From Clostridiales bacterium (GTDB lineage: Bacteria > Bacillota > Clostridia > Lachnospirales > Lachnospiraceae), in assembly GCA_012837865.1 (NCBI GenBank), contig DUQJ01000157.1:1-57214 (forward strand): a stretch of 57,214 bases of DNA, read 5' to 3'. The position numbers were made by a program, and so were the translations under genes. This document shows, piece by piece, positions 1-57,214 of the stretch (the first letter of the stretch is position 1; each line of letters starts with the position of its first letter). The notes under the pieces were generated by a model, which saw only the letters and a list, made by a program, of their open reading frames with translations, did no database searches and was not told the DNA's origin.

Positions 1-196
1 GCTCTTAATGTAGCGAACTTTTATATATTATCATGCCCACCTTTACTTGTCAACATCTTTTTAAACTTTTTTATCTCTTTGTTTAAATTCTGTTTTTACG
101 GCGGATATTTATCATACTATGATACTAATAAATTGTCAAGGCAAGTCTTACATATATTCATTCCTTTTTTCAAAAGTTTCCTTTGTATTAAAATCT

Positions 197-895
197 TCAC
201 ATCATAGTACTTATTATAATATCAAATATAAAATTTGTATCGTATATAAAACTAAGTATTTTGCTACTCTTTATTGAGTCTAGTGCCATCTTGCCAAGTT
301 CTGTACTACTAGATGCTGTTATCACTATAAATAAAATCCAAACAATTATTACTCCCTGCACAAGACCGACTAGCAATCCCCCTGATTGATTTAAAGCATT
401 TATTATTGGTAATTTACTAATGACATTTAATGCAAGACTAAGAACTCTCAACATTATAAACACAGTCATAAATGTTATTAAAAAAGCTATTGCCTTTATT
501 ACCACCTTGGCCATATATCCGTATACATTTTGCTTGAATTGATTTGTTATTTTCTCTGTTTGTTTTTCTACCAATTCATTTTCCTTTATTGACTTACGCA
601 ATGATTCTGGTATAGGTAACTTATTAATATATTCATCTTGATCTTTTGCCTCGTTTTTATCCTTCTCTTCAAATGATTTTTCAACTCCATTAATAACTTT
701 TTCATAAACTTTATCATTATTTAATAGCACCTTGTCAATCTTTGGACTAATCCACATCGTCAAAGCAATTGCTATAACCATTGAAAGCATTGAAAACAAA
801 ATCTTGACCAATCCTAATCTTCTTCCTATATAAGCATTAATAATAATAATAGCTAAAACTATTAGCAAAACAATATTCATAATTAACCTCCACAT
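197..895 (-). CDS. CvpA family membrane protein
   Basis: Four hydrophobic segments, CvpA-like layout (NIVLLIVLAIIIINAYIGRRLGLVKILFSM...); ATGA overlap with upstream gene. Confidence 0.8.
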   Translation of the reverse strand: MWRLIMNIVLLIVLAIIIINAYIGRRLGLVKILFSMLSMVIAIALTMWISPKIDKVLLNNDKVYEKVINGVEKSFEEKDKNEAKDQDEYINKLPIPESLRKSIKENELVEKQTEKITNQFKQNVYGYMAKVVIKAIAFLITFMTVFIMLRVLSLALNVISKLPIINALNQSGGLLVGLVQGVIIVWILFIVITASSSTELGKMALDSIKSSKILSFIYDTNFIFDIIISTMM

Positions 896-2067
896 TATTT
901 AGATAATTTGATTTTTCTAATTTTTAAATCATTTATTATAAAGTATTTATCTTCTTTCGATGGAAACAACTTGAAGATCTCATCCTCGAACTTATAAGAA
1001 AATTTCTTTTTCCCTTTCATATCTATTATTGTCAAAGATGTTGCATCGTATATTACAATCCCTTTATCATCAAGCACAACATCTTCATAATCATAGTCTA
1101 TAGGGATTTCTAAAATCTGCGTTCCTTCTATATCAAACATCACCAATGCATACTTGCCATCATTACTACTTTTATCTATTACAAGCCCTATGTAGTTTCC
1201 ATTATGTACAATACTTTTAATAATGTATTCTGATTCATATCTTGATATTTCCTCTGGTGTTTTAATTATAGAATATAAAATAAATCCTTTATCCGTAAAT
1301 GCACATAAAGTATCATTATTCAAAAATGTTATCTTTGGTATTATTAAATCTTTAAAGTCTATCCCTCCAACAAAAAGGTTTGGATAATTTTTTCCTGTAT
1401 CACTATAATTGTAAAAAGATAATTTAGTTTCCACTATACCTGTTTTAACCGAAATAAAACTCGTAGATAATTTTGTAGCATTCTCTGATAGAGCTATATC
1501 AAGCGAATAACCATATTTACTATTATCAATATCTTTTCTAACTAATTCTTCCCCATTTAAATCATATAACCTAATGTAATTTGTGGCCCCTTCTTCCATA
1601 AGTGCCGCTACAACCCCTTGACTAGCAACTTCTATGTCGCTTATATCAAATAATGTTTTTATTATATGTGTTTCACCTTTTTTGTTTATTATATGAATTT
1701 CCTTACTGCCTCTATTAGCTATTGCAAAGTAATTCCCACATTGGGATACGATTGCATCTTGAACTTCAAATGGTAAATTCCATAATAATTTTCCATCTGC
1801 TCCTATTGCAACTGCTCCATCTTTGGTATACCTAACAAGCCCGTCTAAATAATCTACATATTTAACATTTACCTCATGAATATAGTCTAAGCTAAACAGC
1901 TCCTCTAAACCACTATAAGGCTTGCTATTGACAAGATTATTATAATAGAGTACAGAAGAAGCCACAATTAATAAAAATATTGTAACAATAATTTTTTTTA
2001 TTCTTTTTTTTCGTTTTTTTAATTGTCCTATTTCTCTTATTGATGATACCTTGTTTTTATCAGACAT
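895..2067 (-). CDS. Membrane-anchored beta-propeller-like protein (DUF5711-like)
   Basis: Basic N-terminus plus one TM helix, then repeated beta-rich blades. Confidence 0.65.
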   Translation of the reverse strand: MSDKNKVSSIREIGQLKKRKKRIKKIIVTIFLLIVASSVLYYNNLVNSKPYSGLEELFSLDYIHEVNVKYVDYLDGLVRYTKDGAVAIGADGKLLWNLPFEVQDAIVSQCGNYFAIANRGSKEIHIINKKGETHIIKTLFDISDIEVASQGVVAALMEEGATNYIRLYDLNGEELVRKDIDNSKYGYSLDIALSENATKLSTSFISVKTGIVETKLSFYNYSDTGKNYPNLFVGGIDFKDLIIPKITFLNNDTLCAFTDKGFILYSIIKTPEEISRYESEYIIKSIVHNGNYIGLVIDKSSNDGKYALVMFDIEGTQILEIPIDYDYEDVVLDDKGIVIYDATSLTIIDMKGKKKFSYKFEDEIFKLFPSKEDKYFIINDLKIRKIKLSK

Positions 2068-2137
2068 TGTTTTCTCCTAAAATATTCTTATTGCTTATTA
2101 TACAACATTTAAATTGTTTTAACTATATAATTTTAAA

Positions 2138-2166
2138 AACCGACTGAAGCTTGGCTTCAATCGGTT
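2138..2166 (-). terminator. Rho-independent terminator of the LysM gene
   Basis: aaccga-ctgaagc-ttg-gcttcaa-tcggtt inverted repeat; T-rich 3' side on minus strand. Confidence 0.75.
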
Positions 2167-2171
2167 AATGA

Positions 2172-3350
2172 TTACGGCAATATTAATATTTGACCTTCTA
2201 TGATTAAATCTTCATTTTCTATATTGTTAATTTCACGTATCTTGGATATGTAATTATAAGAATCATATAATTTATAACTTATACTTGCCAATGTTTCACC
2301 CATTTCCACTTTATAAGTTTTTGTTTCCGTTTTATCTTTTTTAACATCCGGCTCTTTCTCTTCTTTTTTTATATCCTTCTTCTTATCTTTCTTTACAGGG
2401 ATTTCTTCCTTCTTTTCATTATCTACTTCTTTTTTATTTTCTTTTTCAATTTTAGCTGAAATTACTTCAACTGGCAATTTATCATTGTTTAATGTTTCAC
2501 CCATATTAATAACAGGTATGTTTTTACCAATATCAAAATCATTAATATTCTTAGAAATAGAATCCAGCGTTTGCTCTATTCGTCTCATTTTCTCAAAATT
2601 ATTTAGCAAAGCCCCGCCTATCATTAAAACCACTAAAGCCATAACAGTAGTGGCAATATACATAAATCCTGAAGCCTCCCTAGAGTTATCACTTTTTTTC
2701 TCCTGCATTATGGCTCTTATTTCTCTTGTAACCTTATCATCCGTTTTGGATTCCTCACTAACACCCTTTTTCAAATGCATTATGTATAATTGCATTTCTT
2801 CATTCTTTATATAATATATGTAATACCCTTTTTGATCGACTAATTGATTTCTTTCAAATATACTAAAACACCCAAAATCATCTGTACTATCTAAGGTTAA
2901 GAGGACTTTATCTTGTCCTGCAAAATTATCTATATGTAACTTCCTTATTTTATCATCGCTTTCTAATTGATAGGTATCACCTCCTACAAACCAGCCCACT
3001 ATTTCTTGTCCTGAAAAATGCGTTTTGATATCTTCATATATATTCGTCCATATATCATTTGTGAATCCTTCATTTAATAGGTCTATATCTTCTACCTTTA
3101 CTGCCCCTTGAATAAATATATTGTTACACTTATCATCGCCCACACAAGTTCCAAGCAAAACTGCTATTTGAAATTCTTCCTTATTTTCTTTTGCTAAAGT
3201 TCTTAGAAATGACATAGCATAATCTTCTATGAATATTCTTTTTGTATTATTTACTTTACCAACTTGACGAATGTTTTTCGGCATCTTAAATGGCATTTGG
3301 ACACTTCCATTACTTGATTTCTCATTATTGTTATATACTGTTTCAATCAT
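2172..3350 (-). CDS. LysM-domain protein with N-terminal MPN/JAB-like domain and one TM helix
   Basis: C-terminal LysM (TYKVEMGETLASISYKLYDSYNYISKIREINNIENEDLIIEGQILILP), central TM helix, N-terminal domain resembling a degenerate JAB/MPN fold. Confidence 0.75.
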   Translation of the reverse strand: MIETVYNNNEKSSNGSVQMPFKMPKNIRQVGKVNNTKRIFIEDYAMSFLRTLAKENKEEFQIAVLLGTCVGDDKCNNIFIQGAVKVEDIDLLNEGFTNDIWTNIYEDIKTHFSGQEIVGWFVGGDTYQLESDDKIRKLHIDNFAGQDKVLLTLDSTDDFGCFSIFERNQLVDQKGYYIYYIKNEEMQLYIMHLKKGVSEESKTDDKVTREIRAIMQEKKSDNSREASGFMYIATTVMALVVLMIGGALLNNFEKMRRIEQTLDSISKNINDFDIGKNIPVINMGETLNNDKLPVEVISAKIEKENKKEVDNEKKEEIPVKKDKKKDIKKEEKEPDVKKDKTETKTYKVEMGETLASISYKLYDSYNYISKIREINNIENEDLIIEGQILILP

Positions 3351-3657
3351 TTCACCATCTCCTATTTATTTCTTTAATTTATTACAAGCTCAACTCGTCC
3401 CAATTGTCGTCAATATGATTCTAACATATTTGCGATAGGTTTTTTGTTAAAATTTGTCTTTGCAAAGCTTGGTTTTCTTATAAGTTGTTTTGCTTTTTCT
3501 TTATAAAAAGATATAATTATCTCCTTTTCTACAAATATTATATCTATTTAGATCTTGGCTTGTCTTTTCTTTTCTTTATACTAATAAGTTTCTGGTTATT
3601 TAATTATATTCTGGCAATACTTGATGTATGAAAACTTATTTAGTTAATGGAGGGCTT

Positions 3658-4278
3658 ATGAAATTAAATTCGAAAGATCAAAACAATATTTCTTATTTTA
3701 ATTCTTCAGATAAAAATACTACCTTTGAATTAGGTAATAGAATTTACAAATTGCTTAGTAAATATATACTATCCGGTAAAACAATAGTTTTTTTATGCAT
3801 CGGAACAGATAGAGCCACTGGAGATTCTCTAGGTCCCTTAATCGGATATAAACTTTCCAAATACAAACATCACGACTATCTTGTATATGGAACTTTAGAA
3901 CAGCCTGTACATGCAAAAAACCTTGATGAAACTATAGAAATAATCAAATCACTACATGACAACTCTGTTATAATTGCAATAGATGCTTCTTTAGGTCGTT
4001 CAACACATGTCGGTTATATCACATTAGGGGAAGGCTCTCTTAAGCCGGGTGCTGGAGTCAATAAAGAATTGCCCGCTGTTGGAGATATATTTATAACAGG
4101 AATTGTTAACTTTTCTGGTGTATTAGATCATATGCTACTTCAAACAACAAGACTCAATGTAGTAATGTCACTAGCAGATCAGATTTTTCTTGCAATTAAT
4201 TATTGTACTTATAAAATAAAACTAAATAATCATACATCGGCTTATAGCAATATCAGCGCATTATCAGAAACTTATTAA
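3658..4278 (+). CDS. yyaC: Spore protease YyaC family protein
   Basis: FLCIGTDRATGDSLGPLIGYKL...IAIDASLGRSTHVGYITLGEGSLKPGAGVNKELPAVGDIFITGIVN; start set at 3658 because ggaggg RBS lies between the upstream ATG (3628) and this ATG. Confidence 0.85.
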   Translation: MKLNSKDQNNISYFNSSDKNTTFELGNRIYKLLSKYILSGKTIVFLCIGTDRATGDSLGPLIGYKLSKYKHHDYLVYGTLEQPVHAKNLDETIEIIKSLHDNSVIIAIDASLGRSTHVGYITLGEGSLKPGAGVNKELPAVGDIFITGIVNFSGVLDHMLLQTTRLNVVMSLADQIFLAINYCTYKIKLNNHTSAYSNISALSETY

Positions 4279-4280
4279 AA

Positions 4281-4325
4281 AACCAGCCCTTACTATCTAT
4301 AATTTAAAATAGTAATAGGCTGGTT
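4281..4325. terminator. Bidirectional terminator between yyaC and convergent gene
   Basis: aaccagcc...ggctggtt plus inner tactat/atagta, T/A-rich flanks. Confidence 0.75.
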
Positions 4326-4339
4326 ATATTTTTGTATCC

Positions 4340-5482
4340 TTATTCTTCTTTTGTCTCTTGATTTGCCGTTACTTCTTGATTTCTAATTGCTTCTTGATTT
4401 TTATATAAATTAATTGCCTCCGAGATATTTATTGTTGGATTTTCTTTCATAATTAATATTATTCCATCAAGCTTATCTACATTTAGCAAATCATTTCCCA
4501 TATATGGTTCATAATTCTTTGCAATGTTAACTGTGAGATTTTTTATTCTATCTTCAACGCTTCTTAGTTCTTCATATTTTTCTTTATATTCATCATTTAG
4601 TAGCTGTAGCTTTTCACTATAGAAATTGTTTATATCTACAGCAATTACTTTGCTTGTATTATTAGTAAATTCAATAATAGCATCTTTTTTATCTTTATTT
4701 AGTGCCATCTCATCTTTTTCAATTTCACCAATTTCCTTATCAAACTTTTCAAGACCATAAGGGCTATCATCTTTATCTTTAACTATTTTTTTCTTTATCA
4801 TTCTAATTATTTTTTTATTTGATTTGATATCATTTCGTAACCCTTTTATTTTATCTATTGCTTCTGGATGCTTTTCCTTAACAAAATGTTGCAAAAGAAG
4901 ATATATAAATGTAAAAAATCCAGCATCTATAAAATATATTGTTATTAGAGCTTTTATACCACCGTCCTTATATAAAAAATAATATACTGCAGATGGTATT
5001 AATAATAGTGCTATGATAAATGTGGATATTATAATGAGTATATCAACTATTTCCTTAGGTTTATATACTGCATAAAACAATCTGGTGTTAACCAATCTTG
5101 GTACTTTGTCTTGTTTTAGAACTCTTTTTATTTCTTTATTTATCTGTCTATTTTCTTCTATTAATAAAGATGTCTCATCCGCAATTCGATTATTAACTTT
5201 CTTGCTCTTGTTTTTCTGACGTTTATCTTTAATTTTTTTCTTTTTTTCTTTTAGGGCACTAAGTTGAGAGTCATATGCTTCTTCAACTTCTTTTTTTCTT
5301 TTCTTTGTTGTTAAAGTAATTTCATCTTCAATACTTTTCTCGAGAATTTGAAGCTCTTTTTGTAAATGGTTTTCATCTGCTTTAAGTGTTTCCACTCTTG
5401 ATTTAGCATCATTTAACATGATAACTTCTTGCTTAATACTTTCAATTGCTTCTATTCCTGATGATAAAATGTTATTTTCCAT
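4340..5482 (-). CDS. Coiled-coil membrane protein of unknown function
   Basis: Long Lys/Glu-rich heptad segments flanking two TM helices. Confidence 0.6.
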   Translation of the reverse strand: MENNILSSGIEAIESIKQEVIMLNDAKSRVETLKADENHLQKELQILEKSIEDEITLTTKKRKKEVEEAYDSQLSALKEKKKKIKDKRQKNKSKKVNNRIADETSLLIEENRQINKEIKRVLKQDKVPRLVNTRLFYAVYKPKEIVDILIIISTFIIALLLIPSAVYYFLYKDGGIKALITIYFIDAGFFTFIYLLLQHFVKEKHPEAIDKIKGLRNDIKSNKKIIRMIKKKIVKDKDDSPYGLEKFDKEIGEIEKDEMALNKDKKDAIIEFTNNTSKVIAVDINNFYSEKLQLLNDEYKEKYEELRSVEDRIKNLTVNIAKNYEPYMGNDLLNVDKLDGIILIMKENPTINISEAINLYKNQEAIRNQEVTANQETKEE

Positions 5483-5509
5483 ATCACTCCTCCTTCGTAT
5501 TACCCCTTG

Positions 5510-6106
5510 CTATAATTCTACTCTATGTTCAAAGGCTCTTAATAAAGTTACTTCGTCAACGAATTCTAAATCACCACCAACCGGAATTCCGCTTGCAATT
5601 CTGGTTACCTTTATTCCTGCTGGCTTTATTAGTTTGCTTATATACATAGCAGTCGCTTCACCTTCCAAGCTTGAATTAGTGGCAATTATTACCTCATCTA
5701 CATCTTTTTGAAGCCTTATCATTAACTCTTTTAATTTAATATCCGTTGGCCCTATTCCTAGCATTGGCGATATAGCACCATGCAAAACATGATAAAGACC
5801 TTTATATTTTTCGGTTTTTTCATATGCTGCAAGATCCCTAGTATTTTCTACAACCATTATTAATTTTTTATTTCTTTCTTGCGATGAACATATTGGACAA
5901 AGTTCCTTGTCCGTTAACGTCATACATTCTTTGCAATATTTTACATTTTGTTTAGCATTCTCTATGGCCTGTGACAAACTAGAAACATGATCGACAGGCA
6001 TATTAATTATATGAAATGCTAGGCGTTGCGCAGTCTTATTACCTATTCCAGGTAGCCTAGATAACTCCTCTATTAATTTACTAATATGACTACTATAATA
6101 ATCCAT
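5510..6106 (-). CDS. recR: Recombination protein RecR
   Basis: [23 protein letters not shown], CxxC zinc finger ([17 protein letters not shown]), TOPRIM. Confidence 0.97.
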
Positions 6107-6459
6107 TAGAAAGGTAACCCTCCAAGTCCACCTAAGCCTGATGTAATCTCATTCATTACCTCAGATGTTTCTTCTTCCATTGTTCGTAAAGCTTCATTTG
6201 TCGCAGCAATTATTAAGTCCTCAAGCATTTCAATATCCTCTGGATCTACTACATCAGGAGACAATTTAACCGATGTAATTTCTTTTTTGCCTGATACTTT
6301 AACTACAACAGCACCTCCACCCGCGCTAGCTTCCCATTCTTTAGTTTCCATTTCTTTTGTCTTATCTTCCATTTGTTTTTGCATGCGTTGAGCTTGTTTC
6401 ATTAAATTATTCATATTACCTGGTATACCGCCTCCAGAAAATCCACCACGTCTTGCCAT
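6106..6459 (-). CDS. YbaB/EbfC family nucleoid-associated protein
   Basis: [18 protein letters not shown]...[31 protein letters not shown]; start at MARRGG after ggag RBS. Confidence 0.95.
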
Positions 6460-6552
6460 TTTATTAACTCCTTTCAAACACAAATTAATATTTTTTTCTT
6501 TTTATTTCTATTTAAGCACATTTAAATAGTCATTACTATATTTATAACTTTT

Positions 6553-8127
6553 TTAATCAATATATTCTATAGGCACATTTACAACTTGTTCTATATCTGG
6601 GTAATCGTCTTTCTCATTGTTTTTAATATCAATAAACTTTGTTGTAATTTCTATCGATTTATTGATTTGTTTTGTTATAACACTCTTTATAATTTCAACA
6701 TGTTCTTTAGTTTTTACAACTCCATAATCGAAGTCAGTTTTGCTTATAATTAATAATTTATTTTTATCAATAATACTTATTTTTGCATGATGTAAGGCAA
6801 TTCCTAAAGGTGGATCGATTTTTCCAACTTCCAACTTTATCCTACCCCAGTGCTTAACAACCTCTTTTAAATCATCTGGTATCGCTTCAAGCAGGATTTT
6901 CTTTTTTTTTTCTTTTAGTTCAGGTTCTATTTTCCTACTTTCATATGACTCATTTTTATTAGTCTGAAAATTTCCCTTTTCAAGTTTTTCTTCTAGTATT
7001 TGTATTCTATTAATTAACGATTCTAAATTGTTTTCCATTTCCGGTCTACATAACTTTATTAAACCCACTTCTAGTATAACTCTTTTTCTTGGCGCATATT
7101 TGATTTGCACTGAAATATCTGAAAATACTCTTATATATCTCATAACTATTTCTTTGTCGAATAGTTTTGAATCGTCTTTAATATATTGTAGGTCCTCTGA
7201 TGAAAATTCAAGCATCTCTTCTATATTATCCGATACCTGTGCTAATAATACATTTCTTAAATACCATATAAATTCGAGTGAGAATTGTACTAACTCTCTT
7301 CCATCACTTTCTACCTTATCAATTAGTTGTATGCACATATCCACATCTTGCTCTTTAATATGCCTTAATAAAGTAGAGAATATAGTTATATCTACTGTCC
7401 CTAATGTTTTTAAAACATTTTCATAAGTAAGCTTCTCATTTAAGTAATAGGATATGCATTTATCTAACAAACTTAAAGCATCTCTTAATGCTCCATCAGC
7501 CATTCTTGCAATGTATTTTAAGGCTTTATCATCAGCTATAATCCCTTCGTAACTTACCAATTCCATTAGTCTATTGTAAATAACTTCTACAGTTATTCTT
7601 TTAAAATCAAAACGTTGACATCTTGATAATACTGTAATTGGTATTTTATGAACTTCTGTTGTTGCTAATATAAATATTACATAAGGTGGTGGTTCTTCTA
7701 ATGTTTTTAATAAAGCATTAAAAGCACTTGTTGATAACATATGAACCTCATCAATAATATAAACTTTATATTTCCCCTCAGTAGGAGAATATTTAACTTC
7801 GTCAACAATCTTTCTTATACTATCAACACCATTATTTGATGCTGCATCTATTTCTATAACATTTAAGGAAGCATTGTTATTTAATTTATTGCACATTTCA
7901 CATTCATTACAGGGAGCACTCTCTTGCTCTCCTTTACAGTTAACAGCTTTAGCAAATATTTTAGCTACACTTGTTTTTCCCGTGCCTCTTGTGCCACAAA
8001 AAAGATATGCATGTCCAATTCTATTAGATTTAATTTGATTTTTTAAGGTTGTAATAATTGGTTCTTGACCTTTAACATCATCAAAATCATTTGGTCGAAA
8101 CTTACGATAAAGAGCAGTATATGACAT
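6553..8127 (-). CDS. dnaX: DNA polymerase III subunit gamma/tau
   Basis: MSYTALYRKFRPNDFDDVKGQEPI, Walker A GTRGTGKTS, zinc-binding Cys cluster, SRC motif LSRCQRFDFKRI. Confidence 0.97.
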   Translation of the reverse strand: MSYTALYRKFRPNDFDDVKGQEPIITTLKNQIKSNRIGHAYLFCGTRGTGKTSVAKIFAKAVNCKGEQESAPCNECEMCNKLNNNASLNVIEIDAASNNGVDSIRKIVDEVKYSPTEGKYKVYIIDEVHMLSTSAFNALLKTLEEPPPYVIFILATTEVHKIPITVLSRCQRFDFKRITVEVIYNRLMELVSYEGIIADDKALKYIARMADGALRDALSLLDKCISYYLNEKLTYENVLKTLGTVDITIFSTLLRHIKEQDVDMCIQLIDKVESDGRELVQFSLEFIWYLRNVLLAQVSDNIEEMLEFSSEDLQYIKDDSKLFDKEIVMRYIRVFSDISVQIKYAPRKRVILEVGLIKLCRPEMENNLESLINRIQILEEKLEKGNFQTNKNESYESRKIEPELKEKKKKILLEAIPDDLKEVVKHWGRIKLEVGKIDPPLGIALHHAKISIIDKNKLLIISKTDFDYGVVKTKEHVEIIKSVITKQINKSIEITTKFIDIKNNEKDDYPDIEQVVNVPIEYID

Positions 8128-8211
8128 ACATTTATTCCTTTCCTAAACCACTTAAACGATTAAACTTTATTATAACATTGGAGTAATTTAAAATCAATGA
8201 ACCCCTATATT

Positions 8212-8487
8212 TTAAAAAGCATCTTCTTCTATTACATGTATTTCTAAATAATCAAAATCTACTGCCTCAATATAAGAGTCCTGGCTGAATCTAGTCTTGT
8301 CAAATCTTTTAAACTCTTGTATATTAGCGTTTAACCAAATAGGTTTAGGTAAATCAAATTCTATAGAGATTTCTTCTATTGCTTTATACACTTTTTTAGT
8401 TCTTGATAAGTCATTATCACTTATTTCGATAACTATATCCTTAATTAATCTATTATCTGTAAAAAATTTACCCCATAATCGAAACAT
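8212..8487 (-). CDS. Conserved hypothetical protein, 91 aa
   Basis: Intact ORF with RBS-like cgaaagg upstream of ATG. Confidence 0.55.
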   Translation of the reverse strand: MFRLWGKFFTDNRLIKDIVIEISDNDLSRTKKVYKAIEEISIEFDLPKPIWLNANIQEFKRFDKTRFSQDSYIEAVDFDYLEIHVIEEDAF

Positions 8488-8630
8488 AATTATTTCCTTT
8501 CGTTCTTTACACTTATTGAAAGTTTATATATAATTATACACAGATATCTTGTATTAGGCAATAAAGTAATTAAGCATAATTTTATAGTAATATTTAAAAA
8601 CAACAAATAAAATTGTAAAGAGGTGAAGTT

Positions 8631-9146
8631 TTGGATATTGATGAACGAAGAAATAAAATTATAAATATATTGAATTCTTGCACTGATCCTATATCAGGAA
8701 ACCAACTATCTAAGTTGCTTGGTGTTAGCCGACAAATAATTGTTCAAGATATTGCTGTATTAAGAGCATCTAATCATGATATTGTTTCGACATCAAGGGG
8801 TTATATGATTCCTGTTTCTAATGAAAGATCGGTTAGAAGAACATTCCTTGTTAAACATAATAATGATGATATTAAAGAAGAGCTGCTTACCATTGTTGAT
8901 AATGGTGGTAAGATACTCGATGTTTTGGTTTCACACGAGATCTACGGCAAGATTACTACAGAATTACTAATTTCTAATAGAAATGATGTATATAATTTTG
9001 TAAACAAAGTAAATGAAAACAAAATAGTTCCTTTAAAAGAATTAACTGGTAGCATTCACTCTCATACAGTAGAAGCAGATTCAATTAAGATACTAGATAG
9101 AATAGAACGAGCTTTAAAAGATAAGAACTTCTTGATTATTCCATAG
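8631..9146 (+). CDS. niaR: Transcriptional repressor of niacin/NAD genes (NiaR/YrxA family; HTH + 3H domain)
   Basis: N-terminal HTH_11 (GNQLSKLLGVSRQIIVQDIAVLRA); C-terminal 3H domain; aggtg RBS and TTG start. Confidence 0.85.
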   Translation: MDIDERRNKIINILNSCTDPISGNQLSKLLGVSRQIIVQDIAVLRASNHDIVSTSRGYMIPVSNERSVRRTFLVKHNNDDIKEELLTIVDNGGKILDVLVSHEIYGKITTELLISNRNDVYNFVNKVNENKIVPLKELTGSIHSHTVEADSIKILDRIERALKDKNFLIIP

Positions 9147-9215
9147 AGTTATGCTAAATTATATTCTAACCTGACAATACAGGTGCATATACAATTGTAA
9201 AAGGAGAATTTACAT

Positions 9216-10283
9216 ATGAAAAAAGTTACAGATTATCTTAATCGTCTATTTATAGATGGCCTAAGCGGAATGGCATTAGGATTATTTTCAACATTAATAA
9301 TAGGAACTATAATTCAACAAATAGGTAAGTTTATTGGTGGAGATATTGGGACCTATTTTATAGCTTGCGGTAAAATAGCTAGTTCATTAACAGGTGCAGG
9401 TATCGGTTGTGGTGTTGCTTTTAAATTAAGTAATAACCCATTAATCGTAATTTCCGCAGCTACCTCCGGAATGGTTGGAGCTTTCGCTGCAAGTATAATT
9501 AATGGTAAGTTCTTACTTGAAAGTGGCGCTGTTCAGTATTTAGGTCCGGGAGAGCCTTTAGGAGCTTTTATTGCAGCATATATAGGAATAGAAATCGGTA
9601 TACTAATATCCGGAAAAACAAAAATGGATATTGTTCTAGTACCTCTTTTATCGATTTCTGCTGGTGCTACTACAGGATTATTATTAAGTCCACATATATC
9701 ACAATTTATCTCGAAAATAGGTTTAATGATAGAATTTGGAACTAATCAAAGGCCAATTTTAATGGGAATTATTGTTGCTGTTCTAATGGGAATGTTATTA
9801 ACTCTACCTATTAGCTCTGCTGCCATTGCATTATCTCTTGGACTTACCGGCCTTTCAGCTGGAGCAGCCACTGCAGGATGCTGTGCGAATATGATTGGCT
9901 TTGCTATCGCTAGTTATAAAGAAAATAAATTCGGTGGATTGTTAGCTCAGGGACTTGGAACTAGCATGCTTCAAATATCAAATATATACAAACATCCAAT
10001 TATATGGCTGCCTGCTATTATATCAAGTGCCATACTAGGACCTCTTTCAACTACCTTATTTAAAATGACTAATAATGCTGTAGGAGCTGGAATGGGAACT
10101 GCTGGCTTAGTTGGTCAGATAATGACCTATGAAACTATGGTTGCAGTCGAAGAGCCTTTAATAGTCCTTATTAAAATTTTATTATTACATTTTATTTTAC
10201 CTGGTATTTTGTCTTATTCAATATCGCAATTTATGAGGAAAAAAGGTTTTATTAAATCTGGAAGTATGAAACTTGAAGTTTAG
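9216..10283 (+). CDS. PTS_EIIC_2-type (PTS IIC-like) membrane transporter
   Basis: ~10 TM helices, Gly-rich segments (GAGIGCGVAFKLSNNPLIVISAATSGMVGAF), no IIA/IIB domains. Confidence 0.75.
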   Translation: MKKVTDYLNRLFIDGLSGMALGLFSTLIIGTIIQQIGKFIGGDIGTYFIACGKIASSLTGAGIGCGVAFKLSNNPLIVISAATSGMVGAFAASIINGKFLLESGAVQYLGPGEPLGAFIAAYIGIEIGILISGKTKMDIVLVPLLSISAGATTGLLLSPHISQFISKIGLMIEFGTNQRPILMGIIVAVLMGMLLTLPISSAAIALSLGLTGLSAGAATAGCCANMIGFAIASYKENKFGGLLAQGLGTSMLQISNIYKHPIIWLPAIISSAILGPLSTTLFKMTNNAVGAGMGTAGLVGQIMTYETMVAVEEPLIVLIKILLLHFILPGILSYSISQFMRKKGFIKSGSMKLEV

Positions 10284-10290
10284 TATAAAA

Positions 10291-10320
10291 AAAGTCATGT
10301 AATCAAGATTACATGACTTT
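10291..10320. terminator. Bidirectional terminator
   Basis: Perfect 14-bp arms aaagtcatgtaatc-aa-gattacatgacttt with T runs on both sides. Confidence 0.9.
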
Positions 10321-10325
10321 TTTTA

Positions 10326-11207
10326 TTAATCTCTAAGTAAAGACATTGGGTTTACTGGTTTCTCGTCATTAATAACTTGAAAATATAAATTACTACCTTC
10401 CACAGAATAATATTTTGTAGGTTTTGCAATAGATCCTATTATATCTCCTTCTTTAACTATATCTCCTACTGCCAGACTCACATCTTTTAATTGTCCATAT
10501 ACTAGATTGTATTTACTACCTATATCCATTGTGATTGTTAGACCAGTTTCTTCGTTTTTAACTAGTTCAGTAACTTTACCATCCACAGCAGCGACGATTT
10601 TGCTATCCTCTTTTGCACCAATTATTAATGCCGGATTACATTTAAACACCATTAAAGTCTTATGATAAATAGTACTATCCATGTTATACTCCATTAGAAT
10701 ATCACCTTCAATGGGCCACGCTAATCCTTTTTCCGAAGTAAATTTTAAACTGTTTTGTAAGTTATTTGTTTTTCTAGCTTCAACTGTTTTACCATCTACT
10801 GCCACTGCTTCCGGTTCCTCTTTAACTACTTCGTCTGCTTTATCATCTTCTGATAAATCAATTCCTTTTTCATCTTTTTCAGCATAAACATCAAACTCAA
10901 TTAGATCATCATTTGATATCTTTTCACTAACTTTTTCATTTTCTGAATTGTTTCCTTTTTCAGTATTAACAATTCTATCAGGGATTTGGTTTTCTGCAAG
11001 CATATTATGATTATTATCATTTGCATTATTCTCAACATTATTATATTCGTTTAGATCAACAAATTCATTATCATTTCCTTTATCGGATGATAATCTTGTT
11101 CCTATAAAAGCTACAAGTGCTATAGATGCTACTCCAACTAATAATAATACGTAATAACCCTTACCCTTTAATTTCTCTGCAAACTTTTGTTTTTCCACAT
11201 TCATCAC
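10326..11207 (-). CDS. SpoIIQ-like M23/LytM-domain protein
   Basis: N-terminal TM helix, C-terminal LytM fold (WPIEGDILMEYNMD...IVAAVDGKVTELVKNEETGLTITMDIG...GDIIGSI); divergent from spoIID. Confidence 0.75.
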   Translation of the reverse strand: MMNVEKQKFAEKLKGKGYYVLLLVGVASIALVAFIGTRLSSDKGNDNEFVDLNEYNNVENNANDNNHNMLAENQIPDRIVNTEKGNNSENEKVSEKISNDDLIEFDVYAEKDEKGIDLSEDDKADEVVKEEPEAVAVDGKTVEARKTNNLQNSLKFTSEKGLAWPIEGDILMEYNMDSTIYHKTLMVFKCNPALIIGAKEDSKIVAAVDGKVTELVKNEETGLTITMDIGSKYNLVYGQLKDVSLAVGDIVKEGDIIGSIAKPTKYYSVEGSNLYFQVINDEKPVNPMSLLRD

Positions 11208-11355
11208 CTCTAATTCTATTGTTCTCTCATCATAAAAATTTTATACCTATCTTGTTGTTTTACATAAACTTTTTTTCATATACCGTTTATTAATTTATAC
11301 ATAATAAAATATTATTTAAATATAATATACAGATATATAAAACATATGGAGTATT

Positions 11356-12300
11356 ATGAAAAATTTAATTAAAAAAATTTCAATATTTGTTCTTTGTGTA
11401 TTATTACTCCCTTTTATTATTAGTAAATTTATTGATAATAATAACAGCAATTATATGGAAGTTTTAAATTTTAATATAATCGATTTATCTAATGGTTTAG
11501 AAGAAAAATTAAATTTTAACGATTATCTTTCTGGGATAATCTCCGCAACAACATCTGAAGAGGATCTGGACTACGAAGCTCTAAAGGCATATGCAATTAT
11601 ATCTCGAACTTACGCCATACATAATATATTGCTCTTATTAGATAGCAACCCTAACAAAGATATTTTTACAACTTTAGAAATTGGACTTACTTATACTAAA
11701 AATATTAATAATCAAAAAATCTTAAACGCTATAAATGATACAAAAGGTGAAGTTATAATATATGATGATAGTATAATTATGCCTGTTTTTTTTAATAATG
11801 GATCAGGCTTCACCAGAAATGCTATCGAAGCATGGGGAATTGATCTTCCATACCTAGTCGGAACAACTAGCAAGCAAGATATTAGCTCATCAAATTATAT
11901 ACATGTTTCTGAGTATAGTTATATAGAATTGTTTTCAAAATTAAATTCCTATTTTATTGACACAAATATTTCTGAATCTAGTTTAATGAATGATATTATA
12001 GTTGTTCAAAGGGATAGTATAGGATATGTTACAGAAGTACAAATTGGTGATATGAGGATATCTGGTGAAGAATTCTCATACGCATTAGAATTAAACTCTA
12101 GTAATTTTTATTTTGAAGAATACAATGAAAAGATTCGTTTTATATGTACAGGTATGGGACACGGAGTAGGGCTTAGTATATATGGAGCTAACATTATGGC
12201 GAAAGAAGGTTTTAAGTGCCATGAAATCTTACATCATTACTATAAAAACACTGAAATAACAAATTTATATAAAAATAAAAACATCCTTACTAAAAAATAA
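11356..12300 (+). CDS. spoIID: Stage II sporulation protein D
   Basis: DYLSGIISA...EALKAYAIISRTYA...GMGHGVGLSIYGANIMAKEG. Confidence 0.9.
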   Translation: MKNLIKKISIFVLCVLLLPFIISKFIDNNNSNYMEVLNFNIIDLSNGLEEKLNFNDYLSGIISATTSEEDLDYEALKAYAIISRTYAIHNILLLLDSNPNKDIFTTLEIGLTYTKNINNQKILNAINDTKGEVIIYDDSIIMPVFFNNGSGFTRNAIEAWGIDLPYLVGTTSKQDISSSNYIHVSEYSYIELFSKLNSYFIDTNISESSLMNDIIVVQRDSIGYVTEVQIGDMRISGEEFSYALELNSSNFYFEEYNEKIRFICTGMGHGVGLSIYGANIMAKEGFKCHEILHHYYKNTEITNLYKNKNILTKK

Positions 12301-12310
12301 GGATGTTTTT
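12277..12310. terminator. Bidirectional terminator overlapping the spoIID stop codon
   Basis: aaaaacatcctta...taaggatgttttt. Confidence 0.85.
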
Positions 12311-12311
12311 A

Positions 12312-13016
12312 TTAGATTGCTTTTATTAATTCTTGAATTAATATAAAGGTATTGTTTATCGCTTGTTCTTCAAATTCTTCATAAGTCATTTGTGCACTAT
12401 TATCTGCTTTATCTGAAATAGATCTTATTATTACATAAGGAATATCATTCAAATTAGCAACTTGCCCTATAGCTGCTCCTTCCATTTCTGTACAATAACC
12501 ATTAAACGTGTTGGCCAGCCATTCTTTTTTAGAGTTTTCAGCAATAAATTGATCTCCACTTAATACACGCCCTTTAAAGGTAGATAGATGTGGTAAAAAC
12601 TTTTTACATACATCATATGTTTTGTTAATTAAATATTCTTCTGCTAAGAATGTTGATGTTCCCATTCTAGGAATAACACCAGGATCATACCCGAATTTGC
12701 TTGCATCAACATCATGTTGGATTGAATCCGTTGATATAACCATATCTCCTATATTTATTTCATTCTTTAATGAACCTGCTATTCCAGTATTAATAATTGC
12801 ATCTACCTTAAATAGATCTATTAATATTTGAGTACATATAGCGGCATTGACTTTGCCAATACCAGAACGAACTACTACAACATCTCTGTTATCAATTTCC
12901 CCATCATAAAAACTCATTGATGCATAAATTGTTTTATTATAATTAGTCATTATCTTAATTGTTTTATTAACTTCTTCATCCATAGCACCTATGATGCCTA
13001 TTTTTTTTATTACCAT
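12312..13016 (-). CDS. mtnN: 5'-methylthioadenosine/S-adenosylhomocysteine nucleosidase
   Basis: IGIIGAMDEEV..., NTGIAGSL, SGDQFIA, CTEMEGAAIGQVA, IRSISDKAD. Confidence 0.95.
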   Translation of the reverse strand: MVIKKIGIIGAMDEEVNKTIKIMTNYNKTIYASMSFYDGEIDNRDVVVVRSGIGKVNAAICTQILIDLFKVDAIINTGIAGSLKNEINIGDMVISTDSIQHDVDASKFGYDPGVIPRMGTSTFLAEEYLINKTYDVCKKFLPHLSTFKGRVLSGDQFIAENSKKEWLANTFNGYCTEMEGAAIGQVANLNDIPYVIIRSISDKADNSAQMTYEEFEEQAINNTFILIQELIKAI

Positions 13017-13183
13017 CTTTAGCTCCTCTTATGTTGATGTTTTTTACTATTATACCACTTTTTATACAATAGATATCATTATTCTTTTATAATGACTATA
13101 TACTATAATAAATAGTATTTGATATAATACATTTCATGATATACAATGTTAAGAAGTTATACACTTAATTATGGAGGTCTAAA

Positions 13184-14251
13184 ATGAAAACTATTGTTTT
13201 AACAGGCGGTGGTACAGCTGGTCACGTTACACCTCTTATCGCATTACTGCCACAATTAAAAAAAGAAGGATACAAGATACAATATATTGGCTCGTATAAT
13301 GGCATCGAGAAACAACTTATTAAAGATTGCGATGTTCCATACTATGGTATATCTTCTGGTAAATTAAGAAGATATTTTGATTTTAAAAATTTTACAGATC
13401 CCTTTAAGGTTATTAAGGGTTATTACCAAGCGAAAAGTTTATTAAAAAAACTTAAACCTAATATCGTATTTTCTAAGGGTGGCTTTGTTTCAGTTCCAGT
13501 TGTTTTAGCTGCAAAATCCAGGAAAATACCTGTTATTGTACATGAATCTGATATTACACCTGGCTTAGCTAATAAAATAGCCTTTCCTTCAGCACAAATA
13601 ATATGTGCTAATTTCCCCGAGACAATGAGATATTTACCTGAAGGGAAAGCCCATATTACAGGAACCCCCATTCGCAGGGAATTGTTTCACGGAGATAAAT
13701 CTAAAGGTTTGTCTTTTTGTGGATTGAACAATAAGAAACCTGTTTTATTGATTATAGGCGGAAGTACAGGTTCGAAAATTATAAATGATACTGTAAAAGA
13801 AGTTTTGCCAACTTTACTTAAGGATTATCAAATTATCCACTTATGTGGCAAGGATAATCTTGACGACTCTTTATACCATCTCACCGGATATTCTCAATTT
13901 GAATATATTCATTCTGAGCTAAGTGATATTTTTGCTGCATCTGATTTGGTGATCTCAAGAGCCGGCGCTAATGTTATATGTGAATTATTGGCTTTAAGAA
14001 AGCCTAATATTTTAATTCCTCTTTCACAAAATGCTAGTAGAGGGGATCAAATACTTAATGCAAAATCTTTTGAAAAACAAGGATACTCTTTTATGATTAT
14101 GCAAGAAGATTTAAATACTACTAGTTTACAACAAGCAATAAATACTGTTTTCAGTAAAAAGAAAGATTATATTAACACTATGACCTCAAGTAAGTTAAAC
14201 AACTCAATAACTTCAATACTTGAGCTTATAAAGGAAATAGAATTAAATTAA
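13184..14251 (+). CDS. murG: UDP-N-acetylglucosamine--N-acetylmuramyl-(pentapeptide) pyrophosphoryl-undecaprenol N-acetylglucosamine transferase
   Basis: VLTGGGTAGHVTPLIALLP, IGGSTGSKIIN, VISRAGANVICELLALRKPNILIPL. Confidence 0.96.
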   Translation: MKTIVLTGGGTAGHVTPLIALLPQLKKEGYKIQYIGSYNGIEKQLIKDCDVPYYGISSGKLRRYFDFKNFTDPFKVIKGYYQAKSLLKKLKPNIVFSKGGFVSVPVVLAAKSRKIPVIVHESDITPGLANKIAFPSAQIICANFPETMRYLPEGKAHITGTPIRRELFHGDKSKGLSFCGLNNKKPVLLIIGGSTGSKIINDTVKEVLPTLLKDYQIIHLCGKDNLDDSLYHLTGYSQFEYIHSELSDIFAASDLVISRAGANVICELLALRKPNILIPLSQNASRGDQILNAKSFEKQGYSFMIMQEDLNTTSLQQAINTVFSKKKDYINTMTSSKLNNSITSILELIKEIELN

Positions 14252-14254
14252 TTA

Positions 14255-14665
14255 TTACATCAATTTTCCTGATAGCCTTTCCGCAATTTTCACATTTTCA
14301 CCATCTAAATACTTTACAGTATTCCAGCCTATTCTTACTTTATCATCCTTATATCTAGGTATAAGATGAATGTGAAAATGAAATACAGTTTGTCCAGCTA
14401 TTTCATTATTATTTTGAATAACATTAAGACCATCACAAGCTAATTCATCACGTAATGCAATAGCAATTTTCTTGGATACTACTAACGACTGGGATGCAAT
14501 CTCATCGTCTAAATCATATAAATTAGTGCAATGTTCTTTTGGTATAAGTATAACATGGCCTTTTGATGCTGGCGCAATATCCATTATTGCCTTAAAATGT
14601 TCATCTTCGTAAATAGTTTGTGATGGAATTTCATTTTTACTTATTTTACAAAATATACAGTCCAT
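14255..14665 (-). CDS. HIT family hydrolase
   Basis: CIFCKISKNEIPSQTIYEDE...GQTVFHFHIHLIPR. Confidence 0.95.
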   Translation of the reverse strand: MDCIFCKISKNEIPSQTIYEDEHFKAIMDIAPASKGHVILIPKEHCTNLYDLDDEIASQSLVVSKKIAIALRDELACDGLNVIQNNNEIAGQTVFHFHIHLIPRYKDDKVRIGWNTVKYLDGENVKIAERLSGKLM

Positions 14666-14809
14666 ACCTAACCTACCCTTCTTAAATAAAAACTCTTTGT
14701 TATTAAACTTCTATATGGCTTGTTTGTAAATTTATATATATTATAATCTTTTTATTGCATAAATTGGAATTAAGTGCTATCATTGTCTTGAAAGTAAGGA
14801 GGTTTTATA

Positions 14810-15529
14810 ATGCTGAATTTACACGCATTACAAGATAACCATAATACAAACGAGATTTCTACATCAGTATTAGTCCATGAATTACGAAATCCTTTAACTA
14901 TCTTGAAAAGCACATTGCAATTAATCGAAAAAAAAGAACCTAATATTAAAAGCATAAAATACTGGGACCAAATTGATTGCTTGATTTCTGATATGGAAAA
15001 CATTATGTGTTGTGCATCTGAAAGTTCAAACTTTCAAGCTATTGATGTCTCGTCTGTAGACCTTTTTGAATTATTTATAGAACTATATAACAATTTCAAA
15101 CCTTTTGCTGATAGTCAAGGAATAAAATTAATCATGAATATAAATGAAGACTTTTCGCCTATATTAACAAATTTTCAATGTGATAGAGGTTGTATTAAGC
15201 AAGTTCTTTCTAATATTGTTAAAAATGCTTTTGATGCGACAGTTAAAGGTAATTATATTTCAATAGATATTTTACAATGTAGTCATGAAAATAATACTAA
15301 CAATATTCTAATTAGTATCGTTAATAATGGTGCACCTATACCTCATGATTTATTAGGTGATATTTTTTCCCCTTTTGTTTCTCACAAATTAAACGGAAAT
15401 GGAATCGGTCTTGCTTTAAGCAAAAAAATTATTAATCTACACAAGGGTGATATCAAGGTAACTTCTGAAAAAAAAATTACCAATTTCACTATTTCTTTGC
15501 CATTTGATGATGATCTTATTTTGTTTTGA
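14810..15529 (+). CDS. Soluble orphan sensor histidine kinase
   Basis: H box VHELRNPLTILKSTLQL, N box NIVKNAFDAT, G box GNGIGLALSKKII; no TM helices, no adjacent response regulator. Confidence 0.85.
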   Translation: MLNLHALQDNHNTNEISTSVLVHELRNPLTILKSTLQLIEKKEPNIKSIKYWDQIDCLISDMENIMCCASESSNFQAIDVSSVDLFELFIELYNNFKPFADSQGIKLIMNINEDFSPILTNFQCDRGCIKQVLSNIVKNAFDATVKGNYISIDILQCSHENNTNNILISIVNNGAPIPHDLLGDIFSPFVSHKLNGNGIGLALSKKIINLHKGDIKVTSEKKITNFTISLPFDDDLILF

Positions 15530-16514
15530 ATTCAAACAATTTATCAAAGTCTTTTAATTTTTGAAAATCTCCTTTAGCAGAAATGTTCCCCGCCATAAAC
15601 GAGCCATGTAATGTTGTCCTTCCAAGCACTAAATCATTCAACAATGTTTTATTTGCTTTTATAATTACATCGACATCTTCTTTAATACCATAATAGGATT
15701 TAAATTCTTTGTTTTCTATCTCTATTATTAATGTTTTATTTATATCTTCAACTAATAATGAGAATGAACCGCTAAAATCTTCTATTGGTTTAAAATTGTC
15801 TTTAAATTTATCTATATATAAATGATTGGATGTTCCTTCGTTTTTATCTAACATGCTTTTAAACATTTGAGTTAGTTCTTCTATATCTTCCTTTTGCTTC
15901 TTAACATATTTTTCATCTGATACATAGACTGATAACTGTTCACTTTCCTGTGGGCTTAATTCAACCGTTCTGTTCTTTTCTAGATTGATTCTATGAAGTA
16001 ATGTGCTACTATCGAATAAGACCTTATTTTTGTTGACATGTCTATATAAACGCTCTGCTTCTTCTTCAAGCAAATCACTATATTCTGAATTCATCTCAAA
16101 ATCCACATGGTTGCTAATATATATTGATAGGCCATTTAATGTTTTGCCACCAAGTAGTTCCCATGCTTTTCTTAAATATAATACAGACTCTCTTTCTTCA
16201 AAACTATTAGATGTTATTATTGGATACATTATTTGTGACTGTAATTTGTTCTTATCTGCATACAGCCAACAGGAATCAAGAAATTGCTGCATATATCCAC
16301 CAATTCCAAACCACTCTATAGTTGAGGCTAATATTATTGCATCTGCTTCTTTTAATGTTTTAGGCAACAATGATATTTCATTCTTCTTTTCATATAAATT
16401 GATTCTATTAACTTCTACTCTTAACTCTTCTAGTACAGATGTTATTTTATTTATAATATATATTGTTGGATCTTCTATCAATCCTCTTCCGCCATAATAA
16501 ATATTTATTTTCAT
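15516..16514 (-). CDS. NAD(P)H-dependent oxidoreductase/flavodoxin-like domain fused to SCP2-like domain
   Basis: N-term MKINIYYGGRG...ADAIILASTIEWFGIGGYMQQFLDSCW; C-term SCP2-like (DVDVIIKANKTLLNDLVLGRTTLHGSFMAGNISAKGDFQKL). Start set at MKIN after gggaggg RBS. Confidence 0.75.
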   Translation of the reverse strand: MKINIYYGGRGLIEDPTIYIINKITSVLEELRVEVNRINLYEKKNEISLLPKTLKEADAIILASTIEWFGIGGYMQQFLDSCWLYADKNKLQSQIMYPIITSNSFEERESVLYLRKAWELLGGKTLNGLSIYISNHVDFEMNSEYSDLLEEEAERLYRHVNKNKVLFDSSTLLHRINLEKNRTVELSPQESEQLSVYVSDEKYVKKQKEDIEELTQMFKSMLDKNEGTSNHLYIDKFKDNFKPIEDFSGSFSLLVEDINKTLIIEIENKEFKSYYGIKEDVDVIIKANKTLLNDLVLGRTTLHGSFMAGNISAKGDFQKLKDFDKLFEFKTK

Positions 16515-16530
16515 TATTCTTAATCCCTCC

Positions 16531-17565
16531 CTAGACGCTTCCATCCCTAATATTGTTTCTTAACTCCATATATTTTAAAATCAACATAATTATTATTCCT
16601 GTTATCCCACCTGCTATATGCGCCGCATGATCTATATTTGATTTTGATATAAGACTAAAAACAGAATTAGATAATATTTCTTCACCAAGAAAACTAATTA
16701 CTAAAAGCGCTACAATTATTATCGTTCTTTTTTTTACTTTTTTATTTTTTTTATTCTTTTCCAAAAATATATTAGCTATAAATGCACCCATTAAACCATA
16801 CACTGCGCCTGATGCACCTATAGAAATAACATTTTGCCCTCTAGTATGATAATATAAAATTGATATCATGCTTGCGACAATACCAGATGATAAATATAGT
16901 ATAACATATTTCCCCCTATTTAAAAGATTCTCAAGATTTTCACCTAATACATAAAGTATAAACATATTATTCATAAGGTGCCTAAAGTCTGCATGCAAAA
17001 ACATGCTCGAAATTATTCTATGATATTCTTTGTCTACAACGACCTTAGCCCACGAAGTTGCTCCTAGGGTATATGCCTTAACTGTAGGTACGCTTAAGAA
17101 AACTATTACATTAATTAGTATAAGAACTAATGATATATAAGGCCTATCTTTTTTAGGTTCTGGCTTATCTTCCATTAGATAGATCTCTATTATTTCCCTT
17201 AAACCATAAAAATCATAGCTCTGGTTTTCAAAAATTATTAATTTCTCTGAATGTACAAACACACCCCAATGTGTGTCAGTCTCTAAACTAAACTTTCTAA
17301 TATTGTCAACAGAATCTGTAATAACAATGCTTAAAACATCAATATAACTATATTGAAGTTCTGCAAAATGTTTCTTTACCCACTCGATATATTGCCCATA
17401 TTGTATTATAGTTACTTCATTAAAATTATAACCGCTCCATAATATTATTAATAATGTCTTATCTTCTAATTTTTTATACAAAATATTAGGAGCATTCTCG
17501 CCAGTTTCTAGCTCAAGATAATCATCCGATTTAAAAGCATTTAAGATCCGATCCTCTATCTTCAT
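16531..17565 (-). CDS. Rhomboid family intramembrane serine protease with N-terminal soluble extension
   Basis: HADFRHLMNNMF, GASGAVYGLMGAF, AHIAGGITG; start set at MKIEDR with ggagg RBS. Confidence 0.9.
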   Translation of the reverse strand: MKIEDRILNAFKSDDYLELETGENAPNILYKKLEDKTLLIILWSGYNFNEVTIIQYGQYIEWVKKHFAELQYSYIDVLSIVITDSVDNIRKFSLETDTHWGVFVHSEKLIIFENQSYDFYGLREIIEIYLMEDKPEPKKDRPYISLVLILINVIVFLSVPTVKAYTLGATSWAKVVVDKEYHRIISSMFLHADFRHLMNNMFILYVLGENLENLLNRGKYVILYLSSGIVASMISILYYHTRGQNVISIGASGAVYGLMGAFIANIFLEKNKKNKKVKKRTIIIVALLVISFLGEEILSNSVFSLISKSNIDHAAHIAGGITGIIIMLILKYMELRNNIRDGSV

Positions 17566-19058
17566 TAATCCTCCTCCCATGACAAGGAATGTTTTATCGC
17601 TCTATTCCAGCCTTTTATATTACATTCCCTTTTCTCATCTGTCATATTGGAGTTGTAAATATGCTCTATTTCCCAATTGTTCTTTAGGTCCTCTGTTGAT
17701 TTCCAAACTCCCACTGCAAGTCCAGCTAAATAAGCTGCACCCAAAGCTGTTAATTCTATTACTTTGGGTTTATATACTGGCCTATCTAAAATATCTGCCT
17801 GAAATTGCATTAGAAATTTATTAGCACTGGCTCCGCCATCTACTTTTAAGTGTTTTAAGTTAATCCCTGAGTCTTTTTCCATAGCTTTTATTACATCATG
17901 TGTTTGATATGCAATAGATTCAAGTGTTGCACGGATAAGATGTTCTCTATTGCAACCTCTTGTAATTCCAATAATAGTACCTCTTGCATATTGATCCCAA
18001 TGTGGTGCCCCTAAGCCTGTAAAAGCTGGAACAATATACATACCATTACTATCATCAACTTCTAGAGCCGCTTTTTCGCTTTCTTCAGAACTTCTTATTA
18101 TCCTTAATTCATCCCTTAACCACTGTACTGCTGCTCCACCTACAAATACACTACCTTCTAACGCATATTCAACATCTGAATTTATACTTGCAGCAATTGT
18201 TGTTATAAGTCCATATTTAGATTCAATAATTTCTTTTCCTGTGTTCATTAATAAAAAACAGCCTGTACCATATGTGTTTTTAACATCACCCTTATTAAAA
18301 CAACATTGTCCAAATAAAGCTGCTTGTTGATCTCCTGCTGCCGCTGCAATAGGAATAGGGCTTCCGAAAAGTTCCTTAGCCGTATTTCCATATATATAGC
18401 TAGAAGGCTTTACATCTGGCATCATCTTTAATGGTATGTTTAGCTCTTTTAATAAGTCCTGATCCCATTCTAAAAGCTTTATATTAAATAACATTGTTCT
18501 AGAAGCATTTGTATAATCTGTTACAAACACACTTCCTTTTGTTAAATTCCATATCAACCAAGTATCAACAGTGCCAAACAAAAGATTACCTGCTTCCGCA
18601 TCTTCTCTTGCACCTTCAACATTATCAAGTATCCATTTTAATTTTGTAGCCGAAAAATATGCATCCGGTATTAGTCCTGTTTTGCTTTTTATAATTTCCC
18701 CAAATCCTCTTGTTTTCAAATCATTAATCATATCCGATGTTCGTCTACATTGCCAAACAATAGCATTATAAACAGGTTGGCCTGTTCTTTTATCCCATAC
18801 TATAGTGGTTTCTCTTTGATTAGTTATTCCTATTCCTTCTATATCTGAAGATACAGCACTAATCTGAGCCATAGCTTCTGTTGCAACACTAATCTGTGTA
18901 GACCATATCTCCATAGGATCATGTTCTACCCAGCCTGCTTCTGGATAAATTTGAGTAAACTCTTTTTGCGCTAGGCTTTTTATGTTACCTCTCTTATCAA
19001 ACAAAATACATCTAGAACTGGTGGTACCTTGATCTAGAGCCATAATATATCTTCCCAT
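17565..19058 (-). CDS. glpK: Glycerol kinase
   Basis: [21 protein letters not shown]..., [34 protein letters not shown]. Confidence 0.97.
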
Positions 19059-19131
19059 TTACTATGCCTCCCTTTCTAAATATTTACCTATATTGTACCA
19101 CCTTATCTTAGTTGTTTACAAGATTATTAAT

Positions 19132-20544
19132 TTACCCTTCTACAAATTTATATGAAATGTTAGCGAATGTTAATTCATCCCCTAATTTAAATTCTATTTT
19201 ATTATATGGTTCTAATATTTTCTTATTAACTTTTGTTCCGTTTGTTGAATTTAAATCTGTTATGTAAAAACGATCATTGTTTTTATCAATCTTTGCATGG
19301 TACCTACTAATTGCTTTATTATCGATATAACAATCTACTTGCCCATAGATTTTTCCTATATTGAAAGGGAATTTCTCTAGGTAGATTTGATTATAGTCTT
19401 CAGAAAAAGGTTGCAGTTTGTAGTCATTTACAACTAACGATTCTACCAACAAACATGTTGCATTATCATTTTCTTCAATAAGTTGCTGATAGTCTAATTT
19501 ACTTGATATTCCCCTATAATCAATTCCGCTTTTAGATTCATAACTATTATAATCTTTAACCTCTATTATCTTTGTAATACGGTTCGATTTACTCCATATC
19601 CTTACATTAATAACTACAGCTATAATAATTACCATAGTCAACACAAGCAAAAGTTTTTCCTTATTTAAGCTGTTATCAAATTTATTGTTTACCAACCCCA
19701 TTTTAAATACAGACATTATAATTATAGACCCAATTATTGCGGTTAAAGCACTATAAATATAGTTTGTTAATGGAAATAACTCAACTTCTTTCTCACTAGT
19801 TACTCTTTCCTCCATTACGGGAATCTTATTTATTTTAATATCTTCTCTTTCTAATTCGCTATCAGTATATTTATAGATTCTATTATCGCCTGTATCATTT
19901 GCTTTGTTTTCATTACTTTTTTTAATCAAACTACTATCTTCATAATTGCTATTGATGGGGTTGTTTTGTGTATTTGCAGTTAATTTTATATCTGCTTTAA
20001 AATCCTTCTCAATATCTAATCTTTCTTTTATAGAATTAAGTTTAAAATCATCTTTTACTATTGCATATATGTCATAAATTAAAAGTACTCCTGCTTTATC
20101 TTTGTAATCTATTTTATTCATAATATTTTCTATTAACCCAATCAGTTGTAGTTTAATATCTTTGTTATATCCTGGCATGTAGGTCAAATAGATTTTATTA
20201 TTTTCACTGTCTATATAAATACATTCTTCTTCTATTATTAAATCATTCTCTATCAACAAATATGAACTCATCATTTCAATAGAATTTAATATTCCTGATA
20301 GGATATTAATTACATCTTCATGAATGAGCATCTTCCTACCATTAATCTTATTTATTGATTCCTTTTTGCTAATATCATAGTATAAATATAAAATATTATC
20401 AATCGTTCTTTGCTCTAAACTAAGCAATCCCGGAACATCCTCATACTGAATCATTTTAATTGAGTATTCATTTATATTTTTACTATATGTATTTTCTATA
20501 ACCATATAACTGTTATACAAATCCTTCTCATAATTTATTATCAT
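19132..20544 (-). CDS. FHA-domain membrane protein (DUF6382-like), Tad-locus associated
   Basis: C-terminal FHA motif IGKIYGQVDCYIDNKAISRYHAKIDKNNDRFYITDLNSTNGTKVN; two TM helices. Confidence 0.8.
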   Translation of the reverse strand: MIINYEKDLYNSYMVIENTYSKNINEYSIKMIQYEDVPGLLSLEQRTIDNILYLYYDISKKESINKINGRKMLIHEDVINILSGILNSIEMMSSYLLIENDLIIEEECIYIDSENNKIYLTYMPGYNKDIKLQLIGLIENIMNKIDYKDKAGVLLIYDIYAIVKDDFKLNSIKERLDIEKDFKADIKLTANTQNNPINSNYEDSSLIKKSNENKANDTGDNRIYKYTDSELEREDIKINKIPVMEERVTSEKEVELFPLTNYIYSALTAIIGSIIIMSVFKMGLVNNKFDNSLNKEKLLLVLTMVIIIAVVINVRIWSKSNRITKIIEVKDYNSYESKSGIDYRGISSKLDYQQLIEENDNATCLLVESLVVNDYKLQPFSEDYNQIYLEKFPFNIGKIYGQVDCYIDNKAISRYHAKIDKNNDRFYITDLNSTNGTKVNKKILEPYNKIEFKLGDELTFANISYKFVEG

Positions 20545-20560
20545 AGTAGCTCCTATAGTT

Positions 20561-21109
20561 TTATTTCTTAAATATGTTTAATATAAAATCAGATCTCCTT
20601 ATAAACTTTGTTGGATAGTGGTTATTTACTTTGCATATAACCGTCTTTTTTATCTGCTTTATTTGGGTCAATAAAGGTATATTTATATATGAGTTTGTTG
20701 TTATCTTTGCTTCAATAAAATTACTATCTATTTTAACCTTAATTTCATCAGGTTTAGATAACAGTAGCCTGCCACTTATATTCTCTGAAATTTGCTTTTC
20801 TATATATTTAATATCATGGCTATAATCTTTAATTATCAAGTTCATCCATAGGTTGGAATTTAATTTTTCATAATTTATTTTTCTATACCCCTCTATATCT
20901 TCAAGCATTGGATATTTTATTTTACTAATTGAATGATTTATTACTTCATATGCAGTGTTTTGAATATATATACAATCATATAAATAAAATGTCATATATA
21001 TAAACAAGACAAAAAGGAATATAACTAATGGCATAATAAAACTTATCTCAACAGTATAACTACCATCAACTAACAATCTTCTAATTTTGCTTTTATCTTC
21101 TTTAGTCAT
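20561..21109 (-). CDS. TadE/TadG-like pseudopilin
   Basis: GSYTVEISFIMPLVIFLFVLFIYMTFYLYDC; start set at MTKEDK after aaggtg. Confidence 0.75.
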   Translation of the reverse strand: MTKEDKSKIRRLLVDGSYTVEISFIMPLVIFLFVLFIYMTFYLYDCIYIQNTAYEVINHSISKIKYPMLEDIEGYRKINYEKLNSNLWMNLIIKDYSHDIKYIEKQISENISGRLLLSKPDEIKVKIDSNFIEAKITTNSYINIPLLTQIKQIKKTVICKVNNHYPTKFIRRSDFILNIFKK

Positions 21110-21119
21110 TTTACACCTT

Positions 21120-21572
21120 CTACTTCTTACTATTAAAATATAAAACAACAAAATAACTTATAAGAATAAATGGAACAAATGGCAAGCTATCTTTTTTATT
21201 TACCTTTTTTAGTATTAATAAAACTATTGAAATAAGGGCTGCAATAGATAAAGCATATAAAAGGAGTTCTAAGTTTTGCCAAAATCCTAAAACAACACCT
21301 GTCATAATTAATACGATTCCATCGCCAATACCTATTTTGGATCTAGTAATTATACTAATTGATATTACAATAAACCCTACAATAGCTCCGCCTATAATAT
21401 TTATAAACCCATTGTTTTTATATATTGATAATGCTAATAACAATATTACACTTAAACTTATTATCCATAAACTTATCTTTTTATATTTCAAATCCTGTAT
21501 TGAGCTTATTATTAGTGATACTATTACGATTATATCAGATACACTTATGATTGCCTTCACCCCCACACACAC
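21120..21572 (-). CDS. Type IV prepilin peptidase (A24 family)
   Basis: SSIQDLKYKKISLWI and IGIGDGIVLIMTG aspartate motifs; polytopic. Confidence 0.8.
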   Translation of the reverse strand: MCVGVKAIISVSDIIVIVSLIISSIQDLKYKKISLWIISLSVILLLALSIYKNNGFINIIGGAIVGFIVISISIITRSKIGIGDGIVLIMTGVVLGFWQNLELLLYALSIAALISIVLLILKKVNKKDSLPFVPFILISYFVVLYFNSKK

Positions 21573-21578
21573 ATTACT

Positions 21579-22436
21579 TTATTTACCACATTTAGAACAT
21601 GGCCTTCTGCCGTTTATATCTTTGATGTTTATTGTCATTACATCTCGCTTAATTCCACTGCAATCTGATTTGAAGTGATACCGATTCCCATAGTCCGTAA
21701 TATAAAATTTATTATTAAAGTTTTCTTCTTTTATGCAAAGACTACATGGTGAGTATTTCCCTCCACTTTTATTTCTTAAATCATTTGTAAGGCCCACTAC
21801 AGATCTTACCGTTAATTTAATATAACTACATTCACTAGAGTTATGATAGACAGACCCTGTACGCGTAATATACACAACTTCTTCACTATTTTCATCCACT
21901 TCTTTTAATAACCCATTATTGATATAAAACCCTGTCCATCCCCTAAGTTTAGCTCTTTGTGTAATTCCTATATCAGCGATCTTAAATATTCTTAGTGGTA
22001 TTCTTATCTTATATCTTAATACAATTTCTATATTTTCATTGTTTTCTAATATTGAACTAGCTATAAAACTTAAACCATTATATCCCCCTTTAATAATTGA
22101 ATCGTCTATATATTTTTTATCAATTTTACCTAGCATCAATAACTTTATATATCCTAAACCCATAAACTTTTCGCCTATATCTTTAATTAATTCAACTTCA
22201 AAGTTTTCTTCTATATCTTCTTGAGTACTTTCATAACTATTTTCATTAGCAACAAGGCGTTGATATACATAGGATTGTTCTGCTAAGTTATATCCAACAT
22301 TTGTAATGGCCTGTTGTAAATAATCCTGAATAGTTAATACTTGTAGGAAGTATATAAAAAACATCAGACAAAATATAAATATTGGTAATGATAGTGCTGC
22401 TTCCACAGTTAATGACGCTTTGCTTTTTTTGTTCAT
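21579..22436 (-). CDS. TadE-like protein with two C-terminal Cys-rich repeats
   Basis: KASLTVEAALSLPIFIFCLMFFIYFLQV prepilin-like N-terminus; tandem YHNSSECSYI...CSLC and YHFKSDCSGI...CSKC. Confidence 0.75.
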   Translation of the reverse strand: MNKKSKASLTVEAALSLPIFIFCLMFFIYFLQVLTIQDYLQQAITNVGYNLAEQSYVYQRLVANENSYESTQEDIEENFEVELIKDIGEKFMGLGYIKLLMLGKIDKKYIDDSIIKGGYNGLSFIASSILENNENIEIVLRYKIRIPLRIFKIADIGITQRAKLRGWTGFYINNGLLKEVDENSEEVVYITRTGSVYHNSSECSYIKLTVRSVVGLTNDLRNKSGGKYSPCSLCIKEENFNNKFYITDYGNRYHFKSDCSGIKRDVMTINIKDINGRRPCSKCGK

Positions 22437-22578
22437 ATAAAACCTCGTATCTTATCATATAGTCAGCTAGGAAGTCCGTTCTTCATAAATGCAAATGACT
22501 TTTTAGAGAGAGAACCTTTAATTTTATTGGTTAATATAAAGAAGAGCGAACGCCCTAGCTCACAGTATGAAAATCTTT

Positions 22579-24906
22579 CTAATAACTGTAAATACTCTGG
22601 CTTGTATATCTATAAATAGAATTGGAATTAGAATTGTTTAGCATAGAAAGATCAAAGAACTTACTATTAATATTTCCTTTTACTTTTATATTAATATCAA
22701 ATATACAATTGGATAAAAGAAAATTTTCATCATATCTTAAGTTAATATTCTTTTGTATTAAATCCATTGAATTATACCTAAGATTAATCTTTTTAGTCAT
22801 AAATAAGAAGATGACTACATAATGGTCATATGAAAGTTTGCCAAAAGCTTTGTCTCCATTTATTTTTTCTGCCTTGCCTTTGATATGTTCTCTATTTAAT
22901 AAAAATATATCTTGGTAATTTGCTATTATTTCAGCGCTTGGTTTAATTATTTTAATATGTTTCTCTGATAATAAAGCTGATATATCTATTAGGCTTTCAA
23001 CAAAGCTTATTATTAATAACAATATTGTTTTAACAGTCTTGACAAGTATTGGTAACCCTGTAAATCCAACTAAGCTGACTGCTATTAGTTCAGCATCGGT
23101 ACAGCGTTGAGAGTTTCCTAAGACCGATATAAAGTTCATTATAAGTCTCATTAATAATATTTGGTTTATAACGCTAGATAAATTTTCCTTATCGCTTCCC
23201 TTTCTTTTAAGAATATATTCTTGTTCATAAGATAATGCTGTTAAATTTTCATCAAATCCTTCTTCATTTGATTGAGTATAGTTGCTGAAAAAAAGGTTTA
23301 TATATTCTGTTATCATCGCTTTGTTTAATAATGAAATCACTTCGTTATTATCAATAAACGTCGAAAATATATCCTTTGAGCCTGAAGCATTAAACAAATC
23401 CATGTTTTTAAAAAGAGAATTTATATTTATTTCTTTAGATTGATATTTTAATTGTTCAGAAGGTAAATTGCTTAAACTAATTTCCTTTTCTGATATATTA
23501 TCTATATCTGTCACTAATCCTAATATACCATTATTAATAGATGCCTTTAATTTATCTAGCGGATTCTCCTGTTTTTTATCCCTTAAAACTAAAGAACTAT
23601 AATCTAATCTTAAATCTTTTATATTATATTGTTTTATACAATTTTCAAATTCTTTTATTTTTGATTTTAAACTTTCATAATTCCCTTTATTACATAGATT
23701 CTTTATTTCGTTTACTATCACAGAAGCTTCAGCAATAATTTGCCTGTTTGCTTGTAAAATTACTATTTTGTTTGAAAAATCATATTTTTCAACATCATTA
23801 TTTGTATATTCCTTCATCTTTGATAAGTCTTGATCTAATCCACTATAAACATCTTCTCTTATAGCATCCTTTTTATTAAGTAGTTCACCTTCATAAATAT
23901 CTAGCAGGGGGATTGCATTACCCTTTTTTTCTTCTATCTTATTAATAACTTCTATGGATTTATCAATTAATTCTGTCTTTGTATTAATAAGATTGTTCAA
24001 TGATATATTTAGTCCATTAAGCTGATTATAATATATGGTTAGAATTTCATTATAAATAATTTTCATTTCCGGCCCACCACCATCTCTTAATGTCTCAAGA
24101 TTTATAATCTTATCTATAACTTTTCTTAAGAGTTTTGTGTGCTCCATTGGATTAACATACTTACCTTTTACTGCTGCAAAAACCGTATTATTATTAATTC
24201 CAGCATTGTCCATAGTAATATTTTTTACAGTTATATTTTTAACAAAATTACTTTTAATAGATAGTTTGTTTTTCTTACTTAACTTTATTCCATTCTTATT
24301 AGTCTCAACACCATCTAGCAAGGTCATTAGCTCCAATATGGATTTATCTATTTCAACTAATTCCTCTTCTACTTCTTGCTTTTTTTCATATACCTTTGCT
24401 GTCTCATTAGCTTCTTTTATTGCTTCTTCTCCAGCAGTTATGCTTTCAATTAAATTACCAACTGATGCATATTTCATATACTCTAAAACCTGGTTTTCAT
24501 ATAATATTCCATCGTGATCTAATAAGCTTGTTTTGTTCAATAGTTCTGTATTCTCAAGAGATATATCCAATAAATCCATACCATTATTCAACCATCCCGA
24601 TTCATCTTGTGTTACAGAATATTTAAAGAATTCTTGAAATTTATCCAAAATTATAACTTCATTAAAATTACCTGTACCATATGTAGAGTCTAGAGCAAAA
24701 ATATGATATTCATTTAATAATGGAGCATGATATTCCGCTAGCAAAGAATCCATTGAATGAATCAAAGACCGATTAATATAACTTCTTGCAACTGATAATC
24801 TTGCTCCCTCTAATGTAACTAAAATCAAGCTTATAATTATCAATAAAACCAAACTAAGAAAAACCGTTATACTAGCTGATTGATAGTTATCATTTCTAAT
24901 TTGCAA
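22579..24906 (-). CDS. Large TadG/DUF5702-like protein
   Basis: N-terminal SASITVFLSLVLLIIISLILVTLEGARLSVARSYINRSL, long coiled extracytoplasmic region; inside tad locus. Confidence 0.7.
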   Translation of the reverse strand: MQIRNDNYQSASITVFLSLVLLIIISLILVTLEGARLSVARSYINRSLIHSMDSLLAEYHAPLLNEYHIFALDSTYGTGNFNEVIILDKFQEFFKYSVTQDESGWLNNGMDLLDISLENTELLNKTSLLDHDGILYENQVLEYMKYASVGNLIESITAGEEAIKEANETAKVYEKKQEVEEELVEIDKSILELMTLLDGVETNKNGIKLSKKNKLSIKSNFVKNITVKNITMDNAGINNNTVFAAVKGKYVNPMEHTKLLRKVIDKIINLETLRDGGGPEMKIIYNEILTIYYNQLNGLNISLNNLINTKTELIDKSIEVINKIEEKKGNAIPLLDIYEGELLNKKDAIREDVYSGLDQDLSKMKEYTNNDVEKYDFSNKIVILQANRQIIAEASVIVNEIKNLCNKGNYESLKSKIKEFENCIKQYNIKDLRLDYSSLVLRDKKQENPLDKLKASINNGILGLVTDIDNISEKEISLSNLPSEQLKYQSKEININSLFKNMDLFNASGSKDIFSTFIDNNEVISLLNKAMITEYINLFFSNYTQSNEEGFDENLTALSYEQEYILKRKGSDKENLSSVINQILLMRLIMNFISVLGNSQRCTDAELIAVSLVGFTGLPILVKTVKTILLLIISFVESLIDISALLSEKHIKIIKPSAEIIANYQDIFLLNREHIKGKAEKINGDKAFGKLSYDHYVVIFLFMTKKINLRYNSMDLIQKNINLRYDENFLLSNCIFDINIKVKGNINSKFFDLSMLNNSNSNSIYRYTSQSIYSY

Positions 24907-24918
24907 ATTGATCCTCCA

Positions 24919-25107
24919 TTATTTAATAATCTTATCCGAACCTTTTGTTATTGCATCAAATGCCTTAGTAACTATACCAGTTATTTGTGTCTTGAATAAT
25001 AACACCAATCCTATTAATATAACTAAAATTAAAATTATTTCTATAATACCTACTGCATCCATTTTTTTATTAAAGAATCTTTTTATTTTACTACTTATCA
25101 TTATCAT
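24919..25107 (-). CDS. Flp-type (Flp1-like) pilin
   Basis: 62 aa, basic leader then DAVGIIEIILILVILIGLVLLFKTQI. Confidence 0.8.
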   Translation of the reverse strand: MIMISSKIKRFFNKKMDAVGIIEIILILVILIGLVLLFKTQITGIVTKAFDAITKGSDKIIK

Positions 25108-25123
25108 AATTTATCCTCCTGTT

Positions 25124-26611
25124 TTATAAAAAATTAAAGCTAATAAAAGCCGGTATCAATATTATTGCTAATACAATTGAAAACATTAACATCATTGGTA
25201 ATAACATCTTAGTTGTTGCTTCTTCAGCCTGGGTTTTGGCCAATTCTTTCCGATCATTAAATGCCGATAAAGCTTCATATAACAACAAATCCGATAAACC
25301 TTTATTTCCTCTCTTTAAATTTTGACAAATAAGTGAACTAAACTTCATATATGGCAAAACTCCTACTCTTCTTCCAAAAGTTTCATATGCATTTGATTCA
25401 GGGACACCAACAGAAACTTCATTATAAGTTATTTTCATCTCTTCATATGCAAATCGTCGTTCTAATTGTTTGTCCCTCTTTTTCAAATCATAATCCTTTA
25501 CAATCTTCTCCCACGCTTGTTTTATAGTCATTCCTGCAATCACTAATAATGTAAACTTGCTGACTATGTTGGGATAATCAATCATCATTTGTTTTCTTCT
25601 TTTCTTAATTTCGTCGTTAAGCTTCTGGTCTTGATAAAACCACATAATAACAGCTATAATTAAAGAAAATATAATAATTTTAATTGAAGTATTATTATCC
25701 TTCTCTTTCCAGATAATATAGTACCCCTCTATTTTCTCTGGTAAATTCAAATAGTTATGGGTCTTAGTCCTATTAGAACTTTTCTCTAATTCGAAATTTA
25801 AATCTTTTAACACCTTTTCTTTTTCATTTAATTGTTTAGGTACCACCTTTATTATAAAAATATGTTCAAATACATTTTCATCATATTGCAATATTGCTTT
25901 TATATAAGTCTCTATCCCATCCTTATCTATATCCTCATTATTAAGATTTCCTCTTGTATTTAATAAGCTAAAATCCTCCACTTCCCAATTAACTTCAATA
26001 CTAGTTCCCGGAATGCTACTAGGTAGAAATAAATCCTCACATATTTGATTTAAGCTTTTATTCTCCCCAAGTATTGCCGTCTCTAAATACTCAATGCCAT
26101 GTTTGAATTCAACTAATAATGTCTCATCATCATAAAATTTTTCATTTACATTAACTGAGTAATCTTTAATTACAAGGTTTTTATCTTGATCGTTTTTATT
26201 TATATCTGGAGTTATATAAACATCTAGATATTCTTTTCTTGACCCTCTACCATAATCCGGACGCATCAAGGAGTTATTAATAATAACTTGATTACTATTA
26301 AAATTACTTAATGTTGAAAAGATATTAAAAGAAAATATAATCATTAATATAACAAATATTTTCTTTACTAAATATTCTTTTTGAATTTCTTCTGTCTTAA
26401 CTCCAGGATTAAGAGTCTGTATGTTTTTACAAACTCCATTGTCCTTATGAAATAACTTCCTTCTATCTAACCATCTCCATATAAAAACTGATATATCCTT
26501 AAAAATACTTACATACCATTTATCATTGTATTTCTCTTTTTCTTCTAATCCTCTACTTAAAACAAATAAAATGATATACGACAAAAAAATTATAATATTT
26601 ATTGCTATCAT
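25124..26611 (-). CDS. tadC: TadC-like type II/IV secretion F-domain protein with large extracytoplasmic insertion
   Basis: C-terminal T2SSF domain (IVSKFTLLVIAGMTIKQAWEKIV...AEEATTKMLLPMMLMFSIVLAIILIPAF). Confidence 0.8.
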   Translation of the reverse strand: MIAINIIIFLSYIILFVLSRGLEEKEKYNDKWYVSIFKDISVFIWRWLDRRKLFHKDNGVCKNIQTLNPGVKTEEIQKEYLVKKIFVILMIIFSFNIFSTLSNFNSNQVIINNSLMRPDYGRGSRKEYLDVYITPDINKNDQDKNLVIKDYSVNVNEKFYDDETLLVEFKHGIEYLETAILGENKSLNQICEDLFLPSSIPGTSIEVNWEVEDFSLLNTRGNLNNEDIDKDGIETYIKAILQYDENVFEHIFIIKVVPKQLNEKEKVLKDLNFELEKSSNRTKTHNYLNLPEKIEGYYIIWKEKDNNTSIKIIIFSLIIAVIMWFYQDQKLNDEIKKRRKQMMIDYPNIVSKFTLLVIAGMTIKQAWEKIVKDYDLKKRDKQLERRFAYEEMKITYNEVSVGVPESNAYETFGRRVGVLPYMKFSSLICQNLKRGNKGLSDLLLYEALSAFNDRKELAKTQAEEATTKMLLPMMLMFSIVLAIILIPAFISFNFL

Positions 26612-26627
26612 TTTTCCCCCTTAATGT

Positions 26628-27371
26628 TTATATCTCTATCTCTAATATTTTATTTATCCAGATAAATGTTGCAAAATATACAAATAATAAAATAGTCATG
26701 ATAATAACTCCTTGAGCATTATGATACAGAGGTTTTAGAAATTCTGGTGAAAACACTGATAAATAAACAATCATTATAAATGGCATTAACTCCATAATCT
26801 TAGATTCATATACTTTCGATGCAAATAGAGTTCGAATATCTCTATCCACCTCAATCTTTTCATTTATATTTGTAATTGTACTTTGAATAATTTCAATAAT
26901 ATTTCCACCAGTTCTTTTACTTATAACGAATATATCTGCAAAATTCATTATATCTTCTATTTTACTTCTTTTTGCAAAATCACTAAGAGCTGATTCCACA
27001 GTTTGATTCATTCTAATCATATTGTTTATATATGAAACTTCCTTAATTATAAGACTTTCTGCTTTATAAATTAAACTTAAATCTTTTAATATCTCAGTAA
27101 ATGCTCTTTCTATCGAATAACCTGAGTTTAAAGCCCCTTGTAAGCTTATAACTGCCTCTTTAAATTCCATGTTTAACTTTATCTTTCTTTTTTTTATAGC
27201 TTCCTCTTTTTTTTGCCTCAAATAAAATATAATTATAGGAATACATAAGACTACACCTAATATGTTTCTGTAAAACAGTATCCCTATAGCTAATGCAATG
27301 AGAATTCCTTTTAGTAAATATTGAACGAATTCCAATCTTGTAAATTCATACTTATCGTAATCCTTAATCAT
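26628..27371 (-). CDS. tadB: TadB-like type II secretion F-domain protein
   Basis: FKEAVISLQGALNSGYSIERAFTEI...ISKRTGGNIIEIIQ. Confidence 0.85.
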   Translation of the reverse strand: MIKDYDKYEFTRLEFVQYLLKGILIALAIGILFYRNILGVVLCIPIIIFYLRQKKEEAIKKRKIKLNMEFKEAVISLQGALNSGYSIERAFTEILKDLSLIYKAESLIIKEVSYINNMIRMNQTVESALSDFAKRSKIEDIMNFADIFVISKRTGGNIIEIIQSTITNINEKIEVDRDIRTLFASKVYESKIMELMPFIMIVYLSVFSPEFLKPLYHNAQGVIIMTILLFVYFATFIWINKILEIEI

Positions 27372-28596
27372 TTCTTAATATACCTGCCCTGTATAATTTA
27401 TCATTATTTAACAGCTGATTATCTGTCTTAGCTAACTCCCCCACTATTTTCCCATTCTCTTCTGAATGTTCTTTAAAAACATATAAAGGATTGATTGTAA
27501 TTTCTCCATTTTCACAATTTAATACTTCTGATATTTCTAATACTCTCCTACTTCTATCACGTAATCTTCCCAATTGAACAATAATATCTATTGCAGCTGA
27601 TATTTGTTTCCTTATAGCAACTATTGGAATCTCTGCTGCCAATAAAACTAGTGTTTCTAGCCGGCTTAACATATCTAGTGTAGAATTCGCATGGCCTGTT
27701 GACAAGGAACCATCATGACCTGTATTAAATGCTTGTAATAAGTCAAAAGCAGCGCCATCTCTAACCTCTCCGATTATTATTCTGTCAGGCCGCATTCTTA
27801 AAGACGTCTTGATAAGATCCCTAATGTTCAATTCATTTTTGCCTTCTGAATTAGCATTCCTTACCTCAAGTCTTACAATATTAGATGTATTTCTAATTTG
27901 TAATTCTGCTGAATCTTCAATTGTAATAATTCTTTCACTTTTTGGAATAAAATTTGATAAAACATTTAGAAATGTTGTTTTTCCAGAACCAGTGCCACCA
28001 CTGATAAAGATATTATATTTAGAAATTACTAGTTTCTCCAGGAAGTCCGCTACTTCACTTGTAACAGAACCATAACTTATTAAATCTTCCATCGTTATAG
28101 GTGTCTCGGGAAACTTCCTTATGGTTACTGCAGGCCCATCTAATGATATAGGAGGTAAAACTATATTAACTCTTGATCCATCTAAAAGTCTGGCATCAAC
28201 TATTGGGCTAGATTCATTTATTATTCTATTGGAATAAGATACAATCTGCTGAATAACATCATTTAATTTAGCATTTGATTTAAAATTCTTACCACTATCA
28301 AATATTTCTCCGCCCTTTTCAATATAAATATTATTAGACCCATTTATCATTATTTCAGTGATTGATTCATCCTCGATAAGCTCTTGTAAAACATCTAATT
28401 TCCTAATTGAATTATATACCTCTTTTTTTATCTGATGCTTATCCACCATACTTATATAAAGACTTTTACTTTCTTTAAGAATTGTTTTGTCAATAACAAT
28501 TAATAACTCTTCATCAGATATTTCTCTGTCTAGATCTATTGCATCAATGACCCCATTTATGATTCTGTCATTAATATCATTTACATAATCACTCAT
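27364..28596 (-). CDS. cpaF: CpaF/TadA family secretion ATPase
   Basis: Walker A ISGGTGSGKTTFLNVL, RITTIEDSAEL-like RIITIEDSAEL, RMRPDRIIIGEVRDGAAFDLLQAFNTGHDGSLSTGHANS. Confidence 0.95.
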   Translation of the reverse strand: MSDYVNDINDRIINGVIDAIDLDREISDEELLIVIDKTILKESKSLYISMVDKHQIKKEVYNSIRKLDVLQELIEDESITEIMINGSNNIYIEKGGEIFDSGKNFKSNAKLNDVIQQIVSYSNRIINESSPIVDARLLDGSRVNIVLPPISLDGPAVTIRKFPETPITMEDLISYGSVTSEVADFLEKLVISKYNIFISGGTGSGKTTFLNVLSNFIPKSERIITIEDSAELQIRNTSNIVRLEVRNANSEGKNELNIRDLIKTSLRMRPDRIIIGEVRDGAAFDLLQAFNTGHDGSLSTGHANSTLDMLSRLETLVLLAAEIPIVAIRKQISAAIDIIVQLGRLRDRSRRVLEISEVLNCENGEITINPLYVFKEHSEENGKIVGELAKTDNQLLNNDKLYRAGILRND

Positions 28597-29584
28597 TTAT
28601 AAATCTCTCACAATATTTTCTTGCATATTTCATTAGGTCATTTGTTTTAGGATTATCAAGATTTAAAACGTCATTAGCAGAAGCATCATTATAGTCAATA
28701 TGAATTGTACTATAGTCTTTAGAGGGATTACATAGATTGTATTGCCTATCCCATTCCATTAGAATCGCATTTTCATAATTACTTTCAATTATTGGTATAC
28801 ATATATCTTCACTTATATTCATTATATCATTTATGGCTGAGGTAAAAACATTACTATAAAAAACTATATATTCAAAATCTGTCCTTGTTTTTATCTCGTT
28901 TATAATTGCCATAATATTTTCTTTTTCTAATGAAAGTATGTCAAAAGGATGCGTTATTCCTGAGATATATTCTAAATGATTTTCAACTTCAAGAAGGTTT
29001 AGTAACTTTCCTTCTAAATTGCTAGTATCTTTGGAATAATATATTAATTCAGATAAATTAAAATTAGATATGTCATTATTATTTATGGATGTGTTAAAGA
29101 TGTCTAGAATAATAAATAGAGTTTTTTTATATTGAGATAAATTTCGGGATATTAACCATGAAAGTTTTAACTTTATCAAGTCATTATTCATATCAAATAT
29201 AGTTAATATCCTTTTTTTATCTCCACTAAATTTTTTTTGATATTTACTAGCTCCATTCATGTGTAAAGAAAGTATAGAATTAAGGATGTTAGAAACATTT
29301 TGATATTTAAATAAGTATTCGTCTCCATGATTTACTTTATCTTGGACTTCTGTTAATATTAGCGTGTTTTTATACATTTCGAGTATCCCATTTTCCGACA
29401 TCATATTTTCATTAATTAAAATAACACAATGTTCGTCTTGTCTGATGTGTAAAAACTCTTCTAAACTATTTGTTTTTGTAAATATACTTATATCTAAGTT
29501 CATAGATTGATTTCTTTTCAAATAATTCATTAAACGAGTTGAATACTCTATGTCAGAATCACATATTGCCAAGGTAGTTATCAT
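28589..29584 (-). CDS. TadZ/CpaE-like protein
   Basis: First gene of tad operon, receiver-like N-terminus, ParA-like C-terminal half lacking a clear Walker A. Confidence 0.55.
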   Translation of the reverse strand: MITTLAICDSDIEYSTRLMNYLKRNQSMNLDISIFTKTNSLEEFLHIRQDEHCVILINENMMSENGILEMYKNTLILTEVQDKVNHGDEYLFKYQNVSNILNSILSLHMNGASKYQKKFSGDKKRILTIFDMNNDLIKLKLSWLISRNLSQYKKTLFIILDIFNTSINNNDISNFNLSELIYYSKDTSNLEGKLLNLLEVENHLEYISGITHPFDILSLEKENIMAIINEIKTRTDFEYIVFYSNVFTSAINDIMNISEDICIPIIESNYENAILMEWDRQYNLCNPSKDYSTIHIDYNDASANDVLNLDNPKTNDLMKYARKYCERFINE

Positions 29585-29670
29585 TGAACATATTGCACCT
29601 CCTATTTAAATGTAAGATTGTTTTATTGCTAGAACATGGGAGAATATCTAAAAAGATTTAGCCTATGCAT

Positions 29671-29699
29671 ATAGTACTATATCCCCATATACCTGTCAA
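29671..29699 (-). promoter_or_regulatory. SigA-type promoter of the tad operon
   Basis: Minus strand TTGACA-N17-TACTAT, ~80 nt upstream of the first tad ORF. Confidence 0.7.
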
Positions 29700-29790
29700 T
29701 AAATTATGTGCAAATTCCTACTTTTTGTTACTTCTATCTAATATCTCATTCCTTTGTTGGCACATTTCAACAAACTCAAGTTTAAACCCA

Positions 29791-30063
29791 CTATTTGAAG
29801 TTAAAATAGGCCGATATCATATATAATAACATAACACCTGGCAATCCAAGCACGCCATTAGTTAAAATCGTTACTGGATTAATTCCTACCCTTATACTAT
29901 ATCCACTATACTTAATACATAAATCAATTATATAAACTAATGTTGTCCCTATAAAAATCCTTAGCAAAAAGTTTACAATTATATCTGGTCTACTTTTAAT
30001 TATGCTATATAAAATAATAATAACACAAACTATCATTATCACGATTAATATTATATTCTGCAT
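29791..30063 (-). CDS. bofA: Pro-sigmaK processing inhibitor BofA family protein
   Basis: GINPVTILTNGVLGLPGVMLLY signature. Confidence 0.9.
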   Translation of the reverse strand: MQNIILIVIMIVCVIIILYSIIKSRPDIIVNFLLRIFIGTTLVYIIDLCIKYSGYSIRVGINPVTILTNGVLGLPGVMLLYMISAYFNFK

Positions 30064-30204
30064 TTGTCTAACCTTCCTTTTTAAAATGAATCTTAATACA
30101 ATATATACATGGTTATCCTTTTTATTCTATTTCATTAGTATAAAATTAGAATTATATACCTATACTTATTATAAGAATATTAAAATGCTAAGGGTGGTGT
30201 TATA

Positions 30205-30444
30205 ATGCTATTTTTTTCAAAGAAAATGAAAACCGTACACCAGAAAGATTTATTAATCGAAGAACTTAATCAAACAAAAATAGCACTTGAATCTGCATAT
30301 TCAAATTTTGAAAATGTAATTGATCCAGATTTAATAGATTGTTATATTTTCGAATTAAATGCCGTTCAACAAAGATATAAGTTTTTATTAAAAGAGGCAA
30401 AGAATCTAGACAGCTTTTGTCCAATGTCCAAATCTATTGTCTAA
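30205..30444 (+). CDS. DUF2508 (YaaL-like) protein
   Basis: LIEELNQTKIALESAYSNFENVIDPDLIDCYIFELNAVQQRYKFLLKEAK. Confidence 0.85.
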   Translation: MLFFSKKMKTVHQKDLLIEELNQTKIALESAYSNFENVIDPDLIDCYIFELNAVQQRYKFLLKEAKNLDSFCPMSKSIV

Positions 30445-30447
30445 ATT

Positions 30448-30488
30448 AAAAACACCCTATGCTTGTCTTGATTTCATAGGGTGTTTTT
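30448..30488. terminator. Bidirectional terminator
   Basis: aaaaacaccctatg...catagggtgttttt. Confidence 0.88.
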
Positions 30489-30492
30489 AGTA

Positions 30493-30978
30493 TTAAGCTT
30501 TAAAGCCACGGTTATTATCTAGATTTATAAAGGTTTCATTTACATTATTCTTTCCGTATGTTAATCCTGCGTATACTTTTTGCGTATTTTGCATTACAGG
30601 ACCACTATCATCTTCTTTACTAATTTCATTAAAAGCAAATAATAATTTTTCAATTATATTAGCTGCATCTTTTAAAAATGTTGAATCTTCTTTAATAATT
30701 GATAAGACCAAACATTTACTAGCATATAGATACAGGTGAAGCAACTCATATGAAATAATATATTTGTAATCTAATGTGCCTATTAATTCTTTAAGAAATT
30801 TATTAGCAAAATTTAGACTTTTAGTAAACTCTTCAATATCTTGATTGCTAATTGAATCCTCAGCATCATTTAAACATTGTAATATAATTTCGTATTGTAT
30901 CACAACTAATTCTGTTTTTGATGCTTGCGTTGTTCTTTTAGCAAATGCTTGAATTAGATCATTTCTCATTATTTTCAC
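30493..30978 (-). CDS. fliS: Flagellar export chaperone FliS-like
   Basis: ASKTELVVIQYEIILQCLNDAEDS...KFLKELIGTLDYKYIISYELLHLYLYASKCLV; follows flagellin. Confidence 0.8.
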   Translation of the reverse strand: MKIMRNDLIQAFAKRTTQASKTELVVIQYEIILQCLNDAEDSISNQDIEEFTKSLNFANKFLKELIGTLDYKYIISYELLHLYLYASKCLVLSIIKEDSTFLKDAANIIEKLLFAFNEISKEDDSGPVMQNTQKVYAGLTYGKNNVNETFINLDNNRGFKA

Positions 30979-31003
30979 TCTCTCTATAAATATAATCTAT
31001 AAA

Positions 31004-32554
31004 TTAATTTTGTAATAACGAAAGTATAGATTGTGGTCTTTGATTTGCTTGTGCCAACATAGATATACCGGCTTGTGATAAAACATTTTGTTGGGTATAT
31101 TCTGCCATCTCTGCTGCCATGTCTGTATCCTCTATACGTGATAAGGATTCCGTCATATTTTCTGATGTTACATCTAAATTAGAAATTGAATGCTCAAGCC
31201 TGTTTTGATATGCTCCGAGTTTTGAACGTATTGCAGACACTTCGTTAATAGCAAAGTCTAATAACCCTATTGCCTTTTGTGCTCCTTCTGATGTCGCTAT
31301 ATTAATCTTATCAATTCCAAGCGTCTCTGGATTAACCTTAGGAATTCTTATAGACATTACTTGGCCTTCATTTGCACCAATTTGTATATCCATAGGACCT
31401 GCATTAAGAACTGAAACATTAACAGCTACCTCTAATGAATCTGCTACAGCAACACCTATCGTAGCCGGTGTTGTCGTGTTAGCAATTATAGAATCTTCAA
31501 ATACTGTTCCCACTGCACCAGGAGTTAATTCAAACACCATCTTAAAACTATTGCTATCTGATACTGTAACTTTTGTACCATTTACTTGTATCGTTGCAGT
31601 ATTAGCGAACTCTGTTCCCGCTTCAATTACTACACTTGCCTTCGCATCGTGGCCCTCTGCTGCCGATTTCGCAATAGAGAATCCAAATAAACCTGCTAGG
31701 TCTTCATTATCACAATATAATTCTATTTTCTGCTCTGAACCATATTCTCTACTAACAAAAGCTAATCTATTATCATCTTTTAGCTCATCTCGTTCATATC
31801 CAGCAGTATCTAAGTTTTCATCAATACTTGGAGGCAAATCTACTACTGTAAATATATCAATATTAACAGCATCACAAGCATTTCTCATCTTTGCAAACGC
31901 TTCATCTATTGTGTCCTCTGCCTTAATATAAACCGTTTCTCCGTTAATATTAATCGAACCATCAGAACCTACTTTTTGTTCCGATGTATCACCAGTTATC
32001 CCATCAATTACACTTCCCAAAAGTACTGCCTGTCTAGCATCTTGAGTTATATTTATTTTATAATCTCCTACCGACACCGTATCAGATAATGAAATCAAAT
32101 TTATACTATTGTTGCTTGAATAGGATTTTCTATCGATTGACCCATCAAGTAAAGGAACTGTATTAAACTCAGTATTCTCTGAAATCCTACTTATTTCCTG
32201 ACTTAATTGATCTATCTCTGCCTGAATGGCTTTTCTGTCTTCAATAGTATAGACTCCATTTGCAGATTGTACAGACAATTCTCTCATTCTTTGTAACATT
32301 GCCTCTACTTCAATTAGTGCTCCCTCCGCTGTTTGAATTACTGAAATACCATCTGCTGCATTTCTAGACGCTTGATCTAAACCAGCTATTTGCGTTCTCA
32401 TTTTCTCAGAAATCGCTAGTCCTGCAGAGTCATCTGCTGCACTATTTATTCTAAACCCTGATGATAGTTTCTGAAGGCTTTTATCTAATTTATTGTTTGT
32501 TTTAAATAATTGATTGTTTGCTTTTAAAGCTGAAATATTATGGTTAATTCTCAT
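31004..32554 (-). CDS. Flagellin
   Basis: N-term [54 protein letters not shown]-term [32 protein letters not shown]. Confidence 0.97.
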
Positions 32555-32572
32555 ATTGTTTTTCCTTTCTTT

Positions 32573-35551
32573 TTATATCTTATTTAGTATCCCTATAAAT
32601 TGTCTTGCAATGTTAAATAAACTATTGTTAGATATATTGCCTTGCTCACTCGTCATCTTTGTATCGAGCTTGTTAGGTATGTAGATGTTTTTACTCATAG
32701 AATCCAAGGCATAGTTTGTATTGTTATATGATATATCTTCTGATTCAACTATTTCTCTAAATATATAATCATTTTCTTTTATTAAATCTAGTCCCTTCTT
32801 GGTATCACATAAAACAAGACCAGTAAAATTTCCTTGCTTTACATTGTATGATAAATTTACTCTTCCTATTGTTTCTGATGAATATGCTATTGCAACTTGT
32901 GAACTTCCTTTGTCTCCATCAATTATAGTTAAATTTATATTAGCTATCTTACCATCTTCTTCTACTGGGATTTGATAAAATCTCTTGTTCGCTAATTGAA
33001 CTGTAAATCTGTTTAACTTCCTAAGCCCAACTATTTGATCAACTTCTTTACTGTCCCTTTCTTCTGTTAAAATCATTTCGTCTAAAATATTATCTATATC
33101 ACTACTAATTTCATTAATTAATTCCTTTATTTTAAACTCGTCACTAAACTTATCGGAAAGTGAGCCTGCTTTCTTAATAGCTTCTTCTGTTTTTTCATTC
33201 CTTTTGTTGTTTGATAATCTATCTAATTCTTGATAAATATTGCTATCATTTTCTAATACATGCTTAGCCAATCCAATGTTATTGATAGTTTCACCCATAT
33301 TAAAGTTCTTTAAAAATGAAATAGCAGCATCAGATTCATCTAAATTCTCTTTTATTTCCTCTACTTTGTCCATATTTTCAAAATCTTTCGTCTCTATGCT
33401 CGTGTTAATTAGTTTATCATGCAGTTTCTCTAACGAAAAATCCAATATTTCTGCTTCATCCATATCCCTTTCAATATTAGCCAGTCTATCAGGTGTAATT
33501 TCGTCTATTATACCTTTTATCAGTTCTTGATTAAATTCACCAAATGACCCTTCTATCTGATCTAGAATTTTCTCTTTATTAAGTTTTAATTCTTCTAAAA
33601 GTCCAAACTCTTCATTGATTCTAAGATCTATATTTATTTTATTAATATTTGATGCTTTTAAAAGATTCTTTAAATTTACTTCTTGATTTGAATTTATCAA
33701 CGAACCTAGGGCTGCTCCATCTGTTCTATCCACAGCATGTAGTAATCTATAAATACCTACATATGTATTTCTTTGTTCTTCTGTTATATTATTGTTTTTT
33801 TCAAGCTTCCATAAAAAGTCACTGTACTTTTCATCTGGATGCTCGCCTAATTCAGTTTTAATGTTTTTAATTTCTTCATTTAATTCAAATAAAGGTGTTT
33901 TTATTGGATTAATATCATTTTTTATTAAATGCATTGTTACCATAGGTGTAAGATTTTTAACTAATTCATTTAATTGCATATCATAACTCTTAATTTGATT
34001 AATATTTTCAGGCGTTAAATCCATACTGTTATAGGCTAATATTCTAGCAGCTCTTTGATTAAGCGAAGTGTTTTCTATATTTAATTCATTTAAAAGAGTA
34101 TCCATATTCTGAAATGCTTTTTTAATTGAATCTCCATATTCACTAGTCGGCCTTGTTATTAAAAGTTCATATGCTTGATTAGCTTTTTCAAGTTGGCTAT
34201 TAAGCTTTTGGCTTTCATCTACTAAAGATTCTAAGGTCTCAACATATCTACTATTTAATGTTTTACCTATTATATAAATAGGTGCTTTTTTAATATCTTC
34301 AATTTTCTCTACAGTATTTTTAAATGTTTCTATACTTTCCTGATTATTCTTTACACCATTCTTCTCAAATAATTCTTGATAATATTTGTTTTCCATTGAC
34401 TTGAGTTCTTTTACAATCTTCTCTAATGGCTCTATATCAACCTCAATTCCATTATCTTTTAAAGCCTTAGCAGATTCATAAGTGAGTTTTAATCTTATTT
34501 CATGTAATTGTCTTTTTACTGAAACTTCATCAATTTTATCGCTATTTATTTCCACATTATTTAATGGATAGCCTTTATTTGATTTTATTAGATTATTTAA
34601 ATTGATTTCTTTTTTCTGTTTTATTAATTTCTCTATATCTTTTTCCGAAAGTTTTTTTATATCCTCAACTAGGTCAGATATGTTTTTATTCTGATCAATT
34701 ATCAATGTATCTTTTGCTTCTGTGCCATTTAACATAGCATTATTAATTTTATCAATAATTTCTTCTTTATCTATCAGTTTATCAATATTATCTAATTGTG
34801 TTTTATAAACTATGTTTTCTTTATTTACCGGAATATTGTTATTAATACACCATTGAGCTATTTGCATATTTCCTTGGTCTGCCTCTAGGCCATTATTATT
34901 TAAATATATTGATATTTTAGGATTAAGTTGCTCCCACATATCTTCTGGAATTTGGTCTAAACCATCTTTTTTACTGTCTTTTATATATTGTGCCTTATAT
35001 ATGTTCTCTATAGATGGTTGCAAATTATTTTTTACAAGATATACTATTGAATCATTGGGTAGTGGTCCGATGGAATTAGCTAAGTTTAAGGCATCTTGTA
35101 TACCTGATACTGCTTGCATAACCTTTTCTTGATTTTCATTATCTATCTTCTTGATTTCCTCAAGTATTTGAGCTAATCCCTCTATACTATAATTATCTAG
35201 AGATATCCCTTGTGCTTTGATTTTATTATACTCTTCCATTGATAAGCTCTTTACTATATTTATAATTTTGTTCTTTAGCTCATATCTTTCCACTTGTTCT
35301 TTATTATTATCAGCATTAATCTTATTTTGATTTAAAAATGTTTTTTGTTCCTTATTAAATCTGTTTCCTGGTGAAGATGCTTTTTCAATCTCATCATCCT
35401 GCTTATCTTCAGTTTGATTTTCATTTGTTTCAATATCTTCATCAGATTCTTCTATTTTAGTATTATTCTTAAGATCATGAACTTTACAATCTTTGTTAAA
35501 AACCGTATAATCATATTTACCTATATTATTATTCATATTCTTCACACTCAC
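32573..35551 (-). CDS. Large FliK-like / DUF6240-like flagellar-associated protein
   Basis: C-terminal LTIIDGDKGSSQVAIAYSSETIGRVNLSYNVKQGNFTGLVLCD resembles FliK C-domain; operon with flagellin; sigD-like promoter upstream. GTG (35551) or ATG at ~35536 start. Confidence 0.65.
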   Translation of the reverse strand: MSVKNMNNNIGKYDYTVFNKDCKVHDLKNNTKIEESDEDIETNENQTEDKQDDEIEKASSPGNRFNKEQKTFLNQNKINADNNKEQVERYELKNKIINIVKSLSMEEYNKIKAQGISLDNYSIEGLAQILEEIKKIDNENQEKVMQAVSGIQDALNLANSIGPLPNDSIVYLVKNNLQPSIENIYKAQYIKDSKKDGLDQIPEDMWEQLNPKISIYLNNNGLEADQGNMQIAQWCINNNIPVNKENIVYKTQLDNIDKLIDKEEIIDKINNAMLNGTEAKDTLIIDQNKNISDLVEDIKKLSEKDIEKLIKQKKEINLNNLIKSNKGYPLNNVEINSDKIDEVSVKRQLHEIRLKLTYESAKALKDNGIEVDIEPLEKIVKELKSMENKYYQELFEKNGVKNNQESIETFKNTVEKIEDIKKAPIYIIGKTLNSRYVETLESLVDESQKLNSQLEKANQAYELLITRPTSEYGDSIKKAFQNMDTLLNELNIENTSLNQRAARILAYNSMDLTPENINQIKSYDMQLNELVKNLTPMVTMHLIKNDINPIKTPLFELNEEIKNIKTELGEHPDEKYSDFLWKLEKNNNITEEQRNTYVGIYRLLHAVDRTDGAALGSLINSNQEVNLKNLLKASNINKINIDLRINEEFGLLEELKLNKEKILDQIEGSFGEFNQELIKGIIDEITPDRLANIERDMDEAEILDFSLEKLHDKLINTSIETKDFENMDKVEEIKENLDESDAAISFLKNFNMGETINNIGLAKHVLENDSNIYQELDRLSNNKRNEKTEEAIKKAGSLSDKFSDEFKIKELINEISSDIDNILDEMILTEERDSKEVDQIVGLRKLNRFTVQLANKRFYQIPVEEDGKIANINLTIIDGDKGSSQVAIAYSSETIGRVNLSYNVKQGNFTGLVLCDTKKGLDLIKENDYIFREIVESEDISYNNTNYALDSMSKNIYIPNKLDTKMTSEQGNISNNSLFNIARQFIGILNKI

Positions 35552-35588
35552 TTCAAAATTAATTAATACGTCAATTAAATCATTTTAT

Positions 35589-35616
35589 ATATCGACCAAA
35601 AACCTTTATAGCTTTA
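35589..35616 (-). promoter_or_regulatory. SigD (flagellar)-like promoter
   Basis: Minus strand TAAA-N16-GTCGATAT (consensus TAAA-N~15-GCCGATAT). Confidence 0.6.
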
Positions 35617-35708
35617 ATAATTTACACTTAAATCAACATACAAATATAGGTTGATGAATAAAGATATATAATATAGACTAATATTTTGTAAAATATTATG
35701 GGGGTATT

Positions 35709-37445
35709 ATGGCAAATAAAAAATTTAAATTATCTTTTATTGTAATAGTATTTATTATAGCAAGCTTGTTCACTGGTTGCTCAAATCAAAATCATAAACA
35801 ACAAGAGGAGTTTAGTAAATTTATTACAAGCTTTTTTATAAAGGAAGTTCAATCAGATACACTCTCTCTAAATTATTCATTAGCTTATCCTGAGAAATAT
35901 GGTATTGTAATTGAAGATGTTTCACTTGGTTCATATTCTGTTGAAAGTATGAGCCATTCAATAATAGCCTCTGAAAATTACATAAAAAAATTAAATTCAT
36001 TTAATTATAAGTTGCTAAACGATGAACAAAAATTAACTTATGATATTTTAAAGGGCTATCTTGACCTTGATCTAAGTTATAATGATTTCTTGTTTTATAG
36101 TGAAGCCCTTGGTCCATCAACCGGAATTCAAGCACAGCTTCCCATTTTATTAGCTGAATATAACTTTTATTCAAAAAAAGATATAGATAATTATATCGAC
36201 CTTTTACCATGTGTTTACTCATATTTTAAAGATATATCAGAATTTGAGATAGAAAAAGCTAACCATAATTTATTTATGAGTGATGAGATAGCAGATAAAA
36301 TAATTGATCAATGTAATATGTTTACACTTGATCCCGATAATAATTTTTTAATAATATATTTTAACAGAAAAATAGAAGAATTTGACGGATTAACAGAAGC
36401 TGAAATTGATAATTATAAGAATCTAAATGAGGCCGCTGTACTTGAACATGTTATCCCGGCTTATGAGTTGTTAACACAAACATTGTCTAGTTTGAAAGGA
36501 AGGGGCTTAAATAACCAAGGATTATCTCATTTTTCAAAAGGTAAGGAGTATTATAAATATCTTTTAAAATATAAAACAGGTAGCAATAAAGACATAAATG
36601 ATATTATTGCTATGCTAGATCAAACCATTGAAAATAAAACCGCAAAAATAAACACTTTATTTGCTTCTGATGAAAAACTTATAGATAATTATATTAATTT
36701 TGAATCTTTTCCTATTACAGATCCCAAATTAATTCTCGAGGATTTAAAAGTTAAAATACGTAGGGATTTCCCAGAATCAATTCCAACAAATTGTAATATA
36801 AAATCCGTCCCAGATTCATTATCTGAATATCTAAGTCCTGCCATGTATTTAGTACCCGCTATAGATGATTATTTAGATAATACTATTTATATAAATGATT
36901 ATAAAACATCCTCACAAATATATACTACTATTGCCCATGAGGGATACCCTGGTCACCTATATCAAAATGTATATTTTAGGAATCAAAATCCTGCTCCTAT
37001 TAGGAATATTCTTAACTTCCCTGGTTATACAGAAGGTTGGGCAACATATGTAGAGCTATATTCATATCATTTATCAGGTATAAATGATAATCTTGCAGAA
37101 TTTTTTGAACATAATAATCTTATTATCCTATGTATGTATGCTCGAGCAGATATTGGTATTCATTATGAAGGATGGGATCAAAAACAAGCTGTTAAATATA
37201 TCAAATCCTTTGGTGTCAACGATAATATATCCAAAGAAATATATAAAACTTTATTGGAAGAGCCAGGCATATACCTACCTTATTCGGTTGGTTGTCTTGA
37301 AATATTAAATCTAAGAGATAAGGCTGAAGGTTCATTAAAAGAAGATTTTAATCTTAAAGAATTTCATAGGTTTTTACTAGAAATAGGGCCTGCTCAATTT
37401 CATATAATAGAAACAGAGCTTGATAGCTGGATCAAAACCCAGTAA
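35709..37445 (+). CDS. DUF885 family lipoprotein, putative metallopeptidase
   Basis: Lipobox IIASLFTGCS; IAHEGYPGHLYQ motif; FPGYTEGWATYVELYSY. Confidence 0.9.
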   Translation: MANKKFKLSFIVIVFIIASLFTGCSNQNHKQQEEFSKFITSFFIKEVQSDTLSLNYSLAYPEKYGIVIEDVSLGSYSVESMSHSIIASENYIKKLNSFNYKLLNDEQKLTYDILKGYLDLDLSYNDFLFYSEALGPSTGIQAQLPILLAEYNFYSKKDIDNYIDLLPCVYSYFKDISEFEIEKANHNLFMSDEIADKIIDQCNMFTLDPDNNFLIIYFNRKIEEFDGLTEAEIDNYKNLNEAAVLEHVIPAYELLTQTLSSLKGRGLNNQGLSHFSKGKEYYKYLLKYKTGSNKDINDIIAMLDQTIENKTAKINTLFASDEKLIDNYINFESFPITDPKLILEDLKVKIRRDFPESIPTNCNIKSVPDSLSEYLSPAMYLVPAIDDYLDNTIYINDYKTSSQIYTTIAHEGYPGHLYQNVYFRNQNPAPIRNILNFPGYTEGWATYVELYSYHLSGINDNLAEFFEHNNLIILCMYARADIGIHYEGWDQKQAVKYIKSFGVNDNISKEIYKTLLEEPGIYLPYSVGCLEILNLRDKAEGSLKEDFNLKEFHRFLLEIGPAQFHIIETELDSWIKTQ

Positions 37446-37462
37446 AATTACAGAAAACTTAA

Positions 37463-37503
37463 AAAGAGGCACAAAACTTTGTATTCTAGTTTTGTACCTC
37501 TTT
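37463..37503. terminator. Bidirectional terminator
   Basis: aaagaggcacaaaact...agttttgtacctcttt (one mismatch). Confidence 0.8.
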
Positions 37504-37508
37504 CTTAT

Positions 37509-39482
37509 TTAACTTATAGATGCTCCTGCAGGCATATCTTTGTCGGGAACCATAAGTGCTAAATCCCCATTTTCATTTTCAGCACATAATATCATTCCTT
37601 CTGACAAAAGACCTGCAAGTTTAGCTGGTTTTAAGTTTACTACCACCATAACTTTCTTGCCTACCATTTCTTCTGCTGAATAATTTGCTTTAATGCCTGA
37701 TATAATTTGTTTAATTTGATTGCCTATTTTAACTTGCGAACAAAGTAATTTTTTTGATTTTTTAACTTCTTCACATTCTATAACTTCACCTATTTGAAAT
37801 TGCATTGACATAAAATCATCAAATGTTATTTCGGGTTTTTGTTCAATTTCTATTACTGTCTCAGTAGCTTTCTCATTTGTACTTCCATTTAGGTCATTAT
37901 TAGCTGCTTTTTCTTGGTCCACTTTTTCTAGAACCTCTTTGATATCTAGTCTCGCAAATAGTATTTCGGGTTTATCAGTAACTCTATTTCCAGATGGATA
38001 TAGACCGAATTTATTAATTTCTTCAAAGCTTCTTGTAGAAGTATTTAATTGGTCAAATATTTTGTTCGATGTTTCTGGCATAAATGATTCCAATAAAGTC
38101 GTTCCAATACATATACTTTCCACTAAATTATATAAAACAGTTTCAAGACGAGCTTTAGTAGCTTCTTCTCTTGCTAATATCCATGGCATTGTTTCATCAA
38201 TATATTTATTACATCTTTTAAATAAATTAAAGATTTCTGTAATTGCGTCAGCAACTTTAAGTTTGTACATCTTTTCAGATACTTTCTCGTTCGCTGTTAA
38301 TGCTAATTCTTTTAGTTCCATGTCAACATCTTCATTTACATTAGAGTTATTAATTACTCCATCAAAGTATTTGTTAGCCATTGAAATTGTTCTATTTACC
38401 AGATTACCTAAAGTATTTGCTAATTCTGAATTGTTTCTTTCTGTAACGAGTTCCCAAGTAATTGTTCCGTCATTATCAAAAGGCATCTCATGAAGTACAT
38501 AAAACCTGACTGCATCCACTCCAAATACATCAACTAATTGTTCTGCATACATTACATTGCCTTTTGATTTGCTCATTTTATCACCTGCTATACCTTGACG
38601 TAGCCAAGGATGTCCAAATATTTGCTTTGGAAGAGGAACATCAAGAGCCATTAACATAATAGGCCAATATATTGTATGAAATCTTAGAATATCTTTACCA
38701 ATAAGGTGTAAATCTGCTGGCCAATGTGTTTTAAATAAATCTGTATTATCTCCATCTACATCATAGCCAATTCCAGTTATATAATTACTTAATGCATCAA
38801 TCCAAACATATACTATATGTTCCTGATTAAAATCTACTGGTATTCCCCATTTAAATGAAGTTCTAGATACACACAAATCCTGAAGCCCAGCCAAAATAAA
38901 ATTATTCATCATTTCATTTTTTCTTGAAACAGGTTGTATAAAGTCAGGATTCTTATTAATATGTTCAGCTAGTCTATCTGCATATTTGCTTAACTTTAAG
39001 AAATAAGCTTCTTCCTTTGTATGCTCTACACCTCTGCCACAATCAGGGCATTTTCCCTCATCTAGTTGTGAGCTTGTAAAAAAGGATTCACACGGAGTAC
39101 AATACATTCCTTCATAAAATCCCTTATAAATATCACCTTTATCATATAATCTTTTAAATATCTTTTGTACTTGTTTAACATGATCACTATCTGTAGTTCT
39201 AATAAACTTATCATACGAAGTATTCATTAAATCCCAATTAGATTTAATATGGCTGGCAATATCATCTACATAAGCTTTTGGTGATATACCTGCTTCGTTA
39301 GCTTTTTCCTCGATTTTCTGCCCATGTTCATCAGTGCCAGTCATAAAAAAAACTTCGTAGCCCTCAAATCTTTTGTATCTTGCAATACTATCAGCTAATA
39401 TTATCTCATAGGTGTTTCCTATATGTGGAGATCCTGATGTATAGGCAATTGCTGTTGTAATATAATAAGGCCCTTTTTTCAT
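37509..39482 (-). CDS. metG: Methionyl-tRNA synthetase with C-terminal tRNA-binding (EMAP) domain
   Basis: YITTAIAYTSGSPHIGNTYE, KMSKSKGNV, C-terminal FMSMQFQIGEVIECEEVKKSKKLLCSQVKIG. Confidence 0.97.
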   Translation of the reverse strand: MKKGPYYITTAIAYTSGSPHIGNTYEIILADSIARYKRFEGYEVFFMTGTDEHGQKIEEKANEAGISPKAYVDDIASHIKSNWDLMNTSYDKFIRTTDSDHVKQVQKIFKRLYDKGDIYKGFYEGMYCTPCESFFTSSQLDEGKCPDCGRGVEHTKEEAYFLKLSKYADRLAEHINKNPDFIQPVSRKNEMMNNFILAGLQDLCVSRTSFKWGIPVDFNQEHIVYVWIDALSNYITGIGYDVDGDNTDLFKTHWPADLHLIGKDILRFHTIYWPIMLMALDVPLPKQIFGHPWLRQGIAGDKMSKSKGNVMYAEQLVDVFGVDAVRFYVLHEMPFDNDGTITWELVTERNNSELANTLGNLVNRTISMANKYFDGVINNSNVNEDVDMELKELALTANEKVSEKMYKLKVADAITEIFNLFKRCNKYIDETMPWILAREEATKARLETVLYNLVESICIGTTLLESFMPETSNKIFDQLNTSTRSFEEINKFGLYPSGNRVTDKPEILFARLDIKEVLEKVDQEKAANNDLNGSTNEKATETVIEIEQKPEITFDDFMSMQFQIGEVIECEEVKKSKKLLCSQVKIGNQIKQIISGIKANYSAEEMVGKKVMVVVNLKPAKLAGLLSEGMILCAENENGDLALMVPDKDMPAGASIS

Positions 39483-39512
39483 TGTTATTCCTCCTAAATA
39501 TAATAAACTAAA

Positions 39513-39568
39513 TCAAGGTTAATTAGAAAGGTATATTCATACCAAATATACGTTCTAACTAACCTTGA
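39513..39568 (-). promoter_or_regulatory. Long hairpin in metG 5' leader
   Basis: 16-bp arms (one G-U) TCAAGGTTAGTTAGAA/TTCTAATTAACCTTGA plus inner 7-bp GTATATT/AATATAC. Confidence 0.65.
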
Positions 39569-39633
39569 CCTAGTTAAGTCTACCCTCTTTGTCCCCAAAA
39601 CAAATTAATACTTCTCCTGTATCAACCTTATTA

Positions 39634-39662
39634 AGCATATCAAATCAATTTATAATTGTCAA
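39634..39662 (-). promoter_or_regulatory. Putative metG promoter
   Basis: TTGACA-N17-TATGCT on minus strand; implies ~145-nt leader. Confidence 0.55.
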
Positions 39663-39794
39663 TAATTTTTGTCTATATTATAACTATTTTTTTATAAAAC
39701 TTGATTCTAGAAGCCATATAAAGTATTATTAGTTTTATAATGACATATACTATAATGTTTCGCAATACTATAGTTTTTAATAGGAGGATACTTA

Positions 39795-40457
39795 ATGAAA
39801 AGTAGAATTAATAATATATTGTGGGGGTTATACATATTGGGCATTGGAATTGGCCTCGCTGGTAACTCTTTGGGTTTTTGGGATTTTAGATTGTTTTTCC
39901 CCGGATGGTGGACGTTTTTTATTATTATACCTTGTGTAATAAGTATAATTCATAATGGGTTTGATGACATTTCTACACTTGGTCTTATAACTGGTGTTCT
40001 TCTATTGTTAGATGCTCAGCCAATGATCGATTATAATGTTCGTAGGTTAGTCCTTCCTATACTATTTATATATATAGGTATTCGTATTATCTTTAATAAT
40101 CCTTTTAAAAATAATATACAAGTTAAAAACGATAATAATATTGAATTTTCCTCGCTTTTTAACAATAATAGTTATCAAATTGTAAATGAAAACTTTTACG
40201 GTGGAAATCTAACTTCTATTTTTGGTGGTTTAAAGCTCGATTTACAGAAGTCTATTATTAACGAAGATATCGCAATAAATGTAACTACAACATTTGCAGG
40301 AATAGATATTCTCGTACCAAAAGGTATAAATGTAAAAGTAAAAAATATTCCTATTTTCGGTGGTGTTAGTAATAAGGCTAGTAAGAATTCTATTCCAAGC
40401 GCACCAACAATCTATGTTAATTCAACTTGTATGTTTGGAGGGATAACGATAAAATGA
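39795..40457 (+). CDS. LiaF-like / DUF5668-type membrane protein
   Basis: N-terminal TM bundle; C-terminal FYGGNLTSIFGGLKLDLQKSII...TFAGIDILVPKGINVKV. Confidence 0.8.
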   Translation: MKSRINNILWGLYILGIGIGLAGNSLGFWDFRLFFPGWWTFFIIIPCVISIIHNGFDDISTLGLITGVLLLLDAQPMIDYNVRRLVLPILFIYIGIRIIFNNPFKNNIQVKNDNNIEFSSLFNNNSYQIVNENFYGGNLTSIFGGLKLDLQKSIINEDIAINVTTTFAGIDILVPKGINVKVKNIPIFGGVSNKASKNSIPSAPTIYVNSTCMFGGITIK

Positions 40458-41275
40458 CAACATTTCAAAAAATGATCCAATATATCGCAATGGGATTTGC
40501 TGGGCTATTAGCTTTGTTTATTCTATTTGTTACATTAGGTGTGGTTTTTCCTTTTCTTTCAATTACAGGTTCATTTGACGATAACACCTCTAATTACTCT
40601 AAAGAATTCGAAAATATAACTTCTTTAGATATAGATGTTGGTGCTGCTAACTTCTATATTAAAACAGGAGATAAATTTAAGGTTGAAGCGAAAAACATCT
40701 CTAGCAACTTCAAAGTAAGTGTTTCTCAAAATAATAACTTGAGAATTAGTAATACTAATATTAAAAACAATCTATTCTCGAGCACTAAAATAAATAAGCA
40801 TGCTAAAATAACTGTTTTTCTGCCAGAAAACTTTATTGCTGATAATATCACTTTAGATGCTGGTGCTGGTAATGTTCATATTGATTTATTAAACACTCAT
40901 AAGTTAACATTTAATGCTGGTGCAGGTAATATTATTGCAAATAATATAAATGCTAAACATCTAATACTAAATGGTGGAGTAGGTAATGTTTCCTTCACTA
41001 ACTCTGTATTCAATAGTTCATACATTGTTGCTGGTGTCGGCAATTTGTCTTTTGAAGGTGTTTTATATGGAATAAATAAAATAAGTTGTGGGGTAGGTAA
41101 TTTAACATTAAATATAAACTCTAAATTTGAAGATTATGATATGTCTGTTTCATCGGGTATTGGTAAAATTATGATTAATGGACAAAGCCATACTAATTTT
41201 AACTCTGATAATGGTAAGAGTAATTTATTAACGATTAATGGTGGAATAGGTAATGTTTTTATAAACTTTGAATGA
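40454..41275 (+). CDS. DUF4097-like adhesin/solenoid protein with N-terminal TM helix
   Basis: Repeated GAGN/GVGN rungs; ATGA start-stop overlap with upstream gene, ggaggg RBS. Confidence 0.75.
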   Translation: MTTFQKMIQYIAMGFAGLLALFILFVTLGVVFPFLSITGSFDDNTSNYSKEFENITSLDIDVGAANFYIKTGDKFKVEAKNISSNFKVSVSQNNNLRISNTNIKNNLFSSTKINKHAKITVFLPENFIADNITLDAGAGNVHIDLLNTHKLTFNAGAGNIIANNINAKHLILNGGVGNVSFTNSVFNSSYIVAGVGNLSFEGVLYGINKISCGVGNLTLNINSKFEDYDMSVSSGIGKIMINGQSHTNFNSDNGKSNLLTINGGIGNVFINFE

Positions 41276-41302
41276 TTTACTTTTTAAATTAGGAGTGAAA
41301 CG

Positions 41303-42040
41303 ATGGATGCTTTGCTTTTTGAACAAGCATGTGAAAAAACAATAAATAACAATATAGAACCTTCTACTATTGGCACTCTAAGTGAAAAAACGATTCATTC
41401 TGTTCTAAAGAATTATTATTCACCAGATATTTCTAATCAGGAAATAAGAGTGGATAATTATATTGCTGATATAATGAAGGGTGATCACATTATAGAAATT
41501 CAAACCGGTAATTTTAACAAACTTCGTAAAAAACTTGAAGTATACCTTGTTAATTATAAAGTCACAATTGTATATCCTGTTTCAAGAACCAAACTAATAC
41601 ATTGGATTAACCCCGATACCGGTGAAATTCATAAACCCAGAAAATCTACTAAAACAGGTAGCTATTATGAAATATTTAAAGAATTATATAAAATTAAACC
41701 CTTTTTATTAAATGAAAATATCAGTTTCAACATATTATTACTTAATGTTGATGAATATAGATACCTTGATGGATGGAGTAAAGACAAAAAGAAGGGTGCT
41801 AGTAAATGTGATAAGATCCCAACTAAGCTAGTTGAAGATATCGCAATTAATAGCATCATAGATTATGGCAATTTAATTCCAGATGGTTTGAATAAAGAAT
41901 TTACTTCTAGGCATTTTGCAAAAGCTGCCAAAATACCAATTAAATTAAGTCAAATAACATTAAATATCTTGTTTTTTGTTGGAGCAGTCATAAGATCAGA
42001 TAAAGATGGCAATTCTTATTTATATCAACGAAATTTTTAA
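41303..42040 (+). CDS. Hypothetical protein, possible PD-(D/E)XK-like nuclease fold
   Basis: RBS aggagtg; SEKTIHSVLKNYYS...EIRVDNYIADIMKGDHIIEIQTGNFNKLRKKLEVYL. Confidence 0.6.
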   Translation: MDALLFEQACEKTINNNIEPSTIGTLSEKTIHSVLKNYYSPDISNQEIRVDNYIADIMKGDHIIEIQTGNFNKLRKKLEVYLVNYKVTIVYPVSRTKLIHWINPDTGEIHKPRKSTKTGSYYEIFKELYKIKPFLLNENISFNILLLNVDEYRYLDGWSKDKKKGASKCDKIPTKLVEDIAINSIIDYGNLIPDGLNKEFTSRHFAKAAKIPIKLSQITLNILFFVGAVIRSDKDGNSYLYQRNF

Positions 42041-42106
42041 TAATTACACGCTTATATGCGTTTTTTATGTTATACTATATATATTATATGCTTTGGAGGA
42101 ATTAAA

Positions 42107-43039
42107 ATGAGTACAGAACAAACAAATCAAGAAACAATCCCATCTATGGATGATTTTAAAGATGATATTGAAAAATCTTTTAAAAAATTAAAAGTTGGTG
42201 ATCTCGTTACAGGAACAATTATTGACATTTCAGAAACTGGAGTTACACTAGACTTAGAGTCTTATGCCGAGGGAATTATCAATGTTAACGAACTTAGTAA
42301 TGATCCTTCATTTTCTTTAAATGATGATTTAGTATTAAACGATTCTATTACAACAATAGTTGTCAAAGAAGACGATGGTAATGGTAATATCCTATTATCA
42401 AAAAAACAAGCCGATGACATAGTAGCATGGGATAAGTTGGTTGAACTCAATAACAATCAAACTATAGTTGAAGTCAAAATATCACAAGCTGTAAAGGCAG
42501 GAGTTATTGCTTATTTACAGGGTATACGTGGTTTTATACCTGCTTCACAGTTATCAGTTAGTTATGTAGAAAATCTAGAAGAATGGGTTGGAAAAACAAT
42601 CGAAGCAACAGTAATTACAGCTTCATCTGATGAGAGACGTTTGATTTTATCAGGTAAGGAAGTTGAATTAAAAAAACAATTAGCTGATCAAGATAGTAAA
42701 ATGGCTAACTTACAAATAGGTATTATTGTTAAAGGTCTTGTAGAAACAATCGTTCCTTACGGTGCTTTTGTTAAACTCGAAAATGGTCTAACTGGATTAG
42801 TTCATATTTCACAGATAGCTAATAAAAGGATCAACTCACCTAATGAAATTATAAAAGAAGGCGAAGAAGTTAATGTAAAAATTCTAGCTATAAAAGATGG
42901 TAAAATCAGTTTAAGTATCAAAGGTGCTCAATCTAATGAATATGTGGTTGATGATCTAAGAGAATTAAAATCATCCTATAATAGTGGTGGTGATGTAACT
43001 ACTGATCTTAGTTCATTATTAAAAGATATTAAATTATAA
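42107..43039 (+). CDS. S1 RNA-binding domain protein (RpsA-like, three S1 repeats)
   Basis: KVGDLVTGTIIDISETGVTLDLESYAEGIINVNEL..., LQIGIIVKGLVETIVPYGAFVKLENGLTGLVHISQIA; start at ATG after ggagg RBS. Confidence 0.9.
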   Translation: MSTEQTNQETIPSMDDFKDDIEKSFKKLKVGDLVTGTIIDISETGVTLDLESYAEGIINVNELSNDPSFSLNDDLVLNDSITTIVVKEDDGNGNILLSKKQADDIVAWDKLVELNNNQTIVEVKISQAVKAGVIAYLQGIRGFIPASQLSVSYVENLEEWVGKTIEATVITASSDERRLILSGKEVELKKQLADQDSKMANLQIGIIVKGLVETIVPYGAFVKLENGLTGLVHISQIANKRINSPNEIIKEGEEVNVKILAIKDGKISLSIKGAQSNEYVVDDLRELKSSYNSGGDVTTDLSSLLKDIKL

Positions 43040-43050
43040 ATTATCCATTA

Positions 43051-43095
43051 AAAGGTCAAGGTTAATTCGTATGAATGCCTTGACCTTTGTTTTTA
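43051..43095 (+). terminator. Terminator of S1-domain gene
   Basis: 11-bp perfect stem aaaggtcaagg/ccttgaccttt followed by gtttttat. Confidence 0.85.
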
Positions 43096-43126
43096 TATAA
43101 AATCGTTTTTATTTCTCTGTTTTATA

Positions 43127-43155
43127 TTGACATCTACAAGTTTACAAGCTATAAT
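43127..43155 (+). promoter_or_regulatory. Consensus SigA promoter for leader ORF / ABC exporter operon
   Basis: Perfect TTGACA (43127-43132) - 17 nt - TATAAT (43150-43155). Confidence 0.9.
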
Positions 43156-43190
43156 TAGCAAGACTATTAAAGAAAGAGAGGTTAAACAAT

Positions 43191-43265
43191 ATGATAAATA
43201 CTACATCTGTGGCATATATTAACATTATCCATCTGCTTACCTCGACTATAGGTATTTATTTATAA
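43191..43265 (+). CDS. 24-aa leader peptide MINTTSVAYINIIHLLTSTIGIYL
   Basis: ATG 8 nt after strong RBS aaagagagg; upstream of terminator and ABC exporter; ends TAA. Confidence 0.65.
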   Translation: MINTTSVAYINIIHLLTSTIGIYL

Positions 43266-43302
43266 TTAGTTTCAATTATTATAAATATGTCTATATTTAT
43301 AT

Positions 43303-43337
43303 GTCGTGGTTTCACAACCATGGCTTATTTTTTTTTT
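43303..43337 (+). terminator. Candidate attenuator terminator upstream of ABC exporter
   Basis: gtcgtggtt-tcac-aaccatggc (9 bp incl. two wobble pairs) followed by a long T tract. Confidence 0.75.
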
Positions 43338-43382
43338 AAATATATAGTTTGTAGTAATCCGTAACTTTTGATGGAGGTCATA

Positions 43383-45116
43383 ATGAAAAAAATAAGTTCC
43401 TTAATTCTAAAATACTGGTATGCATATGTAATTGCAATCATTGCAATGATTATAAGTGTTTCACTTGATATGCTATCTCCTTTTGTAACAAAATATATAA
43501 TTGATGATGTTATTATTGGTGGTAACATCAATTTATTAACTAAACTTTTAATAATGGTTTTACTTATCGGGCTTGGAAGGGCAATTTTTCAGTATATAAA
43601 AGAAATTATATTCGATATGGTGAGTTCTAAAATTGCTACTGATTTAAGAAAACAATTATTTGAACATATTCAGGGCCTGTCACTTAGTTTCTTTGATAAA
43701 AACAACACTGGTGAATTAATGTCTAGAGTAAAGGATGACATTGACAATATATGGAATGCAATTGGTTTTGTTGGAATGTTACTTATTGAGGTTGTAATTC
43801 ATACTTCGCTAGCATTGTTTTTTATGTTTCGCTTAAGCACTAAGTTAACCATTATACCTTTAATTGCAATGCCTACAGTTGCTGCACTAGCAATTATAAT
43901 GCAAAGACATTTAGGTAAAATTTACGAACAAATAAGTGAAGAAAATGCTAAGCTCAATACCGTAGCACAAGAAAATATAGCAGGCTCTAGAACTGTTAAA
44001 GCATATGCTAAAGAAGATTTCGAGATCAAAAAGTTCTTTTCACGTAATAAACGTTACTATAATTTAAACATGCAGCAATCCAAAGTTTTTATTAAGTATT
44101 ATCCCCTCTTTCAATTTGTATCAAAACTAGTACCTTTATTAATAATTATTTTTGGTGGTAATGAGGTAATAAGAGGGAATATTACATTGGGAGATCTAGG
44201 TGCTTATGTAGAATATTCAATGAATATTGTATGGCCTATGGAAATGCTTGGTTGGCTAACTAACGATTTTTCTTCTGCAGTTGCTTCGAACAAAAAAATC
44301 AATGCAATTTACGAACAAACATCAGAAATAGCTAATAACAATTCCCCTCTTGTCTTAGACAATGTTAATGGACATATTAATTTCAATAATGTTAGTTTAC
44401 AACTTGGAGACAAAGAAATATTACATGATATAAGTTTTGATTTAAAACCTGGTAAGACTTTAGGTATAATGGGTTCCACTGGATCAGGTAAAACTTCTAT
44501 AATTAATGTGTTACAACGGTTTTATAATATAACAAAAGGCGAAATTACGCTTGATTCAATTAACATTAATGATTTAAGTTTAAATCAACTGAGAAATAAT
44601 ATTTCGGTTGTTAATCAAGATGTCTTTCTGTTTTCTACTACAATAAGTAATAATATTAAACTTGGTGATGCTAATAACATTAATGATGATGATATTATAA
44701 AATCTGTTGATCAAGCTAAGGCAAAAGATTTTATAGAATCTATGAACAATAAATATAAAACTATAATTGGAGAACGTGGAGTCGGATTATCTGGTGGACA
44801 AAAACAAAGAATCAGCATTGCTAGAACTCTATCTAAGAAAACACCGGTAATTGTCTTGGACGACTCAACTTCTGCTTTAGATACAGAAACAGAATTCTCA
44901 ATACAAGAATCTTTAGATAGGATTGACGCTACTAAAATAATTATTGCTCATAGAATATCTGCAGTAAAAAATGCTGACGAAATTATTATTTTAAATAATG
45001 GCAAAATTACTGAAAGAGGAACTCATGATTCGTTACTAGAACAAAAGGGTTATTACTATCAAACCTATATATCACAATATGCAAATATGAATGAGGAGGT
45101 GGTTTTATGCCGATAA
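43383..45116 (+). CDS. Heterodimeric ABC exporter subunit (BmrC/TM287-like, degenerate Walker B)
   Basis: Walker A GSTGSGKTS; LSGGQKQR; Walker B VIVLDDSTSALD with Asp replacing catalytic Glu; start set at MKKISS after ggagg RBS. Confidence 0.92.
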   Translation: MKKISSLILKYWYAYVIAIIAMIISVSLDMLSPFVTKYIIDDVIIGGNINLLTKLLIMVLLIGLGRAIFQYIKEIIFDMVSSKIATDLRKQLFEHIQGLSLSFFDKNNTGELMSRVKDDIDNIWNAIGFVGMLLIEVVIHTSLALFFMFRLSTKLTIIPLIAMPTVAALAIIMQRHLGKIYEQISEENAKLNTVAQENIAGSRTVKAYAKEDFEIKKFFSRNKRYYNLNMQQSKVFIKYYPLFQFVSKLVPLLIIIFGGNEVIRGNITLGDLGAYVEYSMNIVWPMEMLGWLTNDFSSAVASNKKINAIYEQTSEIANNNSPLVLDNVNGHINFNNVSLQLGDKEILHDISFDLKPGKTLGIMGSTGSGKTSIINVLQRFYNITKGEITLDSININDLSLNQLRNNISVVNQDVFLFSTTISNNIKLGDANNINDDDIIKSVDQAKAKDFIESMNNKYKTIIGERGVGLSGGQKQRISIARTLSKKTPVIVLDDSTSALDTETEFSIQESLDRIDATKIIIAHRISAVKNADEIIILNNGKITERGTHDSLLEQKGYYYQTYISQYANMNEEVVLCR

Positions 45117-46882
45117 ATGCTACTAATATTGACGAAAATATAGAAACCACTGATAAAAGAACTACCATAGTAAGATTATTTAAATATTTATTAAAATATA
45201 AAATCAAAATAGTTTTAGTTTTATTAATTATGCTCTTTATTGTTGCAATCTCCTTACTTAATCCATTAATAATGGAGAGAGCAATTGATGTCCATATAGC
45301 AAATAAAGATATGAATAGCCTTCTTAAATTAGGATTCTTTGCAATTTTAATAAACTTAATATTTGTTGTACTAGTTAAATTAAGAATGTATATTATGTCT
45401 GAAATTTCTAACAAAGTCCTGTTAAATATTAGACAAGAGCTATATACACATATACAAACTTTAAGTTTTAGTTTTTTTGATGGTAGGCCAACCGGTAAGA
45501 TATTGGCAAGAATTATTGGTGATGTGAATTCATTGAAAAATGTTTTATCAAATAGTGTTACAACCTTGATTCCTGACTTCATTACTATATCAGCTGTCCT
45601 AACTATAATGCTTGTTAAAAACTGGAGGCTTGCTTTAGCTTCACTTGTAGCCCTGCCAATACTTATGATTGGACTGTTTTTGATTCAAACCTTTTCACAT
45701 AAAAGATGGCAACTTCACAGAAAAAAAAGCTCCAACCTTAACGCATCTTTACATGAAGATCTATCTGGAATGAGAATAATACAAAGCTTTAATGCAGAAT
45801 CTGAGATAAATGATGAATTTAATATATTACTCAAAGAACATCGTGGATCATTTGTAAAAGCAGTCTTATTAAATGATGCTTTTGGATCTTTAATTGACAT
45901 CTCATGGGCAATAGGTTCCATATTAATGTTTATAGTTGCTATTAAAATTATAGGTATAAAAGCTGATAATGTGGGTACCCTCCTAGCTTTCGCATCATAT
46001 AATTCTATGTTCTGGCGACCAATTATGAATTTAAGTAATTTTTACAATCAAATTATTACAAACCTTAGTGCCGCAGAAAGAATCTTTGATATCTTGGATA
46101 CGGAAGCAGAGATTGTTGATTCTAATAATGTATTTGAGTTACCTCCTATTAAAGGAGAAGTAATATTTGAAGATGTATCTTTTTCTTATAATAAAGATAC
46201 ACCTGTTTTAAAAAATGTTAGCTTTAATATTAAGCCTGGTGAGAGTATTGCTTTAGTAGGTCCGACTGGGGCCGGAAAAACAACTATAGTAAATCTAATA
46301 AGCCGATTTTATGAAATTCAAGAAGGTAATATATACATTGATGGCTATAATATTAAAGATGTATCGATAGAGAGTTTACGTAAGCAAATGGGAATTATGA
46401 CACAAGATAACTTCTTGTTTTCCGGAACTATTAAAGACAATATACGTTATGGAAAACTTGACGCAACGGATGAAGAAATAATAGATGCCGCTAAAGCTGT
46501 TAATGCTCATGATTTTATTACCAATCTTGATAAAGGTTATGATACTGAACTTAAAGAAAGAGGTAGCGGATTATCAATAGGCCAAAAACAACTTTTAGCC
46601 TTTGCTAGAACTATGGTTTCTATGCCGAAAATCTTGATTCTCGACGAGGCTACTTCTAGCATAGACACACATACTGAACTACTTGTTCAGGAGGGGATTT
46701 CAACACTTTTAAAAGATAGAACATCTTTTGTAATAGCGCATAGATTATCAACGATTAGTAGTGCAGATAGAATATTTGTTATTGATGATGGAAAGATCCT
46801 TGAAGAAGGTACATCCAAAGAACTCTTAGAAAAAAAGGCTTTATATTATGATTTATATGTTTCACAATTTAAGTTTCTATAG
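45107..46882 (+). CDS. Heterodimeric ABC exporter subunit (BmrD/TM288-like)
   Basis: Walker A GPTGAGKTT; atypical signature LSIGQKQL; Walker B ILILDEATSSIDT; overlaps previous gene. Confidence 0.92.
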   Translation: MPINATNIDENIETTDKRTTIVRLFKYLLKYKIKIVLVLLIMLFIVAISLLNPLIMERAIDVHIANKDMNSLLKLGFFAILINLIFVVLVKLRMYIMSEISNKVLLNIRQELYTHIQTLSFSFFDGRPTGKILARIIGDVNSLKNVLSNSVTTLIPDFITISAVLTIMLVKNWRLALASLVALPILMIGLFLIQTFSHKRWQLHRKKSSNLNASLHEDLSGMRIIQSFNAESEINDEFNILLKEHRGSFVKAVLLNDAFGSLIDISWAIGSILMFIVAIKIIGIKADNVGTLLAFASYNSMFWRPIMNLSNFYNQIITNLSAAERIFDILDTEAEIVDSNNVFELPPIKGEVIFEDVSFSYNKDTPVLKNVSFNIKPGESIALVGPTGAGKTTIVNLISRFYEIQEGNIYIDGYNIKDVSIESLRKQMGIMTQDNFLFSGTIKDNIRYGKLDATDEEIIDAAKAVNAHDFITNLDKGYDTELKERGSGLSIGQKQLLAFARTMVSMPKILILDEATSSIDTHTELLVQEGISTLLKDRTSFVIAHRLSTISSADRIFVIDDGKILEEGTSKELLEKKALYYDLYVSQFKFL

Positions 46883-46888
46883 ATAAAT

Positions 46889-46944
46889 GTAAAACAAAAG
46901 ACTAATGAATGTAGTTATTAACATTCATTAGTCTTTTGTTTTAC
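46889..46944. terminator. Bidirectional terminator with perfect 24-bp arms
   Basis: gtaaaacaaaagactaatgaatgt-agttatta-acattcattagtcttttgttttac. Confidence 0.88.
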
Positions 46945-47165
46945 GTAAACCAGTATGCTATTAAAACAAATAATCCTAATATAACAATAATGATCGGTAC
47001 AAATACTATTGCTGCAGATATAAACATAGCTAGTAAATCATTTTTTTCTATTTTTTGCATTTTACCTTTATTATCATAATCTATTTTCCCGTCATCATCG
47101 TATTTATCTCTATTACGATTTCTTAACCACTCCATTGCTCTATTAAACTTTTTCCCAAATAACAT
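46941..47165 (-). CDS. Small membrane protein, 74 aa
   Basis: One strong C-terminal TM helix region; last gene of opp cluster. Confidence 0.5.
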   Translation of the reverse strand: MLFGKKFNRAMEWLRNRNRDKYDDDGKIDYDNKGKMQKIEKNDLLAMFISAAIVFVPIIIVILGLFVLIAYWFT

Positions 47166-47176
47166 ATAATCACCAC

Positions 47177-48742
47177 TTAACCTTTCATGTTAAGCTTATG
47201 ATGGCAGGCAACAAAATGACCTGGTCTAGCTTCTTCTAATTCAGGTATAACAGCCCTGCATATATCTGTAGCATATTTACATCTTGTATGAAACTTACAC
47301 CCGCTTGGAGGATTTATAGGACTAGGTATATCTCCTTCAAGAATTATTGCTTCTTTCTTAGAATCTACATCTGTTGTCGGTATTGCTGATAGTAAGGCTT
47401 CTGTATATGGATGCATTGGATAATCGTATAGTTTCTGTGTCGCTGATAATTCTACAATATTACCCAGATACATAACTCCTACTCGATCAGAAATATATTT
47501 AATTACGCTTAAATCATGTGAAATAAATAAGTATGTCAAATTCTGTTCTTCTTTTAAATCTAGAAGCAAGTTGATAATTTGAGATTGAATTGATACATCC
47601 AATGCAGATACTGCCTCATCACACACAACAAACTTAGGATTTAATGCTAAAGCTCTTGCAATACCAATTCTCTGCCTTTGCCCTCCAGAGAACTGATGTG
47701 GATATCTGTGAATAAAATATGGTGCTAAACCACATCTCTCCATTACTTGAATTACATTTTCCTGCATATTCTTATCTGCTTTATCATAAAACTTATGTGC
47801 TAATAAACCTTCTGATATAATTTGTCCAACTGTCATTCTTGGGTTTAAAGATGAGTATGGATCTTGAAAAATGAGTTGAAGATCTTTCCTTAATACTCTA
47901 ATCTCACTTTCCCTTAATCTAGCCAAATTTATTCCTTTGTCTCTAAACTTCTCGTATCTGTTAAACTCTGGATCCGTCTTATATTTCTCTATCAATTTAT
48001 AGATTTCACTGCGAGTTATCTCTAATTCCTTTTGATAACTCTTTAACTTTTCTTCATATTCCTTTATTTTAAATAAAGACTTTTTAATCTTTTCTTTTAT
48101 TTCATCAGGTGAAAGTCCCTTTTCTTCTAATATTGATTTTCTACCTTCTAAAGAAGCTTTTTTATTATTAACTTTATTCCTATATTTCTTTAATCCTACA
48201 CTTTGTTTATACTCTCTTAATAGTATTTCTGAAATAGGTTTTAAATCATCAACAACTATAAATCCACCTATAAGTTGTACCATATCTTTAAATAAATCAT
48301 TTGCTTCTTTTTCTAGTCTTTGTATTTTCATTGCTATAAAATACTTATTCTTTTCCTCTGCTTTTCCAAACTCTTGATGAGTGATCTGAATCTTATTTTG
48401 TATAATGCCTAATTTACTTTTCATCTCCGGTAAACTAGAAAATATCTTTGCTACATATTTTGGGGCTAGATCATCTATGTCTCGGCCATAATACATAGTT
48501 CTGCCATCCGTTTGATTGTAAAGTTGTAATAGGGTTCTCCCTAATGTTGATTTGCCACAGCCACTTTCTCCTACAAGTCCTAATGTTTCACCTTCATATA
48601 TGTTTATTGAAATATCATCATTTGCTCTAACATAAAGAGTTTCTTTTGTAAAAAACTTATCTTTAGCTAGAGGAAAATATTTTTTTAAATTTTCTATTTT
48701 AATTAAAATTTTCTTTTCATCTTGGTCATAATTATTTTGCAT
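47177..48742 (-). CDS. oppF: Oligopeptide ABC transporter ATP-binding protein (OppF-like) with coiled-coil insertion
   Basis: Walker [46 protein letters not shown], oligo_HPY C-terminus; ~190-aa insert. Confidence 0.92.
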
Positions 48743-49727
48743 TCGATCTTACTCCTTTCTCTGGATAAAAGCATCGAATATGATGATTTCCTTCTATTTC
48801 AGTTAGGTCTGGTTCAAATTGTTTGCATTTTTCTGTAGCGAATTTGCATCTTGGTTCAAACTTACATCCCTTTGGTAAATCAAGAGGATGAGGTACTGCT
48901 CCAGGTATCGCCTCTAGCCTTGTCCCAGTAGGTGTATCAAGTCTTGGAATAGAATACATCAAGCCCTCAGTATAAGGGTGTGAGTATTTGTTGTCTTTTG
49001 CAAATATAGTTTTTGCTGAAGACATTTCTACCACTTGGCCACAATACATAACGGCAACATCATCAGCCATTTCATTAATTACCCCAAGGTCATGTGTAAT
49101 AAATAAAATTGATGTTCCACTTTGTTCTTTTAACTCATTCATTAGTTTTAATATCTGTGCTTGAATTGTAACATCAAGCGCTGTTGTTGGTTCATCTGCA
49201 ATTAGTAACTTAGGTTTACATGCTAAAGCCATAGCAATCATAACCCTTTGTCTCATTCCACCTGATAATTGGTGTGGATACTGTTTAACTACTGATTCTG
49301 GATTAGGTATTTTAACTTGAGAAAGGATTTCAATTGCTTTTAATTTTGCTTCTCTTTTATTTGCACCTTGATGAATCATAAATGGCTCGGATAACTGCCT
49401 CTCAATTGTAAATACAGGATTTAATGATGTCATTGGTTCTTGAAATATAACTGATATTTCATTACCCCTAATATGGGTCATATCTTTTACTGAAACATCA
49501 GCGAGATTCTGTCCATTAAAATATATTTCACCACTATCCACATAACCATTTCCATCTAGTAGTTTGATTATGCTCATAGCAGATACACTTTTACCACTTC
49601 CACTTTCTCCAACTACACCTAATGTTTTACCCGATTCTACAGCGTAGGATACCCCATTAACAGCCTTTACTATGCCTTTTTTAGTTTTAAAAAATGTATG
49701 CAATTCTTTTAATTCTAATAATGCCAT
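48732..49727 (-). CDS. oppD: Oligopeptide ABC transporter ATP-binding protein (OppD-like)
   Basis: Walker [50 protein letters not shown], oligo_HPY C-terminus. Confidence 0.95.
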
Positions 49728-49738
49728 CCTTTTTCCTC

Positions 49739-51568
49739 CTAACGTTCTTGAGATTTTGGATCGATAGCATCTCTTAAACCATCACCCGTTAAATTTATAC
49801 AAATAACACATATTCCTAATATTATTGATGCAAATACCCATCTCCACCAATAATTTTGAATTACAGTGCTGTTTTTACTTCCGAATAACATATTACCCCA
49901 TGTTGGTTGTGGAGCCTGAACACCAAATCCAAGGTAAGATAATGTTGCTTCTATTAGCATACATGTAGCAAAATCAAGAGTTGCCGATACTATAATAATA
50001 GAAATAACATTTGGAAGAACATGCTTAAATACTATACTCATTTGTTTTACTCCAATAGCTCTAGCTGCAGTTACAAATTCTTTTTCTCTTTCTGCTAAAA
50101 CCTGGGCTCTTATGAGTCTTGACAAGCCTGGCCACTGCAATAGTCCTAAGATAACCATTATGAGCATTATGCGTTGATTAGAAGTCATATTGTTTCCTAT
50201 TAATGCTGATAGAATCATTGCAAATGGTAGGAATGGCAATGAGGATATTATCTCAACTATTCTCTGTAGTATAATGTCTACTTTCCCACCAAAAAAACCT
50301 GAAATAGAACCAATTATAACGCCAACTATAGTAGATATTATTACTGCTATTGCACCAATAGTCATAGACATCTTTCCACCATTTAATAATCTATTAAAAA
50401 TATCTCTACCTAAATCATCTGATCCTAGTAAATATCCTTTTAAGCCCCATGTTACTATATTATTATCTTCTGTTATTGCGTAGTTTTGATAAAAACCAGA
50501 ATATAGAGCTTTAACATTTTTGTCTTTTAAAGATTTTGGAACTGCAGATTGTCCATAATGATTATCACCCCATGAATAGATTTTTCCATCTTCTGTTTTT
50601 GCAGTATAGTGGAATCTTCCAGCGTTAAGTTCTACTATCTTGCTATCAGTTTTTGGTATAGAGTCCTCACCTTTTTCCGAAATATTACCCCATATATATA
50701 CTTGTCCCTTATCATTTAAGGCTGCTATTGTAGCTGCAGTAGCTGACAGATCAACTACTTTCCCCATATTCTCGGGAATTTTTGTATAACTACCTTTTTG
50801 CTTTCCTAAATAAACAACTTCATTATCTAGAGTCAGGCCTAAAACCGCATCCGATGAAACTGCTACTTTTGCTATTTGTCCTTGATGTTCATGGTTATGT
50901 GAATAGTCATTAATACTATCATTTCCAAAGAAATAAGTATAGCCATCTGATGTTACAACTACAGAGGATTGATATCCTGCAACAACATCAATTATATTAT
51001 CTTTACTAATAAGTTCATCCGGAATTCTTGATTGCTGAAGTCTATTACTTCCCCAACCAAAAACCTTACCCATATCATTTATAGCTATAACATGGTCATA
51101 TCCAGCAGCTATTTTAACAACCTTACCCATTCCAGAGGGTATTTTAGTCATATCAATTGTTTTGCTGTATTTTGGTTTCCCCCATACATGCACTTTACCT
51201 TCTTCATCAATACCAACGCTAAATGTTGATCCAACAGAAATCTCTTTAAGCTTACCTTCTAATTCCTTAGGATACTTCATTAAATCGTAGCCTGGACCTA
51301 TATTTTGTTGGCTTGTTTCTGAAAATGATAAGTCTAGTGGATTGAAAAACGGTCCAATTATAACCACAGCGAATATAATAATAAATGTTAGTAAGCCACC
51401 CATTGCTAATTTATTACTTAAAAAGTTTTTAACAACAGTCCTGAGTGGACTTTGCATTTGTTCTTCTTCAAGCAATGATAGTTTCTCTTTACCTGCGAAT
51501 AGTTTAATAAGTAAAAGGCCTAAGAATGATCTTTTCTTATTCTGATTATGTTTTTTTTCATTATTCAT
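49739..51568 (-). CDS. oppC: Oligopeptide ABC transporter permease (OppC-like) with inserted RCC1 beta-propeller
   Basis: TM1, seven RCC1-like repeats, then LGSDDLGRDIFNRLLNGGKMSMTIG and canonical permease domain. Confidence 0.92.
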   Translation of the reverse strand: MNNEKKHNQNKKRSFLGLLLIKLFAGKEKLSLLEEEQMQSPLRTVVKNFLSNKLAMGGLLTFIIIFAVVIIGPFFNPLDLSFSETSQQNIGPGYDLMKYPKELEGKLKEISVGSTFSVGIDEEGKVHVWGKPKYSKTIDMTKIPSGMGKVVKIAAGYDHVIAINDMGKVFGWGSNRLQQSRIPDELISKDNIIDVVAGYQSSVVVTSDGYTYFFGNDSINDYSHNHEHQGQIAKVAVSSDAVLGLTLDNEVVYLGKQKGSYTKIPENMGKVVDLSATAATIAALNDKGQVYIWGNISEKGEDSIPKTDSKIVELNAGRFHYTAKTEDGKIYSWGDNHYGQSAVPKSLKDKNVKALYSGFYQNYAITEDNNIVTWGLKGYLLGSDDLGRDIFNRLLNGGKMSMTIGAIAVIISTIVGVIIGSISGFFGGKVDIILQRIVEIISSLPFLPFAMILSALIGNNMTSNQRIMLIMVILGLLQWPGLSRLIRAQVLAEREKEFVTAARAIGVKQMSIVFKHVLPNVISIIIVSATLDFATCMLIEATLSYLGFGVQAPQPTWGNMLFGSKNSTVIQNYWWRWVFASIILGICVICINLTGDGLRDAIDPKSQER

Positions 51569-51579
51569 TCCGTAACCTC

Positions 51580-52566
51580 CTAATTACTTACTCTAATACG
51601 TGGGTCAACTAGTCCATAACTTAAGTCTATTATCAAGTTTCCTACTAATGCTAAAATCATATAAAACATTTGAAGTGCCAGTGCTATATTATAATCTTGG
51701 TTCGTCAATGAATCTATATAAAATTTTCCCATTCCATTTATATTAAATATACTCTCTACTACGAGTGACCCAGAAAAGACCTGCATAAACCAACCTATAA
51801 TTAATGTAATTACAGGAAGCAATGCATTTCTCCAAGCATGTGAGTATATAACTACTTTCTCCTTTAAACCTTTTGCTCTTGCAGTTCTTATATAATCCAT
51901 TCCTAGTGAATCTATCATCGCAGCTCTTACATATCTCGTCATTCCACCTAATGATCCTATTGTCATAACCATTAAAGGTAGTGCAAGATAATAAAGCCTA
52001 TCAAAAAACATTTCAATTGGCGTGCCAGAAAAGTTAGGTGTGTTCATGCCACTTACAGGAAATATATTTAGTTTAACAGCAAATATAAAAATAAATAATA
52101 AGGCTATAATAAATTCAGGAATACTATATCCAACTATAGTTAGTACTTGTACTGAATTGTCAAAATGCGAATTCTTTTTGACCGCACACAAAATTCCTAG
52201 CGGTATTGTAATAAGTAAAGCTATTGAAATTGCAAATATATTAATAAAAATTGTTTGTTTCATTGGAGTAACTATTAATTTTGATACATCCTCTTTATAA
52301 ATCTGTGATTTCCCCAAATCACCTTTTAATATTCCGCTTATCCATTTACCATATCTTACAATCATAGGATCATCTAAACCCATCCTTTTTCTTGCTTCTT
52401 CATATCTTCGTTGATATTCCTCTGGCTCAACTTTAAGTTTAATGGATTCTACTTCCATTCTGGCTGGATCCCCTGGAATCAAATTATATAAAAAGAACAT
52501 GATAAATGACATTATAAAAAACACAAAAACCATATACATAATTCTCTTTAAAATATATTTTGTCAT
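51580..52566 (-). CDS. oppB: Oligopeptide ABC transporter permease (OppB-like)
   Basis: MTKYILKRIMYMVFVFFIMSFIMFFLYNLIPGDPAR..., YVRAAMIDSLGMDYIRTARAKGL. Confidence 0.95.
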   Translation of the reverse strand: MTKYILKRIMYMVFVFFIMSFIMFFLYNLIPGDPARMEVESIKLKVEPEEYQRRYEEARKRMGLDDPMIVRYGKWISGILKGDLGKSQIYKEDVSKLIVTPMKQTIFINIFAISIALLITIPLGILCAVKKNSHFDNSVQVLTIVGYSIPEFIIALLFIFIFAVKLNIFPVSGMNTPNFSGTPIEMFFDRLYYLALPLMVMTIGSLGGMTRYVRAAMIDSLGMDYIRTARAKGLKEKVVIYSHAWRNALLPVITLIIGWFMQVFSGSLVVESIFNINGMGKFYIDSLTNQDYNIALALQMFYMILALVGNLIIDLSYGLVDPRIRVSN

Positions 52567-52657
52567 TTCTGTACCTACCTTCTACCTAATTTAAAGATAA
52601 TATTAGTATTGTAAACTTTTTCATTAAATAAACATAAAACATATTATAATAAAGAAA

Positions 52658-52686
52658 AAAATAGGGTATTATGCATACCCTATTTT
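52658..52686. terminator. Terminator between oppA-like gene and oppB (possible partial attenuation)
   Basis: 12-bp arms aaaatagggtat/ataccctatttt. Confidence 0.8.
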
Positions 52687-52709
52687 CTATTTATATATTA
52701 AACAGAATA

Positions 52710-54548
52710 TTATTCTTCTATATATGCATAAAGAATCGCTTGTGTCATATCCCAAAGTGCATTTCCGTTATATTCTTTTAATTTATCTGCAAAGAAGTCA
52801 TGATATATATTTGAATATAGTGGTAGGTCCGGCAATATTTCATTCCATCTTATAACAAAGTCAACAAAGCCTTTTTTATACAAATCCTTTTCAGAAGCAT
52901 CTGCTTTAACCATATCTTTAGCGAGTTTCTCTAATTGCTCGTCAAGAATAAAGTTAGTGTTATAACCCTGTTCTACCATCTTAGGATCGGTTGTATATGT
53001 GTTAGCAAGGTCATATCTTGGTGTAAAACCAGTTGCTAGGTTAAACATTCCGTAAAGTGGAACTCCGTATTTAGGATCTTCAGAACCATCACGATATAGA
53101 TAGTTTAGCATTTCTGTAAATGACATAATCGTTTGATTGATTTTCATTCCTACTTTAGTAACGTCTGGATTCTCTTGAAGTTTAACAACTAAAAGTTCGG
53201 AAACCGGATTTGCTTCAGATGATGCCCATTCTATTATTAGTGGCATAAATGTACCATCGTCTACTTTTTTATGGCGAATACCTGATGTATAGTCACCACC
53301 ATTTTCATCATAAATCCAACCACCATCAACTAATAGTTTTGTTGCTTCTTCTAAACTGTAAGAATATACATCTAGTTTCGCATCTAGTTCATCTCTAGAA
53401 TCTTTATACATCCACATAGATACTCCATAAGGTCCATTAACTACTGAACCGTGGCCACCCGTGAAGGCTCTTGCAAATTCATTTCTATCTAATAAATGGG
53501 CCATCGCTTGACGAACTTCGATAAATTGAGTTGGACCAAAGTCACAAGCAAATTGCAACTTACCATAGCCTGCTCGTTCATATGCGTTAAAATTAAAGCC
53601 TCCTAAGTCTACTAAATCTAAACCTGCATTAATCTCATCACCTGAAGCCATTTGAAGTAACATGTCAACTGAACCAGTTTTTAATTCATCAAATGATGTT
53701 TCATTAGTAACTCTTTTATAAATAAGTGTTTCTATGCTTGGTTTTTGACCTTCATAATTGCCTTTGTAGTTTTTATTAACCTTTAAAATAGCAGTTTTTG
53801 AAGCTTCATCATAGCTTTCAATATTATAAGGACCACTTGTCATTTGTGGTACTGCTTTTCTTGTTTTATTTATTTTATCTTCAAATGCTTCTTTAGTAAA
53901 GTTTTCTGATAAGTAAGCCCCCGCTCCATCATCTTTTATAGTAACTGATTCGTCTGTCCAAAATCTAAGATTAAGTGGGCTTGAAGATACCATAGGTAAT
54001 TCATAGTAGTATGGAAGGCTTTCAGCTGCAATTGTTAATGAGAATTCATAATCTCCTAATAATCTAACGCCAGAAAATTCTTTTACACCCTCTTGAGCAT
54101 AATCTTTCCATCCTTCAAGATAATAATGAGCATCATTTTCAGCACCCATGTCACCAATAACTTTTGAATTCCAGAATAGAACTTCTGCAACATAATCTTT
54201 AGCTGTAATTTTTGTTTTTGCTTCATCATTATATGTTAAACCTTTGTTAATAGTAAATGTGTATGTCTTTGTACCATCTTCATTCAAAACAGCTTCATGT
54301 TTTTGTAGAACAGTTTTATCAAAAACATATTCGCCACCTGATGTCATGTCAACTGTTCCATGACCCATAATTAACTTATATATATTATAATCGGCAGCGT
54401 TATTTTGGAAATATGGCACCCAATCACCTGATAATTCGGTAGTGTCACCTAAAATAAGTTCACCTTGAACTTTTCGTTTTTTTCCACATCCAGTTAAAGA
54501 TAACAAGATTACTGAAAGTAGAGCTAATGACAATAAACTTCTTTTCAT
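52710..54548 (-). CDS. oppA: Oligopeptide-binding lipoprotein (OppA family)
   Basis: Lipobox LLSLTGCG; SBP_bac_5 features (YTFTINKGLTYNDEAKTKITAKDYVAEVLFW). Confidence 0.92.
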   Translation of the reverse strand: MKRSLLSLALLSVILLSLTGCGKKRKVQGELILGDTTELSGDWVPYFQNNAADYNIYKLIMGHGTVDMTSGGEYVFDKTVLQKHEAVLNEDGTKTYTFTINKGLTYNDEAKTKITAKDYVAEVLFWNSKVIGDMGAENDAHYYLEGWKDYAQEGVKEFSGVRLLGDYEFSLTIAAESLPYYYELPMVSSSPLNLRFWTDESVTIKDDGAGAYLSENFTKEAFEDKINKTRKAVPQMTSGPYNIESYDEASKTAILKVNKNYKGNYEGQKPSIETLIYKRVTNETSFDELKTGSVDMLLQMASGDEINAGLDLVDLGGFNFNAYERAGYGKLQFACDFGPTQFIEVRQAMAHLLDRNEFARAFTGGHGSVVNGPYGVSMWMYKDSRDELDAKLDVYSYSLEEATKLLVDGGWIYDENGGDYTSGIRHKKVDDGTFMPLIIEWASSEANPVSELLVVKLQENPDVTKVGMKINQTIMSFTEMLNYLYRDGSEDPKYGVPLYGMFNLATGFTPRYDLANTYTTDPKMVEQGYNTNFILDEQLEKLAKDMVKADASEKDLYKKGFVDFVIRWNEILPDLPLYSNIYHDFFADKLKEYNGNALWDMTQAILYAYIEE

Positions 54549-54677
54549 AAAAGATCCTCCTTTTAAATATTAATTTATATTGTTTACTATGTTCTATATT
54601 AGAGAATTTATCCTTATATATTAGCACTTTAACAATTACATTGCTTTAAACTTGTAATGCAATGTTCTTTGATTAAA

Positions 54678-54716
54678 AATGTTTTCAAGCTCAAGTATAT
54701 CAAGCATGAAAACATT
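54678..54716 (-). promoter_or_regulatory. Hairpin in oppA 5' leader
   Basis: aatgttttcaagct/agcatgaaaacatt, 13 of 14 paired; a second 7-bp hairpin (acattgc/gcaatgt) at 54638-54665. Confidence 0.55.
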
Positions 54717-54767
54717 CTTATTTTTAACCATATAAATTAATTTTTGTTTCATGTATTTTGTCTTTTA

Positions 54768-54796
54768 AGTATATAATGTTTCATGTTTATTGTCAA
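54768..54796 (-). promoter_or_regulatory. SigA promoter of oppA operon
   Basis: Minus strand TTGACA-N17-TATACT. Confidence 0.7.
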
Positions 54797-54838
54797 GATA
54801 AACTATAATTCGACACCATCCAAATAATGTAAATGGTT

Positions 54839-56821
54839 CTATGCTAATTCTTTTACTTTTTTTACAACATTTTCTACAGTAAAACCAAACTGTTCAAATA
54901 GGATTTCCGCTGGTGCTGATGCTCCAAATCCTTCCATACATATCGTATCTCCATCTAAACCTACATATTTGCCCCAACCAAAGCTAGAAGCTGCTTCGAT
55001 AGCTAATCTTGCTTTAATATTTTTTGGTAATACAGAATCTTTATATTCATTTGATTGCATTTCAAATACATCCCTTGATGGCATGCTTACAACTCTTACA
55101 TCAATATTATCCTTAATAAGAATCTTCTGTGCCTCAATTGCTAATTGTACTTCTGATCCTGTTGCAATTATTATTGCATCTGCAGTTCCTTTTTTAGAGT
55201 CTGATATAACATATCCTCCCTTTAAAGCCTCCTTAGAAGACCCTTCTAATTGAGGTAAGTTCTGCCTTGTTAAAACTAATGCAGTTGGAATAGACTTTGA
55301 AGTAATTGCATAGTACCAAGCTGCAGCACATTCTTTTGAATCTGCTGGTCTATATACTGTAAAGTTAGGCATTGCACGAAGCATCGCTAATTGCTCTATT
55401 GGTTCATGTGTTGGTCCGTCTTCACCAACTCCTATACTATCATGTGTTAAAACATATATTAAAGGTACGCCCATCAGTGCAGATAGTCTAGCCATTGGTT
55501 TAAAATAATCACTAAACACAAAGAATGTAGATACATATGGTCTTAATCCACCATGAAGTATAAGTCCATTTCCAATACCCGCCATTGCTAATTCTCTAAC
55601 TCCGAAGTGTAGGTTTCTGCCTAAATAATTTTCCTTAGAAAAATCTCCTTCACCATTCATATATGTTTTAGTTGATGGTGCAAGGTCTGCTGATCCTCCT
55701 ATTAAATTAGGTACAAATGATTTAATTTTATTAATAATCTGACCTGAAACATTCCTTGTAGCTTCTGCCTTATCTGGAAACGACCAAAAATCTTCATCAT
55801 TTAAAAGATCCTTTTTAAGCTCTAAACTATGGTATTCATCCCAAACTTCTTTCATTTCCGGATACTTTGAAGAATACTTGTTAAATAAAACATTCCACTC
55901 TTCCTCTGTTTTAGCTTTTTCATCTATAATTGATTGATAATGATTATATACTTCTTCAGGTATATGGAAAGGCTCTAAATGTGGCCATAATAATTTTTCT
56001 CTTGTTTTAATTATATTCTCTTCACCTAAAGGTTCTCCATGTGCACTTGCTAAACCTTCTTTTGGACTACCATGTCCAATATTTGTATTCACTATGATTA
56101 ATGATGGTTTTGTTTTTTCTGCTTTTGCTTCTTCAATAGCTTTGCCAATAGCTTTTAAATCTGTTCCATCCTTAACCTCAACTGTATGGAAGTTATATGC
56201 CTGGAATCTTTTCTCTACATCTTCTGTAAATGCAAGTTCTGTACTTCCCTCTATAGTAATGTTATTAGAATCATAGAATACTATTAATTTATTTAGTTCA
56301 AGGGTACCCGCTAAAGAAAATGCCTCTGATGATATTCCTTCCATCATACATCCATCTCCACCTAATGCATAAGTATAGTGGTCAACAATTGGAAAGCCTT
56401 CTTTATTAAATTTAGCTGCTAAATGTTCTTCTGCCATAGCCATTCCAACTGCCATAGCCATTCCTGCACCTAATGGGCCAGTTGTTGCCTCAACACCTAT
56501 AGTATGTCCATACTCTGGATGTCCCGGTGTTAGTGATCCATCTTGTCTAAATTCTTTAAGATCATTTATTGTTAATCCATATCCAAATAAATGTAATAAA
56601 GAATATAAAAGTGTTGAACCGTGTCCCCCAGATAATACAAACCTGTCCCTATTCTTCCAGTCAGGGTTCTTTGGATTATGGTTCATATGGTTACTCCAAA
56701 GTTCATAGGCCATTGGAGCTGCACCAAGTGGTAGGCCCGGATGTCCTGAATTTGCCTTTTGTACTGAGTCTGCAGATAATAGTCTTATGGCATTCACAGC
56801 CATGTTTTCGATATTGTTCAT
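54839..56821 (-). CDS. tkt: Transketolase
   Basis: [69 protein letters not shown]. Confidence 0.97.
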
Positions 56822-56889
56822 TTTGTTCCTCCTTGTAATGTTAGATTAATACATTATATATTAGTAAAGATTAAAAATCAATGTTTATC

Positions 56890-56914
56890 AAAAAAAAGAG
56901 ACCTTAATGGTCTT
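56890..56914 (-). terminator. Terminator downstream of tRNA cluster
   Basis: Minus strand AGACC-ATTAA-GGTCT followed by CTTTTTTTT. Confidence 0.8.
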
Positions 56915-56976
56915 CTTAATTTATCCTATTATATATATTTGCTTTCTAATTATAATATTCTCATAAAAGAAATAAA

Positions 56977-57049
56977 TGAGATATCGGGGACTCGAACCCC
57001 GGACAACTTGATTAAAAGTCAAGTGCTCTACCACCTGAGCTAATATCCC
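56977..57049 (-). tRNA. tRNA-Lys(TTT)
   Basis: GGGATAT...CTTGA-CTTTTAA-TCAAG...GGTTCGAGTCC...ATATCTCA; cloverleaf fits, CCA not encoded. Confidence 0.97.
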
Positions 57050-57058
57050 ATATAAAAA

Positions 57059-57131
<73 letters not shown>

Positions 57132-57159
57132 AACTAAAAGTATATACACAATAAAAAAT

Positions 57160-57214
57160 TGCGGGGATAGGATTTGAACCTATGACCTTCGGGTTATGAG
57201 CCCGACGAGCTTCC
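57160..57214 (-). tRNA. tRNA-Met(CAT), 5' part truncated by window edge
   Basis: TCGGG-CTCATAA-CCCGA anticodon arm, GGTTCAAATCC T arm, ...CCCCGCA 3' end. Confidence 0.92.

Follow-up and report, generated by a model that had tools for sequence, protein, structure and literature searches.

A leader ORF with three competing RNA helices, very probably a transcription attenuator, precedes a heterodimeric ABC exporter in Lachnospiraceae

Two overlapping genes for ABC half-exporters lie in the same orientation on a stretch of 57,214 nucleotides (contig DUQJ01000157.1, from a draft genome of the Lachnospiraceae), which we refer to as the window. In heterodimeric ABC exporters one half usually carries a degenerate site and the other an intact one, and the Walker B motifs of the two halves show this asymmetry (Table 1). 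The second half-exporter scored 323.7 bits against the YheH/BmrD chain 8t1p_D and 404.7 bits against TM_0288, and YheI/BmrC was absent from the best 60 matches of the first half-exporter. Within the genus, orthologues of half-exporter 1 are 62-68% identical. A leader with its own short ORF and an intrinsic terminator is located ahead of both genes.

Table 1. Features of the leader and of the exporter genes in the window
Feature	Position	Strand	Remarks
SigA promoter TTGACA-17-TATAAT	43127-43155	+	TTGACA 43127-43132, 17-nt spacer, TATAAT 43150-43155; 12/12 match
Conserved 5' block GACTATTAAAGAAAGA	43162-43177	+	Directly 3' of the presumed transcription start
Leader SD core GAGGU, 5' strand of P1 (anti-antiterminator)	43178-43182	+	
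Leader ORF, 24 codons, MINTTSVAYINIIHLLTSTIGIYL + TAA	43191-43265	+	
Core word ACCUC, 3' strand of P1 and shared antiterminator hinge	43239-43243	+	Nearly invariant in relatives
Antiterminator (P2) 5' strand, extended distal register of the window	43239-43255	+	Duplex energy and fold
Antiterminator (P2) 3' strand, overlaps the terminator 5' arm	43293-43310	+	Fold; cognate pairing in relatives
Intrinsic terminator (P3), 9-bp hairpin and T tract	43303-43337	+	Homologous hairpin in relatives
ABC half-exporter 1 (TMD-NBD)	43383-45116	+	SD GGAGG at 43373-43377; Asp at the catalytic Glu position (LDDS), read from sequence
ABC half-exporter 2 (TMD-NBD)	45107-46882	+	Overlaps the half-exporter 1 gene; LDEA Walker B, LSIGQ signature

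The first-pass annotation of this DNA had described a SigA promoter, a strong ribosome-binding site, a 24-codon ORF, a hairpin followed by a T tract and an exporter start at 43383, and all of these elements are present as given. The promoter is the sole perfect TTGACA-N16-18-TATAAT in the window (chance expectation 0.16) and the only good candidate ahead of the exporter. The leader ATG at 43191 follows a short way behind the SD sequence GAGAGGT. In the terminator, a stem of 9 bp (43303-43311/43316-43324) is followed by TTATTTTTTTTTT up to 43337; it is the only terminator-like site within 42900-43450, where shuffled sequences give 0.0 expected, and it begins 37 nt behind the leader stop. The annotation had furthermore proposed a competing antiterminator between 43239-43250 and 43300-43310. 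This pairing is indeed present and extends beyond the proposed limits to 16 bp, interrupted by a single mismatch and a single bulge and formed by ACC-U-CGAC-UAUAGGUAU (43239-43255) and AUAUUUAUA-U-GUCG-U-GGU (43293-43310) with a duplex energy of -15.0 kcal/mol. The best duplex of the window leader with the terminator arm was equalled in 28 out of 2000 dinucleotide shuffles. The translatable leader ORF overlaps an antiterminator and a terminator that are mutually exclusive.

Among about 100 relatives, most have the same leader ahead of the orthologous exporter; nearly all of these relatives are Lachnospiraceae, and those found through the protein include Herbinix, Mobilitalea, Anaerocolumna and Lachnoclostridium, among others. 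Same-genus leaders are located about 190-470 nt 5' of the exporter and share the promoter, GACTATTACAGAAAGTGAGGTAAAACATATG, a roughly 30-codon ORF that ends in ...ATTACCTCATGG... and then GCCGCGGTATATCATACTGCGGCTTATTTTT; in nearly all of them the 5' block takes the form GACTATTACAGAAAG. Using the transmembrane part of half-exporter 1, we collected 80 further relatives, in which the layout extends through the family, and the promoter arrangement upstream of the relatives' leaders is the same as in the window. After removal of duplicates, 71 leaders were analysed. Automatic terminator picking failed or took the wrong hairpin in L019, L052, L053 and others, which were left out or flagged, and some exporter relatives had no recognisable leader by the criteria used (e.g. 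L058, L062, L064, L088, L089, L096, L098 and L108-L110). Conservation of the small ORF had been named as a check on the first annotation, and the ORF is conserved: 70 leaders contain one in the equivalent position, 24-56 codons in length. The core word [A/G]CCTC hardly varies. It stands in the Thr-Ser frame in 59 of the 70 leaders and in the other two frames in the remaining 11, where it reads Leu-Pro or Ile-Pro, and further other-frame core words occur among the matches of a genome-wide search described below. As the core word is kept in all three frames, it is the RNA and not the peptide that is conserved.

Comparison of the leaders revealed three competing helices. P1 joins the SD of the leader ORF itself (GAGGUAA) to a UUACCUC near the 3' end of this ORF; P2, the antiterminator, joins the same UUACCUC segment and core region to the 5' arm, flank and loop of the terminator; P3 is the terminator. 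The first-pass annotation had pictured two helices only and had missed P1 (GAGGU 43178-43182 with ACCUC 43239-43243 in the window), which is the best-conserved helix of the family. In 43 aligned leaders P1 was paired in 91.3% of the cells, compared to 34-54% when the partner was slid by 1-3 columns, and its covariation score exceeded that of 500 out of 500 shuffles. Its outermost pair alone occurs in five types (U-A 15, G-C 7, A-U 5, G-U 2 and C-G 1), and in Eisenbergiella the SD GGAGGAAGC is matched by GCTTGCCTCC in the ORF.

P2 is cognate and covaries as well; in a de-replicated set covariation holds for both P1 and P2 (0/20000 permutations). The mean duplex energy of P2 was -10.0 kcal/mol for cognate strands versus -6.9 kcal/mol for permuted partners, a value not reached in any of 10000 permutations. 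De-replication to 22 leaders gave -9.4 versus -6.1 kcal/mol (0/20000), and 17 leaders from genome-wide covariance searches, whose terminators had no part in the covariance model, gave -7.9 versus -5.1 kcal/mol (0/10000); in these permutation tests shared ancestry is partly, not fully, removed. The distal half of P2, 3' of ACC, was cognate on its own when the window was excluded (-8.8 versus -7.2 kcal/mol, 6/10000). The antiterminator register proposed in the first annotation represents this distal half, whereas most relatives rely mainly on the proximal half.

Each leader was then folded as transcribed up to the terminator loop, an equilibrium and not a kinetic calculation with hard ribosome masks. 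Across 70 leaders the expected number of antiterminator pairs was 2.8 in the free RNA, where P1 accounted for 8.9 pairs. It was 9.1 when a ribosome occupied the start codon, and 0.13 and 0.57 when the ribosome sat at the core or at the stop codon, respectively. Occupancy of the start codon yielded a gain of 6.31 pairs for the real leaders, but only 0.13 when ORF and linker were shuffled. In silico, the leaders of the family are off when free, on with a ribosome at the start and off again with a ribosome at the core, and in this model the pattern is what one would expect if the leaders sense ribosomes that stall in initiation or early elongation. For the window leader, a ribosome at codon 1, 5 or 9 resulted in 11.9, 11.7 and 11.5 antiterminator pairs, and a ribosome at the ACC codon or at the stop codon in 0.0. 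Masked folding thus agrees with the earlier idea that the antiterminator strand becomes available when a ribosome is held before the ACC codon.

The copy in the window is divergent. Its proximal P2 register (-3.5 kcal/mol) is among the weakest in the family and this half is lost. Attention therefore turned to the distal register, whose half of P2 is extended and the strongest seen. P1 is short, with about -7.3 kcal/mol versus a family mean of -11.5 kcal/mol, and it does not win in the free RNA of the window, where 2.4 P1 pairs compare with 11.6 P2 pairs. Since P2 forms in the free RNA as well, the main OFF signal of this copy would probably be the passage of ribosomes over the core, as estimated from the energetics of one sequence. 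Set against its genus, the window offers a case of an antiterminator with a shifted register.

A covariance model was built from 42 relatives with the window excluded. Its only credible match in the 2.1-Mb draft genome (221 contigs) was 43162-43252 of the window, with 44.2 bits and E=1.1e-4. The window copy was also found with the cmsearch filters switched off, and the default filters applied to the window alone missed it. In genome-wide covariance searches, matches occurred in 32 of 34 genomes of the genus, one in each except for a single genome with two, in 35 of 392 genomes of the order, in 20 of 298 genomes of a family sample and in 3 of 399 genomes of the phylum. All of these counts are lower bounds because the search model favours sequences closely related to the window. 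Nearly all strong genome-wide matches have the exporter downstream. The full leader anatomy was also observed ahead of genes for GNAT-RsgA GTPase fusions (L148/L155, L149/L151, L153, L156 and L157; in L149 the leader spans 1501-1585 and the fusion gene 1800-3083). In these leaders, which belong to two families of the order, the SD CGAGGUAAUCAU pairs with AUGAUGACCUCG in the ORF, and a terminator follows. Single leaders precede a GNAT gene (L147), a GNAT gene followed by the exporter (L133, 1501-1599), a different ABC exporter (L171, 1501-1610), a small ORF of no known kind (L162, 1501-1593) or a small ORF together with a NFACT/RqcH-like gene, RqcH being named by its sequence (L172, 1501-1608). 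The presence of leaders ahead of such genes suggests a wider role in translation stress.

The leader ORF with its helices is very probably a transcription attenuator ahead of the heterodimeric exporter. Considering the anatomy, the conservation, the covariation and the computed switching of the leaders, we find it highly likely that a ribosome-mediated attenuator with three competing RNA helices controls the pump. In the mechanism that we propose, P1 would hide the core as long as no ribosome is present, and the terminator would form. With ribosomes running normally, the core would be covered, or P1 would re-form once they have left, and transcription would again terminate. If a ribosome were held at the beginning of the leader ORF or close to it, for instance by drugs that block initiation or early elongation, it would cover the SD and break P1, leaving the core free to form P2, so that the exporter would be transcribed. 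We infer that termination takes place in vivo, that stalling causes readthrough and that drugs are the signal; the pump would then probably be made only when ribosomes get stuck, e.g. by antibiotics. Given the low conservation of the peptide and the retention of the core in every frame, the sensor appears to read the position of the ribosome or the occupancy of the SD and not a specific nascent peptide.

Other explanations were weighed against this attenuator. The one that concerns the window most closely holds that the attenuator family is real and its copy in the window a relic without switching, constitutive or half-broken. The shorter leader, the lost proximal half of P2, the weaker P1 and the preference for P2 even in the free RNA all fit such a relic, but the distal half of P2 is the strongest seen, and neither the elements of the leader (promoter, SD, ORF, core word and terminator) nor the two exporter ORFs show damage, which makes a degenerate leader unlikely. 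We consider it quite improbable that the leader is a nascent-peptide sensor of the ErmCL or TnaC type, in which a specific leader peptide arrests a drug- or metabolite-bound ribosome and the switch is set by where the arrest occurs. The core does read Ile/Asn-Thr-Ser in most leaders, and LC-x-[IN]-T-S-W is common to the members of the genus; however, the same nucleotides are read as Leu-Pro or Ile-Pro in several lineages, the N-terminal parts are not conserved and the conservation of the peptide tracks the RNA strand of P1 and P2. With differing peptides, a core word in three frames and no conserved arrest motif, peptide arrest of the ErmCL type was rejected.

Slow decoding of particular leader codons, as in attenuators of the trp or his type that sense the supply of an amino acid, would open an antiterminator by the same three-helix logic, and the ORF of the window is rich in Ile and Thr codons (5 Ile and 4 Thr of 24). 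Yet the relatives have no common run of control codons, and the regulated gene is a drug-type exporter instead of a biosynthetic operon, so that this reading appears very improbable. In E. coli, the trp-type attenuator follows a 1:2, 2:3, 3:4 logic with a shared strand 2. The leader described here resembles it in this order of pairing and differs in its strand 1, which is the leader SD, and in having no control codons. Finally, the leader might be an ordinary short transcription unit that encodes a small protein and ends in its own terminator, with a separate promoter for the exporter and pairings that arise by chance. Weak pairings are common in sequence of low G+C content, but a single conserved unit across the family, covarying P1 and P2, the loss of switching in shuffled leaders and the one good promoter ahead of the exporter leave this explanation hardly credible.

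Among the known systems, bmrB of Bacillus subtilis attenuates bmrCD and is induced by ribosome-targeting drugs, with the switch and the terminator (nt 60-162) inside a leader ORF of 162 nt (PMC4191407). Both systems combine a leader ORF, a terminator, an antiterminator and an anti-antiterminator with a heterodimeric ABC exporter (PMC4191407). The role of the anti-antiterminator is unclear in bmrB; in Lachnospiraceae one of the strands of the switch is the leader SD. Induction through leader translation by lincomycin, chloramphenicol and erythromycin characterises the bmrB kind. The first-pass annotation had called the leader bmrB-like, which is apt for the principle but not for the position of the terminator, and the exporter does not appear to be specifically closest to BmrC/BmrD. 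The terminator is located outside the leader ORF, and assignment to the bmrB kind was rejected for this reason. L099 and L101, with leader ORFs of 54-56 codons that overlap the terminator as in B. subtilis, hint that bmrB and the Lachnospiraceae leaders may be the ends of one continuum.

In the leaders of vmlR (PMC9226507), cplR (PMC10201436) and Listeria rli53/lmo0919 (PMC8079631), an anti-antiterminator is disrupted when a ribosome stalls on a three-codon ORF, and the antiterminator forms. The principle of ribosome-mediated attenuation by a leader ORF is proven in bmrB, vmlR, cplR and rli53. As in these ARE-ABCF leaders, a ribosome stalled at the start leads to antiterminator formation in the Lachnospiraceae leaders, here by computation. 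However, the ARE-ABCF leaders have their three-codon ORF inside one hairpin and ribosome-protection genes downstream, whereas the leaders of the Lachnospiraceae have an ORF of 24-56 codons with the SD partner 16-36 codons on and are followed by TMD-containing exporters. Given the longer ORFs and no ABCF gene downstream, membership in the three-codon class was rejected. The conserved Rli59 leader of Listeria lmo1652 contains a small ORF and a terminator, precedes an ABC transporter gene, reacts to several inhibitors of translation and has a postulated mechanism (PMC8079631); its likeness to the leader studied here, a small ORF and a terminator ahead of an ABC transporter, is one of description.

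A scan of the window with 4227 Rfam covariance models at the gathering threshold returned only tRNAs, and Rfam searches of ten relatives gave nothing credible at E<=1. We found no account of the leader in the searchable literature; supplements and subscription papers, which lay outside this scope, may already list it as a motif without a name. The mechanism class is known, and the family and its anatomy appear to be new. With moderate confidence, we propose a hitherto undescribed family of attenuators, with Lachnospiraceae at its centre, whose leader SD acts as the anti-antiterminator strand with its partner 16-36 codons downstream in the ORF. It would be a peptide-independent sensor of ribosomes held near the start codon and would serve more than one translation-stress gene, mainly the exporter, together with GNAT-RsgA GTPase fusions and another ABC exporter. 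If true, this would reveal how anaerobes of a major gut and soil family detect trouble at the ribosome ahead of producing a drug-type exporter, through a compact switch with the leader SD as sensor strand. The covariance model, the exact strands and the list of other leader-bearing genes make both the inducing drugs and the membership of the GNAT-RsgA genes testable.

Further genes of the window deserve mention in their own right. A LiaF-like membrane protein (Pfam LiaF-TM and LiaF-like_C) is encoded at 39795-40457 (+), upstream of the exporter and in the same direction, and is a possible cell-envelope stress gene. By eye, the gene at 47177-48742 (-) encodes an Opp/Dpp-type ATPase in which a long, charged, coiled-coil-like insertion of about 190 residues separates Walker A from the signature motif. 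The gene at 49739-51568 (-) encodes an oligopeptide-type ABC permease with inserted RCC1-like repeats (…VHVWGKPKYS…VFGWGSNRLQQ…), likewise recognised by eye; this unusual domain insertion sits between the first and the later transmembrane segments.
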